Part shown: positions 1-64,000 of the stretch, one piece after another
Numbering within the stretch: the stretch's first letter is position 1
Layout of the letters: each line of letters begins with the position of its first letter
From: Nitrospira sp.
Lineage (GTDB): Bacteria; Nitrospirota; Nitrospiria; Nitrospirales; Nitrospiraceae
Reading direction: 5' to 3'
DNA length: 64,000 nt
Assembly (NCBI GenBank): GCA_030123565.1
Contig: CP126122.1
Location: forward strand, 4,168,800-4,232,799
The notes under the pieces: generated by a model
The model's input: only the letters and a program-made list of their open reading frames with translations
The model's database searches: none
What the model was told of the DNA's origin: nothing
Program-made: the position numbers and the translations under genes

Positions 1-270
1 ATGGCGAAAATGGAGGGGCTCAGGGTCGACACGGTTCGCCGGATCACATCCACACCTCGGTTTCAAAGGGATCTCACCATGCAGCTGGTGAACACCGCTC
101 TGACTCGCGCCACTGCTTCACCTCAGATGGACCGGATCACTGGCCGGGCGTTGACGGGACTGCTGAGATTGGTCAAATCAGGTGCCAGCGTGTCCTTATC
201 GATGGAGGATCTGGCCTCATTAGGCGCATTCTCTCAGCAACAACAGGCCTTGGCCGTGCGTCGAGGATAA
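1..270 (+). CDS. Phage protein of unknown function, probably the C-terminal part
   Basis: The frame is open to the window edge and its first codon happens to be ATG, so the true start is probably upstream. The visible 89 residues are mostly helical and end in a Gln-rich segment (QQQQ near residue 76). No recognisable domain. It is followed after 17 bases by the next small gene in the same direction, which suggests one phage operon. Function unknown. Confidence 0.5.
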   Translation: MAKMEGLRVDTVRRITSTPRFQRDLTMQLVNTALTRATASPQMDRITGRALTGLLRLVKSGASVSLSMEDLASLGAFSQQQQALAVRRG

Positions 271-287
271 AGAGCGAAGGGGGAATT

Positions 288-662
288 ATGGACATTCCTG
301 CGAAGGATTGGCTGACACTGCTCGCCATGGTGCAATCACTCAGGGTGTCGATCGATGTGCAGAGCAGCAAGCTTTCGATGCTCCTGGACAGCCTGCATGA
401 ACGGGATGTGTTGGACTTAGACGAGGTGATGACGCTCCAGCAGTCGGCGAAAGAGTTTGCACACATTCTGCTCACGGATGAAGTGGCTACGGAGAGATTC
501 GGAAACTCGCGGGTAGTTCTTCGGGAATCAGGCGTGATGCGCCAGCCGCCGGCGTTATTGGGGGAGCAGTTGTCTGACGCCTTTGAAAGGCTGATTGATA
601 CGGCCGCATCCGAGGCCAAGGAGGTAGTGGGTATGGACCACGAGGAGGGAGACGAGGGGTGA
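288..662 (+). CDS. Small acidic helical phage protein, unknown
   Basis: A 124-residue protein starting at ATG 288 after a purine-rich GAAGGGGG ribosome-binding site. It is predicted to be largely alpha-helical and ends in an acidic tail (DHEEGDEG). Its stop codon overlaps the next ATG (TGATG at 660-664), so the two are translationally coupled. No family recognised; possibly a packaging or morphogenesis accessory protein from position alone. Confidence 0.6.
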   Translation: MDIPAKDWLTLLAMVQSLRVSIDVQSSKLSMLLDSLHERDVLDLDEVMTLQQSAKEFAHILLTDEVATERFGNSRVVLRESGVMRQPPALLGEQLSDAFERLIDTAASEAKEVVGMDHEEGDEG

Positions 663-1081
663 TGGCGCAGACACCACGAACCAGACGCGTGCAACGAGCC
701 CGCAAACAGGGCATGCCAGTGAAAGACATTGCCGATAAGGAAGGCATCTCCGAGCGTCAGGTCTTGCAACTGTGCTCGGGGAAAGCGTTTCAGAAGTCCT
801 TGGCCACGTCGTTACAGCGGACGGCGATGAAGCGGATCAGCAACGGCGCCTTCTCGGATCGGATCGCCGAAGCCATGCTCAAGAAGCTGTGGAAGGAAGT
901 CACCGATCCGAAATCCAAAGTTCGGTTCACGCCGAAGGACATCGCCGAGCTGGGGAAATTCTCGCATTTGCAGCATGAACAGGGCGTGGACTACCTGAAA
1001 GAGTCGATCAAGCGAGGTCAAGAGGAGTTGGACGACCAATTGAAGAAGGATTCTCAGATTCTCAACGTCACGCCTGAATAG
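662..1081 (+). CDS. Helix-turn-helix phage protein, possibly terminase small-subunit-like
   Basis: A 139-residue basic protein. Residues about 14-36 (ARKQGMPVKDIADKEGISER) read as a helix-turn-helix, followed by a helical region and a charged C-terminus. This HTH-plus-oligomerisation layout is seen in small terminase subunits and in phage regulators; the sequence does not decide between them. ATG 662 overlaps the upstream stop; a GTG at 659 is an alternative start. A strong terminator follows at 1109-1141, so this is the last gene of its transcript. Confidence 0.6.
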   Translation: MAQTPRTRRVQRARKQGMPVKDIADKEGISERQVLQLCSGKAFQKSLATSLQRTAMKRISNGAFSDRIAEAMLKKLWKEVTDPKSKVRFTPKDIAELGKFSHLQHEQGVDYLKESIKRGQEELDDQLKKDSQILNVTPE

Positions 1082-1108
1082 CCAATTCACAGGTTCCAAT
1101 CAGAACGG

Positions 1109-1141
1109 GCCTCGGATCGCTCATCGGTCCGGGGCTTTTTA
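1109..1141 (+). terminator. Intrinsic terminator after the first phage operon
   Basis: An 8-bp stem, GCCTCGGA (1109-1116) with TCCGGGGC (1128-1135), includes one G-U pair and is followed by TTTTTA. It lies 28 bases after the stop at 1081. Confidence 0.8.
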
Positions 1142-1903
1142 TTGTCGGGCTCCAGCCTCATCGATGTTCAGCGGTATCCTCGTTCAGCGCAGAAACCGAT
1201 GTTATTGACCTATGCTACTGGTCGGGTCGAGCGGCGATCGTTGTTCCTGTGGCCAGCCTGACGGCCGGTTTCTTCGATTCCCCCTCCAAAACGCACACAT
1301 TGGCCCTAGAAACGCTTCAGAACGCTCCGCTCACTTTGCCCTGAATCGGTCTCCGTGCCATTGCTGTGGCTTGAATCCGTTCGAAGGCGGGGGATTCTCG
1401 TGAAGGTTTCCGTCATCTCCCCCTGCTCAGAGCCTACGTAGACGACTCATCGTGTCAATAACACGATGTCAATAACACCTGGTGGAACCGTTCTCGGGAG
1501 GAGACGGAAAGTTGAGCCGTACATGTTCTGAGGAAACAAGATCCAAGATCATGGTTCGGTGTAAGTTCGGACAAGGAACGAGGTAGGCGGGTGAGTGGGG
1601 GAAGAGGCGTCTTTCCCGGGCTCGGACTGAGAGACTCCCTTAGGACTGAAGAAGGGTAACGAGAAATCGGGGGGGTGGGGGGTAGGTGGGTTATACGTTC
1701 CTCCCTCTGACTGATTTCCGAAAAACCCCGGTACTCTCCGATTTTCTGGTTCCGGCCTCATGTATGCCGAGAGGTCAGGGGGACGTGGTACCTCAAACTG
1801 AGGCGACACGAGGGGGCCTTCTCTGCGCTTCAGCGATCGAACGAGCGCAACGATCCTCTCAGGTAGGGCGGTTCCGGCCGGTACTTCGTAAAAGCGGGAG
1901 AGC
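1142..1903. other. 760-base stretch without a convincing gene
   Basis: ORFs in this stretch are short, lack ribosome-binding sites and have low-complexity translations. It contains a perfect inverted repeat at 1449-1467 with a neighbouring direct repeat, and a run of four G-tracts at 1669-1690. A short string near 1511-1530 is reminiscent of group II intron domain V but does not fold as one. It may be a decayed gene or a regulatory/spacer region between phage operon and cargo. Confidence 0.5.
1449..1480. repeat. Inverted repeat with adjoining direct repeat, operator-like
   Basis: ATCGTGT (1449-1455), five bases, then ACACGAT (1461-1467) form a perfect inverted repeat. The string GTCAATAACAC occurs twice, at 1454-1464 and 1468-1478, partly sharing the right arm. 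This resembles a repressor operator more than a terminator, because no T-run follows. No promoter was seen beside it. Confidence 0.4.
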
Positions 1904-2176
1904 CTACGAGCGGGCTTGGTTCAGGAATGCTTCAAGGAGGCTTAGAGCTTCGGGGCTGGCTGCGAGTTCGCTGGCATCAAGGACGGCCGTGCGGCCGCGT
2001 TTCACTTCCCCGGAGTGCTTGTCTTTCCAGAGGGCCGAGACTTGGAACTTGCCGGCGGTCGGATAGTAAGAGACTAGAAGCTTGTCTGTGCTGGCAGTGC
2101 GAGGTTGTTCCTGCTCCCAGTAGGGAACACCTCGGTAACGGCGGGTCTTTGGCTGGATGATGGTGGTGGTGGGCAT
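1904..2176 (-). CDS. Hypothetical protein of the cargo block
   Basis: A 90-residue protein starting at ATG 2176. Residues 30-65 alternate like beta strands (LLVSYYPTAGKFQVSALW) and the C-terminus is a helix (EALSLLEAFLNQ). No signal peptide or known motif. The start has no clear Shine-Dalgarno sequence. The overlapping plus-strand frames are much less protein-like, so this strand is preferred. Function unknown. Confidence 0.5.
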   Translation of the reverse strand: MPTTTIIQPKTRRYRGVPYWEQEQPRTASTDKLLVSYYPTAGKFQVSALWKDKHSGEVKRGRTAVLDASELAASPEALSLLEAFLNQARS

Positions 2177-2262
2177 ATGTGGACTGTACCGGGCTCAGGG
2201 GACGGAGTCAAAACCCAAACCGAAGGGGGCTTATCCACATGGCGCGGACACTCTGGGGGTGA

Positions 2263-2291
2263 TTGACACAAGGCGACATATGGCCTATGCT
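2263..2291 (+). promoter_or_regulatory. Sigma-70 promoter of a candidate small RNA
   Basis: TTGACA at 2263-2268 is followed by exactly 17 bases and TATGCT at 2286-2291 (4 of 6 matches to TATAAT). Transcription would start near 2298. No ORF follows before a strong terminator at about 2374. Confidence 0.6.
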
Positions 2292-2297
2292 TTTAAA

Positions 2298-2374
2298 CGG
2301 ATATGGCCCAACCCTGAATAGTCACCTTTATGGTGTGCGTCTCCGAGAGGAGTAGGGGTTGGGCCGCTTTTTTT
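2298..2374 (+). ncRNA. Candidate structured small RNA with a three-way-junction fold
   Basis: The stretch runs from a good promoter to a terminator and has no coding frame. The closing stem GGCCCAACCCT (2305-2315) pairs with GGGGTTGGGCC (2355-2365), followed by GC and seven T. Inside are two small hairpins: CACC/GGTG (2323-2326, 2332-2335) and CTCC-GAGA-GGAG (2341-2352), the latter capped by a GNRA tetraloop. It runs convergently into the 3' end of the DUF3800 gene. It could instead be only a terminator with a structured loop. Not recognised as a known RNA family. Confidence 0.45.
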
Positions 2375-3005
2375 ATTGGGGCCAGATACGCAACTGCATT
2401 TCCTTGGTTGAAATGAAGCGGTAGTACTCGTTCGCATCCTTCTTTCCCTGCACCTTACGGTTTAAAACTCCCACGACATAGTCTGCTAGCTGGAGAAGGT
2501 TATTCCCGGCAGAGTCCTGCATTTTGACCTTCTTTATTAAGGACCGGCCGTTTTCGTCCTTCATTCGGCCACTCAAATATTTCCCCAATTGCCGGCGGAA
2601 GGTATCGGTACCGCTCTCGTCAATGACGATGATCGTATTACTGAGGTAGGGCTTTGCATTCTCGAAGACCAATCCACAAGTGAATTTATAGAGAGAGGAC
2701 TTTACCTGAAAGCCAGGTCCCCACAATCTGTCGAGATCTTTATTGAGAGCAAAACCAAAATAGAGAAAACCATATGGTGCAACAGCCTCAAGGAATCGTT
2801 TTCTGACCATGTCTGAATTATGAGAAAAATGAAATTCGTAGCTGTCGGGATAATTCAGCTCTTTGCGAAGGAGACTGATTCTTTGATCGCATGATTGAGC
2901 ATCGTCATGGTCTTCAAAAATAACGAGAGCCACCACAAAATATCGGCTGGATCCCTTCCCGGTTTTGAGGCCGGTATCACCTGCTTCATCGATAAAAGCC
3001 AGCAT
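2373..3005 (-). CDS. DUF3800 domain protein, putative RNase H-fold nuclease
   Basis: A 210-residue protein with the DUF3800 layout: N-terminal FIDEAGDTG (residues 4-12), a central IIVIDESGTD strand-turn, and a C-terminal LLQLADYVVGVL. The Asp/Glu residues in these three places correspond to the metal-binding acidic residues of the RNase H-like fold. The family is common in prophages, plasmids and defence islands, but its substrate is not known to me. The gene is clearly AT-richer than the core genome, which suggests recent transfer. It is transcribed against the candidate RNA at 2298-2374. Confidence 0.85.
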   Translation of the reverse strand: MLAFIDEAGDTGLKTGKGSSRYFVVALVIFEDHDDAQSCDQRISLLRKELNYPDSYEFHFSHNSDMVRKRFLEAVAPYGFLYFGFALNKDLDRLWGPGFQVKSSLYKFTCGLVFENAKPYLSNTIIVIDESGTDTFRRQLGKYLSGRMKDENGRSLIKKVKMQDSAGNNLLQLADYVVGVLNRKVQGKKDANEYYRFISTKEMQLRIWPQ

Positions 3006-3159
3006 TCTTACTCAAGACTCCTTTGCTTACACACGGACCATACCTTCACTACCCGCATGGAAAGACATGGAATAGGCAGTTTATCTTAAGAAGCCCAGGA
3101 GTCCAACTCGGATTTATGCAGGTCCTTTCTCGTCATCGCATGATGACGGGCCCTTTCTG

Positions 3160-3414
3160 TTACCGCTTTCTTTGACTGGCAGAGGCATCCTTCTTGGTCT
3201 CAAGGGCCTTAAGCATGCCCATCATCTCAGTCTTTGAGAGAAAAGATTTGCCGGCCAATGGTCCCTGGTGGCAATGATACCCACCGTGTTTCCTATTGTG
3301 GTGACAGCCGAACTCATCAAGCCCCCCGCCGTGCGCCCAGGCAATGTTTGCATACAGCAGCGAGAGAGGAATGAGGATTAGGAAAAGCACTTCATGCCGA
3401 CTTGTTCGCCACAT
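3160..3414 (-). CDS. Secreted YHYH-type small protein
   Basis: An 84-residue protein with a signal peptide (hydrophobic residues 9-26, cleavage after AWA at about 27). A His/Cys-rich YHYH motif follows: HGGGLDEFGCHHNRKHGGYH (residues 28-47) with CHQG after it. In this motif family the Cys and His residues may bind metal or form a compact disulfide knot; its role is uncertain. It begins 20 bases after the stop of the upstream membrane protein, in the same direction, so they are probably co-transcribed. Confidence 0.75.
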   Translation of the reverse strand: MWRTSRHEVLFLILIPLSLLYANIAWAHGGGLDEFGCHHNRKHGGYHCHQGPLAGKSFLSKTEMMGMLKALETKKDASASQRKR

Positions 3415-3434
3415 AGCGCCCGCGCTTCCTATGC

Positions 3435-4127
3435 TTACTGCTCCCGCGTGATTGGGTACGGCCGTACATCAACGCATGTGCCGCGGGCGAGAAACACATC
3501 TCCCGCCTCTAGCTCTAACTCTGTGAATGTGTCCACGTTCGGCAGAGAGCGTCCCTCGTCATCATAGTCCGTGCTCGCCACCCCTTCGCTTCGAGCATCC
3601 ACGCGAAAGTGAACTTTGCCAACAGATTGAATCTGAGCCACTGCGAGATAGTCTGCTTCACGCGGAGCATGTGAGAGAATGCCGTTGATGATGTCCTCGC
3701 GGCAATCGAGAATCACACGCAAGTTAATTTTGTCCCAGATTGGCGCGAATTCAAGTTGGAGCGTCTCCTTGTTCTGCCGAATGTCTGCAACTCTGCCAGT
3801 AAACAGAATGGGCCGGCCATCCTTTCGAATCAGCGCCCGCTGTACATCGATGCTGTAGACCGTGCCCTGTGGGAGACCATGAGCCCATTCGGTGACCGCG
3901 TCGTGTTTCTGGCCGAACTCTGAAATTGCATGAGAGACCTTCTGCTCAAGTAGCTCGTGTGACGTGGTGTGCTTGGCCTCCTCTTGATTCGAGTACCACC
4001 AATAGCCACCAACGAGAAGGCAGAGCAAGGCGAGCCAAATCCATTTCCTCAGAGGGCTTTGCGGCGGCGGCTCTTCTGGAAACATTGTTCCATCGGGGAG
4101 GCGAACGCCTGATACTGAATCGTTCAT
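3435..4127 (-). CDS. Membrane-anchored protein with a beta-rich extracytoplasmic domain
   Basis: A 230-residue protein with a Pro-rich cytoplasmic N-terminus, one transmembrane helix at residues 28-45 (WIWLALLCLLVGGYWWY), then a soluble domain outside the membrane. The domain has a strand pattern (ILFTGRVADI, LQLEFAP, LRVILDC, FLARGTCVDV) suggestive of an OB-like fold. No catalytic motif is visible. It is followed closely by the YHYH protein. Function unknown; no phage structural role is evident, so cargo seems likely. Confidence 0.65.
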   Translation of the reverse strand: MNDSVSGVRLPDGTMFPEEPPPQSPLRKWIWLALLCLLVGGYWWYSNQEEAKHTTSHELLEQKVSHAISEFGQKHDAVTEWAHGLPQGTVYSIDVQRALIRKDGRPILFTGRVADIRQNKETLQLEFAPIWDKINLRVILDCREDIINGILSHAPREADYLAVAQIQSVGKVHFRVDARSEGVASTDYDDEGRSLPNVDTFTELELEAGDVFLARGTCVDVRPYPITREQ

Positions 4128-4337
4128 GAAACCTCAACATCACGCCAGAATCGTTGGCGGAAGGCTAGGAGGTTATACCAGGGATTTCAATGAGGAGGAT
4201 GGTGATCTGAATAGGGCTGCGTATTATTTTCATGGCCTCATATCGTTCGACCGACTATCGAGCGCGACACCAGCGGATCCTGTCCGCCGCGTCTACTTTC
4301 CAACTCTCAGCCGCAAATCCTTGAGTATTTCAAGAAT

Positions 4338-4738
4338 CACAATTCACCAGGCATGAACTCGCATAGGCGTGCGACGGCCGCTTCAGCTCCCTCCAATCGC
4401 CAAGGGATGATTTCCTGGGAGGGTAATGCCATAGGGACCTCTGCCAGGAGTCGTGACAGGTGGAATTGGTGGAGACGCGGAGAAACCAAACATCTCGGCA
4501 CGATTGAAGATCGCTGGACCAGTTGGTTTGGGGGAGACATTGGACCAGGTATAGGGACTGGTCGGAGCGGCAGGGCCGCGACCTGGCACGGCGGGGGGCT
4601 GATGCTGTAGGGACCGCCGGGACTGAACGGGTTGCCAATTCCGTTACTGCTGTAAGGATGTGGACTGAGATCGCCCACATACTGGGCCAAGGCGCCGACA
4701 GGAGCAGCGAGGATGATCAGCATTGCGATGGCCCACAT
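4338..4738 (-). pseudogene. Frameshifted secreted Pro/Gly-rich repeat protein
   Basis: The first 45 residues give a signal peptide (cleaved after ALA, about residue 18) and then NPF/PYS-type repeats (YVGDLSPHPYSSNGIGNPFS). At a run of six C (G6 at 4593-4598 on the plus strand) the frame becomes implausible. Moving one frame at that run restores a Pro/Gly-rich repeat protein (GRGPAAPTSPYTWSN, then PGRGPYGITLPGNHP) ending at 4383. Similar NPY-type repeats occur in secreted Nitrospira proteins. This is either a real decaying gene, a phase-variable tract, or a sequencing error in the homopolymer. Confidence 0.6.
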
Positions 4739-4855
4739 AACGACCTTCCTGCTTTGGTGAGATGTACAGTGAGGAGGCGATAAAGAATGCTACGCGGCCC
4801 TTCACACGATGTCAAAACACGGGGCGGGAGTTCGCCATACGATAATTGCGACGCC

Positions 4856-5170
4856 TTATCTAGGTCTCGGATCTATACTATCAGGCAGGCAATGGTACGT
4901 TATGGTGAGGAGTGTTTTGTTGTCTTCCTCGAACAGTATTTCTTTCTCGGTGGCTCGGATCTGGCTCGATGGATTCCTTGCCCGATAGTTTGGCATAGCA
5001 TCGGTTATGAATTGTGACCGACCTCGAATGCACTCCGCTTTTGTTTCCCAAGCGTCCAGGATTCGCCAGTCTTCTTTCCCAGGTTTCTGCCCTAACGGAG
5101 GAAAGGTTTCACTCCACAGCACCCACGCGCTCAGGACCACAACGTAAGACATCCAGTTGGCGCGATTCAT
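4856..5170 (-). CDS. Small exported or membrane-anchored hypothetical protein
   Basis: A 104-residue protein starting at ATG 5170, seven bases after a GAGG ribosome-binding site. Residues 5-21 are hydrophobic (NWMSYVVVLSAWVLWS), a signal peptide or anchor. The mature part has two Cys (EC at about 48 and HC at about 94) that could form a disulfide. No family recognised. It is divergent from the promoter at 5189. Confidence 0.6.
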   Translation of the reverse strand: MNRANWMSYVVVLSAWVLWSETFPPLGQKPGKEDWRILDAWETKAECIRGRSQFITDAMPNYRARNPSSQIRATEKEILFEEDNKTLLTITYHCLPDSIDPRPR

Positions 5171-5188
5171 ATTTTTGCCTCAAGCATC

Positions 5189-5217
5189 TTGACATTAAAA
5201 TCGAGAAGGCTTATGTA
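5189..5217 (+). promoter_or_regulatory. Promoter at the start of the phage replication module
   Basis: TTGACA at 5189-5194, a 17-base spacer, then TATGTA at 5212-5217. The expected start is near 5224. It points toward the HTH gene at 5372 and lies divergent from the cargo gene starting at 5170, so it probably drives the leader and the replication operon. Confidence 0.5.
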
Positions 5218-5223
5218 GCATGT

Positions 5224-5350
5224 TAGTCGTTTGAGAAAAATACGCAAGCTGGGTAAGTCCAGCCAGCGTTACAGTGAAGTCCAGATGGCCAAGTAAAGGC
5301 CTAATGAGGACCGCGGCTCCGGGGAACTGGAGTCTCGGTCCTTTTTTTTT
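5224..5350 (+). ncRNA. Structured leader or small RNA ending in a strong terminator
   Basis: About 125 bases with no ORF run from the promoter at 5189 to a terminator hairpin. The hairpin has AGGACCG (5307-5313) pairing with CGGTCCT (5336-5342), plus an inner GGCTCC/GGAGTC stem, then a long T-run. Upstream are a GCTGG/CCAGC hairpin (5248-5263) and a GGCC/GGCC hairpin (5287-5301). The terminator lies only about 20 bases before the ribosome-binding site of the HTH gene, so this may be an attenuator leader or a separate small RNA. Confidence 0.45.
5307..5350 (+). terminator. Intrinsic terminator or attenuator before the HTH gene
   Basis: A 7-bp outer stem and 6-bp inner stem with one mismatch (5314/5335), followed by nine or ten T. 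It is positioned just upstream of the GAGGAGG at 5361-5367. Confidence 0.8.
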
Positions 5351-5371
5351 GATTTTCAAAGAGGAGGCTAC

Positions 5372-5566
5372 ATGCAGAACTTATTAACCCCGGCGGATGC
5401 CGCCTTGCTCATGATCAAGAGAGGCCATTCCACCACGCCGGCCAGCGTCCGCAGCTATGCCGACAAAGGGCAGCTCCCAGTAATACGCACTGAAGGAGGC
5501 CGAAGGTTATTCAATCGGCAGGACGTTGAGAAGTTCGCAGCGATGCGGAAGGCGAAGAAGGCATAA
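5372..5566 (+). CDS. Excisionase-like helix-turn-helix DNA-binding protein
   Basis: A 64-residue protein with a MerR/excisionase-type winged HTH: LLTPADAALLMIKRG (first helices), SVRSYADKGQLPVIRT, GRRLFNRQDVEKFA. The pattern 'helix, recognition helix, G-x-R-L/F, D-V' is the usual excisionase domain. It is preceded by a strong GAGGAGG five bases before ATG. As first gene of the replication module it could be a transcriptional switch or the recombination directionality factor. Confidence 0.75.
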   Translation: MQNLLTPADAALLMIKRGHSTTPASVRSYADKGQLPVIRTEGGRRLFNRQDVEKFAAMRKAKKA

Positions 5567-5571
5567 AAACA

Positions 5572-5610
5572 AGAACGCCACCCCCACTTGACGGGCAAGG
5601 ATGGCGTTCT
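5572..5610 (+). terminator. Hairpin between HTH gene and small basic gene
   Basis: AGAACGCCA (5572-5580) pairs perfectly with TGGCGTTCT (5602-5610) across a 21-base loop. No T-run follows, so it may attenuate or stabilise the transcript rather than terminate it. Confidence 0.4.
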
Positions 5611-5633
5611 CGAACAAGAAAGGATGGTGAGGC

Positions 5634-5807
5634 ATGAAAAATCTATCATCGAGTCCCCTTCGATTCAAGTCAGACAACAGTCCTCGACGTGAAGAAAAAT
5701 CCAGCTATGTCGCGCTTGGTTTGATCATGCGGAAGATTCGCCGACTCCAACGTCGGCGGCTCGTCTCAATTCCCGTTCGCCGTGTGGCTGCCCAGGCTGG
5801 AGCCTGA
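5634..5807 (+). CDS. Small very basic phage protein
   Basis: A 57-residue frame runs from ATG 5634, after a GGATGGTGAGG ribosome-binding site, to TGA at 5805-5807, five bases before the next gene. The translation is Arg-rich, especially residues 33-50 (RKIRRLQRRRLVSIPVRR). It fills the space between two phage genes exactly, which supports it. It may bind nucleic acid; no family recognised. Confidence 0.5.
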   Translation: MKNLSSSPLRFKSDNSPRREEKSSYVALGLIMRKIRRLQRRRLVSIPVRRVAAQAGA

Positions 5808-5812
5808 CGGTC

Positions 5813-6631
5813 ATGAAAGCCTCGCCGAGCTTACCGTTTTATCCCTCTGATTGGCTCCGAGATCCCGGACTCCGATCCTGCTCGCTTGCCGCCAGAGGGC
5901 TATGGATCGACATGCTCAGTTTCATGCACGAGGCCGAACCCTATGGACACCTCAGGCTGAATGGTCAGGACATCGACCCTAAATCTCTGGCCCGCATGGT
6001 CGGTACCGACGTTAGGACGGTTCGGCGACTGTTGAGCGAATTGGAGGCGGCAGGCGTGTATAGCTTGGCCGAACCTGGAACCATTTTCAGCCGTCGCATG
6101 GTGCGGGATCAGCAACTGCGGGAGAAGCGGGCTCAGTATGGCTATCTCTCTGAAAAACATCAGGATGTACCAAGGAAGAAGGATAGGGGGAAGGATACCT
6201 TCAAGGATACCTTGTCGCCGTCCTTGGATGGGTCCATTGGGGGGTCCCCTTCTTCTTCCTCTTCTTCTTCATCTTCAAAGAAGAATAAGAGAGAGATAGA
6301 GAGCAGTTCTTCTTCTGGAGAGACTGAAACATCACCGCTCCCTCCCTCCAAGCGAAAAGCCGTGAAGGTCCCCTTACCGGAAGCGTTCGCGATCTCGGAT
6401 GAGTTACGCAGCTGGGCCACGGCGCGAGGCTTCCCGGCTGATCTGGTTGAGCGAGAATTTGAGAAGTTCTGTGAACGAAACAAGGCCAAAGGGGAAACTT
6501 ATGCGGATTGGAACGCAGCCTTCCGAAGCTGGCTGATTCGATCATCCGAGTTTGCTCCGTCATCAACTGGTCGTCCGGTACAACTCGTCAACGGTTCTCA
6601 CCGAGCGCAGCGCGAAAGGATCCCGCTATGA
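5813..6631 (+). CDS. Phage replication protein with winged-helix N-terminus
   Basis: A 272-residue protein. Residues 6-100 (PFYPSDWLRDPGLRSCS, then DVRTVRRLLSELEAAGVYSL) match the DUF1376/replisome-organiser type of winged helix that binds the phage origin. A Ser-rich linker follows (about 143-172, encoded by TCT/TTC repeats). The C-terminal segment (SWATARGFPADLVEREFEKF, WNAAFRSWLIR) resembles the end of lambda O-type and DnaT-like loaders, expected to contact the helicase. The stop overlaps the next gene's ATG by four bases (ATGA, 6628-6631), coupling it to the primase-helicase. Confidence 0.75.
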   Translation: MKASPSLPFYPSDWLRDPGLRSCSLAARGLWIDMLSFMHEAEPYGHLRLNGQDIDPKSLARMVGTDVRTVRRLLSELEAAGVYSLAEPGTIFSRRMVRDQQLREKRAQYGYLSEKHQDVPRKKDRGKDTFKDTLSPSLDGSIGGSPSSSSSSSSSKKNKREIESSSSSGETETSPLPPSKRKAVKVPLPEAFAISDELRSWATARGFPADLVEREFEKFCERNKAKGETYADWNAAFRSWLIRSSEFAPSSTGRPVQLVNGSHRAQRERIPL

Positions 6632-8341
6632 AGACCTTTGACGAGTTCAGTATTGACCTGGGCGGGCGAACTGGCGTGGAGGCACAAACCACCTGCCCGC
6701 AGTGCAGCCATACCCGAAAGAAATCCAAGGTCCGCTGCTTGAGTGTGAACACCGTTGAGGGGGTGTGGGTCTGTCACCATTGCGGATGGGCCGGTACGCT
6801 GCGATCAGGCCGATGCGCCCTCCCGGCCGTTGAAGCGTGTCGTCAAGCCACACTTCGAAAAACCGTCCACAGTTCCGCCGGCTGTGCGTGATTGGTTTGA
6901 GAAGCGCGGGATCTCCGAAGCCATCGTGGCAAGGCACTGCATCGCGCTGCAGCATGCCTACCTGCCTCAGCTCGAAGACGAAGCCCTTTGCATCGTGTTT
7001 CCCTATTTCCGCCAAGGCGAGGCCGTCAACCTCAAGTACCGGTCGCTCGAAGGAAAACACTTCCGGCAAGTCAGCGGCGCCGAGAAGATTCTGTACGGCC
7101 TCGACGATCTGACGGAAGACTGGGCGGTCATCGTTGAAGGGGAATGCGACAAGCTGGCGCTCGAGGTCTCTGGGATTTGCAACGCCGTGAGCGTGCCGGA
7201 TGGGGCCCCGCCGGCCAACTCGAAACCCAGTGACGCGAAATTCGAATACCTCACCAACTGCGCCGCGCACTTGGATCCGCTGAAGAAGATCGTCCTCGCC
7301 GTAGACAGTGACGCGCCGGGCCGTACGCTGGAAGCTGAGCTGGCCCGTCGTCTTGGACCGGAGCGTTGTTTTCGTGTTCGATGGCCGGAAGGCTGCAAGG
7401 ACGCGAACGAGGTACTGGTTCAACGCGGTGCCGATGAACTCCGGCGGTGCATTACGGAGGCGAAACCGTACCCGCTCGAAGGGGTTCTACAGGTGGCGGA
7501 CCTGGCCGGCGATGTGATGAGCCTGTATCAGGAAGGGTTGCCGGGTGGCATGAGTACAGGATGGTCGAGCGTAGACCAGCATTACACGGTTCGGCCTGGT
7601 GAACTGACCATCGTGACGGGAATCCCCTCGCACGGGAAGAGTCAGTTCCTGGATGCGTTGACGGTGAATCTCGCGCGAGATCATGAGTGGGCAATTGCCG
7701 TGTGCTCGCCTGAAAACTTGCCGGTCTCCAGGCATATTGCCAAGCTCGTCGAGCAGTATACCGGCTGGCCGTTTCGTCAAGGCCCTACGCGACGGATGAC
7801 CCCTCATGAACTCGTGATGGCCCTAGACTGGCTTCACCAACACTTCGTATTTATTGCCCCAGATGAAGCCCTTACGATTCCAGCTCTTCTCCAGCATGCC
7901 AAGGCGCTGGTTGCGCGTCATGGAATCCGCGGCCTCATTCTCGATCCCTGGAACGAGTTTGACCACGCGCGCGGCACGACGACTGAGACTGAGTACATCA
8001 GCACCTCCCTTACGCAGATTCGCCGATTCGCCCGCACCTATGGCGTGCACGTCTGGCTCGTCGCGCACCCGCAGAAGCTGTACCGACGAGACGATGGGAG
8101 TTATCCCGTTCCAACGCCCTATGACATTTCGGGCTCTGCGCACTGGCGGAACAAGGCGGACAATTGTCTGGCAGTCTGGCGCGACGAAAACGACCCTGAC
8201 GAGCCGGTACATCTCTACGTGCAGAAGGTGCGCTTTCGCGAGGTGGGCAAGATCGGCCTGGTTCCGTTGCGGTGGTCGAGTGTCAACGGACGCTATGCTG
8301 AAGCACTGCCCGAGCTGGCGAGTCGCTGGGGGAACTCGTGA
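6628..8341 (+). pseudogene. T7 gp4-type primase-helicase, interrupted by a frameshift near 6810
   Basis: Residues 1-60 from ATG 6628 give a zinc-binding primase domain (CPQC, then CHHCGWAGTL), after which this frame ends at 6891. The rest lies in the +1 frame: a TOPRIM domain (VIVEGECDKLALEVSG; LAVDSDAPGR) and a RecA-like helicase with Walker A GIPSHGKS, Walker B GLILDPWNEF and a VWLVAHPQK motif. Dropping one base in GGCC at 6808-6811 joins both parts without a gap. The second frame has its own TTG at 6755, so a short helicase-only product, like T7 gp4B, is also possible. Function would be primer synthesis and DNA unwinding at the phage fork. Confidence 0.8.
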
Positions 8342-8342
8342 C

Positions 8343-8747
8343 ATGACGACACCACGCCGAGAACTACCCTCACGCCGCCACCACGTTACCCAGAAGGTTC
8401 GCGTGGCTGGCCGACGAACGCTCTATGTCAGTGTCCATGACGACGCCGCACCGGGAGAAATCTTTCTCCGGGTGAAGGGCGACGATTGTACGGCTGAAAC
8501 GGTCGGCCTGTACGATGTGCTGGCGCGTGTGGCTTCGTTGGCGCTTCAGTACGGCGCTCCGCTTGAGAAGGTTGGGGCCATGCTCCTGGGGACAAAGTTT
8601 GAACCGGCCGGGTCCGTTCAACTGCATGAGCGAATCAAAAATTGCACTTCGCTGCCGGATCTCATCGGCCGGCATCTGTTGGTCGAGTTTTGTAGGCGCG
8701 CGGACCTTGCGCATGTGTCTGAACCTGAACCGGACGAGGAGGTGTAA
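8343..8747 (+). CDS. Stand-alone TSCPD-domain protein
   Basis: A 134-residue protein starting one base after the helicase stop. Residues 35-125 (GEIFLRVKG, LARVASLALQYGAPLEKV, GTKFEPAGSV, CTSLPDLIGRHLL) match the TSCPD domain found at the C-terminus of B12-dependent ribonucleotide reductases and as a separate small protein in phages. It lacks a reductase catalytic domain, so a direct enzyme role is unlikely; regulation or binding of a nucleotide-metabolism partner is an inference. Its place in the replication operon fits. Confidence 0.75.
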   Translation: MTTPRRELPSRRHHVTQKVRVAGRRTLYVSVHDDAAPGEIFLRVKGDDCTAETVGLYDVLARVASLALQYGAPLEKVGAMLLGTKFEPAGSVQLHERIKNCTSLPDLIGRHLLVEFCRRADLAHVSEPEPDEEV

Positions 8748-8749
8748 AC

Positions 8750-9490
8750 ATGCCGGCGATGTGGATGGCAGGACTTGGAGGATTGTCGAGTATCGGCGGC
8801 GGGGTCGCCAAGATGTTTGGCGGCCAGTCGCAGGCCAAGGCCGCCCAAAAAGCGGCCCAGATGTACATCGACTACCAGAATCGGGAACGGCAAAAGTTCC
8901 TGGATGCGAATAGTCCCATCCGCGACAAGCTCATGCAGTACTCGCAAGGAACGACGGGCTACGACCCCACGATGTTGCAGGGCATGAAGGATCAGGCGAA
9001 CGAGGATTACGGGCAGGGTCTCGCCGACATGTCCCGGATCTCGGCGGGCTCAGCGGTCGGCAAGAACTCCGGCGGGGGCAACGTCTACACGCCTGGCCGC
9101 TATGATCGCGCCACGCGCATTCTTGGGCAGAATTTGGCAGCAAACAAGGCGAAGATGATCCGTGACGTGAATCAGAAGAATGCCGACATGGCGATCAGCA
9201 ACCAGCGGTTCGCGATCAGTGCGTTGCCGACCTATTCACCGGGATTCTCGGCCACGCCACAGATAGACCCCGGCACGTTTCAGAACTTAAACGCGGTGGC
9301 GCCGGTGGGGAACTACCTCGGGGACATCTTTCAGGGACTGGGGCAGCCGGCCTTCAGCGCAGGCATGGATGGGCTTGTCCGTGGACCCATCGCCGAAAAG
9401 CTTGCCCGAATCCAGGCGCAGAACAATCAGCAAAAAAGTCAGCCGAAGTCATGGGACAATTTTTATACGTCACCGTTTTTAAATTACTGA
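8750..9490 (+). CDS. Probable phage virion or DNA-ejection protein
   Basis: A 246-residue protein with a Gly/Ala-rich hydrophobic N-terminus (GLGGLSSIGGGVAKMFGG, residues 8-25), a long Gln/Ala-rich helical part (SQAKAAQKAAQMYID) and a Pro/Gly-rich C-terminus. This composition is typical of podovirus internal virion proteins. No sequence motif proves it. It starts two bases after the TSCPD stop, so it is co-transcribed with the replication genes. A lipid-interacting or tail role is possible. Confidence 0.5.
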   Translation: MPAMWMAGLGGLSSIGGGVAKMFGGQSQAKAAQKAAQMYIDYQNRERQKFLDANSPIRDKLMQYSQGTTGYDPTMLQGMKDQANEDYGQGLADMSRISAGSAVGKNSGGGNVYTPGRYDRATRILGQNLAANKAKMIRDVNQKNADMAISNQRFAISALPTYSPGFSATPQIDPGTFQNLNAVAPVGNYLGDIFQGLGQPAFSAGMDGLVRGPIAEKLARIQAQNNQQKSQPKSWDNFYTSPFLNY

Positions 9491-9498
9491 GGTCCAGC

Positions 9499-9987
9499 AT
9501 GGAACCAACGACTGAGCGCCATGATCAGCCAGCTCTTCAGCCTCGACAGGAGTCGGACGCCGAACTCTCCGCGACCTTTCGCGCATGGGCAAAAGCGATG
9601 AGCGCGACGCAAATCCGCCACCTGCTCAGCCATTGCTCGGCTGAAGGGCTGGCGGAATATTCGCGCCAGAATGAGCTGTTGGGGCATGACTCGCATCGAA
9701 CATGGCGCCTGCTCAAGGCGGCGTTGGTGAACCGCCTGCAGGTGTTGACGGCCCCAGCAGATCCCGACGAGATCAGGCTCGTGCGTCAGTGGGCGGACGC
9801 ACTGACACCGCAAGAGTCTGTGCATATCCTGATGTACGGCTCCCCGGAAACATACAGCGCCTACCTGCAAGCCCGGCAGGTGCCCCCACTCAGTGATCTA
9901 CACAGAGTGTGGGCCTTGTTTGAGGCTGAACTTCTGGCACGCACAGAGAGTTTGAACACATCACGCGGGACCGCAGGGACAGCCTAG
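9499..9987 (+). CDS. Hypothetical phage protein
   Basis: A 162-residue protein; ATG 9499 follows a TGAGGTCC ribosome-binding site. It seems to contain two similar helical halves: TFRAWAKAMSATQIRHLLSH...YSRQNEL...WRLLKAALVNRL and LVRQWADALTPQESVHILMY...YLQARQV...VWALFEAELLAR. That internal repeat of about 65 residues is visible directly. No known family. Confidence 0.6.
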   Translation: MEPTTERHDQPALQPRQESDAELSATFRAWAKAMSATQIRHLLSHCSAEGLAEYSRQNELLGHDSHRTWRLLKAALVNRLQVLTAPADPDEIRLVRQWADALTPQESVHILMYGSPETYSAYLQARQVPPLSDLHRVWALFEAELLARTESLNTSRGTAGTA

Positions 9988-10006
9988 ACCTGAAGTGGGA
10001 TTACCG

Positions 10007-10345
10007 ATGATGGCACTTCCAACCCTCGATCAGCTCGCTGCGCATCCTGAGCAGGCGACCGATCTGCCGCCACATGCAGCGGCTACGCTTCTGGCACAGG
10101 TGGCGAGCCTGCAAATGCTGTTGCTGGGTCGACTCTTCGTGGGCATCTCCGCCGAGCCTCGACGGGAAGAGGCAGAAGATCGCCTCCTGACCATCGACGA
10201 AGCCGCGGCCGCACTCGGCATGACGAAAGATTATTTGTATCGTCACGCTGATTCACTTCCGTTCACTGTCCGCCCCGCACCAAAACAACTTCGCTTTTCA
10301 AAGCTCGGCATTCAGAAATATATCCGCCAGAGACAGGGACGCTAA
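10007..10345 (+). CDS. Helix-turn-helix protein, excisionase-type
   Basis: A 112-residue protein from ATG 10007 (a GTG at 9995 is an alternative). The first 50 residues are helical; residues 60-110 form an excisionase-type HTH (LTIDEAAAALGMTKDYLYRH, then RFSKLGIQKYI). Its place just before the regulator-integrase operon suggests control of excision or integrase expression. It is the second such HTH protein in the element, after the one at 5372. Confidence 0.65.
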   Translation: MMALPTLDQLAAHPEQATDLPPHAAATLLAQVASLQMLLLGRLFVGISAEPRREEAEDRLLTIDEAAAALGMTKDYLYRHADSLPFTVRPAPKQLRFSKLGIQKYIRQRQGR

Positions 10346-10380
10346 TTCAAGTTCTTGCGAATTATTCCCGTGCATATGTA

Positions 10381-10410
10381 TTGACAGCAAACCGTATCCA
10401 TGTATATCAT
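10381..10410 (+). promoter_or_regulatory. Promoter of the RHH-integrase operon
   Basis: TTGACA at 10381-10386, an 18-base spacer, then TATCAT at 10405-10410 (5 of 6). The -10 region overlaps a near-palindrome (CATGTATATCATG, 10399-10411), a plausible operator for the ribbon-helix-helix protein. A start near 10417 rules out the in-frame ATG at 10417 and supports the GTG at 10447. Confidence 0.6.
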
Positions 10411-10446
10411 GCAACCATGAAGGCTGCACGAAAAGGAGGGAGCCAA

Positions 10447-10581
10447 GTGAAAACAACTGTCGAACTACCGGAAGAGCTGTGGCGAAAAGCGAAGATTCGA
10501 GCGATGGATGATCGGTCGGACCTGCGGTCTGTGATTATCGCGGCACTGGAAACGCATCTGAAACAGAAGGGCTCTAAGTAG
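10447..10581 (+). CDS. Ribbon-helix-helix regulator
   Basis: A 44-residue protein starting at GTG 10447, six bases after AAGGAGGG. The short strand KTTVELPEELW plus two helices (KAKIRAMDDR, LRSVIIAALETHL) is the Arc/CopG-type RHH fold, which dimerises to bind DNA. It lies 11 bases before the integrase gene and in the same transcript. No toxin gene is adjacent, so an autoregulator of the integrase operon is more likely than an antitoxin. Confidence 0.75.
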   Translation: MKTTVELPEELWRKAKIRAMDDRSDLRSVIIAALETHLKQKGSK

Positions 10582-10592
10582 GAGGGGACGCC

Positions 10593-11822
10593 ATGGAAAC
10601 CATTGCACATTCTCAGTCTGAGGTCATGTCTGAACCGGTCATGCCTTCCCCTGAGGCCGTGCCGGTGGCATCCGACTGTGCTCCGAGTGGGGCGAAACCA
10701 AAGCGGTCTGCACCAGAAGCCATCAAGAACGTTCGCGGCTACGGCAGAGTCTTTCCGCGCGGAAATCGCTACTGGATCGCCTACTATGCGCCTGAGGACG
10801 GCCGCAGCGTTGAACATCGAGAGCCGGGCGGAGAGACGGAAAAAGAAGCCCGCAAGAAACTGAAAAACCGTCTGGATGAAGTGAGCGCACATCGGCGCCT
10901 TGGCATTCGTTTCCAGGGGCCGCGACAAGAGCGGGTGACCGTGGAAGAACTGCTGAAGAGCTTGGAGCGTGATTACACCATTCACGGGAGAAAGTCCCTG
11001 CCCCAACTCCGTTCGCACCTCCAACACATTCGGACATTCTTTGCGATGGACCGCGCGTGCGCGGTCACGGCAGAGCGTTTGAGGGAATACATCGCTTCCC
11101 GGCAACAGGATCAGGCCCAGGCCGCGACCATCAACCGCGAACTCGAAGGCCTTCGGCGCGCCTTTGCCTTGGCGGTGGAGTCGCAAACCCTGGTAACGAT
11201 CCCGATGTTTCCGAGCTTGCCAGAGGACAATGCCCGGCAAGGCTTCTTCGAGCGCGCGGACTTCCAGGCGGTCCTTGATCATTTGCGGAATGATGACGTG
11301 AAAGACTTCTGCGACTGGTTCTATCGGACAGGGATGCGGCCGGGTGAGATTCGCGCCTTGACGTGGGACACCTTGGACCGTGAAACCTGGACTCTTCGCC
11401 TCCATGCCAGAGATGCCAAGACACGCCGAGGGCGGGTGATTGCGTTGGCCGGCGAGGTACGGGCCATCATTGAACGCCGAGTGAAGGCGAGGCGTCTCGA
11501 ATGCCCTTTGATCTTTCATCGTGGCGGAAAGCCGTTCGGCGATTTCCGCAAGGTCTGGAATCGAGCCTGCCGAGAGGTGGGTGTCAGCGGGAAGTTGATC
11601 TACGACCTGAGGCGCACGGCTGTACGAAACATGGTGCGCGCCGGAGTGGATCCCGCGGTTGTGATGAAAATCAGCGGGCACCGAACCCGGAATGTGTTCG
11701 ACCGATACAACATCATCAGTGAAGATGACATTCGGCAAGCGGTGCTGAAGACCGATGCGTATGTCGAGAATCTCCCACGTGTGGCGCCGATCATTCCGTT
11801 GCGTTCGGAAATGGGGCGATAG
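10593..11822 (+). CDS. int: Tyrosine integrase of the prophage
   Basis: A 409-residue site-specific recombinase. A core-binding domain (about residues 105-200) precedes the catalytic domain with the first Arg in TGMRPGEIRAL, the second box LIYDLRRTAVRNMV, then KISGHRTRNVFDRYNII with GH and the nucleophilic Tyr. The usual His of the HxLR box is Tyr here (YDLRR), a variation seen in some phage integrases. The gene points at the 3' end of tRNA-fMet, its likely attachment site. The start has AGGAGGGG six bases upstream. Confidence 0.9.
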   Translation: METIAHSQSEVMSEPVMPSPEAVPVASDCAPSGAKPKRSAPEAIKNVRGYGRVFPRGNRYWIAYYAPEDGRSVEHREPGGETEKEARKKLKNRLDEVSAHRRLGIRFQGPRQERVTVEELLKSLERDYTIHGRKSLPQLRSHLQHIRTFFAMDRACAVTAERLREYIASRQQDQAQAATINRELEGLRRAFALAVESQTLVTIPMFPSLPEDNARQGFFERADFQAVLDHLRNDDVKDFCDWFYRTGMRPGEIRALTWDTLDRETWTLRLHARDAKTRRGRVIALAGEVRAIIERRVKARRLECPLIFHRGGKPFGDFRKVWNRACREVGVSGKLIYDLRRTAVRNMVRAGVDPAVVMKISGHRTRNVFDRYNIISEDDIRQAVLKTDAYVENLPRVAPIIPLRSEMGR

Positions 11823-11876
11823 AAATGGGGTCCGTGGATGAGAACACGGACAAAACGCGGACAATTGGTGCGGGGA

Positions 11877-11918
11877 AGAAAAAAGGGGCTGACCGTGTGA
11901 CGATGGCCAACCCCTTTG
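11877..11918 (-). terminator. Terminator behind tRNA-fMet
   Basis: On the minus strand AAAGGGG (11917-11911) pairs with CCCCTTT (11888-11882), continuing into a T-run. It lies on the phage side of the likely attachment core, so in the integrated state the host tRNA is probably terminated by a prophage-encoded hairpin. It may also end the integrase transcript from the other side. Confidence 0.6.
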
Positions 11919-11935
11919 CGAATCGGGAGTTACGT

Positions 11936-12012
<77 letters not shown>

Positions 12013-12093
12013 ACCGGATAGTAACAGGCGTGTGAAACGAGAGTCAAGGAAGGTTGGGCGGCAATTGCATTCATGAAGGGAGAATGATAAAGC

Positions 12094-13047
12094 GTGGGCA
12101 TGCGCATCGTATTTATGGGGACACCGGACTTCGCGGTGCCGTCGTTGGAGGCATTGCTCAAGTCGGACGATCAGGTGGTCGGTGTGGTCACCCAGCCGGA
12201 CCGGCCGAAGGGCCGCGGGCAGGAAGTCATTCCCTCTCCGATCAAGGTGGTCTGTCTCCGCGAGGGGATTCCCCTGCTCCAACCCCTGAAGATGAAGGAC
12301 CCCGCATTTCTTGACGCCTTGCGGCAGTGGAAGCCGGACGTCATTACGGTGACCGCATTCGGCCGGATCCTGCCGTCGGCGGTTCTGACGCTGCCCCCGC
12401 TCGGTTGCATCAACGTCCATGGGTCGCTCTTGCCGAAGTATCGCGGCGCGGGGCCGATTCAATGGGCCGTCATTCGAGGCGAGCAGGAAACCGGCATCAC
12501 TACCATGCTGATGGATGAAGGGATGGACACCGGCGACATGTTGTTGCAGGAGAAGGTGGCGATCCTTCCGGAGGACACCGCGGGCACCCTGGCACCTCGA
12601 TTGGCCGAAGTGGGGGGGCGGTTGTTGGTCGAGACGCTGCGCCGCCTCAAGGCGGGGACGCTGACACCTCAGCCGCAGGACCATACGGTGGCGACCATGG
12701 CGCCGTTGCTCAAGAAGGAAGATGGTCTGATCGATTGGACATTGACGGCCCGGGAAATCGCGAATCGTGTGCGCGGCCTGTCTCCCTGGCCGGGAGCCTA
12801 TACCTACGTGAACGGGGAACGGTGGACCCTGTGCCTGGTGTCTGCCGGCGAGGAATCCCAGGGGGCGGTTCCCGGGTTGGTGACCAAGGTCGCAAAGGAC
12901 AGGATTGACGTGGCGACCGGCGGCGGGACGATCCATATCCGTGAAATCCAGCCGTCCAACAGCCGGCGCATGACGGTGGCGCAATATCTGGCCGGCCATC
13001 GTCTGGCCGAAGGAATCGGCTTGCAAGCATCCCCGCCCCGGGGCTGA
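12094..13047 (+). CDS. fmt: Methionyl-tRNA formyltransferase
   Basis: A 317-residue enzyme that transfers a formyl group from 10-formyl-THF to Met-tRNAfMet. It has the formyltransferase signature INVHGSLLPKYRGAGPIQWA (about 105-124, with catalytic Asn and His), followed by the TGIT and MDEGMDTGDM segments, and a C-terminal OB-like domain (about 210 onward). GTG 12094 is preferred because GGGAG is 11 bases upstream; ATG 12100 is possible. It lies divergently beside the initiator tRNA gene. Confidence 0.95.
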   Translation: MGMRIVFMGTPDFAVPSLEALLKSDDQVVGVVTQPDRPKGRGQEVIPSPIKVVCLREGIPLLQPLKMKDPAFLDALRQWKPDVITVTAFGRILPSAVLTLPPLGCINVHGSLLPKYRGAGPIQWAVIRGEQETGITTMLMDEGMDTGDMLLQEKVAILPEDTAGTLAPRLAEVGGRLLVETLRRLKAGTLTPQPQDHTVATMAPLLKKEDGLIDWTLTAREIANRVRGLSPWPGAYTYVNGERWTLCLVSAGEESQGAVPGLVTKVAKDRIDVATGGGTIHIREIQPSNSRRMTVAQYLAGHRLAEGIGLQASPPRG

Positions 13048-13104
13048 CGGCAGCCATCGGACGCTTCCATCACAACCCCCTCGCCATGACCGCGATTCCA
13101 TCCT

Positions 13105-14547
13105 ATGGCATCTGACCATCCCGGACCACAACCGGGCAAGGCCGCACCATCAGGACGGCGCGCTGCCGTGAAGGCTCTGTTGGCCATCGACAAGGCGGGC
13201 CTGTCGGCGGATGATCTCTTCGACCAGGTGACTGCTCGAGAATCTCTGGATCTCCGTGAGCGGGCCTTCATGGTTGAACTCGTGCGCGGAGTCTTGCGTT
13301 ATCGCGGGACAATCGACTGGCGATTGGGGGCGGTTTCGGATCGGCCGATCGCGCGATTGCCGACCTTGGTCCAGACCATCCTGAGGCTCGGCGCCTATCA
13401 ACTGCTCCATTTGGATCGGGTGCCGGAATCGGCGGCGGTCAATGAGTCCGTGCGGATGATGAAACAACACAGCAAGAAACTGGGACGGGATTGGAGCGGA
13501 TTCGTCAATGCGGTGCTGAGGTCTCTGTTGCGATCCCCGGAACCGGACCGGCCTGATCCTGAGAAGGACCCGGTCGAGGCCTGTGCCGTTCGTTATTCCT
13601 GCCCGACATGGCTCGTCGAACGCTGGTGCCGTCTCTGGGGTGTGGAGCGAGCCGAGGCCCTGTGTCGTGCCTCGCTGGAGCCGCCGCCGTTGACGCTCCG
13701 CGTCAATACGCTTCGCACCACACGTCTGGAACTGCTGGCCGAGTTTGAGGCGGCGCAGGTGGGCGCGGTTCCGACGACGGTCAGTCCGGTGGGCATTCAA
13801 CTCGCCCGCACCGGATCGGTCGCAGACCTGCCCGGCTATGTTGACGGATGGTTTTATGTGGAGGATGAGGCGGCACAGCTCATTCCCCCGCTGTTGGATG
13901 TGCAGCCGGGGCAACGGGTGTTGGATGCCTGTGCCGCGCCGGGCGGGAAGGCGACGCATCTGGCGGCGCTCATGGAGAATCGAGGGGACCTCGTCGCCGT
14001 GGACCGGGCCGCAGCTCGCCTGGACCTGGTGATGGAGAATTGTCGTCGCCTCGGAGTCACATCGGTCACGCCGGTGGTCGGCGATGTGCGTGCCTTGATC
14101 GGCCAAGAGACGCCGTCGAGCAAACCACAGGCGCGACGTCCTGCGGGACAGGCGGCTCTGCTTCAACCGTTCGATCGTATCCTCCTCGATGCCCCCTGCA
14201 GCGGACTCGGCGTGCTGCGGCGCCACCCGGAAGGGAAGTGGTACAAGACTCCGGAGTCGATCATGCAGCATCACGCTGTGCAGCTGGAATTGCTGGAGAC
14301 GACGAGCCGTCTCTTGCGGCCCGGTGGGCTGTTGGTCTATAGTACCTGCTCGATCGAACCGGAAGAAACCGCATCGATCATCGACGAGTTTTGTCGGTCG
14401 CATCGCGAATTTCAGCGTGAGTCGATCGCACCCTGGTTGCCCCCAGCCGGTCTGCCGTTCGTGACCCCACAAGGGGACCTGTCTACGATGGCCAATATGA
14501 AGAGGATGGATGCGTTCTTCGCCGCCCGTGTGCGGAGGAGCGAATGA
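13105..14547 (+). CDS. rsmB: 16S rRNA (cytosine-967-C5)-methyltransferase
   Basis: A 480-residue enzyme with an N-terminal NusB-like helical domain (residues 12-150, RAAVKALLAIDKAGLSAD onward) and a C-terminal SAM-dependent domain. The SAM site is LDACAAPGGKATHLAAL (about 275), and the two catalytic Cys lie in DAPCSGLGVLRRHPE (motif IV) and YSTCSIEPEE (motif VI). Its position after fmt is a conserved arrangement. The stop overlaps rpe by four bases. Confidence 0.95.
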   Translation: MASDHPGPQPGKAAPSGRRAAVKALLAIDKAGLSADDLFDQVTARESLDLRERAFMVELVRGVLRYRGTIDWRLGAVSDRPIARLPTLVQTILRLGAYQLLHLDRVPESAAVNESVRMMKQHSKKLGRDWSGFVNAVLRSLLRSPEPDRPDPEKDPVEACAVRYSCPTWLVERWCRLWGVERAEALCRASLEPPPLTLRVNTLRTTRLELLAEFEAAQVGAVPTTVSPVGIQLARTGSVADLPGYVDGWFYVEDEAAQLIPPLLDVQPGQRVLDACAAPGGKATHLAALMENRGDLVAVDRAAARLDLVMENCRRLGVTSVTPVVGDVRALIGQETPSSKPQARRPAGQAALLQPFDRILLDAPCSGLGVLRRHPEGKWYKTPESIMQHHAVQLELLETTSRLLRPGGLLVYSTCSIEPEETASIIDEFCRSHREFQRESIAPWLPPAGLPFVTPQGDLSTMANMKRMDAFFAARVRRSE

Positions 14548-15251
14548 TGGCCGGTCGGACCGTTCGGATTGCGCCGTCCATTTTGTCGGCGGACTTTGCA
14601 CGTTTGGCGGAAGAAGTGGCGCGGGTGGAGCAAGGGGGCGCCGATTGGCTGCACATCGACGTGATGGACGGGCACTTCGTGCCGAATTTGACCATCGGCC
14701 CGCCGATCGTCGAAGCCCTGCGAAAGGTCACCACCTTGCCGCTCGATGTCCACCTCATGATGACCAACCCGGATGCGTTCATCGCAGAGTTTGCCGAGGC
14801 GGGTGCCGACCATCTGACGGTGCACGTGGAGGCCTGTACGCATTTACATCGGACGGTGCAGTCGATTCAAGAGCGGGGCGTGAAGGCGGGGGTGACGTTG
14901 AACCCTGCGACACCGGCCGTCATGCTGTCTGAAATCGTCCGCGACGCCGATCTCATTCTCATCATGTCCGTGAGCCCCGGGTTCGGCGGCCAGAAATTCA
15001 TTCCGTCGTCGCTGCAGAAGATCGCCGAAGTGCGCTCCATGATCGACCGCACGAACAGCCGTGCTCTGTTGGAGGTGGACGGGGGCGTCAAACCCGACAA
15101 TGCGGAAGACATTCTTGCGGCCGGCGCGGAAGTCCTCGTGGCAGGCTCGGCCGTGTTCTCCAGCCATGACTATGCCGCAGCCATCGCGGCATTGAGAGCC
15201 GGACGCCAGCCGGCCGCTCGCACCGCCAGGATTGCAGCCGCTCAGCGATAG
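14544..15251 (+). CDS. rpe: Ribulose-phosphate 3-epimerase
   Basis: A 235-residue TIM-barrel enzyme interconverting ribulose-5-phosphate and xylulose-5-phosphate. Seen: APSILSADFARL, the metal-binding DWLHIDVMDGHFVPNLTIG, DVHLMMTNPD, SVSPGFGGQKF and the second catalytic Asp in LEVDGGVKPDN. The ATG overlaps the rsmB stop (ATGA), so they are translationally coupled. Length is typical, with a short basic Ala/Arg tail. Confidence 0.95.
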   Translation: MMAGRTVRIAPSILSADFARLAEEVARVEQGGADWLHIDVMDGHFVPNLTIGPPIVEALRKVTTLPLDVHLMMTNPDAFIAEFAEAGADHLTVHVEACTHLHRTVQSIQERGVKAGVTLNPATPAVMLSEIVRDADLILIMSVSPGFGGQKFIPSSLQKIAEVRSMIDRTNSRALLEVDGGVKPDNAEDILAAGAEVLVAGSAVFSSHDYAAAIAALRAGRQPAARTARIAAAQR

Positions 15252-15272
15252 AAGAGGCGCCGAACCACACCC

Positions 15273-16823
15273 TTGTTCATGGATAACCTGCACCCCCTCG
15301 AAAGCAAAGTCCTGCTCGCGTTGGCGCGGCGGCCCGACTCGTCTGCCACGCTGGATCATCTTGCCGAATCGACCGGGCTGGAACCGTCACAGCTCAGTAT
15401 GGCGGTTGAATGGCTGTTGGCCAAGTCCTTGATCGGCGTCCATGCCGAAACGGTCGCGCACATCGCCTCGCTGACTCCGGTCGGCGAAGTGCATTTTGAG
15501 AAGTATTCCCCGATCGAGCGCGTTTTGTCGGCAGCCAAAGAAGCAAGCCAGACCGGAAAACGGCTCACCATTCAGGATATCCAGGCGCAGGAAGAGCTCG
15601 AGCCGTCGGATGTGAGCAAGGCGGTCGGGACCCTCAAAAAAGAAGGCGCGATCCTCATCGTCCAGGGCGGTTGTATTGAAAGCACCGGCCGCAACAGTCC
15701 CACGGCCGAATCCCTGCGGGCCCTGCTGCAGGAATTGCGGGGCGGGCAGCGGGAATTGAAGACATTCCCTGAGTCTCTTCAGCTTGTGCTCCAGCAACAT
15801 GCGGTGAAGCGCGGCAATGCGCGAGAACCGTTCCGGATCGATGAACGGGTGACACGATCGTTTCTGCTGACCTCTGCCGGACGGGACGTGACGCAGCGAC
15901 TGGCGCGCGACGGCGTGGCGGAGGAAGTCTCGCAGTTGACACCGGAACTGTTGAAGGAAGGCGCCTGGCGGACCAAGCGGTTCCGAAAATATACGATCAG
16001 TTTGCGGGCGCCGAGGATCGCGGCAGGGAAACGGCATCCCTATCGAGAGTTCCTCGACCTGGTGAAGTTCAAGCTGGTCAGCATGGGGTTTCAGGAGATG
16101 CGTGGAACGCTCGTTGAGACCGAGTTCTGGAACATGGACGCGCTGTTCATGCCGCAGTTTCATCCGGCCCGCGACATTCACGACGTGTACTTCGTGAAGG
16201 AGCCGACGCATGCCCGCACCATCGCCGAGCCTTATCTGACGCAGGTGACGCAAGTGCACGAGAAGGGCGCGGGCGCCGGATCGACCGGGTGGGGCTATAC
16301 CTTCGATGTGGAACGGGCGAAACGGTTGGTCTTGCGCAGTCAAGGGACGGCGGTGTCGGCGCGGACGTTGGCCGGCGGAGCTGCGGTGCCGGGGAAATAC
16401 TTTTCAATCGCCCGCTGTTTCCGTTACGACCAGGTGGACGCCACCCATGCCACAGACTTTTTTCAGGTGGAAGGGATCGTGCTGGGGGAGGACATCAATT
16501 TCAGGACCCTGCTCGGATTGCTGAACCTGTTTGCTCGTGAAGTGGCGCAGGCCAAGGAGGTCAAATTTCTCCCCGCTTATTTCCCCTTCACCGAGCCCTC
16601 GGTCGAAATGCACGTCCGCCATCCCAAGCTGGGTTGGATGGAACTGGGCGGCGCAGGGTTGTTTCGGCCGGAAGTGACGACCCCGCTCGGCGTCTCCGTG
16701 CCGGTCATTGCCTGGGGGTTGGGGCTCGATCGCATGGCGATGGTCGCCCTGGGCATTCATGACATTCGCGATTTGTTCTCGGCGGACCTGGATTTCATCC
16801 GCACCATGCGCGGCAGTTTTTAG
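15273..16823 (+). CDS. pheS: Phenylalanyl-tRNA synthetase alpha subunit, archaeal/eukaryotic type
   Basis: A 516-residue subunit, much longer than the usual bacterial PheS (about 340). The first 230 residues are winged-helix domains (ESKVLLALARRP, QLSMAVEWLLAKSLIGV, DVSKAVGTLKKEGAI) as in archaeal and eukaryotic alpha subunits, instead of the bacterial coiled coil. The class II core has motif 2 IARCFRYDQVDATHATDFFQ and motif 3 VIAWGLGLDRMAMVALGI. ATG 15273 is the likely start; ATG 15279 is an alternative. It is followed 12 bases later by pheT. Confidence 0.9.
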   Translation: MFMDNLHPLESKVLLALARRPDSSATLDHLAESTGLEPSQLSMAVEWLLAKSLIGVHAETVAHIASLTPVGEVHFEKYSPIERVLSAAKEASQTGKRLTIQDIQAQEELEPSDVSKAVGTLKKEGAILIVQGGCIESTGRNSPTAESLRALLQELRGGQRELKTFPESLQLVLQQHAVKRGNAREPFRIDERVTRSFLLTSAGRDVTQRLARDGVAEEVSQLTPELLKEGAWRTKRFRKYTISLRAPRIAAGKRHPYREFLDLVKFKLVSMGFQEMRGTLVETEFWNMDALFMPQFHPARDIHDVYFVKEPTHARTIAEPYLTQVTQVHEKGAGAGSTGWGYTFDVERAKRLVLRSQGTAVSARTLAGGAAVPGKYFSIARCFRYDQVDATHATDFFQVEGIVLGEDINFRTLLGLLNLFAREVAQAKEVKFLPAYFPFTEPSVEMHVRHPKLGWMELGGAGLFRPEVTTPLGVSVPVIAWGLGLDRMAMVALGIHDIRDLFSADLDFIRTMRGSF

Positions 16824-16835
16824 GACGATCACAGG

Positions 16836-18554
16836 ATGCCCACTATTTCTCTGCAACGAGACGACCTCGAAACCTTGATCGCCGGACCGGACGAGAAGCC
16901 GGCCCGCATCCCGGTCGACCAGCTTGAGCAGTGGTTGATGCTGGTGAAGGGTGAATTGAAAGGGCACAATCCGGAAACGGGCGAGTTGCGCATCGAGCTG
17001 CAGGACAGCAACCGTCCGGATCTCTGGTGCTGCGAAGGGATCGCGCGACAGATCAGGATCAAGCAGCGCGGAGAGGCGGATCCGTACCCCTTCTTCAGAA
17101 GGTCGGAGAAGGTGGCGGGGAAGCTTGTCGTGGCGCCTGGCTTGGACAGGGTACGCCCCTACGTGGCGGCTTGTGCTGCGGTGGGGTATCGCGTGACGGC
17201 GGCGGGCTTGTCGCAGCTGATTCAGACACAAGAAAAGCTTGCCGACATTTTCGGGCGCAAGCGGCGCACCGTATCCATCGGATTGTATCGCCTGTCGCGC
17301 ATCGTCTTTCCGGTGTCGTACGATCTGGTCAAGCCGGATGACGTGCGGTTCACCCCGCTGGGCATGGAGACCCTGATGACCCTGCGGGAGATCCTCATGG
17401 TCCATCCCAAAGGGGTCGAGTACGGCGGCATCGTCGGAGGCCATGACCGGGTTCCCGTGCTGCGGGACGCGAAGGGGCAGGTGCTGTCGTTTCCTCCGAT
17501 CATCAACAGCCGGGAAATCGGAGAGGTGCAGGTCGGGGACCATGAACTGTTCGTCGAAGTCACTGGTACCGACCTTCCCATGGTCGCGCTGACGCTGAAT
17601 ATCTTTGCCGCCAACCTCGCCGATCGCGGCGCCGTGATTACGCCGGTGGAAATTCAGTCGCCGGTGAGTACCGCCTTTGGACGGCGATGGAACACGCCGG
17701 TTGATTTTGGGAAGCCACGGACGATTCCCCTCAAGGCTATCGAATCGGCGCTGGGAGAGGCCTTGGGAGGGAAGGAAGTGGTTGGGGCGCTCACGTCGTA
17801 TGGCTACCGAGCCAGGTCAACCGGGCGGAAGGTGACGGTGCAGCTCCCGCCCTATCGAAACGATCTGTTGCATACGGTCGATGTGGTGGAGGATGTGGCG
17901 ATCAGCCAGGGCTATGCGCGCTTTGCTCCGGTGATGCCCTCCCAGTTTACGGTCGGTGGTCTGTCTCGATTGGAACAGATGGCCGACCGGGTCCGCCATC
18001 TCATGGTGGGGATGGAATTCCAGGAGATCATTTCCAACATCATGGGCTCGCACCGGGAATTTTGCACGAGGATGCGTCTGGACGGCACCGAGTGGGCGAA
18101 GGTCGTGGAAGTGGACAACGTGATGTCCCTCAGCTATTCCTGCCTCCGTCAGTGGATCACGCCTTCGTTACTGCAGGTGGAGGCGAATTCAAGCCGGGCG
18201 TTCTATCCACACCGCATGTTCGAAGTCGGTGAGGTCGCCGTCCCCGACAAGGCGGTCGATGTCGGGTCTCGGACTGTGACGGTGCTGGGGGCGGTCATGG
18301 CCCATGCGGGGGCCCATTTCTCGGAAATCCATTCCTGTCTGGATCTGTTGTTGTATTACCTGGATCGGCCATTCACGCTTGAGCCGGTGGCCCATCCCTC
18401 GTTTCTCGATGGTCGGGCCGGACAGATCGTTTCGGGCGGTCGAGTGATCGGGCTGCTGGGAGAGTTGCACCCCGAGGTGCTGGAGCAGTGGCAGATCGGC
18501 GTGCCGGCGGTGGCGTTGGAGTTGGAGATCGATCGGTTGTTGGATGAGGCGTGA
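16836..18554 (+). CDS. pheT: Phenylalanyl-tRNA synthetase beta subunit, archaeal/eukaryotic type
   Basis: A 572-residue subunit; bacterial PheT is normally about 800. It lacks the N-terminal tRNA-binding OB domain and the C-terminal anticodon-binding domain. It begins directly with the archaeal-like TISLQRDDLETLIAG and ends at the pseudo-catalytic core (GLLGELHPEVLEQWQIGVPA, ELEIDRLL). The B5-like part (IPLKAIESALGEALGGKEVV) and core (DVVEDVAISQGYARF) are present. With pheS it forms a complete synthetase of the non-bacterial type. It converges on the ribosomal-protein operon ending at 18613. Confidence 0.9.
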   Translation: MPTISLQRDDLETLIAGPDEKPARIPVDQLEQWLMLVKGELKGHNPETGELRIELQDSNRPDLWCCEGIARQIRIKQRGEADPYPFFRRSEKVAGKLVVAPGLDRVRPYVAACAAVGYRVTAAGLSQLIQTQEKLADIFGRKRRTVSIGLYRLSRIVFPVSYDLVKPDDVRFTPLGMETLMTLREILMVHPKGVEYGGIVGGHDRVPVLRDAKGQVLSFPPIINSREIGEVQVGDHELFVEVTGTDLPMVALTLNIFAANLADRGAVITPVEIQSPVSTAFGRRWNTPVDFGKPRTIPLKAIESALGEALGGKEVVGALTSYGYRARSTGRKVTVQLPPYRNDLLHTVDVVEDVAISQGYARFAPVMPSQFTVGGLSRLEQMADRVRHLMVGMEFQEIISNIMGSHREFCTRMRLDGTEWAKVVEVDNVMSLSYSCLRQWITPSLLQVEANSSRAFYPHRMFEVGEVAVPDKAVDVGSRTVTVLGAVMAHAGAHFSEIHSCLDLLLYYLDRPFTLEPVAHPSFLDGRAGQIVSGGRVIGLLGELHPEVLEQWQIGVPAVALELEIDRLLDEA

Positions 18555-18612
18555 CGGGGAGATCCTCATCGAACCTTGCCCCGCCACGGTAAGGGTCTTG
18601 CCGGTGTGTTGG

Positions 18613-18981
18613 TCAGCTCGCCGCAGTCGCCAGTTGTTGCTTGGCCAGTCCGACCAGTTTCTCGAATCCCGCCATATCTCGAATCGCCATATCCGACAGA
18701 ACCTTGCGATCCAGCAGAACATTGGCTTTCTTCAGCGCATTCATGAAGCGGCCGTACGCCAGGCCGTGGGCACGGACTGCAGCGCTGATGCGTGCGATCC
18801 AGAGCCGACGGAAATCGCGTTTCCGATTCTTTCGTCCGGCATAGGCATAGGCCTGGCCCTTATCGACGGATTCGGTCGCAGTTCGAAACAGCCGGCTCTT
18901 GGCCCCGTACTGGCCCTTCGCCAGTTTCAGGCGCTTCTTTCGCCGTTGCCGAGTTTTCGCACCACCTTTTGTACGAGGCAT
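18613..18981 (-). CDS. rplT: 50S ribosomal protein L20
   Basis: A 122-residue L20, longer than usual by a few residues at the N-terminus region. Typical segments: the very basic N-terminal tail (TRQRRKKRLKLAKGQYGAKS), then NRKRDFRRLWIARISAAVR and the C-terminal SDMAIRDMAGFEKLV. It is an early 50S assembly protein. Last gene of the thrS-infC-rpmI-rplT operon. Confidence 0.97.
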   Translation of the reverse strand: MPRTKGGAKTRQRRKKRLKLAKGQYGAKSRLFRTATESVDKGQAYAYAGRKNRKRDFRRLWIARISAAVRAHGLAYGRFMNALKKANVLLDRKVLSDMAIRDMAGFEKLVGLAKQQLATAAS

Positions 18982-19012
18982 GGATCACTACTCCTTTCAG
19001 GTCGTCATTCCA

Positions 19013-19204
19013 TCATTGGGGAAGCAAACGGTTCAGCGTCAGGGTGGACGTCGAGGACACGTCGGCCAGCCCCTTCAGGCGTCGCTTGCGGTCCCGCGCT
19101 TTGCCGGTCAACAAATGCCGCCGTCCGGCCTTCTGCCTGACCAGCTTGCCGGTTCCCGTCCGTCGAAACCGCTTTTTCGCGCCGCTGTGGGTTTTCATTT
19201 TCAT
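19013..19204 (-). CDS. rpmI: 50S ribosomal protein L35
   Basis: A 63-residue protein starting [19 protein letters not shown], the standard L35 N-terminus. ATG 19204 is chosen because AAAGGA lies nine bases upstream; ATG codons at 19210 and 19222 are in frame but would add residues not seen in the family. It lies between infC and rplT. Confidence 0.95.
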
Positions 19205-19238
19205 CGTCATCGATCCTTTCATGCGTGCGCGCTGCGCA

Positions 19239-19745
19239 CTATTTTGGAGCCAAGATCATGATCAGGCTCCGTCCTTCCATCCTCGGCGCGAACTCCACGG
19301 TTCCCGCTTCCGCACATTGTTGAATTACGCTGGCCATGATGGTCCGGCCCATTTCCTGGTTGGCCATTTCGCGGCCTCGATAGGTCAGCGTCACCTTGGT
19401 CTTGTTGCCGTCGGCCAGGAACTCCTTGATCTGCCGGATTTTGATCTCCAGATCGTGTTTGTCCGTCCGGGGCCGAAGCTTGATCTCTTTGACCTGGGTC
19501 GATTTCTGGTGTCGCCGGCTCTGATGGTCTTTTTTGCTGAGTTCGTACTTATATTTCCCATAGTCCATGATGCGGCAAACCGGCGGCTGGGAAGTCGGGG
19601 CGACTTCAACGAGGTCGTAGCCCTGTTCCTGTGCCTTATTGAAGGCCTCGACGGTCGGCAGTATCCCGAGTTGCTCGCCTTCCGGACCGATGACTCGCAC
19701 TTCCCGAATCCTGATTTCCCGGTTTACACGTAATTTAGGGACGAT
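19239..19745 (-). CDS. infC: Translation initiation factor IF-3, probably starting at AUC
   Basis: IF-3 binds 30S subunits and checks the initiator codon and tRNA. The family core is clear: [59 protein letters not shown] at 19700 would give only 153 residues and lose conserved N-terminal sequence. The frame continues upstream through [16 protein letters not shown] to ATC 19745-19743, which has GAGGTG five bases before it and gives 168 residues. IF-3 genes commonly use AUU or AUC so that IF-3 represses its own initiation; this is inferred here. Confidence 0.9.
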
Positions 19746-19768
19746 AGGGCACCTCGTTTGTGAGTGGG

Positions 19769-21703
19769 TTACCGTGCATGTAGCGCGTGATTCGTGTCGT
19801 CGCGGAGGAGCGTCAGCAGGCCGTCGATCGGCATGCTGCCGTGATTCGCCCCGCTCCTGCCGCGGACGGAGACCGTACCGCTCTGCACTTCCTTGTCTCC
19901 GACCACCAGCATATAGGGAATCTTGTTCTTCTCCGCTTCGCGGATCTTGAATCCGATTTTCTCATTCCGGATGTCCGCCTCGACTCGATAGCCGTGGCCC
20001 TTGAGTTCGGAGACGACCTTCGCCGCGAACTCCTGCTGCTTGTCGGTGATCGTGAGCACCACGGCCTGCACGGGAGCCAGCCAGGTCGGAAAGGCGCCGG
20101 CATAATGTTCGATGAGAATGCCGAAAAACCGCTCGATCGAACCCATGAGCGCACGGTGGATCATGATCGGCTGGTGGTGCTTGCCGTCCTCTCCTGTATA
20201 GGCCAGCTTGAACCGTTCGGGGTTGTTGAAGTCCACCTGGACCGTCGAACATTGCCAGGAGCGGCCGAGGACGTCTTTGATCTTGATGTCGATCTTCGGA
20301 CCGTAGAATACCCCTTCGCCCGGGTCCACCCGATAGGCCACTCCTCGTCCCTTGAGCGCCGCTTCCAAGGCACTGGTGGCGATAGCCCAATTCTCATCGG
20401 AGCCGACGGATTTTTCCGGACGGGTCGAGAGGTAGACCTCGAATTCTGTAAAACCGAAGGTGCCGAGGATGAAAAACGTAAAGTCCAGCACCCGGCTCAC
20501 TTCGGCCTCGATCTGATCGGGGCGGCAAAACAGATGGGCGTCGTCTTGCGTGAAGCCGCGGACGCGCAACAGGCCGTGCAGCACGCCGGTCCGTTCATAG
20601 CGGTACACGGTGCCCAGCTCACCATACCGGATCGGCAGATCCCGATAGCTACGCAGGTGGGATTTGTAGATCATGATATGGAAGGGGCAATTCATGGGCT
20701 TGAGTTGATATTCGCTGCCCTCCAACTTCATCGCGGCGAACATGTTCTCGCGGTAGTAGTCGACGTGGCCGCTGGTTTTCCAGAGATCCAGCCGGGCGAC
20801 ATGCGGCGAATACACCAGCTCGTAGCCGTCCTTGATATGTTGTTCGCGCCAGAAATTTTCGATCAACAGCCGGATCAGCGATCCCTTGGGGTGCCACAGG
20901 ACCAAGCCGGGGCCGATCTCATCCTGGATCGTGATCAGGTCGAGTTCCTTGCCAAGTTTTCGGTGGTCGCGACGCTTGATCTCCTCCAATTTCGCGAGGT
21001 GTGCATCCAGTTCCTGTTGCGTCGGGAACGAGGTGCCGTAGATCCGCTGCAACATCGGGTTGCGTTCGTCGCCTCGCCAATAGGCGCCGCCGGTAGACAG
21101 CAACTTGAAGGCCCCCACGTAGCCGGTCGTGGGAAGGTGCGGACCGCGGCAGAGATCGACAAAGTCGCCTTGGCTGTACAGTGAAATAGGGGACTGGTCG
21201 TCGAATCCTTGGATCAGTTCGACCTTGTAAGCCTCTCCGCGGTCCTGGAAAAATTTGATGGCGTCCTGTTTGGACAGCTCGGTTCGCGTGACGGCCAGGC
21301 TCCGTTTCATAATGTCTTTGGCCTTGGCTTCGATCTTGTCCAGATCGTCAGGCGTGAACGGACGGTCGAAGGCGAAGTCGTAATAAAATCCCTCTTCCAA
21401 CGCCGGACCGATGGTGAGTTGCGCCGTGGGGAAGACCTCTTTGACTGCCTGCGCCATAATGTGGGTGCTGCTGTGTCGATAGACTTCCCGTCCTTCCGGA
21501 GATGCGAAAGTGAGAGGTTCCACCGTCGCGTCACGATCGAGTTGGCGCGACAGATCCGCCGGCTCGCCGTTGACCTTGGCGGCCAGTACCCTGTCATCAA
21601 GACGTTCCCCCGCCTTGGTGAGGACGTCGCGGACGGTACATCCTGCTGGTACTTGTTTTCGAGTTCCGTCAGGAAGGGTAATGTGGATGAACTGTGAGGC
21701 CAC
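19769..21703 (-). CDS. thrS: Threonyl-tRNA synthetase
   Basis: A 644-residue class II synthetase with N-terminal TGS domain (residues 1-63), editing domain (HSSTHIMAQAVKEVFP, about 73), catalytic core and C-terminal anticodon domain. Zinc ligands are expected in MNCPFHIMIYKS (Cys), the DAHLFC segment (His) and IHRALMGSIERF (His). Motif 2 is TVYRYERTGVLHGLLRVRG. It is the first gene of the operon continuing with infC, rpmI and rplT. Confidence 0.97.
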   Translation of the reverse strand: MASQFIHITLPDGTRKQVPAGCTVRDVLTKAGERLDDRVLAAKVNGEPADLSRQLDRDATVEPLTFASPEGREVYRHSSTHIMAQAVKEVFPTAQLTIGPALEEGFYYDFAFDRPFTPDDLDKIEAKAKDIMKRSLAVTRTELSKQDAIKFFQDRGEAYKVELIQGFDDQSPISLYSQGDFVDLCRGPHLPTTGYVGAFKLLSTGGAYWRGDERNPMLQRIYGTSFPTQQELDAHLAKLEEIKRRDHRKLGKELDLITIQDEIGPGLVLWHPKGSLIRLLIENFWREQHIKDGYELVYSPHVARLDLWKTSGHVDYYRENMFAAMKLEGSEYQLKPMNCPFHIMIYKSHLRSYRDLPIRYGELGTVYRYERTGVLHGLLRVRGFTQDDAHLFCRPDQIEAEVSRVLDFTFFILGTFGFTEFEVYLSTRPEKSVGSDENWAIATSALEAALKGRGVAYRVDPGEGVFYGPKIDIKIKDVLGRSWQCSTVQVDFNNPERFKLAYTGEDGKHHQPIMIHRALMGSIERFFGILIEHYAGAFPTWLAPVQAVVLTITDKQQEFAAKVVSELKGHGYRVEADIRNEKIGFKIREAEKNKIPYMLVVGDKEVQSGTVSVRGRSGANHGSMPIDGLLTLLRDDTNHALHAR

Positions 21704-21794
21704 TCCGGTCTATCCTACAAAAAATACAACATCGTGCCGACTGCCATGCTGCCGGCAGTCGGCTCACGAACTCTTCCATGCGGCGAACGAATGG

Positions 21795-21869
21795 TGGTAG
21801 GCGCGGACGGTCTTGAACCGTCGACCTCTACCGTGTCAAGGTAGCGCTCTCCCCCTGAGCTACGCGCCT
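21795..21869 (-). tRNA. tRNA-Val (anticodon GAC)
   Basis: A 75-base cloverleaf with encoded CCA (TGG at 21795-21797 on the plus strand). The acceptor stem AGGCGCG/CGCGCCT is perfect, the anticodon stem is CTACC/GGTAG and the loop TTGACAC gives anticodon GAC. The T-arm has GACGG-TTCAAGA-CCGTC. It lies upstream of thrS on the same strand. Confidence 0.95.
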
Positions 21870-21997
21870 AACGCCCGGCGATGCTAATACAGCCTCACCG
21901 AGGGTGTCAAGGAAACGAGGAGGCAAAACAGCCTTCATCGGTGACCTCGCCGAAGAGGCCGCCCGAACATTCTGCGCCATCGACCCTGAAAGTAAGG

Positions 21998-22270
21998 TTA
22001 TTTGACCGCTGCCTTCAGTTCTTTGCCGGCCGAGAACTTGGGAATGCGCGCGGCAGGAATCTTCAAGGCTTCACCGGTCCGGGGGTTACGCCCCATTCTG
22101 GCCTTCCGTTTCGAAATCGTAAACGTGCCGAAATTCACCAGCGTGACGCGATGTCCCTTCTTGAGCGAGGTGGTGACCGCTCCGGTGAAAGCTTCCAGTG
22201 CCGTCGTGGCGGCGACCTTGGTGATTCCGGCGCTGCTCGCCATCTTCGCGATCAATTCTTCCTTGGTCAT
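21998..22270 (-). CDS. HU-family DNA-binding protein
   Basis: A 90-residue nucleoid protein: helical dimerisation part (MTKEELIAKMASSAGITKVA), the family signature VNFGTFTISKRKARMGRNPRTG and the Pro of the DNA-bending arm in ALKIPAARIPKF. GGAGGG precedes the ATG. It is a distinct paralogue of the HU/IHF gene at 46476. Confidence 0.93.
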   Translation of the reverse strand: MTKEELIAKMASSAGITKVAATTALEAFTGAVTTSLKKGHRVTLVNFGTFTISKRKARMGRNPRTGEALKIPAARIPKFSAGKELKAAVK

Positions 22271-22376
22271 CGGTTCCCTCCGTTGGTGGTTAGTGACCGT
22301 TCATCCCGCTTTTGATGAGTGGGTGTACCGGCTCTCTGATCCCAATGAAGCTCTGCCCGGCTATGAAGTGCAGGGC

Positions 22377-22961
22377 CTAGTTCGCCCTGGCTCGTTTGAT
22401 TGGAATATGGAGATCGAGAATCTTTTTCCTCAGCGTGTTGCGATTCAACCCCAGCAGTTCCGCCGCTTGGATCTGGTTGCCTTTGGTTTCCCGTAGGGTC
22501 AGCAAGATCAAGGGGCGCTCCACTGCTGCAATCAGCATCGGATGGAGATTTCTCCCTGCGCCGTTCCGCATGCCTTTGACGAAGTCGCCGACCTTGTGTT
22601 CCAGATAGGATTCCAGACAGACCGATTGTCCTGTTCCATTGGGGAGGGGAAGGGCTGCCTTGGGTGATTTGGGGCCATGCAGCAATGCGGCCATCCGTTT
22701 CAAGACGGTACGAGAACCTGTCAGGACGAGTGTGCGTGCGGGATCGATACTCGCGAACAGTTTACCGAGTTCCGCCGCTGAGTGGCCCTTCGATTCCACG
22801 ATAACGGCGTCGTAGCTCCGTTTGGCGATTTCTTTCGGCAGCGTCAAACCCTCTCGACCGATCGTGATCGCCTGCTCGCCGAAGAGGTCCTTATAGTGGG
22901 TCTGGATCTCGTTGTCTGCGCTGAGCAATAGGATATTGAATGTTGATGGACGAAGTGACAT
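22377..22961 (-). CDS. Fis-type DNA-binding protein with degenerate receiver-like domain
   Basis: A 194-residue protein. Residues 8-105 have alternating strands and helices (FNILLLSADNE, YDAVIVESKG, ARTLVLTGSR) like a response-regulator receiver, but the phospho-acceptor Asp is replaced (VIVESKG), so it is unlikely to be phosphorylated in the usual way. The C-terminus is a Fis/NtrC-type HTH (LILLTLRETKGNQIQAAELL, then LNRNTLRKKILDL). There is no AAA+ domain, so it is not a complete sigma-54 activator. Target genes unknown. Confidence 0.75.
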   Translation of the reverse strand: MSLRPSTFNILLLSADNEIQTHYKDLFGEQAITIGREGLTLPKEIAKRSYDAVIVESKGHSAAELGKLFASIDPARTLVLTGSRTVLKRMAALLHGPKSPKAALPLPNGTGQSVCLESYLEHKVGDFVKGMRNGAGRNLHPMLIAAVERPLILLTLRETKGNQIQAAELLGLNRNTLRKKILDLHIPIKRARAN

Positions 22962-23218
22962 GAAGGTACCGAAGAAGAAGAGGGCGGGATTATTGCTCAG
23001 CCCCTAGATGATGTCAATCAAGAAAGTGCGCCGGAGCGTGGTACGAAGAACGTAGAAATCTTGCCCGGACAGACCGCGATCGTCACGCAATCACGGCATG
23101 GTCCATGCTGTGGAATGACCTGCCAGTGATCGATGCAAGAGGGACGGAATGGGTGTAGGAGGAACAGAGAAATGTATGAAATCCGTCCATGAGAAGGGCT
23201 GGATAGGTGGCGGGCTTC

Positions 23219-23248
23219 TTGACAAGAAAGTGGCGCACAATGTATAGA
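23219..23248 (+). promoter_or_regulatory. Promoter of the Rrf2 regulator gene
   Basis: TTGACA at 23219-23224, 18 bases, then TATAGA at 23243-23248 (4 of 6). The start would fall near 23255, about 25 bases before the ATG, right at the inverted repeat 23258-23271. Confidence 0.55.
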
Positions 23249-23257
23249 GTACCCTGA

Positions 23258-23271
23258 ATTCCCATCGGAAT
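23258..23271. promoter_or_regulatory. Likely operator: ATTCC-N4-GGAAT
   Basis: A perfect inverted repeat of ATTCC and GGAAT with four bases between, located at the transcription start of the Rrf2 gene. Rrf2-family regulators bind short inverted repeats of this kind and often control their own gene, so autoregulation is the natural reading. Confidence 0.45.
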
Positions 23272-23279
23272 ACTCGTAA

Positions 23280-23732
23280 ATGAAGGTTAGTCTCAGGGCC
23301 ACCTATGGAATTATCGCTGCCGTCGACCTTGCGTTGCACGACGCCGAACAGCCGGTTTGTGCCAAGTCGATTGCCAAACGCCAGGCGATTCCGGCCAGGT
23401 TTCTCGAACAGGTTCTCCACGCCATGAAAATGGCCGGCGTGGTAACCAGCCAACGTGGAGCCCAGGGTGGCTATGTGTTGAGTCGGAAGCCATCGGAGGT
23501 CTCCGTCGCCGATATTCTTCATGCGCTGGAGGGGCCTCTCATGGAAACCAACGGTGCTGCCGGCTCAAGAAGCGCCGCCACCCGCGGCGCGAAGCGAGAA
23601 GTGTTGCTGGCGCACATTTGGGATCGCGTGAAACAGGCCGAACTGAGCGTCCTGTCGGAAGTGACGGTCGAAGAGTTGGCCAAGCGCCAACGTGCGCTCG
23701 AAGCACAACACAGCTTGATGTATCACATTTGA
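23280..23732 (+). CDS. Rrf2-family regulator of sulfur assimilation (CymR-like)
   Basis: A 150-residue winged-helix regulator: MKVSLRATYGIIAAVDLALH, the recognition helix IPARFLEQVLHAMKMAGVV and the wing RGAQGGYVLSRKPSEVSVAD. The three Cys that bind an Fe-S cluster in IscR are absent, as in CymR, which senses cysteine through a partner enzyme. It is followed 45 bases later by sulfite reductase and the rest of the sulfate-assimilation genes, which it probably controls. Confidence 0.85.
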   Translation: MKVSLRATYGIIAAVDLALHDAEQPVCAKSIAKRQAIPARFLEQVLHAMKMAGVVTSQRGAQGGYVLSRKPSEVSVADILHALEGPLMETNGAAGSRSAATRGAKREVLLAHIWDRVKQAELSVLSEVTVEELAKRQRALEAQHSLMYHI

Positions 23733-23777
23733 CGCTAGCCGAATGGCGAATTACCCCCAACCGACGAGGTCGTGACC

Positions 23778-26261
23778 ATGAGTCCTCACACTGTTGATCT
23801 CCGTCCGGCGATCCGGACAGAGCCCATTCCAGCCCATATAGTTGAAGAAATCGAAACATTCGAAGCGGAAGCCCAGCGGGTCCTGGTGGGCGATCTCTCG
23901 ACCGACATCTTCAAGCCATTCCGCTTGCAATACGGCATTTACGGCCAGCGCCAACCGGGAGTGCAAATGTTTCGGATCAAGATCCCGTTCGGCGGGCTCA
24001 CGGCGAACCAGTTGCGGCAAGTGGCCGAACTGGCCGACCAATATGCCACCGGAGTGGGCCATGTCACGACGCGCCAGGACATTCAATTGCATTTTGTCGA
24101 ACTCAAACATGTCCCGGAGATGATGCGCCTGCTGGCCTCCGTGGGGCTGACCACGCGCGAGGCCTGTGCCAATACCGTGCGAAACGTGACGGCCTGTCAC
24201 TTGGCAGGCGTCTGTCAAGGGGAGGTCTTCGATGTCACGCCCTACGCGAAGACGGTGGCCTATCACCTCTTGCGTAACCCGCTCAACCAGAGTCTTCCCC
24301 GGAAGTTCAAGATCGCCCTCTCGGGGTGCCGCCAGGATTGCGCCCTTACACCCATCCACGACATCGGCCTGCTCGCCGCGAAACGGGCGGACGGCGCCAT
24401 CGGCTTCCGCATGGTCGTGGGCGGCGGTTTGGGATCGACTCCACGCATCGCTCAGGTGCTGAGGGAATTCACGCCGATGGACGAACTGCTTCCCACGATC
24501 GAAGCCGTGATCAAGGTGTTCGACACGTTGGGGAACCGCAAGAATCGCAACAAGGCCCGCATGAAGTTCGTCATCGAGAAGCTCGGGTTCGACGAATTCA
24601 AACGGCGCTGGGAAGCGGCCTATACGGCGATGGGGTACGCGGTGCCGACGCATGAGCCCATCAAGCTGCTGGACCATGCCGATGAGCCTCCGTTGATCAT
24701 GCCGACGAAAGCGCCGACCCTCTCCAATGGCAACGGGAACGGCAACGGCGCAGCGTCCCTCAACGGCCAGGCCTCGGCGTTCCAGGCCTGGAGGCGGACC
24801 AATGTGGTTCCGCAGCGGCAGGCAGGCTTCGTCACGGCGGCGATCAAGTTGCCGATGGGTGACCTCACGGGCGACCAGATGTGGACGGTTGCCGATCTTG
24901 CCGAACGTTATTCCAACGGCAACATCCGCACGACGATCAACCAAAACATGGTCATCCGCTGGATTCCCGAAGGGCGCCTGGAAGATTTCTATGACGAACT
25001 CGTGGCGCATAGCCTGGGTGATCCCGGTGCGGAACTCGTGGAAGACATCATTGCCTGCCCCGGCACCGATACCTGCGGCTTGGGAATCACCTCATCGAAG
25101 GGGATGGCCAGGGCTTTGGCCGAGGTGTTCCCCGCCGGCCGGGTCCCGGAGGATCTCCGGGATGTGAGCGTCAAGATCAGCGGCTGCCATAACTCCTGTG
25201 CGCAACACCATATCGCCACGATCGGGTTGCACGGAGTCGGCAAGCGACTCGGCGACCATACGGCGCCGCATTACGAATTGCATCTCGGTGGACATGTGAG
25301 CGGGCAGCCGAAGATCGGTCAGATGACGGTCAAACTGCCTGCCAAGAACGTCCCGGCGGCGATTCGCCACCTGGTGGATGTGTATCGCCGCGATCGACGA
25401 GAAGGTGAAACGCTCCTGGCGTTCATCACGCGGGCCGGTAAGGCCGTCCTCAAGGATGAACTCATCCCCTACACGATCGTGCCGCCCTATGATCAGGACC
25501 CGACCTATTACTATGACTGGGAAGGCGAGGCGGAATTCGTGCTGGAGGATTTGGGCCCCGGTGAATGCGCCGGCGGTGCGTTGGAGATGATCGACGACCG
25601 TATGCTGGAAGCCGATCAGGAGCTGTATCAAGCTAAGCTTCTCGTCGAGAAGCATCAGTATGCCTTGTCGGTCAATAAATCCTATCGCGCCGTACTGGCG
25701 GCGGCCAAGGCCTTGCTGGTGACGGAAGGACTCGATCCGGCGACCGATGCCGAAACGTTCCAAGAGTTCGATCTGCGTCTGGCGAGCAAAGGCATCGTGC
25801 CGGCCACGTATAAAAATCTCGGTACGCAAGTCGGCGATCTCGGTTCCAAGGATGCGACGGTCGATGCGGCGACGGAGAAGATGGCCTTTGCCAAACGGTT
25901 CCTCGATGTCTGCCGCGCGGCCACCGAGCAAATGGGCAAGGACCTCAAATTGGCACAGGTAAAGGAAGAGGCAGTGCCTGCTGCTGCCCCCAAGATTGCG
26001 TCGCCCGCTCCCGTCGCTGCGGCCAAGGCTCTCGTCTACGACCTGCGCGGTGTGGCCTGTCCGATGAATTACGTGAAGACCAAATTGAAGCTGGAGATGA
26101 TGGACAACGGCGAGCAACTCGAGGTCTGGCTCGATGCCGGAGAGCCCATTCGGAATGTACCGATGAGTCTGCGCAACGACGGCCACAAGATCCTTGACGA
26201 GGGGCCGTTGGAGCCGGAGGCGAAACATTTCAAAATTGTGGTGGAGAAGGTCGAGGGGTAG
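23778..26261 (+). CDS. Sulfite reductase fused to HEPN-like and TusA domains
   Basis: An 827-residue protein. Residues 1-570 are a siroheme/4Fe-4S nitrite-sulfite reductase with two homologous halves. The functional-type cluster motif is in the second half: Cys427-x5-Cys433 and Cys470-x3-Cys474. Unusually, the first half has the same spacing: Cys140-x5-Cys146 and Cys184-x3-Cys188. Residues about 610-730 are helical and HEPN-like (LVEKHQYALSVNKSYRAVLA). The last 75 residues are a TusA-type sulfur carrier (DLRGVACPMNYVKTKLKLE, active Cys). Context (APS reductase, CysDN) says sulfite to sulfide. ATG 23778 has GAGG eight bases upstream. Confidence 0.9.
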   Translation: MSPHTVDLRPAIRTEPIPAHIVEEIETFEAEAQRVLVGDLSTDIFKPFRLQYGIYGQRQPGVQMFRIKIPFGGLTANQLRQVAELADQYATGVGHVTTRQDIQLHFVELKHVPEMMRLLASVGLTTREACANTVRNVTACHLAGVCQGEVFDVTPYAKTVAYHLLRNPLNQSLPRKFKIALSGCRQDCALTPIHDIGLLAAKRADGAIGFRMVVGGGLGSTPRIAQVLREFTPMDELLPTIEAVIKVFDTLGNRKNRNKARMKFVIEKLGFDEFKRRWEAAYTAMGYAVPTHEPIKLLDHADEPPLIMPTKAPTLSNGNGNGNGAASLNGQASAFQAWRRTNVVPQRQAGFVTAAIKLPMGDLTGDQMWTVADLAERYSNGNIRTTINQNMVIRWIPEGRLEDFYDELVAHSLGDPGAELVEDIIACPGTDTCGLGITSSKGMARALAEVFPAGRVPEDLRDVSVKISGCHNSCAQHHIATIGLHGVGKRLGDHTAPHYELHLGGHVSGQPKIGQMTVKLPAKNVPAAIRHLVDVYRRDRREGETLLAFITRAGKAVLKDELIPYTIVPPYDQDPTYYYDWEGEAEFVLEDLGPGECAGGALEMIDDRMLEADQELYQAKLLVEKHQYALSVNKSYRAVLAAAKALLVTEGLDPATDAETFQEFDLRLASKGIVPATYKNLGTQVGDLGSKDATVDAATEKMAFAKRFLDVCRAATEQMGKDLKLAQVKEEAVPAAAPKIASPAPVAAAKALVYDLRGVACPMNYVKTKLKLEMMDNGEQLEVWLDAGEPIRNVPMSLRNDGHKILDEGPLEPEAKHFKIVVEKVEG

Positions 26262-26272
26262 GGGAGTGAGCG

Positions 26273-27001
26273 GTGGAACTGAACAATAACATCGCGTCCG
26301 CTGCCCGTCCGACGGATGAAGCACTCAAGGCGTTGAGTGCTTCGTTTGAATCCAAGCAGCCCTGGGACCTGCTGGAATATGCGCTCAAGGCCTATAAGGG
26401 ACGGATTGTGCTCGCATGCAGCTTCGGAGCGGAAGATGTGGCGTTGGTGGACATGGTGCATCGCATCGATCCCGAGGCGCCCCTGTTTTATCTAGATACC
26501 GATTTCCTGTTTTCCGAAACGATCGACGTGCGTGATCGCATCGTTGCGCGGTATGGCTTGAAGCCCGCGCAAGTGATTCAGATGAAATCATTATTGACGC
26601 CTGATCAACAAGCTGCCCAATACGGAGCGGCGCTTTGGGCGAGCAATCCGGATCAGTGCTGTCAACTCAGGAAGATCGAACCTCTGACCCGTATCCTTTC
26701 GAACTATTCTGCCTGGATTACCGGCATCAGGAGGGACCAGGCGCCGACGCGTGCCAACGCCGGCCTGGTCGAGTGGGACAAAAAGTTCAACTTGGTCAAG
26801 GTGAATCCGTTGGCACGCTGGAGCAATGAGCAGGTCTGGATGTACCTTCAACTCCATGAGGTGCCCTATAACACCTTACATGACCGCAACTATCCCAGCA
26901 TCGGCTGTATACACTGCACGGCGCCTGTCCTTCCGGGAGACGATCCGCGCTCCGGTCGGTGGAAGAATTTCGGCAAGACCGAGTGCGGCCTGCACAAATA
27001 A
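26273..27001 (+). CDS. cysH: Assimilatory adenylylsulfate (APS) reductase
   Basis: A 242-residue thiol-dependent reductase making sulfite. The PP-loop nucleotide site includes VLACSFGAEDVALV; substrate segments FYLDTDFLF and ITGIRRDQAPTR follow. Cys129-Cys130 (DQCCQLRK) and Cys212-x2-Cys215 (GCIHC) are the 4Fe-4S ligands that distinguish APS reductases from PAPS reductases. The C-terminal ECGLH carries the catalytic Cys. It starts at GTG 26273, 11 bases after the sulfite reductase stop. Confidence 0.93.
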   Translation: MELNNNIASAARPTDEALKALSASFESKQPWDLLEYALKAYKGRIVLACSFGAEDVALVDMVHRIDPEAPLFYLDTDFLFSETIDVRDRIVARYGLKPAQVIQMKSLLTPDQQAAQYGAALWASNPDQCCQLRKIEPLTRILSNYSAWITGIRRDQAPTRANAGLVEWDKKFNLVKVNPLARWSNEQVWMYLQLHEVPYNTLHDRNYPSIGCIHCTAPVLPGDDPRSGRWKNFGKTECGLHK

Positions 27002-27041
27002 CATTTCGTCACCCTGAAATCAGACAAGGTCATCACGATCC

Positions 27042-28109
27042 ATGCAACACCTGCTCGCGAAAGTCGCCAAGGGTCAAAAAACGTCCAAGGACCTCACCTG
27101 GGAAGAAGCCAAGCAGGCCATGCGCCTGATGATCGAAGGGACCGCCACGCAGGCTCAAGTCGGCGCGTTCCTCATTGCCATGCGATTCAAGTCGGAATCG
27201 GTCACGGAATTGGCCGCCTTCACTGCTGCCGCGCGGCAATACGTCGCGCCGATTCCGGTCCGTGCCGGGCTTGGGGTGGTCGATGTGCCCACCTATGCGG
27301 GGAAGCGGGAGACGTTTCATGCGCTCGTCCCGGCGGCGATCATCGCGGCGGCCGCCGGAGCGGTGGTGCTGCTGCATGGGGTAGACGGCCCGCCGGATCG
27401 ACGCGGGGTTTCTTCGGTCCTCAAGCCGTTGGGCATTCCCGTTGATCTGACTGCCAAGTCGGTCGGGGCTGAATTGGAACGGAAGGGACTCGCCTATTTG
27501 GACCTGGCGCTCTATCACCCGCCGGTCAGCCGGTTTCTCGAAATGCGACAGGAATTGGGCGTGCGAAATTTCTTTCACCCGGTAGCGAGGATGTTGAACC
27601 CCGCACGCGCCGCCTCGCAGGTGATCGGCCTCTCGCATCCGCCTTACTTCGAGAAGACGATCGAGGCCTTGCGCATGTTGAGTTGTCCGCGGGCTCTGGT
27701 GATCCGCGGTGTCGAAGGCGACCCCGAACTGTCGATCGGCAATGTGACGCGGCTGCTGGAACTCAAGGACGAAAGAATCATCCCCTTCACGTTCCAGCCG
27801 AAAGACGCGGGCCTGACGATGGCGACCTTCCGTGAGATGGCCGGGTTTCCCGCCGAACAGCGGGAACGGGAGGCAGACTTGATCAAGCGGCTGTTGGCGA
27901 ACGGGGTTCAAGGAGGGCAACGGGATTGGGTGCTGCTCAATGCCGCCATGTTGCTCTATGCGGCAGGGAAGGGGCCTTCAATCACCGGGAGTCTCGCAAC
28001 CGCTCGACGTACGCTCGAGTCCGGCCAGGCCCATGCCAAACTCGCCGAACTGGCAGCGGTCGCAGGCTCGGGAGCCGGAGCAACGCAGAGGGTCGGCATT
28101 CCCGCGTAA
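27042..28109 (+). CDS. Anthranilate phosphoribosyltransferase-like protein (TrpD2)
   Basis: A 355-residue protein of the glycosyltransferase family 3 / TrpD fold: N-terminal helical domain (KDLTWEEAKQAMRLMIEGTA, then QVGAFLIAMRFKSE) and a C-terminal phosphoribosyl-binding domain. The PRPP motif of true TrpD (GTGGD-type) is replaced by VPTYAGKRETFH, so anthranilate transfer is unlikely. Its position inside the sulfate-assimilation operon, between cysH and cysD, is notable. The substrate is unknown. Confidence 0.8.
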   Translation: MQHLLAKVAKGQKTSKDLTWEEAKQAMRLMIEGTATQAQVGAFLIAMRFKSESVTELAAFTAAARQYVAPIPVRAGLGVVDVPTYAGKRETFHALVPAAIIAAAAGAVVLLHGVDGPPDRRGVSSVLKPLGIPVDLTAKSVGAELERKGLAYLDLALYHPPVSRFLEMRQELGVRNFFHPVARMLNPARAASQVIGLSHPPYFEKTIEALRMLSCPRALVIRGVEGDPELSIGNVTRLLELKDERIIPFTFQPKDAGLTMATFREMAGFPAEQREREADLIKRLLANGVQGGQRDWVLLNAAMLLYAAGKGPSITGSLATARRTLESGQAHAKLAELAAVAGSGAGATQRVGIPA

Positions 28110-28124
28110 CCAAAAGAGTGAACG

Positions 28125-28922
28125 ATGAAACATTTGCGTCAGCTCGAAGACCAAAGCGTCTATATCCTTCGCGAAGCCTACAAGCATTTCAATCACCTCG
28201 CCATGCTCTGGTCGATGGGGAAAGATTCGACGGTGCTGCTATGGCTGGCCCGCAAGGCCTTCTTCGGCCATGTGCCCTTTCCCTTGCTGCACGTGGATAC
28301 GAGCTACAAGATTCCGGCAATGATCGAATACCGTGACCGGATTGCCCGGGAGTGGCGCTTGAATCTGGTTGTGGGGCAAAACAAGGAAGCTCTGGCTGCC
28401 GGCATGAACCATACGCTCGGGCGGGATGTCTGTTGCACGGCCTTGAAGACGACCGCCATGAAGAATCTGGTCGAGGAGAAGGGCTATACCGGCATCATCC
28501 TCGGCGTCCGAGCGGATGAAGACAGCACCAGGGCGAAGGAGCGGTACTTCTCACCTCGCGATAAACACGGTGATTGGGATTTTCGCGATCAGCCGCCTGA
28601 GTTGTGGGACCAGTTCAAGACGACCTTTCCGCCCGGCACGCACATCCGGATCCATCCGCTCCTGGATTGGACCGAGATCAACATTTGGGAGTACATCAAG
28701 CACGAGAACATTCCCTTCATGGATCTGTACCTCGACAGGGGCGACGGGACGCGGTATCGCAGCCTGGGTTGCGCGCCCTGCACCACTCCCATCAAGTCCA
28801 CGGCGAAGACGGTGGATGAGATCATCGAGGAACTCCGTGGAACCAATATCGCGGAACGGGCCGGCCGGGCGCAGGACGCGGGGCGGGGCATGGAGATGTT
28901 GCGCAAGAAGGGCTATATGTGA
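28125..28922 (+). CDS. cysD: Sulfate adenylyltransferase subunit 2
   Basis: A 265-residue ATP-sulfurylase catalytic subunit, shorter than the E. coli protein (302) but with all family segments: [20 protein letters not shown] (PP-loop), [35 protein letters not shown], and the C-terminal [14 protein letters not shown]. It makes APS from sulfate and ATP together with CysN. Confidence 0.95.
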
Positions 28923-28985
28923 GGCGGGCGGCGCGGCCGAGGTGGAAGGGGACAACGTAAGGCCTCAGAAGCGAGTAATTGACAC

Positions 28986-30833
28986 ATGACACAGCAGGAC
29001 CAAAACAAACCGCAAGAGAGCCTCAACATCGTCATCGTAGGCCATGTGGACCACGGAAAGTCCACGCTGGTCGGGAGACTCTACGCCGATACCGGGTCTC
29101 TGCCCGAGGGCAAGCTGGAGAAGGTGCAGGCCATTTGCCGCCAGCAGGGCAAGGAGTTCGAGTACGCCTTCCTGTTCGATGCATTTTTGGAGGAGCAGGA
29201 GCAGGGCATCACGATCGACACGGCGCGCACGTTTTTCATCTGGAACGGGCGGCAATACATCATCATCGATGCGCCGGGCCACAAGGAGTTTCTGAAGAAC
29301 ATGATCTCCGGCGCCGCCCGGGCGGAGGCCGCCCTGTTGTTGATCGATGCGCTGGAAGGGGTGCGCGAACAATCGAAGAAGCACGGGTATTTGCTGTCGC
29401 TGTTGGGCGTGACGCAGTTTGCCGTCGTCGTGAACAAGATGGACCTGGTCGGCTATCGCCAGGACGTGTTCGAGGGGATTGAAAAGGAGTATCGGGAGTT
29501 TCTCGGCCAATTCAGAGCGGTCCCGCAACAAATGATCCCGGTCAGCGCCAAATTGGGCGATAACATCGCCATGCGCAGCGGCAATATGGGCTGGTATCGA
29601 GGCCCCACGGTGCTGGAGACACTGTCTCTGTTCAAGAAAGAGCAGGCCAGGGCGGAGCAGCCGCTCCGCTTTCCGTTGCAGGATGTCTACAAGTTCGATG
29701 CGCGGCGGATTTTGGTCGGCCGCATTACGGCCGGGCGCCTGAAAGTCGGGGACCAGTTGGTCTTCTCTCCCTCAAACAAAACGGCGGTGGTGCAATCAAT
29801 CGAAGGGTTCAATGTCGATCCGCCGTCGAGCGAAGCGCAGGCCGGACAATCGGTCGGGATCACACTCGACGAACAGATCTTTGTGGAACGTGGGGAGATT
29901 GCATCGCATCGTGATTCGATCCCGCTCGTCTCGACGGCTGTGAGGGTCAACCTGTTCTGGTTGGGAAGGCGGCCGCTCGAGAAGGGGCGGAAATACTTTT
30001 TGCGGCTCGCCACGCGGGAAGTGGCCTGTGAGGTGGCCGCCATCCATCGCATCATCGATACGGCGGACCTCGCCCAGCTGCAGGAAAGTCAGTCGGTAGC
30101 GAAAAACCAGGTGGCCGAATTGACGTTGCGGGTCAAGACTCCCTTGGCGTTCGACCTGTCGTCGTCTTTCGAATCGACGGGGCGGTTCGTCCTCGTCGAT
30201 GAATACGACATCGCCGGGGGCGGGATCATTACCGAGCTGGTGCATGATGAGCAGGAAGGGTTGCGCGAGGAGGCGCGGCAGCGGGAATATGCCTGGCTCA
30301 CGGGGGACGTGCGGGCGGAGGACCGGGCCGCGCAATATGGGCATCGGGCCGCCATCGTCCTGTTCACCGGTTCGGCTCAGACAGGGAAGACGTTTCTTGC
30401 TCGCCGTGTGGAGGCCTTGCTCGTCGCCGATAGCAGACATGCGTATCTGTTGGAAGGTGAGAACCTGCTGCAGGGGTTGGACGCCGACCTCTCCGCCGCC
30501 GATCCGTCCTTTGGGGCGGAGCGGGTGCGCCGTTATGGCGAGGTTGCGCGACTGTTGATCGATGCGGGGCTCATCGTGGTCTCGACCAGCAAGACCTTCG
30601 GGATCAATTATCAGCGAATGGCTGAGATGATTCGGACGTTGGTCCAGCCCGCTCCTGTCATTGCGGTGCACATGAGCAAGGCAGGTGAAGAGGCCCCACC
30701 GAATACCGATCTCCACTTCGCCGGGCCGCAGGATTTCGACGGAGCCGCCCGTCAGATTCTTGAAGCGTTGAAGCGACGGGGCGTACTCGCTCAAGCGAGC
30801 GGGGCCAAGTCAACCATTCAGTATTCGATCTAG
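28986..30833 (+). CDS. cysN: Sulfate adenylyltransferase subunit 1 with degenerate APS-kinase domain
   Basis: A 615-residue protein. Residues 10-430 are the CysN GTPase: GHVDHGKST (19-27), [15 protein letters not shown], and EF-Tu-like domains 2 and 3. Residues from about 455 are homologous to APS kinase, but the P-loop is GSAQTGKT (462-469) rather than the usual GLSGSGKS, and the substrate segment is [10 protein letters not shown] instead of LDGDNVRHGL. Catalytic competence of the kinase is therefore doubtful. The operon's APS reductase would not need PAPS. It begins 63 bases after cysD. Confidence 0.92.
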
Positions 30834-30908
30834 CTCGCAAGGGGAGCGGTTTGACTCTGTTGAAACCGCTGTGGTAGCGTTCTTAATCAACAATTTCGTG
30901 GGGTTTTC

Positions 30909-31835
30909 ATGACTATGGCCGCCGATAAGGATCTCAAGTCCATCCTCACGAAACTTCAGTATTCCGACGACGCGAAGGTCGTGCAGCAGATCACCGCCCA
31001 GATGAAGCAGGTGCAGGCCAGAATGGCCGGCATCAAGCAGAAGCTGGTGGTGATGAGCGGCAAAGGTGGAGTCGGCAAGAGCATGACCACCGTCAACCTT
31101 GCGTTGGCGTTCGCGCGACAGGGCGCGAAAGTCGGTCTGCTCGATGTGGATTTGAACGGTCCCTGTGTTCCAAGGATGATGGGCCTGCACGGCCGGTCGT
31201 TGACCATGACCCCGGAGGGGGCACAACCTCCCGTCGGTCCGCTCGGCATCAAGGTGGCGTCGATGGATTTTTTCCTCGACGACGCGTCGCCGGTGCGTTG
31301 GAAGGGACCGATGGACCTGAGCCCTGTGTGGCTGGGTCTCATGGAAATGAACGTGATTCGAGAGTTCCTGGCCGATGTCGTCTGGGGCGAGTTGGATTAT
31401 CTCCTCGCCGACCTGCCTCCCGGCGCGGCAGCCGACAAGCCGCCGGTCATCGCGGGATTCATTCCCGACCTCGCCGGTGCGATCGTGGTCACGACGCCGT
31501 CGGAAGTCGCGTCCGATGTGGTGCAAAAGTCCGTGACCTATGCGCGGGACACGGGCATCCGGGTGTTGGGTATCGTCGAAAATATGAGCGAGTACCGTTG
31601 CCCTTCCTGTGGGGCTGAGAATGAACTCTTTGAAGGGAACACCGAGGCGATGTGCGAGGTGCTGGATCTCCCGTTGCTCGGCCGCATCCCGTTCGATCGC
31701 AAGTTTGCCAAGACGTTCGACAAGGGGGAGCCGCTCCTCGATCCTGACTATCCGACGACTCAAAAATATCATGACATCGTCGGGCGGATTCAAGCGTTGC
31801 TGGATTATAAAAAAGTCCTGGCGGAAAAGCTGTAA
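30909..31835 (+). CDS. Mrp/ApbC-family ATPase, Fe-S cluster carrier
   Basis: A 308-residue P-loop ATPase: VVMSGKGGVGKSMTTVNLAL (deviant Walker A with two Lys), GLLDVDLNGPCVPRMMGL, YLLADLPPGA. The CxxC pair expected for cluster binding is in YRCPSCGAEN. Members carry 4Fe-4S clusters to apoproteins; nearby Fe-S enzymes (sulfite reductase, APS reductase) are possible clients, as an inference. It has its own spacing of 75 bases after cysN. Confidence 0.9.
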   Translation: MTMAADKDLKSILTKLQYSDDAKVVQQITAQMKQVQARMAGIKQKLVVMSGKGGVGKSMTTVNLALAFARQGAKVGLLDVDLNGPCVPRMMGLHGRSLTMTPEGAQPPVGPLGIKVASMDFFLDDASPVRWKGPMDLSPVWLGLMEMNVIREFLADVVWGELDYLLADLPPGAAADKPPVIAGFIPDLAGAIVVTTPSEVASDVVQKSVTYARDTGIRVLGIVENMSEYRCPSCGAENELFEGNTEAMCEVLDLPLLGRIPFDRKFAKTFDKGEPLLDPDYPTTQKYHDIVGRIQALLDYKKVLAEKL

Positions 31836-31862
31836 GCGCACCGACCCGGAAAGGGGAATCCT

Positions 31863-32618
31863 ATGAAGTTCGTTTGCCTGAACTGCGAGACCTACATGAC
31901 GTTTCAAAAGGTCGAAAAACCCGGTGAGGGCTCACTCGGTGTCTTCTTCGGCTGTCCCTCCTGCAATGCGAAGTTCTCCATGGTCACCAATCCGGGCGAG
32001 ACGCAAATGGTCGCATCGCTGGGCGTGAAACTGGGCGGCCGCACGGAGGAGGCGGAGCCATTCGAGATGACCCGCGGGACCCTCAAGGAAGAAGCGCAGG
32101 CCGGCGCAGGCCAGATGGCCGCCTATCTCAACGAGAAGATCCAAGGCGGTCAACCGGTGACGGCTTCGGCGAAACCGGCTGCGGCTCCTGCCGGCGGAGA
32201 GAAGACGTCCGGCGGCTGTCCCTTCTCCGCGATGGTGGCGGAGATGGGCTTGACCTCCGGCGGCAAGCAGCAGAACGGGAGCGGCACGAGCGAATTCACC
32301 TGGACGCCGGACGCGAAGGAAAAGTTGGAACGTCTGCCGTCGTTCGTCAAACCGATGGTTCAGAGCAGTGTCGAGGCCTATGCGCGCAAGCAGGGGTATA
32401 AAAATATTACGCTGCAAGTCATGGACGATTCCAAGAACGATTCACCCAACGGCATCGCCTGGACCAAGGATGCCGAGCAGCGCATGGACAATATTCCCGA
32501 CTTCATTCGTCCGATGGCCCGCCGGGAGATCGAACGCATTGCGAAGGAGCGTGGATTGACCGAGATCACGGCCCAGGTAATGGATGAGGCCAAAGAGAAA
32601 TTCATGAAATTCATGTAG
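31863..32618 (+). CDS. Zinc-ribbon protein with two PCP_red repeats
   Basis: A 251-residue protein. The N-terminus has two CxxC pairs (VCLNCETYM; GCPSCNAKF), a rubredoxin-like zinc ribbon. After a low-complexity linker come two copies of the PCP_red domain known from the C-terminus of protochlorophyllide reductase ChlB/BchB: FTWTPDAKEKLERLPSFVKP... and IAWTKDAEQRMDNIPDFIRP..., each ending in VMD(D/E). No photosynthesis gene is present. It starts 27 bases after the Mrp gene and is probably in its operon. It is a paralogue of the protein at 46768. Confidence 0.8.
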   Translation: MKFVCLNCETYMTFQKVEKPGEGSLGVFFGCPSCNAKFSMVTNPGETQMVASLGVKLGGRTEEAEPFEMTRGTLKEEAQAGAGQMAAYLNEKIQGGQPVTASAKPAAAPAGGEKTSGGCPFSAMVAEMGLTSGGKQQNGSGTSEFTWTPDAKEKLERLPSFVKPMVQSSVEAYARKQGYKNITLQVMDDSKNDSPNGIAWTKDAEQRMDNIPDFIRPMARREIERIAKERGLTEITAQVMDEAKEKFMKFM

Positions 32619-32647
32619 CCGACGAATGCATGTGTGAGACGAGTTGT

Positions 32648-32678
32648 CGGCCCATCCGGCAGTCCGGATGGGCCGTTT
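32648..32678 (+). terminator. Terminator after the Mrp/PCP_red operon
   Basis: CGGCCCATCCGG (32648-32659) pairs perfectly over 12 bases with CCGGATGGGCCG (32664-32675), four-base loop, followed by TTTC. It also rules out the longest start of the next gene. Confidence 0.8.
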
Positions 32679-32737
32679 CATTCCCGCCATTTTTTTCCTC
32701 TCGACCGTTTTCCCGTCCGAGATTCCCTGGGCCGTGG

Positions 32738-33469
32738 GTGCGGCTCGTGGGGCTCCTGTGTCTCGTCGTCATATGGGGCGCCTCCTCTGCGAAGGCTCAA
32801 CATGTCGAGCACGGCCGGTCCGCCCACGCCGACCGACAGGAGCATCATCATGGGGCCACGACGAAGACAACCTGGGAAGGCTCGGTCGAAGGCATCGCCT
32901 ATTCCGAATTCAATCACCATTTGGCCGGAGTCTTCATTCTTCTGATCGCACTCAGTGAGGTGCGTCAAGCCATGGGATGGCCGGCCCTGGCCTGGACCAG
33001 ATTCCTGCTTCCAGGCGCCTTGACCCTGGGGGGGGTGTTTCTCCTCATTTGGAGCGACCATGAAGCCTGGCCGGTCGGGTCGCTCACCTTTGTTCAAACC
33101 TTTTTTGGGGACGATCCGGAGATCCTCCAGCATAAGACCTACGGCATCCTGGCCTGTGCGGTCGGCACGATCGAATTCCTGCGCCGGCAGGGCTGGTTTG
33201 CCCATGCAGCCTGGACCATCCCGCTGCCGCTGTTCGCGATCGTCGGGGGGCTCATGTTGTTCAGCCATTCTCACGGCGACCACCCGGCGGCCCACAAAAT
33301 TGCACTGCACCATGCGATCATGGGGACCATGGCCATCACGGCCGGTTCGGCTAAATTCATGTCGGGCTGGCGGCCTCGACAGTTGGCCGAAGAACGGTCC
33401 TATTGGGAACTTGCCTGGTCGGGACTCGTGCTCGTGATCGGTCTGCAGTTGCTCATCTATTCTGAATAG
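32738..33469 (+). CDS. Histidine-rich multi-pass membrane protein
   Basis: A 243-residue protein from GTG 32738, chosen because it gives a signal peptide (RLVGLLCLVVIWGASSAKA) and lies after the terminator at 32648. A His-rich segment (HVEHGRSAHADRQEHHHG) follows, then about five or six membrane helices with His/Asp between them (FNHHLAGVF, LIWSDHEAW, LFSHSHGDHPAAH, LHHAI). The pattern suggests metal handling (copper or similar) in the membrane or periplasm, but no family is recognised with confidence. Confidence 0.65.
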   Translation: MRLVGLLCLVVIWGASSAKAQHVEHGRSAHADRQEHHHGATTKTTWEGSVEGIAYSEFNHHLAGVFILLIALSEVRQAMGWPALAWTRFLLPGALTLGGVFLLIWSDHEAWPVGSLTFVQTFFGDDPEILQHKTYGILACAVGTIEFLRRQGWFAHAAWTIPLPLFAIVGGLMLFSHSHGDHPAAHKIALHHAIMGTMAITAGSAKFMSGWRPRQLAEERSYWELAWSGLVLVIGLQLLIYSE

Positions 33470-33691
33470 AGTCGTTTGCAAAAGTGGAAGCTTTCCGGCA
33501 GCCCACCGGTAACGACTCACTCTCCCGACCCGCCGTCGCTCACATCGCACCGTCGCAAGACGCAACAATGGCGCCTTCTCCGCGTTGACACCCCCGTCAA
33601 AACTGTGTTAGCAGTACATTTTTAAAATCGGGTTACAATCGATTCTTGAACAGGCCGGGAGCAAGGCCGGGTCGGACAAAGAGGTGGCGGC

Positions 33692-34444
33692 ATGGGTGGC
33701 CATAGTCATTGGGCGACAATCAAACGCCACAAGTCGGCGCAGGATGCCAAACGGGGGAAGATCTTTACCCGCATCATCCGTGAGTTGACGATTGCGGCGC
33801 GGTCGGGTGGAGATCCGGACGGCAATCCGCGCCTGCGGTTGGCGATCGCCAAGGCCAAGGAAGCCAACATGCCCGGCGATACCATGAAAAAAGCCATTCA
33901 GCGCGGCACGGGCGAGTTGCCCGGCGTGACTTACGAGGAGTTTTCACTCGAAGGGTATGGCCCCGGCGGTACGGCGGTGTTGTTGGAAATCACCTCGGAC
34001 AACCGCAATCGCACCGTGGCCGAGATCCGCAGCCTGCTGACGAAGAACGGCGGCAATATGGCGGAGGCCGGTGCGGTAGCCTGGCAATTTCACAAGAAGG
34101 GTGTCCTGGTCGTAGAAAAAGGAAAGGTCGAAGAGGATGTCCTTCTGAGCATTGCCTTGGAAGCCGGGGCGGAAGACGTCAAGATTACCGACAAGGCCTT
34201 TGAAGTCCTGACCGACCCCCATGATTTCGAAGCGGTCAAAAAAGCGCTCAGTGACGCGAAAATCGAGTGCACGCTTGCCGAATTGAACTTCATTCCCCAA
34301 AATACGATTGCGTTGGAGGAGAAGGCCGCGGAACAGATGTTGAAGCTCATGGAGATTTTGGACGAACACGAAGACGTGCAGAAGGTCCACGCGAACTTCG
34401 ACATCTCCGACGAGGTCATGGAGAAAGTTGCCGCCACCGCATAG
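33692..34444 (+). CDS. yebC: YebC/PmpR-family protein
   Basis: A 250-residue protein with the conserved start MGGHSHWATIKRHKSAQDAK and the segments ARSGGDPDGNPRLRLAIAKA, YEGYGPGG-type (LEGYGPGGTAV) and GNMAEAGAVAWQF. The family acts as DNA-binding regulator and, in some members, as a ribosome-associated factor that relieves stalling. It precedes ruvA as in many bacteria. Confidence 0.93.
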   Translation: MGGHSHWATIKRHKSAQDAKRGKIFTRIIRELTIAARSGGDPDGNPRLRLAIAKAKEANMPGDTMKKAIQRGTGELPGVTYEEFSLEGYGPGGTAVLLEITSDNRNRTVAEIRSLLTKNGGNMAEAGAVAWQFHKKGVLVVEKGKVEEDVLLSIALEAGAEDVKITDKAFEVLTDPHDFEAVKKALSDAKIECTLAELNFIPQNTIALEEKAAEQMLKLMEILDEHEDVQKVHANFDISDEVMEKVAATA

Positions 34445-34516
34445 CCCGGGAGTATCGGCACTGAGCAGCGAGTTTCACGCAACGCACTGCCCGCACCACA
34501 CCCTACGGCTGGTCGT

Positions 34517-35125
34517 ATGATCGCCCTACTGACCGGCCTGGTGGCCTTCAAGGCGCCTTCGCAAGTCACCCTCGACGTTCACGGCGTCGGGTACGAAGTT
34601 TTGATCCCCCTCAGCACCTACTATTCATTGCCCGATCAGCATGGGACTGTGACGCTTCGCATCCACACCCATGTGCGTGAAGACGCGATTCAGCTCTACG
34701 GGTTCCTCACCGCAGCCGAGAAGGAGGCCTTCCTCTTGCTGACCGGCATCTCCGGTATCGGCCCAAAATTAGGGCTTAGCGTCCTCTCCACCCTCTCGGT
34801 CGGCGATCTCTTCGCAGCCATTCAAGCAGGCGATGTCGAGAAGTTGGGAACGGTTTCGGGTATCGGAAAGAAATCTGCGGCGCGGATAGCCCTGGAATTG
34901 AAAGACAAGGTGGCGCGACTGCATCCGGGCGGCGAACAGGCCGAACCCGGCAATGGGCCTGCCGTTGATCCTCTCTATGAAGACGCCTTGTCGGCCCTGG
35001 TGAATCTGGGGTATCGGCCGTCGGATGTGAAAGACACGTTGAAGAGAATCGCGAAGGACGGAACCACGGTGCCGGGGTTGAAGGAAGTGATCCGCGAGGC
35101 GCTCAAAGATCTTGCCAAGGGGTGA
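34517..35125 (+). CDS. ruvA: Holliday junction DNA helicase subunit RuvA
   Basis: A 202-residue protein: N-terminal OB fold (MIALLTGLVAFKAPSQVTLD), two helix-hairpin-helix motifs (LLTGISGIGPKLGLSVLS; GTVSGIGKKSAARIALELKD) and a C-terminal RuvB-binding domain (EDALSALVNLGYRPSDVK). It holds the four-way junction for RuvB. The usual ruvC between yebC and ruvA is absent. Confidence 0.95.
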   Translation: MIALLTGLVAFKAPSQVTLDVHGVGYEVLIPLSTYYSLPDQHGTVTLRIHTHVREDAIQLYGFLTAAEKEAFLLLTGISGIGPKLGLSVLSTLSVGDLFAAIQAGDVEKLGTVSGIGKKSAARIALELKDKVARLHPGGEQAEPGNGPAVDPLYEDALSALVNLGYRPSDVKDTLKRIAKDGTTVPGLKEVIREALKDLAKG

Positions 35126-35131
35126 CGCACG

Positions 35132-35635
35132 ATGACGAATCTGCTTAGAGGACGGATCAGGTGTCGATTGGTCCCTGTCGTGAGACTCGCAATCACCGGG
35201 CTGCTGATCTGTGCCGGAACGGCCGGTCTTGCCCAGGCGGCAGAAGGGACGGATGAGCCCAGGACCATTCGGAAAACCTGCGGCAAGTGTCCGGAAGGGT
35301 ATGCCACTACCGGGGTCACCAGTGCGCCGGACCTCTGCAAGGACGGCGAGCCTATCCTGGTGCAATGTGTTCCGCTGGGCGGTAATATGCTCTCGGTCTG
35401 CGGATCTTGCCCCGAGGGCTATGCTGAGATCGGCCGGTCGAATGTCCCGGCCCGTTGCGGATCTATGGACAGTGGGCTGGTCTCGCAGTGCCAATTGCAG
35501 CAGATGGGGTCGAGCCTACCGGATCCGAGTCAAGGCGGTGTGAGGTGTCCGCCCGATTGTGGCAGCACTGCCGCACCAGGTCAGGGAGCCGTCCCGCCGC
35601 CGCCCAAGTTCAGACCGTCACCGGAGCACAAATAA
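35132..35635 (+). CDS. Secreted protein with two Cys-rich repeats
   Basis: A 167-residue protein with a basic N-region and hydrophobic signal segment ([19 protein letters not shown], cleavage about residue 37). Two tandem copies of a 40-residue unit follow: [13 protein letters not shown]...[11 protein letters not shown] and [13 protein letters not shown]...[12 protein letters not shown], giving evenly spaced Cys probably paired in disulfides. The C-terminus is Pro-rich. It is inserted between ruvA and ruvB, six bases after ruvA. Function unknown. Confidence 0.7.
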
Positions 35636-35666
35636 CTTCGCTCGAATTCATCGGCAGGATTTTCCG

Positions 35667-36704
35667 ATGTCAGATCGCACCGTGACCAATCAATTGACCG
35701 ACGAGGAACGTGGAATCGAAGCGGCGCTCCGTCCGCAGAGTTTGCGGGACTATGTCGGGCAGTCCCGCATGAAGGAAGCGTTGGAGATTTGCATCGAGGC
35801 GGCCAAACGTCGCGGTGAGGCGCTGGACCATGCGATTTTTTATGGACCACCGGGGTTGGGCAAAACGACGATCGCCCACATCATTGCGCACGAGATGGGA
35901 TCGGCGATTCGTTCGACTTCCGGGCTGGTCCTGAGTCACGCCGGCGATCTCGCCGCCATCCTGACCAATCTGCAGGAAGGGGACGTCTTATTTATCGATG
36001 AAATTCACCGCCTGCCTGCGTCGGTGGAAGAAGCGCTCTATCCGGCGATGGAAGACTATCAACTGGACTTGGTCGTCGGTCAGGGGGCTTCCACTAGGAC
36101 GGTCAAGCTGGAGTTGCCGCGGTTCACCCTCGTCGGGGCCACGACGAGGGCCGGGGCCTTGACCTCGCCGCTGCGGGATCGGTTCGGGTTGGTGCACCGG
36201 CTGGAATTCTATTCTGCCGAAGAATTGACGGCCATCGTCACGCGATCGGCGGGGCTGCTGTCCATTCCGATCGATGCGGCCGGCGCAGCGGAAATCGCCC
36301 GTCGGGCCCGCGGCACGCCCCGCATCGTAAACCGGCTCATCAAGCGGATCAGAGACTATGCCGAGATCAAGGCGGCAGGGCGCATTACGCAACAGGTCGC
36401 TCAGGATGCATTGGTGTGGCTGGCGGTCGATGCCGCCGGTCTGGACGAAATGGACCGCAAGATCCTGCTGACGGTGATCGAGAAATTCAACGGCGGACCG
36501 GTGGGAATCGAGTCCTTGGCTGCGGCTGTGCAGGAGGATCGAGGGACCTTGGAAGATGTCTACGAGCCCTATCTGATCCAGGCAGGCTTTCTGGAGCGGA
36601 CCGGTCGCGGTCGGCAGGCCACCAGACTGGCCTTCGAACATTTCAAACGACCAAAAGATCTCTTCTCCCTCTCCGATGAGACCGCGCCCATCACAACCCC
36701 TTGA
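35667..36704 (+). CDS. ruvB: Holliday junction branch-migration ATPase RuvB
   Basis: A 345-residue AAA+ motor: Walker [11 protein letters not shown], Walker [11 protein letters not shown], sensor 1 LVGATTRAG, arginine finger in SPLRDRFG, and a C-terminal winged helix ([20 protein letters not shown]). ATG 35667 is used; a longer frame overlaps the upstream gene and is not needed. Confidence 0.96.
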
Positions 36705-36843
36705 ATCCCCAAGCCTATCCTTGCAATGGGCTTGGTGGCTCCTGTAGGATACCCACTTGACCAAGTTCACGCAGTGAACCTGGGCTGCTTTCACGGGCCC
36801 CCTTTTCCAAAGGCAGGCTCCGCGAGGAGAGAATCCCCCCGTC

Positions 36844-37920
36844 ATGGCGGAAGAGCTGCGAGAACATCGGCAGGAAATCGATCGCATCGATGACCAGATC
36901 CTGCGCCTGCTGAACGAGCGCTCGAAGTCCGTCATCGAAATCGGTAAACTGAAAAAGTTAAAGGATGCCGAGGCGCATCTGCACACGCCGGCCCGTGAGG
37001 CGGCGATCTTCGAACGGCTCAGCCGGCAAAACACCGGGCCCTTTCCCACTGAAGCCATCAAGGCGGTCTATCGGGAAATCATGTCGGCCTCTCTTTCCCT
37101 GGAGGGGCCTCAGAAAGTGGCCTATCTGGGGCCGCGGGCCACATTCACCCACATGGCTTGCATGCAGAAGTTCGGCTCATCCGCCCAGTACATTCCGGTC
37201 GGCAGCATCAAGGATGTCTTCAGTGAAGTGGAGCGGGGCCGCGCCCATTTCGGAGTCGTCCCGATCGAAAACACCACCGAAGGGGTGGTGAATTACACGC
37301 TCGATATGTTCATCGACTCAACCCTGTTGATTTATGGAGAGGTGCTGCAGGAAGTGGCGCACCATCTGATGTCGAACAGCGGGGAAACGGGGGACATCAA
37401 GCGGATTTATTCGCATCCCCACGCCATCGCCCAATGTCGCAATTGGCTGGAAACGAATCTGCCCCACGTGCCGGTGTCGGAAGTGGCCAGCACGGCGCGG
37501 GCCGCTGAACTCTGTGTCGATGATCCGTCGGCTGCCGCGATCGCGTCGGAGTTGGCCGCCCAGCTATACGGGCTGAAGGTGATCACGGCCAGAATCGAGG
37601 ACAACATCAACAACTTCACTCGCTTCCTCGTGCTGTCGCAGAAAGCGCCGGAACGGACGGGGCGCGATAAGACCTCGTTGATGTTGTCGATCAAGGATAA
37701 GGTGGGCGCGCTCTACGACCTGCTGCGGCCGTTTGCCTCCCACGGCCTCAACATGACCAAGATCGAATCGCGTCCCTCCCGCCGGAAGGCCTGGGAATAT
37801 ATTTTCTTCGTGGACATCGAGGGGCACATCGACGAAGAGCGGGTCAAGAAGGCGGCCGAAGAAGTGAAGAGCCGCTGTCTGTTCATGAAAATTCTCGGCT
37901 CGTACCCCGCCCATTCGTGA
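36844..37920 (+). CDS. pheA: Chorismate mutase / prephenate dehydratase
   Basis: A 358-residue bifunctional protein of the P-protein type. Residues 1-90 are the AroQ chorismate mutase (EIDRIDDQILRLLNERSKSV), then the dehydratase (VAYLGPRATFTHMA; FGVVPIENTTEGVV; with the TRF motif NFTRFLVLS) and a C-terminal ACT domain (GALYDLLRPFASHGLNMTKI; ESRPSR) that senses phenylalanine. It opens the aromatic operon; hisC follows 15 bases later. Confidence 0.95.
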   Translation: MAEELREHRQEIDRIDDQILRLLNERSKSVIEIGKLKKLKDAEAHLHTPAREAAIFERLSRQNTGPFPTEAIKAVYREIMSASLSLEGPQKVAYLGPRATFTHMACMQKFGSSAQYIPVGSIKDVFSEVERGRAHFGVVPIENTTEGVVNYTLDMFIDSTLLIYGEVLQEVAHHLMSNSGETGDIKRIYSHPHAIAQCRNWLETNLPHVPVSEVASTARAAELCVDDPSAAAIASELAAQLYGLKVITARIEDNINNFTRFLVLSQKAPERTGRDKTSLMLSIKDKVGALYDLLRPFASHGLNMTKIESRPSRRKAWEYIFFVDIEGHIDEERVKKAAEEVKSRCLFMKILGSYPAHS

Positions 37921-37935
37921 GGATCGAGTAGCAAC

Positions 37936-39021
37936 ATGCCGTTGAAGGTGCATCCCGATATCGCCTCCCTTGTTCCCTACGTGCCTGGAAAGCCCATCGA
38001 GGAGCTGCAGCGGGAATTGGGCCTGCCGCGCGCGGTCAAGCTGGCGTCCAATGAAAATCCGATCGGCCCTTCCCCGAAGGCCCTTGCCGCGCTGGCTGAG
38101 ACTGTTCCGACCCTGCACCGGTATCCGGACGGCGGGGCGTTTCGCCTGCGCGGGGCGCTGGCCGAACGGTGGAAAGTCACGCCCGATCAGATCATTCTCG
38201 GGAACGGTTCGGACGAACTCATCGGGCTGCTCGCACGGACCTTCCTGTCGCCGGGGGATGAGGCCGTGATGGCCCAACAGACCTTCGTCATCTACAAGAT
38301 GGAGGTGACGGCGGCGCACGGCGTGGCGGTCGAGATCCCGCAGAAGAACTGGCACCATGACTTGCCTGCGATGGCGGCGGCGATCACCGACAAGACGCGG
38401 CTGCTCTTCATTTGTAATCCGAACAATCCGACCGGCACGATGGCGACCAAGGCGGAGGTGGAGGCCTTGATGGCGCTGGTTCCCGACCACGTCGTGGTGG
38501 TGTTCGACGAGGCCTATTACGAGTATGTCCGGCACCCGGAGTTTCCGGAATCGATCGGGTATGTGAAGGCCGGCCGCCAGGCTATCGTGTTGCGGACCTT
38601 CTCGAAGATTTATGGGTTGGCGGGGCTCCGCATCGGCTACGGCATCACGACGCCGGACATCACGAATTATCTGAATCGACTCCGCCCGCCCTTCAATGCG
38701 AACAGTCTGGCGCAACGCGCCGCGCTCGCGGCATTGGACGATGAGGCGCATGTGGCGGCCAGCCGGACCCTCAACCATGCGGAAATGGACAGGGTGCGGG
38801 CGGGCTTGCGGCAGTTGGGGTTTGCGGCCTTGCCCAGCGAAACGAATTTTCTCTATTTCGATGTCGGAAGGGACGGGCGTGAGGTCTTCGACGCCCTCTT
38901 GCGGGAAGGCATCATCGTGCGACACATCGAGGGCCGGATGTTGCGGGTGACCATAGGCCTTCCGGAAGAAAATCAATTGTTCCTGAGCGCGCTCGGCAAC
39001 GTGATGCGCGCGTTGCGATAA
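37936..39021 (+). CDS. hisC: Histidinol-phosphate / aromatic aminotransferase
   Basis: A 361-residue fold-type I PLP enzyme: VKLASNENPIGPSPKALAAL, NPNNPTGTMA, VVVFDEAYYEYV and the Schiff-base Lys224 in RTFSKIYGLAGLRIGYG. The fold is that of HisC. Lying between pheA and aroF it may transaminate prephenate or phenylpyruvate as well as histidinol phosphate; the sequence alone does not decide. Confidence 0.92.
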   Translation: MPLKVHPDIASLVPYVPGKPIEELQRELGLPRAVKLASNENPIGPSPKALAALAETVPTLHRYPDGGAFRLRGALAERWKVTPDQIILGNGSDELIGLLARTFLSPGDEAVMAQQTFVIYKMEVTAAHGVAVEIPQKNWHHDLPAMAAAITDKTRLLFICNPNNPTGTMATKAEVEALMALVPDHVVVVFDEAYYEYVRHPEFPESIGYVKAGRQAIVLRTFSKIYGLAGLRIGYGITTPDITNYLNRLRPPFNANSLAQRAALAALDDEAHVAASRTLNHAEMDRVRAGLRQLGFAALPSETNFLYFDVGRDGREVFDALLREGIIVRHIEGRMLRVTIGLPEENQLFLSALGNVMRALR

Positions 39022-39039
39022 GGAAAGCGAGACGAGACC

Positions 39040-40053
39040 ATGATCATTGTCTTGAAACCAGACGCGTCGGAGCGGGAGGTCGATCATATCATCGATCGGC
39101 TTCGCGAACTGGGATTGAAGTCGCACATTTCGACCGGACAGGAGCGGACCATCATCGGGGTGATCGGAGACGATCGCATCCTGCACAATCAGCCGTTGAC
39201 CGCCTTGCCTGGTGTGGAGAGCGTGCTCCCGATCCTGGCTCCCTGGAAACTGGTCAGCCGGGAGTTCAAGAAAGAAAATACGATCATCGATGTGAACGGG
39301 GTCAAGATCGGCGACACGAAAATCACGATCATGGCGGGACCCTGTGCGGTCGAACGGTTGGAACTCACCGTAGGCATCGCCCATGAAGTGAAGTCGGCCG
39401 GCGCTACCGTGCTCCGTGGCGGCGCTTATAAGCCGCGGACCTCTCCTTATTCCTTTCAGGGACTGGGAAGAGAAGGGCTGGATTACTTGGTGGAGGCGAA
39501 AAAACAGACCGGCCTGCCGGTGGTGAGCGAAATTTTAGATACGCGCGACATCGAGCTGTTTCTGGAGAAGGCCGACATCATCCAGATCGGCGCCCGCAAC
39601 ATGCAGAACTTCGAGTTGCTCAAAGAGGTCGGGGCCTATGACAAGCCGGTGTTGTTGAAGCGGGGGCTCTCGGCCACGATCAAGGAATTTCTCCTCTCGG
39701 CGGAATACATCATGTCGCGCGGCAATCGGAATGTCATGTTGTGCGAGCGCGGCATTCGCACCTTTGAAACGCAATATCGGAATACGTTGGATCTGGCGGC
39801 CGTGCCGACCCTCAAGGACCTCTCGCACCTGCCGGTCATCGTCGATCCCAGCCATGCGACCGGCAAGTGGGATCTGGTGGCCCCCATGTCCAGGGCGGCG
39901 ATCGCGGCCGGCGCCGACGGACTCCTGATCGAAGTGCATTCCAATCCCGAATGCGCATTGTGTGACGGCGAGGAGTCTATTCGGCCGTCGAAATTCAAAG
40001 AGCTGATGGGCGATTTGCGGAGGATTGCCGCAGCAGTCGACCGGACGATTTGA
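39040..40053 (+). CDS. aroF: 3-deoxy-7-phosphoheptulonate synthase
   Basis: A 337-residue DAHP synthase of the Ibeta class. Residues 1-70 are the N-terminal ferredoxin-like regulatory domain ([20 protein letters not shown]), and the barrel has [38 protein letters not shown] and [11 protein letters not shown]. It catalyses the first step of the shikimate pathway from PEP and erythrose-4-phosphate. Confidence 0.95.
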
Positions 40054-40115
40054 TCGCGGGCGCGAATTCCCCGGTTGAACGTCCTGGCCTTTTGAAGATA
40101 AGCGGTCATCGAATC

Positions 40116-41009
40116 ATGACACTACATTTCAAGCAAGTGGCGATCGTCGGGGTCGGACTGATCGGCGGCTCGTTGGGGATGATCCTGCGCCGGCAGAAGC
40201 TGGCCGATTCCGTCGTCGGCATCGGGCGGCGTGTGGAGAACCTCAAGACGGCCGTGGAATTGGGCGCCATCGATCGATATGTGTCGGACCCGCGCGAAGG
40301 TGTCGAGGGGTCGGACTTTGTTCTCTTGGCCACGCCGGTGGATACGTATGAGCGGCATCTGCAGGAATGGGCGGCCTGTCTGAAGCCTCGGACCGTTGTG
40401 AGCGATGTCGGCAGCGTGAAGGGCGATCTGGTGACGAAGTCGGAAGCCTTGATGCCTCCGGCTGTGCGGTTCGTGGGCGCGCATCCGATTGCCGGGAAGG
40501 AGAAGACCGGTGTCGCTGCTGGGTCGGAGGCACTCTTTGCCGGGGCGCGTTGTATCCTGACCCCCACGGCCAACACAGATCCTGAAGCGTTGCAGACCGT
40601 GCGCGCCCTGTGGGAACTTGCGGGCTCGATTGTGTTGGAGATGGACCCATTTCTCCACGACAAGATTCTCGGCGCCGTGAGCCATCTCCCGCACGTCGCG
40701 GCCTTTGCGCTGATGACGGCCTTGGCCGATGTGCGTGACCACGGCCTGCCGGAACTCGATCTGGCCGGCCATTCGGGCGGGGGGTTGCGGGATACCACGC
40801 GGATCGCGGCCAGTTCGCCCGAGATGTGGCGCGACATTTTCTTATGGAACAGGGACAACCTCGTTTCCTTGATCGAGACCTACGAGCGGCATCTCGGCGA
40901 ACTCAAACGGTTGATCCTGGCCGGCGATGGGGCCGGGATCGAGAAGCAGCTGGACAGGGCCAAGCATGAACGGGAGCAACTCGCGCCCCGCGTGCTTGGC
41001 AAAGGATAG
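40116..41009 (+). CDS. tyrA: Prephenate dehydrogenase
   Basis: A 297-residue enzyme from ATG 40116 with the NAD-binding motif [17 protein letters not shown], catalytic-site segments [12 protein letters not shown] and [16 protein letters not shown], and the helical dimerisation part ([20 protein letters not shown]). It converts prephenate to 4-hydroxyphenylpyruvate for tyrosine. An upstream TTG at 40050 would overlap aroF and adds unrelated residues. Confidence 0.93.
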
Positions 41010-41015
41010 GCCGGG

Positions 41016-42344
41016 ATGGCGTCGTTAACCATTACACCGGGCCGTCCGTTGAAGGGAGTCACGGACGTTCCCGGCGACAAGTCCGTCACCCATCGCGCGA
41101 TCATCCTCACCTCCCTCGCGGAAGGGCCCAGTACCGTGAGCGGCTATTGCCGTGGCGAAGATTGCCTGAATACGATGCGCGCGTTTCAATCGCTGGGGGT
41201 GCGGATCGAGGAGACGCCGGAGCGGTTGCTGGTCCATGGAAAGGGGATGTGGGGGCTCGCGGAACCCTTCGGCCCGATCGATTGCGGCAACTCCGGCACC
41301 GGCATTCGTTTGATGGCGGGGTTATTGGCGGGACAGGATTTTTTTACGGTCCTCACAGGGGATGAATCGATCAGGCGGCGTCCGATGGGCCGCGTGGTGA
41401 AACCGCTGCGGACGATGGGGGCCATGATCGCCGGTCGGAAGGGTGGAGAACTGGCGCCCTTGGCGATTACCGGGACGAGACTGAAGGGCATGGCCTATTC
41501 GTCTCCCGTTGCCAGCGCCCAGATCAAATCGTCCCTGCTGTTTGCCGCGCTCTACGCCGATGGCCTGACGACCATCTCAGAACCGCGCCTCTCGCGGGAC
41601 CATACGGAGCGCATGTTCGCGTTCTTTGGGATTCCGTTTCGCCGTGACGGCTTTACGGTTCAGGTCGAGGGACGTCCGGCGGTCCGATGGAGCGGCAAAT
41701 CGGTCGTGGTGCCGGGTGATTTGTCTGCGGCGGCGTTTTTTATCGTCGGGGCCGCGATTGTGCCGGATTCGGATGTGACGGTTCGCGCAGTCGGTATGAA
41801 TCCTACGAGAACCGGCTTGCTGGAAATCCTGCGGCAAATGGGCGCATGGATCGAGGTGCTCCATCCTCGTGAGGAGGCCGGCGAACCGGTGGCGGATTTG
41901 CGTGTGCGGTCAGCTCCATTGCACGGAGTCATGATCGGGCCCGAGCAGATTCCCCAGACGATCGACGAGTTCCCGATCCTCTGCGTGGCGGCAGCCGTGG
42001 CGGAAGGTGAAACGGTCGTCACCGGCGCCGAAGAACTGCGGGTGAAGGAAAGCGATCGGATCGCCACGATGGCGAACGAGTTGCGGGCCATGGGAGCGAA
42101 GATAGAAGAACGATCGGATGGAATGGTGATCCAGGGACTGGGACGCAAGGGAGTGAACGGGAGACTTACCGGCGCAACCTGTGCGAGCCACGGCGACCAT
42201 CGTGTTGCGATGTCCGTCGCCATCGGCGCCTTGACTGCCGTTCGGCCGACCCTGATTCAAGACACGGCCTGTATCGAAACCTCGTTCCCGGCCTTCGATC
42301 GTACGCTGGTAGCACTGTTGACTGGGTCTGAAAAATCTCTATAG
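41016..42344 (+). CDS. aroA: 5-enolpyruvylshikimate-3-phosphate synthase
   Basis: A 442-residue enzyme: PLKGVTDVPGDKSVTHRAII, IDCGNSGTGIRLMAGLL, SSPVASAQIKSSLLFAALYA, EPRLSRDHTERMF, and the C-terminal DEFPILCVAAAVAEGETVV and KESDRIATMANELRAMG. The GNSGT glycine loop, rather than GNAGT, is the form usual in class II enzymes. It is six bases after tyrA. Confidence 0.95.
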   Translation: MASLTITPGRPLKGVTDVPGDKSVTHRAIILTSLAEGPSTVSGYCRGEDCLNTMRAFQSLGVRIEETPERLLVHGKGMWGLAEPFGPIDCGNSGTGIRLMAGLLAGQDFFTVLTGDESIRRRPMGRVVKPLRTMGAMIAGRKGGELAPLAITGTRLKGMAYSSPVASAQIKSSLLFAALYADGLTTISEPRLSRDHTERMFAFFGIPFRRDGFTVQVEGRPAVRWSGKSVVVPGDLSAAAFFIVGAAIVPDSDVTVRAVGMNPTRTGLLEILRQMGAWIEVLHPREEAGEPVADLRVRSAPLHGVMIGPEQIPQTIDEFPILCVAAAVAEGETVVTGAEELRVKESDRIATMANELRAMGAKIEERSDGMVIQGLGRKGVNGRLTGATCASHGDHRVAMSVAIGALTAVRPTLIQDTACIETSFPAFDRTLVALLTGSEKSL

Positions 42345-42356
42345 TGCGAGGGGCCT

Positions 42357-43055
42357 GTGGGTGAGAGGGTGGGAGATCGACATGAAAAGCAAGGGTTGAT
42401 CGTCGCGATCGACGGCCCTGCGGGGGCGGGAAAAAGCACCGTGGCCAAACTCCTGGCCTTGCGGCTCGGGTATCTGTACCTGGATACGGGAGCCTTGTAT
42501 CGTGCGGTCGCCTGGAAGGTTCAAGAGACCGGGACAGATCCCGATGATCGGTCCGCCATTGCGGCGCTCCTGCCTGAAACCAAGCTGCATATGGAATGTG
42601 GCTCCGAACAGGCCCACGTCTTCGTGGACGGGCGGGACGTCACAGGCGACTTGCGGACACCTGGTGTGACGGCCCTTGCCTCCGTGGTGTCGGCGATTCC
42701 CGCGGTCCGCGAATGGCTGTTGCCGGTCCAACGGCAGATCGGCGCCGCCGGTTCCGTGGTCGCTGAAGGTCGCGATATCGGCACGAAGGTGTTTCCTGGT
42801 GCGGACATCAAGTTTTTTCTCGAGGCCGATGCGGACGTCCGGGCGACGCGCCGGCACCGCGAACTGGTGGCGGCAGGCCACGCGGTTCAATTCGACCAGA
42901 CCAAGCGTGACCTGACAGGGCGGGACGATCGCGACCGATCTCGAACCGTGGCACCCTTGATCCCCGCGCAGGATGCCGAACGTATCGATACGTCGAGCAT
43001 GCCGGCGGAAGCGGTGGTCGAACATATGATGGCTGTGATCACGGCGAGATCGTGA
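42357..43055 (+). CDS. cmk: Cytidylate kinase
   Basis: A 232-residue CMP/dCMP kinase: P-loop IVAIDGPAGAGKSTVAKLLA, substrate segment YLDTGALYRAVAWK, VVAEGRDIGTKVFPGADIKF and the lid ATRRHRELVA. A GTG at 42357 is the best start seen, with GAGGGG just upstream. Its place after aroA and before rpsA is widely conserved. The stop overlaps plsC by four bases. Confidence 0.94.
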   Translation: MGERVGDRHEKQGLIVAIDGPAGAGKSTVAKLLALRLGYLYLDTGALYRAVAWKVQETGTDPDDRSAIAALLPETKLHMECGSEQAHVFVDGRDVTGDLRTPGVTALASVVSAIPAVREWLLPVQRQIGAAGSVVAEGRDIGTKVFPGADIKFFLEADADVRATRRHRELVAAGHAVQFDQTKRDLTGRDDRDRSRTVAPLIPAQDAERIDTSSMPAEAVVEHMMAVITARS

Positions 43056-43717
43056 CCTCCGTACTATATGGTCTGTTGTGGATTCTGTCTCGCGCCGTCG
43101 GTTGGTTGTGTTTCCGGTACAAAACGGTCGGCAGGGTCCCCCGGAAAGGCGGATTCCTCATTGCCTCGAACCACGCCAGCTACCTGGATATTCCGTTGCT
43201 CGGCTGTGGGATTCCCAGACGGGTCTGGTACATGGGGCGGCATGACCTGTTCACGGTTCCGCTCCTCAACGGGTTGTTACAGGCGCTCGGATGGATTCCG
43301 TTGCGGCTCGGACGCGTGGATCGTGACGCGTTCAGCAGGGCCGTCTCGCTCATTAAGGAGGGGAAACCAGTGGCGATCTTTCCCGAAGGCGGACGGACGA
43401 TGACCGGCGCGCTCAAGCCCGGCAAACCAGGCATCGGGGTCATCGTGTCGCAGACCGGCTGCCAGGTCGTGCCGGCCCATATCGGGGGAACCTTCGATGT
43501 GTTGCCGCCGGGGGCGAAGTGGCCGAGATTTCGGCGGGTGACGGTGTCCTATGGGGAACCGATAGATTTTTCATCCGATGCCGCCCGTTTGGACGGAAAG
43601 GCGTTTTATCAGCATGTCAGTCGGACGGTGATGGCGAAGATTGCGGAGCTCGGACAGGTTCCGATGCCCCACGATCTTGCCTCCCCTTCAACGGCCAAGT
43701 CTTGCAACGCTGAGTAA
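43052..43717 (+). CDS. plsC: 1-acyl-sn-glycerol-3-phosphate acyltransferase
   Basis: A 221-residue membrane-bound acyltransferase: a hydrophobic N-terminus (LWILSRAVGWLCFRY), catalytic NHASYLD (HX4D), a glycerophosphate-binding region and FPEGGRTM. It makes phosphatidic acid. It starts at GTG 43052 overlapping cmk (GTGA), so the two are coupled. Confidence 0.9.
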   Translation: MTSVLYGLLWILSRAVGWLCFRYKTVGRVPRKGGFLIASNHASYLDIPLLGCGIPRRVWYMGRHDLFTVPLLNGLLQALGWIPLRLGRVDRDAFSRAVSLIKEGKPVAIFPEGGRTMTGALKPGKPGIGVIVSQTGCQVVPAHIGGTFDVLPPGAKWPRFRRVTVSYGEPIDFSSDAARLDGKAFYQHVSRTVMAKIAELGQVPMPHDLASPSTAKSCNAE

Positions 43718-43774
43718 GATTCGGCTTCTCTCACATTCAGCACCCGGCGCAAGCCGGAGGACGAGGATCTTTTC

Positions 43775-45490
43775 ATGAGTACTGTCACACCGCAGAGCGA
43801 ACCCAAACTCGATCGCGACGCCTTGGCGGCGATGTATGAAGAAACCTTCCGTAATTTCGAGGAAGGCACCATCACCGAGGGCACGGTCGTCGCCATCGGC
43901 AAGGACAAAGTCGTGGTCGATATCGGCTACAAGTCCGAGGGCATGATTCCGGCCGACCAATTTTCGCATGATGAATTGCAGCAATTGAAGGTGGGAGATC
44001 GCCTGCAGGTCTATCTCGAAGAATGTGAAGACGCCGACGGCAATCTGGTGCTCTCCAAAGAAAAAGCCGACAAGATGAAAATCTGGGAGGAACTGGAGAA
44101 GCTGCACAAGGAAGAAAAGAGCATCGAGGGCAAGATCATTTCCCGCATCAAGGGCGGCATGATGGTCGATATCGGCGTCAAGGCCTTCCTGCCAGGCTCG
44201 CAGATCGATCTGCATCCGGTGCGCGACCTGGATGGGTTGGTGGGCAAGACCTTCCCCCTCAAGATCATCAAGATCAACCACCGGCGGGGCAATGTGGTCG
44301 TCTCGCGCCGGGTGTTGTTGGAAGAGACGCGCGACCGTCGCCGCCAGACGACCTTGGCCACCTTGAAAGAGGGTCAGTTGATTCAGGGGATGGTGAAAAA
44401 CATCACCGATTATGGAGCCTTCATCGATCTCGGCGGCATCGACGGCTTGCTGCACATCACCGACATGTCGTGGGGTCGTGTCGGCCATCCGTCCGAGCTG
44501 TTCCAGGTGGGCGATAAGGTGGAAGTGACGGTGCTGAAATACGATCGAGAGACCGGACGTATTTCGCTCGGCCTCAAACAGAAGTCGGCGGATCCCTGGA
44601 CCGGGGTGGCCGCCAAGTATCCGGTGGGCACACGTGTGCGCGGACGGGTGGTGAGTTTGACGGATTACGGCGCCTTCGTCGAGTTGGAGCCGGGCGTGGA
44701 AGGGTTGGTGCACGTGTCGGAGATGTCTTGGACCCACGAGGTCCGGCACCCGTCGCGTGTCGTCTCGGTCGGCGATCAAGTCGAAGCGGCAGTATTGAAC
44801 ATCGACCCGGGAAGCCGGAAGATTTCCCTGGGCATGAAGCAGACGGCCCCGAACCCCTGGGACATGATCGAGGCCAAGTATCCGGCCGGCACGCGCATCG
44901 AAGGCAAGGTGAAGAGCCTGACGGACTTCGGTGCCTTCATCGGCCTGGAAGAAGGCATCGACGGGTTGATCCATATTTCCGACATGTCCTGGACGAAGCA
45001 CATCAAGCATCCGTCCGAGCTCTTCAAGAAAGGGCAGAAGGTCGATGCGGTGGTCATCCGTATCGATAAGGAGAAGGAGCGTCTCTCGCTGGGCTACAAG
45101 CAATTGTCCCGCGATCCGTGGGAGGACCAGATCCCGACCCGGTATCGGGTGGGCGACAGCATCACCGGCAAGGTCAGCAAGATCGCCGACTTCGGGCTCT
45201 TCGTCGAGCTGGACGGCGACGTGGAAGGTCTGATCCACATCAGCGAAGTCGGCCTGGACCCCAACGTGCGCATGGAAGAGAAGTTCAAGGCGGGGGACGA
45301 TGTGACGGCGAAGATCATCAAGGTCGACCGTGAGGAGCGGAAGATCGCCCTGAGTTTGCGCGATCACCAACTGGACAGTGAACGCCGCCAAGTCGATGAG
45401 TTTCACGCTTCCCAGGGCGGGTTGGATCAGAGCCTGGGGCGGGCGGCCAAGCAAAGTCGGAAGCGGGGTCAAACCGACTCCGAAGCCTGA
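43775..45490 (+). CDS. rpsA: 30S ribosomal protein S1
   Basis: A 571-residue protein with six S1/OB repeats; the last four are nearly regular and each has the form G..I.G.V..ltdyGaFvel...eGLvHiS (for example VKNITDYGAFIDLGGIDGLL and VKSLTDFGAFIGLEEGIDGL). It delivers mRNA to the 30S subunit. The C-terminus is short and charged. It is followed 15 bases later by sppA. Confidence 0.96.
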   Translation: MSTVTPQSEPKLDRDALAAMYEETFRNFEEGTITEGTVVAIGKDKVVVDIGYKSEGMIPADQFSHDELQQLKVGDRLQVYLEECEDADGNLVLSKEKADKMKIWEELEKLHKEEKSIEGKIISRIKGGMMVDIGVKAFLPGSQIDLHPVRDLDGLVGKTFPLKIIKINHRRGNVVVSRRVLLEETRDRRRQTTLATLKEGQLIQGMVKNITDYGAFIDLGGIDGLLHITDMSWGRVGHPSELFQVGDKVEVTVLKYDRETGRISLGLKQKSADPWTGVAAKYPVGTRVRGRVVSLTDYGAFVELEPGVEGLVHVSEMSWTHEVRHPSRVVSVGDQVEAAVLNIDPGSRKISLGMKQTAPNPWDMIEAKYPAGTRIEGKVKSLTDFGAFIGLEEGIDGLIHISDMSWTKHIKHPSELFKKGQKVDAVVIRIDKEKERLSLGYKQLSRDPWEDQIPTRYRVGDSITGKVSKIADFGLFVELDGDVEGLIHISEVGLDPNVRMEEKFKAGDDVTAKIIKVDREERKIALSLRDHQLDSERRQVDEFHASQGGLDQSLGRAAKQSRKRGQTDSEA

Positions 45491-45505
45491 TTCGTGGGAG
45501 GTCCT

Positions 45506-46408
45506 ATGGGCCCAAGCGCGGAGGAGGCCGTCGGGAAGCCGAAGCGGAGTCTATTGCGCCGGATATTCTGGACGATCGTGATCGGGGTCGGAGCGTTGGT
45601 CTTGCTGAACACGCTCCTCCCCGACCTCGATCTCTCGGGACGGGACCGTGTCGCCTTGATTCGCGTCGAGGGGGTCATTCTGGATGCCCAGGCGACGATC
45701 GGTGAATTGAAGCAGTACAGTGAAAATCCGCTGGTCAAGGCGATCGTGTTGCGTATCGACAGTCCCGGCGGCGGGGTGGTCCCGTCCCAGGAAATCCATG
45801 ATGCCGTCAAGCGCGTGAAGAACAAGAGCAACAAGGCGGTAATTGCCTCGATGGGAACGGTGGCGGCGTCAGGAGGCTATTACATCGCCGCGGCCACGGA
45901 TCGTATCATCGCCAACCCCGGCACCCTGACCGGCAGCATCGGCGTGATCATGGAGACGGCCAATCTCGAAGGCCTGTTGAAAAAAGTCGGTGTCGAAGGG
46001 GTGGTGATCAAGAGCGGGCGCTTCAAGGACGTCGGGTCGCCGCTGCGCAAGATGAGCGACGAGGAACGTAAGCTGTTGCAGTCGGTGATGGACGATGTCC
46101 ATCAGCAGTTTATTCAAGCCGTGGCCGACGGCCGGTCCTTGGAACCATCCGAGGTGGAGCCGTTGGCGGACGGGCGCATCTTCACCGGTCGCCAGGCGAA
46201 AGAAGCGCGGTTGGTGGACGAGTTGGGCGATCTTGAGGACGCCATTCATATTGCGGCGGATATCGCGGGGATCGAAGGGGAGCCGAAGGTGGTCGAGCCA
46301 CGCAAGCGGTTCTCCATTCGAGATATTCTGGAGTCACGCTGGTCGTCGATGTTCCCCAAGCTGGAGTTGCAGACCGGCGTCAACTTGAAATACTTGATGG
46401 CGTTCTGA
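45506..46408 (+). CDS. sppA: Signal peptide peptidase SppA
   Basis: A 300-residue S49 serine protease with one N-terminal transmembrane helix (IFWTIVIGVGALVLLNTLL). The nucleophile Ser is in GTVAASGGYYIAAATD and the general-base Lys in KSGRFKDVGSPLRKM, the short bacterial form of the enzyme. ATG 45506 is preferred over GTG 45494 because GGAGG lies five bases before it. It degrades leftover signal peptides in the membrane. Confidence 0.93.
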   Translation: MGPSAEEAVGKPKRSLLRRIFWTIVIGVGALVLLNTLLPDLDLSGRDRVALIRVEGVILDAQATIGELKQYSENPLVKAIVLRIDSPGGGVVPSQEIHDAVKRVKNKSNKAVIASMGTVAASGGYYIAAATDRIIANPGTLTGSIGVIMETANLEGLLKKVGVEGVVIKSGRFKDVGSPLRKMSDEERKLLQSVMDDVHQQFIQAVADGRSLEPSEVEPLADGRIFTGRQAKEARLVDELGDLEDAIHIAADIAGIEGEPKVVEPRKRFSIRDILESRWSSMFPKLELQTGVNLKYLMAF

Positions 46409-46475
46409 GCGGCCGAACCGCCATCGCCATGCGGCAGCGAGCCGTGCGTAAGCCCCACCCACGAGGAGAGGGACT

Positions 46476-46754
46476 ATGACCAAAGCGCAGATTATCGAGC
46501 GGGTATCGGAGCAGGTAACGACGTTGACCAAGCGGCAGGCGGAGATCGTCGTGAACACGATCTTCGATTGCATTCGCGACTCCCTGCGGAACGGCAATAA
46601 AACGGAAATCCGAGGGTTCGGCAGTTTCCGTCTGCGCGCCAGACGCATGAAGGAAGGCCGCAATCCCAAGACCGGAGCGACCGTGGCCGTACCGGCGAAA
46701 CGGGTGCCTTTTTTCAAGGCCGGCAAGGAACTGAAGGAATTACTCAATAAGTAA
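46476..46754 (+). CDS. HU/IHF-family DNA-binding protein
   Basis: A 92-residue protein: MTKAQIIERVSEQVTTLTKR, the signature GFGSFRLRARRMKEGRNPKTG and the DNA-intercalating Pro in VAVPAKRVPFFKAG. The position after rpsA is that of ihfB in many bacteria, but the sequence does not separate IHF-beta from HU cleanly. It is 13 bases from the next gene. Confidence 0.93.
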   Translation: MTKAQIIERVSEQVTTLTKRQAEIVVNTIFDCIRDSLRNGNKTEIRGFGSFRLRARRMKEGRNPKTGATVAVPAKRVPFFKAGKELKELLNK

Positions 46755-46767
46755 CAGGGGTGATGCC

Positions 46768-47763
46768 GTGGCAGAGTCACCAGACATAGCAGTGCCAGAG
46801 GTTCGGTGGAGCGACGGCGCGTTGAAACGTATGGAGCGCGCTCCCATGTTTCTGCGTGGGATGGTCCGACGCCTGGCCGAAAAAAAGGCGCGTGAGTTGG
46901 GCTACGGGGAAATCACCGAAGAGATCCTCGATCAGTTCAAGAGCCAGATGATGGGGATCATGGGCGGCGAGGGCGGCATGGCCGAAGCGGCCGATCAGAT
47001 GGCGAAGGGCCAACTGCCGTGGACTGCCGCCGCGAAGGAACGCCTGGCCGCCGTGCCGGAATTCATGCGGGGGATGATCAAGCAGATTGCCGATGAGATT
47101 GCCCGCAAGGGCGGCCATATGGAAGTCAACGTCGACCTCTTCGAGAAAGTCGAAGCCTTGGGCGATATCCGCGAGCGAGAGTTGCCGCCGCTGGAATGGA
47201 CCGAGGGCGCGCTGGCGCTGCTGCAAGAGAAAATCAAGGAGTCCCCGCCGATCGCCATGGATTTCGTCAGCGATATGATCCGGCATGATACCGAAGAACT
47301 GGCGCGGGAGAAGGGGCTCGCCAGGATCGACGAGCAGACCGCAGTGCAATTGTGGGAAGCGCCGCAGGAGCGCGTGGCTTGGAGTGATGAAGCCTGGAAG
47401 CGTTTGCAAACCTCGCCGGATTTTGTCCGTAGCGGCATCCGCAAGGCGGCCGAACGGAGGGCCCGCAAGCTAGGCCTGAAGGAGGTCGATTCCGATCACC
47501 TCACGACGTTCCGCAATCAGGCCATGATGAAGGCCGTGAAACGTATCCGATCGTTCGGTTACAACGAACTCACCTTCGATGCGTTCGACACGGCCCTGCA
47601 GAAAACCAAACGGCTTCAGGGGAACGACCAGGCGGAAAAGAGACTGCAGGAAATTCGGTCGCACTTCAGCGATCCCGATACCAAAAAGCCTGAAGGCGGT
47701 ACCCTCGGCGCCGAACTCATGGGACGGTTCAGGAGGTTTCTCAAGGGGGAAGGATCTCTCTAA
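46768..47763 (+). CDS. Protein with four tandem PCP_red-like repeats
   Basis: A 331-residue protein, starting at GTG 46768, made almost entirely of four repeats of the PCP_red type: VRWSDGALKRMERAPMFLRG; LPWTAAAKERLAAVPEFMRG; LEWTEGALALLQEKIKESPP; VAWSDEAWKRLQTSPDFVRS. Each is followed by helices ending in a (E/D)-(I/V)-(T/D) segment. No Cys is visible, unlike the zinc-ribbon paralogue at 31863. The C-terminus adds a helical tail. The domain is known from protochlorophyllide reductase, but its use as a repeat array is not explained. It is in an operon with the HU/IHF gene. Confidence 0.8.
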   Translation: MAESPDIAVPEVRWSDGALKRMERAPMFLRGMVRRLAEKKARELGYGEITEEILDQFKSQMMGIMGGEGGMAEAADQMAKGQLPWTAAAKERLAAVPEFMRGMIKQIADEIARKGGHMEVNVDLFEKVEALGDIRERELPPLEWTEGALALLQEKIKESPPIAMDFVSDMIRHDTEELAREKGLARIDEQTAVQLWEAPQERVAWSDEAWKRLQTSPDFVRSGIRKAAERRARKLGLKEVDSDHLTTFRNQAMMKAVKRIRSFGYNELTFDAFDTALQKTKRLQGNDQAEKRLQEIRSHFSDPDTKKPEGGTLGAELMGRFRRFLKGEGSL

Positions 47764-47868
47764 GCAGGGACGTCGTTCCAACTCCAACCTTCTCTGCTTT
47801 TCAGGCAGACGGCGATGCCGCCGGCATGGAGTGCAAGCGGAACCTACGGGCAGGCTTGAACCTCGGAG

Positions 47869-47913
47869 TCTCGGGTAACCCACTGAACAGCCGTGCCTCT
47901 GGGTTACCCGAGA
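47869..47913. repeat. Perfect inverted repeat between convergent genes
   Basis: TCTCGGGTAACCCA (47869-47882) and TGGGTTACCCGAGA (47900-47913) form a 14-bp perfect stem with a 17-base loop. Neither side has a T-run. Lying between the converging genes at 47763 and 47946 it may act as a bidirectional transcription barrier. Confidence 0.7.
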
Positions 47914-47945
47914 GATTGGGAGCGGTCGGAATCGACGACCGGCGG

Positions 47946-48266
47946 TTAGTGGGCAGCGACGGCGCCGGGCCAGAATTTGTGTCGGATTTGCGGCAGCGGG
48001 ACGTTGTCGAAGTTCGGGATGTCATAGAGACAACGATCGATGGTCGCAACCTCTTCTTCCGTGAGTTCCAGCACGACTTGTTTCTTCCAGAACTGGTCAA
48101 GCGCCAGGTAATCATTCGAAGTCGGCTTTTCGGCCAGCAGGGACTGCATCTTCTTGAATCCGTCTGTATCGACGCCTGGCACGCGTCCATTGTTACGATC
48201 AATACACCACTTCAAGACTTCTGCCACACCGTACATCGATAAAGGGATCTGGACGGTCTTACTCAT
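47946..48266 (-). CDS. Small cytosolic hypothetical protein
   Basis: A 106-residue protein starting at ATG 48266, five bases after a perfect GAGGAGGT. It is helical and soluble: SKTVQIPLSMYGVAEVLKWC, then DTDGFKKMQSLLAEKPT and LTEEEVATIDRCLYDIPNFD. No known domain. A longer upstream ATG at 48293 would have no ribosome-binding site. Strong translation is expected. Confidence 0.7.
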   Translation of the reverse strand: MSKTVQIPLSMYGVAEVLKWCIDRNNGRVPGVDTDGFKKMQSLLAEKPTSNDYLALDQFWKKQVVLELTEEEVATIDRCLYDIPNFDNVPLPQIRHKFWPGAVAAH

Positions 48267-48502
48267 AAGGTACCTCCTCAAACTTGACGGCATTGTAGCC
48301 TAAGGCTCCGCCTGTTTTCAAAGGGGCGAAAGGCCTACACCGAGGTGCCCGATAGGCGAACCGCCTATTCGGTCTGCCACGACCTTGTGAAGGCGTCGTT
48401 TCGTTGCGAAGCGAGATGGGCCTCTGTATACTCCGCTCGACAATGGAAAGCAGGAGCGGCGAAGCATGGACTTGGCCGAAATGTCATGTCTTTTTCAGCG
48501 AG

Positions 48503-49702
48503 ATGGATATGATCGACGGTCTTTGGAGCAGCAGGGTGCCCTCACCGTCCAGCCTGTGTTTCGCATTGCTGGCGGGTTGGGCCCTGCTTTCCGCCTGTTC
48601 GAAGTCTGACCCCTACGTTCCCCCCGACCCCTTCTACTATTTTGCCAGTTATCCCGTCGGCAAAAATCCGACAACCGTGACCCCGGCCGACTTCAATCGC
48701 GACCAAATTACAGACCTCGTCACCACGAATATTTCGAGCAACACGATCTCGGTTCTGTTCGGCAACGGCGATGGAACATTTCGGGATCAGATTCAAGTGA
48801 GGGTCTGCCAGGAACCCCGTTCCTTGGCCATCAACGATTTTAACGGTGATGGTCAGCTCGATCTTGCGTTGGCCTGTTCAGGCAGCGACCAGATTTCGAT
48901 CCTGTATGGCCGGGCCAACGGAAAATTTGAGGAAGGGCCGCAGTACCCGGTCCATCGGACCCCCGTGTCCGTGGCCAGTGAGGATGTCAACGGCGACGGT
49001 CATCCCGATTTGGCCGTGGCTTTGCGCAACGACAAGGTGAAAATCTTTCTCGGCAGCCCCAATGGAGAGTTTCGCCCCGGCGTTCAGTACGAGTACGGCG
49101 ATACGCCCACCTCGGTGGCCCTCAAAGACCTGAATCAAGACGGTAAGCCGGACCTGATTGTGACGAACGGCGGTCCGATGTTGAGCGCAGTATCCGTATG
49201 GATCGGAAACGGCGACGGAACCTTTCGAGATCCCAAAGATTACAAAACCGGCCGGCGACCGTTGGGTGTGAGTTTTGCCGATTTCAACAACGACCGCATG
49301 GTCGATCTGTTGGTGATCAACGGCGAAGGGGATAGTTTCACGACGTTCTTAGGCAACGGGAATGCGACCTTTCAGCCGGGAAAAGATTCCGGCGCCGACG
49401 CCAGTCCGAACTTCGGGATGGCGCGAGATTTCGACGGCGACCATATCGCCGATGTAGCCATTGTCAACCTACAGTCCACCGATCTTTCCATTCTCTTCGG
49501 GCGAGGGGACGGCACGTTCAACTACCCGCCGCGAAACTATCGAACGAAGTCCGGCCCGTTCGCCGTGGCGAGTTATCGCGTCTCCGCCGACAATGTCGAA
49601 GAACCGGGTCTGGTGACGGCAGACAATGGAGCCGGGAGCGTATCGGTGTTTCTGCATCGCGGACGGAAGGACCAGGCGCCGACCGTTCGTGGGACGGAGT
49701 AA
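48503..49702 (+). CDS. Lipoprotein with FG-GAP / VCBS-type calcium-binding repeats
   Basis: A 399-residue protein from ATG 48503 (48509 also possible). The signal ends in LLSAC, a lipobox, so it is probably lipid-anchored. Six repeats follow, each with an EF-hand-like calcium loop: DFNRDQITDL, DFNGDGQLDL, DVNGDGHPDL, DLNQDGKPDL, DFNNDRMVDL, DFDGDHIADV. These build a beta-propeller of the integrin alpha type. A role in surface binding or assembly is likely; a specific ligand cannot be inferred. Confidence 0.85.
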   Translation: MDMIDGLWSSRVPSPSSLCFALLAGWALLSACSKSDPYVPPDPFYYFASYPVGKNPTTVTPADFNRDQITDLVTTNISSNTISVLFGNGDGTFRDQIQVRVCQEPRSLAINDFNGDGQLDLALACSGSDQISILYGRANGKFEEGPQYPVHRTPVSVASEDVNGDGHPDLAVALRNDKVKIFLGSPNGEFRPGVQYEYGDTPTSVALKDLNQDGKPDLIVTNGGPMLSAVSVWIGNGDGTFRDPKDYKTGRRPLGVSFADFNNDRMVDLLVINGEGDSFTTFLGNGNATFQPGKDSGADASPNFGMARDFDGDHIADVAIVNLQSTDLSILFGRGDGTFNYPPRNYRTKSGPFAVASYRVSADNVEEPGLVTADNGAGSVSVFLHRGRKDQAPTVRGTE

Positions 49703-49842
49703 TGGTCGAGTCAAGTTCCGGTCGGCTCGACCGAAGAGAGAGTATGCAGATTGCTTGACACCTCGGTAGGGCTCGGCTAGAGTTCGAACAGGCTGCCGGA
49801 CAAGGCGCCGCGCCATTTTCAGCCATCAGACCGTGGGGTTTC

Positions 49843-50043
49843 GTGCGATCGTTCTTGTGGTGGTTTTGCATGGGCTGCCTGATGACACTGGCGGTCTTGA
49901 TGGTACAAGGCGGGGTACGCGACTTGGTCTCAGGAGCCAACCCGACGGGCGGCGCGGGTGCGATCCTCTCCTTCGGTACGACGATCTTTGGGGGTGGACT
50001 GTTGGCCGGCTGTCTCGCCCTCATCCTCAATCGTCTCCGCTAA
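49843..50043 (+). CDS. Small membrane protein
   Basis: A 66-residue protein starting at GTG 49843 with two hydrophobic segments (RSFLWWFCMGCLMTLAVLMV; GTTIFGGGLLAGCLALIL) separated by a Gly-rich loop. No family recognised. Coding potential is moderate; the overlapping frame at 49833 seems a shadow. Confidence 0.5.
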   Translation: MRSFLWWFCMGCLMTLAVLMVQGGVRDLVSGANPTGGAGAILSFGTTIFGGGLLAGCLALILNRLR

Positions 50044-50122
50044 ATAGAGTGACGACGTGTGCATCGTTTCGTGATGCACCCAAACGTCTGCGAAATCAGC
50101 TTGAAGGGACTACGATCGGGCG

Positions 50123-50311
50123 ATGCATTGCCTCAAATGCAAGGGGTTCATGATGGTGGAGCGTCACTATACGCTGATGAACCGCCGGCTCTACGCGCGC
50201 TGCTTGAATTGCGGATTCTGGATTGATCTTGCGGATTTGCTTCGATTCTTTCATAAGGTGATTGAAAGCAGCCTGCGCGGCACGAAGGTCAGAGAAACCT
50301 ATACCCTGTGA
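50123..50311 (+). CDS. Small zinc-ribbon protein
   Basis: A 62-residue protein with two CxxC pairs, HCLKCKG (residues 2-8) and RCLNCGF (26-32), spaced as in a zinc ribbon, followed by a helix. It lies 46 bases before dacA. Function unknown. Confidence 0.65.
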   Translation: MHCLKCKGFMMVERHYTLMNRRLYARCLNCGFWIDLADLLRFFHKVIESSLRGTKVRETYTL

Positions 50312-50357
50312 CGGCCCGACTCGGTCAGGACGCCACGAGAAAGCACAGACGATCCGC

Positions 50358-51287
50358 ATGTCCTATTCACGTCCTGCCCTGTCGGTCTGCATCGCCGCCA
50401 TCCTGGTTCTGTTTTCCGCCCTGTGGAACGGTCAGGCCTCGGCATTCGACGGCGATGAAGACGACGAAGTCATCACGGTTCCCTTCGATCCCAGGCCGGT
50501 TCCCTCGTCCAAGCAAGCGCACCATACGCTTCGCTGGCGGCATGTCCCGGCACACAGCATTTTGCTCAAGGAATTGAAGACTGGAACGACCCTCTATCAA
50601 TTTGAAAGTGAAAAGCGCTTGTCTCCGGCGAGCCTGACGAAGATTATGTCCGCGCTGGTGATCCTGGAGTACGGCCATCTCGACGACGAGGTGACGGTCA
50701 GCCCGAAGGCCGCTCGGGCGCCCAAGACACATCTGCGCTTACGGACGGGTCAAATCTTTCGGCTGGAAGATCTCTTGAAGGCCATGTTGATCGTGTCGGC
50801 GAATGACGCCTGCCTGGCGGCAAGCGAGCATGTCGGCGGAGACGAGGAGCGCTTTGTCGATCTCATGAATGCGAAGGCCGCCGCGCTCGAATTGCACAAT
50901 ACCCATTTCAGCAACGCCTGTGGGTTTGATGCCCCCGCACACTATTCGACCGCAGAAGACCTGGCCAAACTGAGCGAGATCGCCTTGCACCATCCCGTCT
51001 TCAAGGAGTTGGTCCGGGAAGAACGGGAGATCATCATGCCGATCAATGAGCACCGAGCGTACGTCCTGCGCAATACCAACCGCCTGCTCGGACGCATTCC
51101 CGGCGTGCAAGGCGTCAAGACGGGGTTCACCTCCAAGGCCGGCCGTTGCCTCATCGCCAAGGTCTCGCAGGACGGCAGCGACCTGTTACTCGTCATCCTC
51201 AACTCCAAACACCGGTGGAATACGGCGACCAGCCTCATCAATTACGGCCTCCGGCTGAGTTATAGCCGTGCCGGTCTCGCTCACTAG
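50358..51287 (+). CDS. dacA: D-alanyl-D-alanine carboxypeptidase, DacA family
   Basis: A 309-residue penicillin-binding protein of the PBP5/6 type. A signal peptide (LSVCIAAILVLFSALWNGQASA) precedes the catalytic motifs S92-x-x-K95 (PASLTKIMSAL), SAN and KTG (GVKTGFTSKAG). The C-terminal amphipathic-anchor domain of E. coli PBP5 is missing or very short, so it may be periplasmic rather than membrane-attached. It trims peptidoglycan pentapeptides. Confidence 0.9.
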   Translation: MSYSRPALSVCIAAILVLFSALWNGQASAFDGDEDDEVITVPFDPRPVPSSKQAHHTLRWRHVPAHSILLKELKTGTTLYQFESEKRLSPASLTKIMSALVILEYGHLDDEVTVSPKAARAPKTHLRLRTGQIFRLEDLLKAMLIVSANDACLAASEHVGGDEERFVDLMNAKAAALELHNTHFSNACGFDAPAHYSTAEDLAKLSEIALHHPVFKELVREEREIIMPINEHRAYVLRNTNRLLGRIPGVQGVKTGFTSKAGRCLIAKVSQDGSDLLLVILNSKHRWNTATSLINYGLRLSYSRAGLAH

Positions 51288-51447
51288 GTTCTTGATCCTT
51301 CTGTCTGGCGATATCGAATTCAGCGGTGCTCCGCTCTCATCGGCGCCGGTTGATCGAGGCCGACGGGGATTGGTCCGAGTCTGATCTTTGGTAGGCGAGA
51401 GGGCGAGAAGCCGCGCAACGATCCGTGCGATCTGCAGAGGAAGAAGC

Positions 51448-51978
51448 TCAGCGCGGCAGCGAAAACTCGACGTTGACGTCCTTACCGAGGTAATTCACCT
51501 GGAAGCCCTGTTTATCGTAAGCGAGCACCGCGCCCATCACATTTTCATCCCCGTAATCTTCCTTGCCCAGCAATTTGCGTACATCATCCGGGCTCTCGCT
51601 GTTCAACACGTTGCGAAAGATCCCGCGCGTTTTGTAGGCGAAGCGGTTGTTGATGAAAATGAGATCGACCTTGCCGTCTTGCACCCGGACACCCGCCATC
51701 GGGCCGGTGGGCTTTCGTTGATCGAGCAGGAAAATGAAGGTGGCTTCTTGTTCTGCCTTGATGCCGGGAATTTTTTCGTTTACCAGCACGTCGAGCGCCT
51801 TCCCTTCGGCATCTCCCAGCTTGATGCCGAACAGAGAGACGTCTTGGCTCGAAATCCCTTTTGGATCCGACAGATCGTTCTTGCTGAGTTCATAGGGTTC
51901 GGCGCTCACGATGGCTGCGAGGTAAAGAGAACCCACCGTCGCCAGTAAGGCAGTGAAGAACGTCCACTTGCTCTGCAT
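51448..51978 (-). CDS. Secreted hypothetical protein
   Basis: A 176-residue protein (177 if the adjacent ATG 51981 is used; AAGGAGG is seven or four bases upstream). A signal peptide (FFTALLATVGSLYLAAIVSA) is followed by a beta-rich domain with segments LFGIKLGDAEGKALDVLV, GVRVQDGKVDLIFINNRFAY and VRKLLGKEDYG. This resembles a small periplasmic domain of unknown function. It lies upstream of, and convergent with, dacA. Confidence 0.7.
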   Translation of the reverse strand: MQSKWTFFTALLATVGSLYLAAIVSAEPYELSKNDLSDPKGISSQDVSLFGIKLGDAEGKALDVLVNEKIPGIKAEQEATFIFLLDQRKPTGPMAGVRVQDGKVDLIFINNRFAYKTRGIFRNVLNSESPDDVRKLLGKEDYGDENVMGAVLAYDKQGFQVNYLGKDVNVEFSLPR

Positions 51979-52162
51979 CATGATGCCTCCTTGGAACAGG
52001 TCCTTCTCACTCGCATCGTCCTGAGGTAGGTGCCGGTTTTCGGTGGGATGGCTCAGACGACAGGGCATTGTATCCAAGGGACAGGCTGAGTTTCAAGGCA
52101 TTCGGCCTTAGCCCGGCGTACATTGCTTCATGAGATCCGGGGTGCCTGGGTGAAAGCCGGCC

Positions 52163-53104
52163 TCAACCGGCTGCACGTGCCCGCCTCATGCTTGCCACGG
52201 ACGGTTTGGAGCCAGACTGCAATTCCTGCATGGTACTCCGGCAAAGCTGCCCAAATTCAGCGGCTGCCAGGCTGCGGTAGCGCTTCGTGAGATAGGCGAG
52301 ACCGACGGCATGGCGCGGGGTGGGATCATACAGATCGACCAGTTGCAGACTCCCACCGGGGAGTCGCGAACGTACGTAGAGCTCCGGGAGAATCGTGGCG
52401 CCGGTTCCTTCTGCGACGGCCTGGAGAATGCCTTCCGGCGAACTCATTTCCAGCACCACTTGCGGATGAACTCCAGCCTTCGCACATTCGGCTTCGACCA
52501 TTTTCCGCAGACAGTAATCGGCCGGCATGAGTACGAGGGGCAGGGACGCCAGATCTTGCATACGAGTGCGACGTTTTCCGATCTTCATGGCGGCCGGGAC
52601 CACGAGGGCGAGGCGTTCTTCAAAGAGCGGCACGGTCGTGAGTTGCGGATGGGTCAGCGGCAGCAAGCAAATGCCGATATCGAGGCGGTTGGCCAGCAGC
52701 CCGCTGACGATCTCTGTGGAAGGCTGGGCATGGACCTGAAGATGAATGTGAGGGAATTGTTGCTTGAAGCGAGAGACGAGTGGGGCGATCAAGTAGGAGT
52801 TGACCGTCGAGAGCGCGCCGACGACCAAGCGGCCGCGCTTGGCTCCGAGCAGTTCTTGGACGACCTGCGCAGCCTGATCCAGTTCCCGCAAGGCCCGCTC
52901 CGCATGGACCAAAAAAAGTTCGCCGGCCTGGGTGAGGACGACGTTCCGGCCGAGCCGGTCGAACAGGCGCGTGCCCAATTCCTTTTCGAGTCCGCCGATT
53001 TGAATCGACAGGGAAGGTTGCGAGACATGCACGTGTTCCGCCGCCCGGCTGAAATTGTGATGGGTCGCCACCGCCATGAAATAGTGAAGTTGACGCAGCT
53101 CCAT
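52163..53104 (-). CDS. LysR-family transcriptional regulator
   Basis: A 313-residue regulator: N-terminal winged HTH (MELRQLHYFMAVATHHNFSR; HVSQPSLSIQIGGLEKELG) and a two-lobed effector domain (VGALSTVNSYLIAPLVSRF; DIGICLLPLTH; LALVVPAAM). Effector unknown. It is divergent from the truncated haemoglobin gene, with two strong inverted repeats between them, so it probably controls that gene and itself. Confidence 0.88.
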   Translation of the reverse strand: MELRQLHYFMAVATHHNFSRAAEHVHVSQPSLSIQIGGLEKELGTRLFDRLGRNVVLTQAGELFLVHAERALRELDQAAQVVQELLGAKRGRLVVGALSTVNSYLIAPLVSRFKQQFPHIHLQVHAQPSTEIVSGLLANRLDIGICLLPLTHPQLTTVPLFEERLALVVPAAMKIGKRRTRMQDLASLPLVLMPADYCLRKMVEAECAKAGVHPQVVLEMSSPEGILQAVAEGTGATILPELYVRSRLPGGSLQLVDLYDPTPRHAVGLAYLTKRYRSLAAAEFGQLCRSTMQELQSGSKPSVASMRRARAAG

Positions 53105-53140
53105 GAGAGTCCTCTCTGAGGCACTTGGGCGTCCTTCGTA

Positions 53141-53180
53141 CTATAGTCGTAAGCTATAGAATATATGAAAATAATATATT
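53141..53180. promoter_or_regulatory. Two AT-rich inverted repeats, likely LysR binding region
   Basis: IR1 is CTATAG-N7-CTATAG (53141-53159). IR2 is AATATAT-N7-ATATATT (53160-53180). Both have seven-base spacers, the centres are 20 bases apart (two helical turns), and the region is far more AT-rich than its surroundings. This is the expected layout for a tetrameric LysR regulator at a divergent promoter. Confidence 0.6.
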
Positions 53181-53302
53181 GGACGTATAGAGCATAGCTC
53201 CCCTATCGTCTGGGGTCAACCGGGCTGTCGCCGGTTGAATGTTCTGCCCGTGGCGGGCAGGGGCGACGAGCAGCCGGTCATTTATCACAGGGGAGGCACA
53301 TG

Positions 53303-53782
53303 ATGGGATTGAAGTATTGCAGAATGGGGTTGGCCCTGTGCGGGGTACTGGCGGTGCTCACCGGCTGTGCCGAATCCGGAAGGATGGACGGCGCGGGGCG
53401 CTCGGTAGCCGGTCCCGTGGCGACGAAGTCGCTCTACGAGCGTTTGGGGGGGAAGCCAGCCATTACGGCGGTCGTCGATCAGTTTGTGGCCAACGTCGCG
53501 GCAGATGGCCGGATCAACGGACGATTTGCGACGACGGACATTCCCAAGTTGAAAGGTCATCTCGTGGACCAGGTGTGTAGTGCGACGGGCGGTCCCTGTA
53601 CCTACCAGGGCCGTGATATGAAGCACACCCATGTCGGAATGCAAATCAGCACGGCGGATTTCAAGGCGCTCGTCCAGGATCTCGTAGCAGCTCTCGACAA
53701 GTTCAATGTGCCGGCAGGGGAGAAAAGCGAACTCCTGGCACTTCTCGGCCCCATGCAGAAAGACATTGTTGAGGTTCCGTAA
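53303..53782 (+). CDS. Truncated haemoglobin with lipoprotein signal
   Basis: A 159-residue protein. Residues 43-155 are a group 1 truncated globin: SLYERLGGKPAITAVVDQFV, INGRFATTDIPKLKGHLVDQ, and the proximal His110 in MKHTHVGMQIS. The N-terminus is a lipoprotein signal with lipobox LTGC (Cys22). An exported, lipid-anchored globin is unusual, since these proteins are normally cytosolic. Possible roles in NO or nitrite-related chemistry are inference. ATG 53303 is preferred for its spacing to GGGAGG. Confidence 0.85.
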   Translation: MGLKYCRMGLALCGVLAVLTGCAESGRMDGAGRSVAGPVATKSLYERLGGKPAITAVVDQFVANVAADGRINGRFATTDIPKLKGHLVDQVCSATGGPCTYQGRDMKHTHVGMQISTADFKALVQDLVAALDKFNVPAGEKSELLALLGPMQKDIVEVP

Positions 53783-53844
53783 GGATGACGAAGCGGGGGG
53801 CCTGGAGACCGTTCCCCGCTCACCTGTGGCTATGGAGGAGAGAG

Positions 53845-54138
53845 CTAATCCAGCCGACTCGATTGGACGAGTGCGCTCGCCAGCTGTCGAAGGCGTTGAA
53901 AATAGCTCAGGCTGTCCTCCGTGAGGTCGTCGAGCAACGCATCCAGATCCGCCACGCAGTCTTCGAGAATGGCGATTCGCTGACCGTCCAATCCCTCCGG
54001 CCCATCGAGATAGAATACCGCGCACCCACCGATGACCGTATCCAAGGTCATCAGTTGCCCTTCGTGCGGGCTGGAAAAGTGAGGCCAGCCCTCGCGACTA
54101 TGGGCTTCCCACAGTGACGCGATAGATTCGTGGCTCAT
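53845..54138 (-). CDS. Hypothetical protein
   Basis: A 97-residue acidic protein: a short beta part (MTLDTVIGGCAVFYLDGPEG) and a C-terminal helix (VADLDALLDDLTEDSLSYFQ). The overlapping plus-strand frame (53785-54117) is less protein-like. No strong ribosome-binding site, no family recognised. Confidence 0.5.
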   Translation of the reverse strand: MSHESIASLWEAHSREGWPHFSSPHEGQLMTLDTVIGGCAVFYLDGPEGLDGQRIAILEDCVADLDALLDDLTEDSLSYFQRLRQLASALVQSSRLD

Positions 54139-54236
54139 GAAGGTTATCTCGATCGAGAGCGGTCAGGATGAATGGTCATCGCTTCGCCAACCCTAACGCA
54201 TGCAGGGGGAGAACAGCAAGCGTGGCAGCGCGGGTT

Positions 54237-55493
54237 TTAAGGGTACAAACCTCGCTGGAGATGCGCTTGGGCCACCTTATCGATGCCCGACATCAAGGCC
54301 GCCATCCGCATCGTCGTACGTTTCTCGGTTGAAAAATGCAACGTCCTGTGGAAGGCGTTGGTGATGAGGTCCTGCAGCCGGTCTTGAATGTCTTTGGCCT
54401 TCCAGAAGAAGCGCTGCACGTCCTGCACCCATTCGAAATAGGACACGATCACGCCTCCCGAATTCGCCAGGATGTCGGGAATGACAAACACCCCCTTGTC
54501 GGTCAGGATGCGATCGGCCTCCAAGGTTGTCGGACCGTTGGCGCCTTCAGCCAGGATTCGGCAGCGCAACTTGGACGCGTTGGTTTCGGTGATTTGTTCG
54601 GAGAGCGCGGCAGGGACCAGCACCGTGCAGTCCAGTTGTAGCAGCTCCTCGTTGGTGATGGACTCGCCCAGTTTGGTCTCGCGGAGCGGTTCGTGTTTCT
54701 CTCGATAGCGGCGCAGCAATTCCGGAATGTCCAAGCCCTTGGCGTTATAGAGACCGCCGGTGACGTCGCTGACGGCCACCACCCGTGCGCCGACCTGCTG
54801 CATGATCAAGGCGGTGTGGGACCCCACATTGCCGAATCCCTGGATTGCGACGGTGGCGCCGGTCACGTTCAATTTCAGATGGCGCAATGCTTCCAAGGTG
54901 ACATAGACCACGCCTCGTCCGGTGGCCTCTTCGCGGCCGAGGCTGCCGCCGATCGACAAGGGCTTGCCCGTCACGACCCCCTGCACGGCATACCCGACCT
55001 GTTGGCTGTAGGTGTCCATGATCCAGGCCATGACCTGTTGATCCGTTCCCACATCCGGTGCTGGAACGTCCTTGTCCGGCCCGATCAAGGGGAAAATCTC
55101 CGCCGCATACCGCCTGGTGAGGCGTTGGAGTTCTCCACGGGTCAATCGCTTGGGATCCACCTTCACACCCCCCTTGGCTCCGCCGTACGGAAGGTCGGCC
55201 AGCGCGCATTTCCACGTCATCCACATGGAGAGTGCGGCGACCTCACCGAGGTTCACGCCTGGATGGTAACGAATGCCGCCCTTGGAGGGGCCGCGCGCCG
55301 TGTCGTGCTGGACCCGATACCCGGTGAAGACTTCCACTCGGCCGTCATCCATCCGCACCGGTACGCTGACGATCAGCGACCGCTGCGGCAACGTGAGTCG
55401 CTGGCGCAGGTTGGCATCCAAGTGCATCGCTTCCGCCGCTTCGTTGAACTGGGCGACGGCGAGTCGAAAGGTGTGGGTGTCGAGTTCATTCAT
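54237..55493 (-). CDS. gdhA: Glutamate dehydrogenase
   Basis: A 418-residue enzyme of the Glu/Leu/Phe/Val dehydrogenase family: PSKGGIRYHPGVNLGEVAAL, the catalytic Lys in LPYGGAKGGVKVDP, and the Rossmann domain VAIQGFGNVGSHTALIM. The length fits the hexameric NAD/NADP enzymes. ATG 55493 has AAGGAG nine bases upstream; a longer frame overlaps lipB further. It interconverts glutamate with 2-oxoglutarate and ammonia and is the last gene of the htrA-lipB-gdhA block. Confidence 0.93.
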   Translation of the reverse strand: MNELDTHTFRLAVAQFNEAAEAMHLDANLRQRLTLPQRSLIVSVPVRMDDGRVEVFTGYRVQHDTARGPSKGGIRYHPGVNLGEVAALSMWMTWKCALADLPYGGAKGGVKVDPKRLTRGELQRLTRRYAAEIFPLIGPDKDVPAPDVGTDQQVMAWIMDTYSQQVGYAVQGVVTGKPLSIGGSLGREEATGRGVVYVTLEALRHLKLNVTGATVAIQGFGNVGSHTALIMQQVGARVVAVSDVTGGLYNAKGLDIPELLRRYREKHEPLRETKLGESITNEELLQLDCTVLVPAALSEQITETNASKLRCRILAEGANGPTTLEADRILTDKGVFVIPDILANSGGVIVSYFEWVQDVQRFFWKAKDIQDRLQDLITNAFHRTLHFSTEKRTTMRMAALMSGIDKVAQAHLQRGLYP

Positions 55494-56325
55494 TACGGCA
55501 CTCCTTACGGATGAATTGCGCATTGTTGGGTGCGCTCACGAGAGCACCCGTTGGCTGTTCGACGAGGGAAGCCAAACGCTCAGGACCGATGGTCTCGGTC
55601 CAGATGAGATGAAACCGTTCGGCAAAGTCGGCGGCGATTCGTTGCCGCACGGCGCTCACATCGGGCGTGGTCCCCAGGAGCGCCGCCATGGAGGTGACGT
55701 GGCAGTCAACAATTCCGCAGGGGACGATGTGTGAAAAGGGGGTCAGGTCCATGGAGACATTCAAGGCGAAACCATGGGTCGTGATGCCTTGCGAAATACG
55801 GACCCCGATAGAGGCGATCTTGGACGGCTTATCGCTTCCGACCCACACACCGGGCAGGCGTTCCAGGCGATGGCCGGCGATTCCCCACTCGGCCAGGGTG
55901 GCGATGAGTACATCCTCCAGCCTACGGACATAGGCCTTCGGTCCCGCACAGTGGTCGGAGAGCCGGAGGACGGGGTATCCGACCACTTGACCTGGTCCAT
56001 GGTAGGTGATCGAACCGCCTCGCTCCGTTCGAAGGACGGGAATGCCGGTCCGCTGCGCCAGGTTGCCTTCTCCAGGCCAGTGGTGGTCTTTGGTCGTACG
56101 CCCGGCGGTAAAGACGGGAGGATGTTCCATCAGCAGGAGCAGGTCGCGGCAGTGGTCGGCTGCTCGCTCTCTATGGCAGGTCCGTTGCAGATTCCAGGCC
56201 TCTTCGTAGAGGAGGCAGTCGCAACGGACCAACGTTCCTGGTCGAGGTATCCCATCGCATGTCCGATCCTGCGAAGATAGGGTTGGGGTGACCGGTTGAG
56301 TCTGGACGATTTGATCCTGTGTCAT
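55486..56325 (-). CDS. lipB: Octanoyl-ACP:protein transferase (LipB)
   Basis: A 279-residue enzyme that moves octanoyl from ACP to lipoate-dependent proteins. The family core is present: LLLLMEHPPVFTAGRTTKDH, ERGGSITYHGPGQVVGYPVL, KIASIGVRISQGITTHGFAL and the catalytic Cys in IVPCGIVDCHVTSM. Extensions of about 25 residues at each end make it longer than typical LipB (about 215). The stop overlaps gdhA by eight bases. Confidence 0.92.
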   Translation of the reverse strand: MTQDQIVQTQPVTPTLSSQDRTCDGIPRPGTLVRCDCLLYEEAWNLQRTCHRERAADHCRDLLLLMEHPPVFTAGRTTKDHHWPGEGNLAQRTGIPVLRTERGGSITYHGPGQVVGYPVLRLSDHCAGPKAYVRRLEDVLIATLAEWGIAGHRLERLPGVWVGSDKPSKIASIGVRISQGITTHGFALNVSMDLTPFSHIVPCGIVDCHVTSMAALLGTTPDVSAVRQRIAADFAERFHLIWTETIGPERLASLVEQPTGALVSAPNNAQFIRKECRNE

Positions 56326-56328
56326 CGA

Positions 56329-57405
<1,077 letters not shown>

Positions 57406-57467
57406 GGAAAAACGGTCCTTTCGTCGGCGCATTCTCTCACAACAGCGGGGAGGGCGAAAGCGCGCTC

Positions 57468-57504
57468 AAAACGACACGGGCGAGGTGGTGGCCTCGCCCG
57501 TGTC
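57468..57504 (-). terminator. Terminator of the sigma-factor gene
   Basis: GACACGGGCGAGG (57473-57485) pairs perfectly with CCTCGCCCGTGTC (57492-57504) over 13 bases. On the minus strand the stem is followed by GTTTTG. It lies 30 bases after the sigma-factor stop and before htrA. Confidence 0.8.
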
Positions 57505-57533
57505 GCAACCGATGTGATGGCCCCATGTCGCCG

Positions 57534-58787
57534 TTACTTGATCGCCGCGAACATCTCCTTGACCATGGGGGTCTTGAGTTTCTTGAGCGCCTTGGCTTCG
57601 ATCTGGCGAATCCGCTCGCGTGTGACCGACAGGTGTTGCCCCACCTGCTCAAGGGTGCGGGCCTGATCTTCGCCGATGCCGAACCGCAATCGGATCACGG
57701 TTTGTTCCCTCGGGGTCAAGGTGCCGAGGATCCGATCCATTTCGCGGGTGAGTTCCGTACGGTTCACATGGGCATCCGGCGGGACCGCCTGCTGGTCGGG
57801 CAGCAGTTCGCCCAGTTCCGTACCTCCGTCGCCGACTCGATGTTCCAGCGCCACCGGCTCCTGGAACGCCTGAATCGTTTCATGCAGGCGGTCGGGCCGC
57901 ATGCGCATGCTGAAGGCCACCTCTTCCAGCCTCGGCTGGCGCCCCAACTGCTGCACGAGCCGGCGTGACGCCCGGAGAATACGATTCGAAGCTTCCGTCT
58001 GGTGGACAGGAATACGGATCGTGCGTGACTGGTCGGCCAATGACCGGGTAATGCCCTGTCGGATCCACCAGGTGGCGTAAGTGCTGAATTTGAACCCCTT
58101 CCGATATTGGTACCGCTCGGCCGCTTTCATCAAGCCGATATTGCCTTCTTGCACCAGATCCAGGAGCGTGAGCCCACGACCGGTATAATGTTTCGCCACA
58201 TCCACGACCAGCCGCAGGTTGCAACGTACCAATTCGTCTTTGGCGGTTTCCAAGGTGATGCGAGCCGTCCGCAGCTGTTCCAGGCAGGCCTCCAGTTCCT
58301 TCTGGACCGAGGCGGCATATTTCCCTCCGCTTCCCGCCTCCCGTCGCAGCTGTTCCAGCGAGGTTTCCGCTTCATTGAGAGCCAGTGCCGAGAGTCCGCT
58401 CAGCTTCCGCACCGTCTGCAACGTCTGGATGCATTCGATGGTGTGCTCCGTCCGTTTCAGGCGACCGGCGGCTTTGGCGGCCTGTTGCAGCGCCTGGCGA
58501 ATCCGGCGCGTGCCGAGGTCGATGTGTTTCGCCAGGGCGATCTCTTCATTCCGTTCAAGGAGCCGGCGTTCGCCGAAGGAACGGAAATATAATGATTCCA
58601 AGAGAAAGGGCGCAGATGTCGAACGAGAGGCCTTTTCCGGTGCAGCTTCTTCGATTTCTGTTTCCGGTTGATCGGCCTGAGCGATGCTCTCCAGCAGATC
58701 GCTGGCTTCCGGATCATCGGCATCAGGGTCCACCTGCACCGCAACCGTTGGTTCTGTATCGTCGTGAATCGCGAGGGACTCTTTCAT
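57534..58787 (-). CDS. Sigma-70 family RNA polymerase sigma factor
   Basis: A 417-residue sigma factor. After an acidic N-terminus (residues 1-60) come region 1.2 and a helical insert (about 90-190), region 2 ([60 protein letters not shown]), region 3 and region 4 ([40 protein letters not shown]). Regions 2 and 4 are of the housekeeping/RpoS type. The short length and lack of a full region 1.1 suggest group 2 (stress or stationary phase) rather than primary RpoD. Confidence 0.88.
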
Positions 58788-59113
58788 AAATCATCACCCC
58801 TCTTCCCCGTCCTGGGGAGGTTTGCTCTCTGACTGCTTGGAGAGGCCTTAGGCAACCACTACATTAGAGACAGGTTCCTGAGAAAAGGATTCGTCCTATT
58901 TTCCCACTCTTTTGCCGCTTCTGTCAGAGATACTACGAGACAGGGAGCGGCTTGGATGACCTGGAAAAGAAGATAGGGACTCTCTCTGAACTGTCAAGGG
59001 GATCGGCAGTGCGATCAGTGATGACTCGTATGACGGGAAGGATGGAGAGGTGAGGAGCGTGACGGGATTGGTTCGGTTGAAAACCCATCGTCAGTCTCCT
59101 AGAATGCCGAGTT
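58788..59113. other. Divergent intergenic region between sigma factor and trmI
   Basis: No gene seen. The right end holds the trmI promoter (59077-59105). The sigma-factor promoter is expected here on the other strand but no convincing match was found. Confidence 0.5.
59077..59105 (+). promoter_or_regulatory. Promoter of trmI, giving a nearly leaderless mRNA
   Basis: TTGAAA (59077-59082), 17 bases, TAGAAT (59100-59105); 5 of 6 matches in each box. The start would be near 59112 with ATG at 59114, and no Shine-Dalgarno sequence lies in front. Confidence 0.6.
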
Positions 59114-59998
59114 ATGGCACAACTGAAAAACGGCGAACGGGTCCACCTCGTGGATAAGAAGGGCCGCCAGTATGCCCTGATGTTAAAGGCCGGCGATACC
59201 TATCACTTCAGCGGCGAGACGATTTCGCACGACGAGCTGATCGGCAAGCCGGACGGTTCGATCGTGACCCTCTCCAGAGGCAAGCGATTTCTGGCGTTAC
59301 GACCGACGTTTGGGGAGTATGTCCTCAAAATGCCCCGCGGGGCGCAGGTGTTGTATCCCAAGGACCTGTCTCTGATCCCGATGTGGGCCGATGTCTATCC
59401 TGGCGCGCGGGTGTTTGAGGCGGGAACAGGATCGGGGGCGCTCACGATGGCCCTGTTGCGTGCCGTGGGTACGACCGGACTGGTCGTGAGTTATGAGGTC
59501 CGCGACGATTTTGCCCGCACGGCGCTGACGAACATCGAACGGTACATGGGGCCGGTGTCCACCCTGATGCCCTGCCGAAAGAATGCCTATGAGGGCATCG
59601 ATGTGCTCGAAGACGGGCGCCCGTTCGATCGTCTCGTACTGGATCTGCCGGAACCCTGGCAGGTGGTGCCGCATGCCGCGACAGTGTTGCGTTCCGGCGG
59701 CATCTATCTGAGTTTCGTGCCGACCATCCCGCAAGTCATGCAAACCGTGGAGGCGCTGGAACGGACCGCGGTGTTCGGCATGGTCGAGACCTTTGAAACC
59801 CTGCTCAGAACCTGGTCGATCCAGGGGCGCAGTGTCCGTCCCGACCATCGGATGGTGGCCCATTCCGGTTTCATTACCGTCGCGAGGAAGGTTGAAGCCG
59901 GCTGGTGGTCGCATGCCGGGAGGGCGACCGCAACCGCGACAGAGCCTGCCGGCGAGGGTGAGCAGGAAGGACAGGAGGAGGGGGAGTCGAACGCATGA
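59114..59998 (+). CDS. trmI: tRNA (adenine-58-N1)-methyltransferase
   Basis: A 294-residue SAM-dependent enzyme. A small N-terminal beta domain precedes the Rossmann core with VFEAGTGSGALTMALLRAVG (SAM site), and RLVLDLPEPWQVVPHA (catalytic Asp in the DLPEPW segment). Length and motifs match TrmI of bacteria and archaea; A58 methylation stabilises the tRNA T-loop. The stop overlaps the SDR gene (ATGA). Confidence 0.92.
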   Translation: MAQLKNGERVHLVDKKGRQYALMLKAGDTYHFSGETISHDELIGKPDGSIVTLSRGKRFLALRPTFGEYVLKMPRGAQVLYPKDLSLIPMWADVYPGARVFEAGTGSGALTMALLRAVGTTGLVVSYEVRDDFARTALTNIERYMGPVSTLMPCRKNAYEGIDVLEDGRPFDRLVLDLPEPWQVVPHAATVLRSGGIYLSFVPTIPQVMQTVEALERTAVFGMVETFETLLRTWSIQGRSVRPDHRMVAHSGFITVARKVEAGWWSHAGRATATATEPAGEGEQEGQEEGESNA

Positions 59999-60756
59999 AT
60001 CGGTTGCAGGGGAAAGTAGCCATCATTACCGGGGGCAACGCAGGAATCGGGGAGGCGATCGCCAAGCTGTTCGCGGACGAAGGGGCCTCCGTCGTCGTGA
60101 CCGGCCGCCGGAAAGAAGAGCTTGATCGCGTCGTGAAGGGGATCGGTGTGAACGGGGGCCGGGCCTTGGCCGTCGTCGGATCGGTCACGGATGAGAAACA
60201 CGTGCAGGATGTGGTTGCGCAGACCCTCCGCACCTTCGGTAAACTCCACATCCTCGTGAACAATGCCGGGATCGGCGATTTCGGCAAGCGGCTGCATGAA
60301 ACGGACGATGCGACCTGGATGAATGTGTTGGACATCAACCTCACAGGGGTCTTCCGGATGACGCGGGCGGCGGTCCCCGAGATCATCAAGAGCGGCGGCG
60401 GCGCGATCATCAATATTTCCACCGTGGCCAGCCTGGTCGGGATTCGAGGCCTACCGGCCTATGCCGCGTCGAAAGGCGGGCTGGATGCGTTGACCAGGTC
60501 GATCGCCGTCGATTATGCCTCCGACAACATCCGGTGCAACGTGGTCAACCCCGGTTTGGTGGACACACCCATGGCGGCATCGTTGATGAACGACCCTGCC
60601 AGGCTCGACCCTATCCTGGCGCACTATGCCATTCGGCGGCCCGGCAAGCCCGAAGAGGTGGCGAAGATGGTGCTGTATCTGGCCTCCGATGAGGCGACCT
60701 GGGTGACCGGAGCGACGTTCTCCATCGACGGAGGCATGACCATCAGCAAAGGGTGA
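59995..60756 (+). CDS. Short-chain dehydrogenase/reductase
   Basis: A 253-residue classical SDR: cofactor site ITGGNAGIGEAIAKLF, NNAG at about residue 90, and the catalytic YAASK with Ser upstream (INISTVASL). The C-terminal WVTGATFSIDGGMTI is typical of FabG-like reductases. An Arg-Arg-Lys after the second strand (TGRRKE) suggests NADPH preference. Substrate unknown. Confidence 0.9.
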   Translation: MNRLQGKVAIITGGNAGIGEAIAKLFADEGASVVVTGRRKEELDRVVKGIGVNGGRALAVVGSVTDEKHVQDVVAQTLRTFGKLHILVNNAGIGDFGKRLHETDDATWMNVLDINLTGVFRMTRAAVPEIIKSGGGAIINISTVASLVGIRGLPAYAASKGGLDALTRSIAVDYASDNIRCNVVNPGLVDTPMAASLMNDPARLDPILAHYAIRRPGKPEEVAKMVLYLASDEATWVTGATFSIDGGMTISKG

Positions 60757-60845
60757 GTGGGAGAAGGCGACGGCTTGTCGCGGCCTGGGACGATGACCTC
60801 ACGGATGGTGCTGTGACGCAAGTCGCCGGAAGCGAGGAGGCGATC

Positions 60846-61175
60846 ATGAGTCTTCTGCCACGTCTGGGCGCAGTCATTGTTGCGACCTTCTTCTTGGCCG
60901 CCATCCTCTGTGGGATGCCGGAATCAGATCCGGCGCGGGCGGAGGCCGGAACGGAGTTCGTGGGGACGGTCCTGTCGGTGGACATGTCATCCGGAAAGTT
61001 CGCCGTCAAGAAAGACGGCGGCGGAAGCCGCTTCACCTTCGTGACCAATGACAAGACCCGTTTTGAGGGCGGGCCGAAGACCATCAAGGACCTCAAAAAA
61101 GACGATCATGTGGCGGTGTTGTATCACGTGCAGGGACCTCAGTACGTGGCGATGACCGTCACGCTCAAGAAGTAA
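60846..61175 (+). CDS. Small secreted beta-rich protein (DUF5666-like)
   Basis: A 109-residue protein from ATG 60846, five bases after GAGGAGG. The signal peptide (VIVATFFLAAILCG) precedes an OB-like region: FVGTVLSVDMSSGKFAVKKD, RFTFVTNDKTRFEGG and DHVAVLYHVQGPQYVAMTVT. Such domains occur in exported proteins of unknown function. It is 13 bases from aroE. Confidence 0.7.
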   Translation: MSLLPRLGAVIVATFFLAAILCGMPESDPARAEAGTEFVGTVLSVDMSSGKFAVKKDGGGSRFTFVTNDKTRFEGGPKTIKDLKKDDHVAVLYHVQGPQYVAMTVTLKK

Positions 61176-61188
61176 AAGGCGCTTGCCC

Positions 61189-62043
61189 ATGGATATCACG
61201 GTGCAGACTCAATGGTGCGGCATCATCGGCAATCCGGTGGAACACTCGCTTTCACCGGCCATTCACAATGCGGCCTTTCAGAAAGTGGGGCTCAATCTGG
61301 TGTATCTGGCCTTTCGCGTGGAGTCCATCGGTGACGCCCTGAAAGGGGTACGGGCTCTGGGCAATGCGAGAGGGTTCAGCGTAACGATCCCACACAAGGT
61401 GGCGGCGATTCCGTTTTTGGACGAAGTGGAACCCACCGCAAAACATATCGGCGCGATCAATACCATCCTGGTCGAAGACGGGAAGCTGAAGGGGTACAAC
61501 ACGGATGCCTCCGGCGCGTTACGCGCCTTGAAAGAAGGCGGTGCTCTGCTCGACGGTCACCGGGTGTTGATTTTGGGTTCCGGAGGAGCAGCCAGGGCGA
61601 TTGCCTTCGCGCTGACGGCGGGATCCGGGATCGCTGGTCTGACGATTCTCGGCATCGAAGAGGTCGAACGGCAGAAGCTGGTGAAGGATTTGAGAGGGAA
61701 GACGGCGATTCCCATCGAAGACGGTCCGCTGACCTTGGACATGCTCCGCAACTGGGTGCCGCACGTGCGCACCTTGATCCATTGTACGCCGGTCGGCATG
61801 TACCCTCGTGTGGACGAGTCCTGTGTGCCGGCGAATCTCTTCAGACCGGAACTGACGGTGATGGATATCGTCTACAATCCGCGCGAGACGAAATTACTGC
61901 AGGAAGCGAAGGCGGCCGGTTGTCGGACCATTCCAGGGCTGGAGATGTTCCTCAATCAAGCGGTGCTGCAATTCGAACTCTGGACCAAACACTCGGCCCC
62001 GACCGATGTGATGCGGCACGTGCTGGAGTCCCGCTTTGAGTGA
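61189..62043 (+). CDS. aroE: Shikimate dehydrogenase (NADP)
   Basis: A 284-residue enzyme: substrate site GIIGNPVEHSLSPAIHNAAF, catalytic Lys in VTIPHKVAAIPFLDEV, INTILVEDGKLKGYNTDASG and the cofactor motif VLILGSGGAARAIAFAL. ATG 61189 is used; a TTG at 61183 is possible. It reduces 3-dehydroshikimate to shikimate for the aromatic pathway encoded at 36844-42344. Confidence 0.95.
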   Translation: MDITVQTQWCGIIGNPVEHSLSPAIHNAAFQKVGLNLVYLAFRVESIGDALKGVRALGNARGFSVTIPHKVAAIPFLDEVEPTAKHIGAINTILVEDGKLKGYNTDASGALRALKEGGALLDGHRVLILGSGGAARAIAFALTAGSGIAGLTILGIEEVERQKLVKDLRGKTAIPIEDGPLTLDMLRNWVPHVRTLIHCTPVGMYPRVDESCVPANLFRPELTVMDIVYNPRETKLLQEAKAAGCRTIPGLEMFLNQAVLQFELWTKHSAPTDVMRHVLESRFE

Positions 62044-62097
62044 AGGGTCGGGCGTCTGCTCGGATCAAAGGCCCGCATCGGCCATCCCTTTCTAACC

Positions 62098-62628
62098 ATG
62101 GAACCCCGCAAAAATCTCGTCTTGATCGGTTATCGAGGGACCGGCAAAAGCACGGTCGGAAAGATCCTGGCTCGGAGGCTACATCGTCGGCTGGTATCCA
62201 CGGATGCCGAGGTGGTGAAGCGGGCCGCATTGTCCATTCCCGAGATCGTGAAACAGTTCGGTTGGGAACATTTTCGCGACCTGGAGTCGGCCGTGTGCCG
62301 GGACTTTGCCGCGGAGGAACAATTGATCATCGACACCGGCGGCGGCGCCATCTTGCGGCCTGAAAATGCGGATGGGCTGCGACGCACCGGGACGCTGGTC
62401 TGGCTCACAGCCACCGTAGAGACGATCACCCGCCGCATCGGCGGCGATACCCAGCGCCCGTCATTGACCGGCACGAAATCGTTTACGGACGAAATTCGTG
62501 AGGTATTGACCGAACGGACCCCGAAATACCAGGCGGCGGCCCACCACCTCGTGCCGACCGACGGCGTTTCTACGGCCGAGGTGGCGGAGCGTATCTTGGA
62601 GCTGATCTCGCACAAATCGACCGATTGA
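62098..62628 (+). CDS. aroK: Shikimate kinase
   Basis: A 176-residue P-loop kinase: VLIGYRGTGKSTVGKILARR (Walker A), substrate-binding VSTDAEVVKRA, FRDLESAVCRDF and IIDTGGGAILRPEN, plus the lid GDTQRPSLTG. It supplies shikimate-3-phosphate to AroA. It lies 54 bases after aroE, and its 3' end is followed closely by tRNA-Arg. Confidence 0.95.
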   Translation: MEPRKNLVLIGYRGTGKSTVGKILARRLHRRLVSTDAEVVKRAALSIPEIVKQFGWEHFRDLESAVCRDFAAEEQLIIDTGGGAILRPENADGLRRTGTLVWLTATVETITRRIGGDTQRPSLTGTKSFTDEIREVLTERTPKYQAAAHHLVPTDGVSTAEVAERILELISHKSTD

Positions 62629-62700
62629 TTCCCCCAAGGTGTCCATCGGCGAGGGTGGCCTACCTTCGCTATTCTTGACAACACCTCGGCAACATGGTTC

Positions 62701-63915
62701 TTATACCGGCGCGCGCCCGTAGCTCAATTGGATAGAGCATCGGACTTCGGATCCGAGGGTTGGGGGTTCAAGTCCCTCCGGGCGCACCATAGAATCAATA
62801 GGTTGCATCGTTTCTTTCGGTTCTTCCACTTCTTCGGTCACGGTTTTGGTCACGGTTCCAGTCAGACTTCCCCGATTCACTGCGTCCCGAAGATGTCCTG
62901 GTGCTAGGTGCGCATACCGCATAGTTGTCTCAATATCACGGTGCCCGAGGATTTCCTTCACCGATACGAGATCGACCCCTGCCATGACACGGCGGCTGGC
63001 TGCGGTATGCCGAAGTGAGTGCCAGCACGCCCCGATGATCCCCGCTCGCCTCAGGCCAGGCTCAAACGAACGCCGGAGGAATGCCCGGCTGTCCATAGGG
63101 TGGGTCACGTCCTTTAAGCCTGGGAACACCCAAGCCGACCGAAGAAACGAGTCAAATGACCTCAGAATCGTCTTGGCTCCTTCGCTCAAGGGCACATGCC
63201 GGGTTTTGCCTCCCTTTGGCATAGGCAGGGTCAGGACCTCGTTCTCCAGATCGACCTGGTTCCACCGCAGCGTGAACTGTTCTCCTCGTCTCAACCCTGT
63301 CTCGACGGCGAACGCGACTAATTTCCAGTCATCCGGGGGCATCACGCCCCTCAACCGGTCAAGTTCTTCACTCGTCAGGAATCGCGTCCGGTTTGCTTCC
63401 GGAAAGAACTTGAGGCTGGACACCGGGTTCTTGGTGAGCTTGTCATCTTTCACGGCCAACATGAGCACGTGGCGAAGGAAGGCAAAATGTCTATTGATCG
63501 TGGCATCCGCCCACAGCCGTTGCGGTTCCTTCGTATTCACCTTCATCTTGGCGCGCATTCTGGCTTGAATCCGCCGAAGATCGTCTACCGTAATCTGGGT
63601 GACTAGGCGACTCCCAATAAGCAGGGACCAGCGCCGACCATAGAGTACTTCGCCAGCTTTGTTTCGGTTCACAGTTCCTTCGAGGTAGCGTTTGATCCAA
63701 GCCCGAAGGGTGATGTCCTTCCGGGGCGCAAACTTCTCCGGGAAATAGGTCCCTTCCCGAATATCGGCTTTCAATCGACCATAGAGCGCTTTGGCTTGTG
63801 ATTTCGTATCACACCGGAACCAGCGCTGCCGCCCGTGCTCGTAGAGGCGCACCCACCACCCTTCGCGGCCCTTTCGCTGGGTGATCCCTCTATCCTTTCC
63901 CGCTTTTCTTGCCAC
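62701..63915 (-). CDS. int: Tyrosine integrase overlapping tRNA-Arg antisense
   Basis: A 404-residue recombinase, starting at GTG 63915 after AAAGGAGAG. An N-terminal Arg/Lys-rich arm-binding domain (KGREGWWVRLYEHGRQRWFR) and core-binding domain are followed by catalytic residues: Arg in VETGLRRGEQFTLR, HSLRHTAA, GHRDIETTMRYAHL (with Tyr). The last 28 residues (VRPEGLEPPTLGSEVRCSIQ and so on) are simply the tRNA-Arg gene read antisense, so this tail exists only in the integrated form. Confidence 0.92.
   Translation of the reverse strand: MARKAGKDRGITQRKGREGWWVRLYEHGRQRWFRCDTKSQAKALYGRLKADIREGTYFPEKFAPRKDITLRAWIKRYLEGTVNRNKAGEVLYGRRWSLLIGSRLVTQITVDDLRRIQARMRAKMKVNTKEPQRLWADATINRHFAFLRHVLMLAVKDDKLTKNPVSSLKFFPEANRTRFLTSEELDRLRGVMPPDDWKLVAFAVETGLRRGEQFTLRWNQVDLENEVLTLPMPKGGKTRHVPLSEGAKTILRSFDSFLRSAWVFPGLKDVTHPMDSRAFLRRSFEPGLRRAGIIGACWHSLRHTAASRRVMAGVDLVSVKEILGHRDIETTMRYAHLAPGHLRDAVNRGSLTGTVTKTVTEEVEEPKETMQPIDSMVRPEGLEPPTLGSEVRCSIQLSYGRAPV
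62713..62789 (+). tRNA. tRNA-Arg (anticodon TCG)
   Basis: A 77-base cloverleaf with encoded CCA (62787-62789). The acceptor stem GCGCCCG/CGGGCGC is perfect; the anticodon stem TCGGA/TCCGA holds loop CTTCGGA, anticodon TCG. The T-arm is GGGGG-TTCAAGT-CCCTC. The complete tRNA overlaps the integrase on the other strand. Confidence 0.95.
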
Positions 63916-64000
63916 GGCGGCTCTCCTTTCGTTCTCCGGTCTTCTGGGCCTCGCGCCACTTCCTCGCCGCGACTCGGTTCTGGCAGCGCGGCTGGCAGTA
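63890..64000 (-). CDS. C-terminal end of a small zinc-finger-like protein
   Basis: Only 36 residues are visible, read in from the window edge: YCQPRCQNRVAARKWREAQK followed by a basic tail. The CxxxC followed by NRxAAR resembles the second half of CGNR-type zinc fingers. It overlaps the integrase start by 26 bases. The start is outside the window. Confidence 0.5.
   Translation of the reverse strand, partial: YCQPRCQNRVAARKWREAQKTGERKESRRGKKSGKG

Follow-up and report, generated by a model that had tools for sequence, protein, structure and literature searches.

A Nitrospira sulfite reductase with cluster motifs in both halves, a conserved cysteine motif and fused HEPN-like and TusA-like domains

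What is a sulfite reductase with two complete cluster motifs and a sulfur-carrier domain at its C-terminus built to do? The question is raised by an 827-residue protein encoded in a window of 64,000 nucleotides from a Nitrospira sp. genome (GCA_030123565.1, contig CP126122.1, positions 4,168,800 to 4,232,799 of the forward strand; coordinates below are those of the window). The open reading frame is intact from its ATG at 23778 to its stop at 26261, and a Pfam scan divides the protein into two NIR_SIR_ferr and two NIR_SIR domains, a HEPN domain (residues 608-656) and a TusA domain (residues 754-824) (Table 1). Both the Pfam matches and the fold show two NIR_SIR_ferr plus NIR_SIR halves fused in one chain, as in the assimilatory sulfite reductases (SIRs). 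In these fused enzymes one of two ancestral siroheme-[4Fe-4S] sites is held to have been lost by way of duplication and fusion, and loss of the cluster motif from the N half is given as typical of the class (PMC10229431), which we take as a common trait and not as a requirement. In the Nitrospira protein, however, the N-half residues C140, C146, C184 and C188 are present and conserved, and because the motif is kept we regard the protein as a variant and not as a typical member. The best explanation overall, which we hold to be about evenly poised between right and wrong, is an assimilatory SIR that has a second cluster in its N half and that would relay sulfur from C597, in the linker behind the reductase, to TusA.

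Table 1. Features of the SIR fusion gene and its operon; positions refer to the window.
Feature	Position	Strand	Remarks
Rrf2-family regulator	23280..23732	+	upstream of operon; rrf2_super above cut-off, CymR model below
SIR fusion CDS	23778..26261	+	827 aa; siroheme-[4Fe-4S] sulfite reductase, GECAGG Cys motif, HEPN-like, TusA-like
N-terminal half	23940..24614	+	NIR_SIR_ferr 55-121, NIR_SIR 131-279; gives R66, R99, R135, K176, K178 to active site
Cys130	24165..24167	+	near-invariant; alignments and residue arithmetic
N-half cluster motif	24195..24341	+	C140 24195-24197, C146 24213-24215, C184 24327-24329, C188 24339-24341
C-terminal half	24783..25445	+	aa 336-556; Pfam and half-versus-half profile alignment
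C-half catalytic siroheme-[4Fe-4S] motif	25056..25199	+	C427, C433, C470, C474
GPGECAGG motif	25554..25577	+	aa 593-600; Cys597 25566-25568
HEPN-like helical domain	25572..25937	+	aa 599-720; Pfam PF05168, fold match
TusA-like domain	26037..26249	+	aa 754-824; CPMN at C761 (26058-26060), not CPxP
cysH, (P)APS reductase	26273..27001	+	11 bp past SIR stop
TrpD-like glycosyltransferase family 3 protein	27042..28109	+	within cys operon
cysD, sulfate adenylyltransferase small subunit	28125..28922	+	
cysN/C, sulfate adenylyltransferase large subunit / APS kinase	28986..30833	+	

Whether the same fusion recurs in other genomes had been named as a check by the sequence-only reading of this DNA, and it does recur. 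About 47 full-length copies occur among 148 Nitrospirota genomes, which rules out a fusion by chance or a frameshift artefact, and the full-length architecture of two halves, HEPN and TusA is conserved in Nitrospirota and in Nitrospinota. The homologue of Ca. N. defluvii is 92% identical to the 827-residue protein; a scan of viral contigs found no viral relatives. The Nitrospira genome (4.62 Mb) encodes one other two-half protein, a NirA-type paralogue. None of the NCBIfam equivalog models reached its cut-off with the 827-residue protein: the best scores came from NirA-type models, the NirA and NiR equivalogs scored 286.6 bits against a cut-off of 523 and 256.7 against 594, and the DsrA and DsrB models fell far below theirs. 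In a quick tree, weakly supported, the TusA-bearing lineages lie near the NirA-side root.

Which reaction does the enzyme catalyze? In an alignment with E. coli CysI (SiRHP; strain MG1655), residues R83, R117, R153, K215 and K217, the sulfite-site residues of the SiRHP structures, all fall on identical residues of the Nitrospira protein (R66, R99, R135, K176 and K178), and the four cluster cysteines C434, C440, C479 and C483 fall on C427, C433, C470 and C474. These cysteines are kept in 205 of 205 family members, and each of the five basic residues is found in 199 members with the column covered, one further member having Ser at K178. R66, R135, K176 and K178 are the sulfite-binding Arg/Lys residues expected of an assimilatory SIR. 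In the C half the mirror positions, those that a site on the N-half cluster would use, are A355, N388, E422, D462 and S464, and Arg/Lys is not conserved at any of them. The alignments thus predict one catalytically complete site, composed of the N-half Arg/Lys residues and the C-half cluster; since the mirrored site lacks the sulfite-binding residues, it would not be a second catalytic site.

Residues 23-559 have the fold of M. tuberculosis NirA/SirA (1zj8; Z 39.8, rmsd 2.4 over 478), with which the protein shares the C-half cluster and the absence of a flavoprotein fusion. Unlike the Nitrospira protein, 1zj8 lacks the N-half cluster cysteines in the alignment and stops close to where the reductase part stops, so that tail motif, HEPN and TusA are all missing. 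In E. coli CysI these three are likewise missing, and N, L, P and D occupy the four N-half Cys positions. The sequence-only reading overlooked two cysteines, Cys130 and, above all, C597. By residue arithmetic Tyr55 (23940-23942) and Cys130 would correspond to the M. tuberculosis NirA active-site residues Tyr69 and Cys161, a pair joined near the siroheme by a covalent Cys-Tyr bond; a basal TusA-bearing subgroup has Gly in place of Cys130.

Judged by sequence, the nearest proteins of solved structure are nitrite reductases and NirA, and the 827-residue enzyme might accordingly be supposed to be mainly an assimilatory nitrite reductase. However, Lys at the position of K217 and K178 is of the sulfite-reductase type, and the NirA paralogue has Asn there; the tobacco mutant N226K (3vlx) probes the corresponding position. 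The gene moreover lies in a cys operon, and a separate NirA-like gene lies elsewhere in the genome, so that we give a primary role in nitrite reduction hardly any credence. Fold, active site and operon together place the protein in the class of assimilatory siroheme sulfite reductases. As predicted from sequence, it is the sulfite reductase of the organism's sulfate assimilation, with one standard active site; its electron donor is probably ferredoxin.

The gene order Rrf2-SIR-cysH-trpD2-cysD-cysNC was found in 14 of 14 Nitrospirales loci tested, whereas five deeper Nitrospirota loci have the order Rrf2-aprA-aprB-SIR-sat. In Thermus, the SIR gene lies beside siroheme-synthesis genes and the genes for PAPS reductase and sulfate adenylyltransferase. 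From these varying neighbors we conclude that the SIR follows whichever enzyme makes sulfite. Among the deeper Nitrospirota, the SIR gene of L041, L042, L043, L044, L048 and L050 sits between aprAB and sat, with the Rrf2 gene first in five of the six, and dissimilatory-type APS reductase genes therefore adjoin an assimilatory-type SIR. In all of the Nitrospirales cys operons that we tested, the trpD-like gene separates cysH from cysD. Immediately 3' of cysNC in the window come two further genes (30909-31835 and 31863-32618), for an iron-sulfur carrier ATPase of the Mrp/NUBPL type and for a protein in which the PCP_red domain occurs twice. PCP_red is the family of the protochlorophyllide reductase 57 kD subunit, here in a genus not known for phototrophy. 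In some Nitrospirota (L053, L062, L052) a related two-half reductase forms the C-terminal part of frames of about 1070-1090 residues, the N-terminal part of which is different.

What, then, are the N-half cysteines for? The sequence-only reading had pointed to Cys-x5-Cys and Cys-x3-Cys at similar distances in both halves, and closer analysis bears this out. C140-x5-C146 and C184-x3-C188 in the N half match C427-x5-C433 and C470-x3-C474 in the C half, the offset from the first to the second motif being 38 residues and 37 residues, respectively, and a half-versus-half profile alignment (99.9% probability, E 7e-31) places all four Cys pairs in register. In a search of solved structures, the N-half cysteines came to lie opposite the C-half cluster cysteines of plant NiR, and both DsrB and Fsr superpose on the N half. 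The reductase domain of F420-dependent Fsr (7np8, 7npa) does so with a Z of 21.9 and has the same CX5C-Xn-CX3C pattern, but the Fsr subunit has a single reductase half, to which F420 oxidase and ferredoxin domains are added.

Of the full-length Nitrospirota and Nitrospinota members sampled, only L116, which has CSCH at these positions and lacks the GEC linker as well, is without the complete N-half set; the motif is thus no chance occurrence. In the wider family (97 non-redundant members), four, three, two, one and none of the cysteines are found in 44, 2, 37, 3 and 11 members, respectively. Independent shuffling of the columns, a control that ignores kinship, leads one to expect 40 members with three cysteines and 18 members with all four; the observed values were not attained in a single one of 5000 shuffles. 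Phylogenetic pair tests of co-loss gave a p of about 0.03 for C140/C184 only, most comparisons offering too few independent pairs. On the tree, the pattern requires nine changes or more. Three of the four cysteines are found in NirA outgroups; at the second position the NirA-type paralogue of the same genome (L002/L004) has Asn, and the other NirA-type outgroups have Asp or Ser. The earlier statement that in relatives only the C half keeps its cysteines is therefore too simple. Bacterial NirA enzymes may still have an N-half cluster bound by three cysteines. We further note that residues 147-270 of one short-form model (mc41887eb1196), its N-half cluster region, superpose on the iron-sulfur domain of IspG (4s38; Z 8.0).

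This distribution fits a set of ligands that is either kept whole or decays, largely as a unit. Since complete sets are scattered over the tree and the NirA outgroups keep three of four, ancestral retention followed by losses is the simpler reading, while change counts alone cannot separate gain from loss. The set is dispensable, because many family members live without it. On the strength of these sequence patterns we lean toward the view that the two-site ancestor has left a second [4Fe-4S] cluster, bound by the four N-half cysteines, and that this second site is probably non-catalytic. Because the mirrored sulfite ligands are absent, the cluster would, in the manner of the structural site of DsrA, have a part in structure or in the transfer or entry of electrons, possibly with a non-catalytic siroheme such as DsrA has. 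A more radical proposal is that both sites are complete and catalytic, the protein being a living two-site ancestor of the assimilatory SIRs. The intact motifs in both halves and their register would suit it, as would the published scheme in which a duplicated and fused enzyme lost one of its sites (PMC10229431), but ligands for sulfite are absent from the second site and the residues in their stead (A355, E422, D462 and S464) are unconserved, and we consider it very improbable. Homology and a near all-or-nothing retention thus back the original observation of two cluster motifs, though not as two catalytic sites.

The cysteine that we consider central to any sulfur relay, C597, lies between reductase and HEPN. 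A GxGEC motif follows the reductase in nearly every family member. Within the linker, C597 is conserved at 98% and G595 and E596 at 99-100%, while the other positions are mostly below 60%, the exceptions being D580, F587, G593 and A598. The short-form relatives annotated as 'nitrite/sulfite reductase' belong to the same family (approximately 36-49% identity) and have the same catalytic set and the GxGEC motif; they differ in that most have partly lost the N-half cysteines and in where they stop. In 79 short relatives and in Thermus the protein ends exactly two residues past the motif Cys, with the tail GxGECA[A/V/S], typically GECAA or GECAV. Such short forms come from seven phyla: Thermus, Thaumarchaeota, Methylomirabilota, Chloroflexota, Acidobacteriota, Omnitrophota and Elusimicrobiota. 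In Bacteroidota and some Acidobacteriota, SIR and GEC are followed by a HEPN-like part without TusA. In the locus L201, from the Omnitrophota search, an apparent cysteine synthase follows the reductase in frame in place of the GEC tail, a fusion of producer and user.

AlphaFold pLDDT is below 50 at residues 591-600 of the 827-residue protein and about 78 for the tail of one short form. We propose from the model that the segment around Cys597 is flexible and Cys597 mobile. Invariant cysteines in mobile terminal segments are known from DsrC, which takes sulfur from DsrAB, and from the ECGLH tail of CysH. The Cys597 tail may follow this DsrC/CysH-like pattern in a functional sense, not one of homology; alternatively, Cys597 might act as a ligand or in redox switching. 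DsrC models gave no match in the Pfam and NCBIfam scans, so the likeness to DsrC is confined to the idea of a C-terminal Cys arm. By proposed analogy, the arm would be a sulfur acceptor as in DsrAB-DsrC, a system in which each of two halves likewise has a full cluster motif, with an active site in one and a structural site in the other. The Nitrospira SIR, by contrast, is a single fused chain in an assimilatory operon with its arm in cis, and instead of the separate alpha and beta subunits and inserted ferredoxin domain of DsrAB it has a Pfam profile without a ferredoxin domain.

The domains beyond the motif are recognizable in both sequence and fold. The helical segment had been called HEPN-like at the outset, correctly, since its fold matches HEPN structures: PF05168 scores 25.1 bits against a cut-off of 22, and VIA-align of the model places residues 599-720 on the HEPN proteins AF0298 (2hsb; Z 16.5, rmsd 2.8 over 119), ST0689 (1wol; Z 14.4) and sacsin (Z 14.3). 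Such a domain had been thought unusual in an assimilatory enzyme, but it is not unique, as the relatives from Bacteroidota and Acidobacteriota carry HEPN too. The RNase motif R-x4-6-H is absent from the 827-residue protein and from 84 of 112 long forms; a role as an RNase was ruled out on this ground, and the domain may instead be a spacer for docking or dimerization. The TusA domain scores 56.6 bits with PF01206 (cut-off 28.6), and residues 748-826 align with YeeD and TusA at Z 11.8-12.8 (E. coli TusA, 3lvj, Z 11.8). The canonical CPxP is replaced by CPxN in 99 of the 112 long forms, the rest showing mostly gaps. We therefore call the domain TusA-like, as CPxP is missing but Cys-Pro is kept, and the same substitution may mean that it is inactive as a sulfur carrier. 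That TusA receives sulfur, as first suggested from the sequence, is plausible; without C597 the suggestion would be mechanistically incomplete.

How might sulfur leave the active site? In 2026, four assimilatory reductases were reported to make zero-valent sulfur (S0) as their direct product, with no carrier known, and the cysteine synthases tested to prefer persulfide (PMC13188885). The claim of S0 comes from that single paper, stands against the accepted six-electron sulfide product and needs independent confirmation, but it makes a relay through C597 and C761 more plausible. We tentatively suggest, by analogy and at somewhat less than even chances, that Cys597 takes zero-valent (persulfide) sulfur from the siroheme site and passes it to Cys761 of TusA. 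In such a relay, sulfur at the S0 or persulfide level would move from the siroheme site to the mobile Cys597, as it does from DsrAB to DsrC, then to Cys761 of the fused domain, and from there to a ThiS-type carrier and a cysteine synthase. The genome has such genes, E1-like proteins without rhodanese included: near 1.23 Mb, genes for ThiS, a rhodanese-free ThiF, JAB and PALP (of the cysteine synthase family) form a cluster, and the genome has two further TusA genes.

Against this relay stands an ordinary six-electron SIR that releases free sulfide, with N-half cysteines that bind a structural [4Fe-4S] cluster or nothing, a tail Cys that serves as redox regulator or in packing, and a TusA domain tethered for another sulfur-transfer task. 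In its favor, the catalytic residues agree with those of E. coli CysI and the fold with that of M. tuberculosis NirA; short forms without HEPN or TusA occur, and TusA lacks CPxP. It fits poorly, however, with a Cys tail that is the best-conserved part of the linker and the exact C-terminus in seven phyla, and with HEPN and TusA placed directly behind the GxGEC motif. We judge it a serious contender that falls a little short of an even chance. Since short forms lack TusA, that domain is not needed for the basic role of the tail, and the C597 tail might in all members hand sulfur straight to ThiS/MoaD-type carriers, TusA merely reinforcing the transfer in some. Short-form loci with JAMM, ThiS-like and cysteine synthase genes (L141) or ThiS-like and cysteine synthase genes (L134) beside SIR speak for direct donation, as does the ThiS, ThiF, JAB and PALP cluster of the Nitrospira genome. 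The association is not universal, though, many loci being without such genes in the flanks covered, and we regard direct donation in all members as improbable.

Comparable arrangements are known. In the survey of Iyer et al. (2006), ThiS-JAB-E1 operons with a sulfite reductase always contain SirA/TusA, and some actinobacteria have sulfite reductases that continue at the C-terminus into ThiS (PMC1779556). These SIR-ThiS proteins likewise have a sulfur-carrier domain at the SIR C-terminus, but theirs is a ThiS beta-grasp carrier where the Nitrospira SIR has HEPN-TusA (PMC1779556); by analogy, the fusion of SIR to HEPN and TusA may solve the same problem in parallel. Taking the relay to its conclusion, the protein would be a one-polypeptide assimilatory counterpart of DsrAB-DsrC, with an ancestral second cluster, transfer of S0 to Cys597, a TusA relay to carrier-dependent cysteine synthesis and free H2S not the main product. 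We think this fullest version rather unlikely as a whole. The proteins of the family are already known, as public annotation names relatives 'nitrite/sulfite reductase'; neither the twin motif nor the GEC tail nor the HEPN-TusA fusion appears to be described in the searchable literature, in which we found no SIR with HEPN and TusA and no SIR fused to a TusA domain, although subscription reviews of TusA may mention the fusion.

Finally, this large SIR family preserves intermediate stages of site loss, and the proposed loss scheme (PMC10229431) thereby becomes testable by direct biochemistry. The GxGEC tail is a sequence marker that splits the family from the generic 'nitrite/sulfite reductase' label. 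The family also offers a conserved candidate acceptor Cys and, in nitrite-oxidizing lineages, a fused sulfur carrier as well. If the one-polypeptide counterpart of DsrAB-DsrC is real, the principle would, through the GxGEC tail, also hold for the short-form enzymes of at least seven phyla, archaea included.
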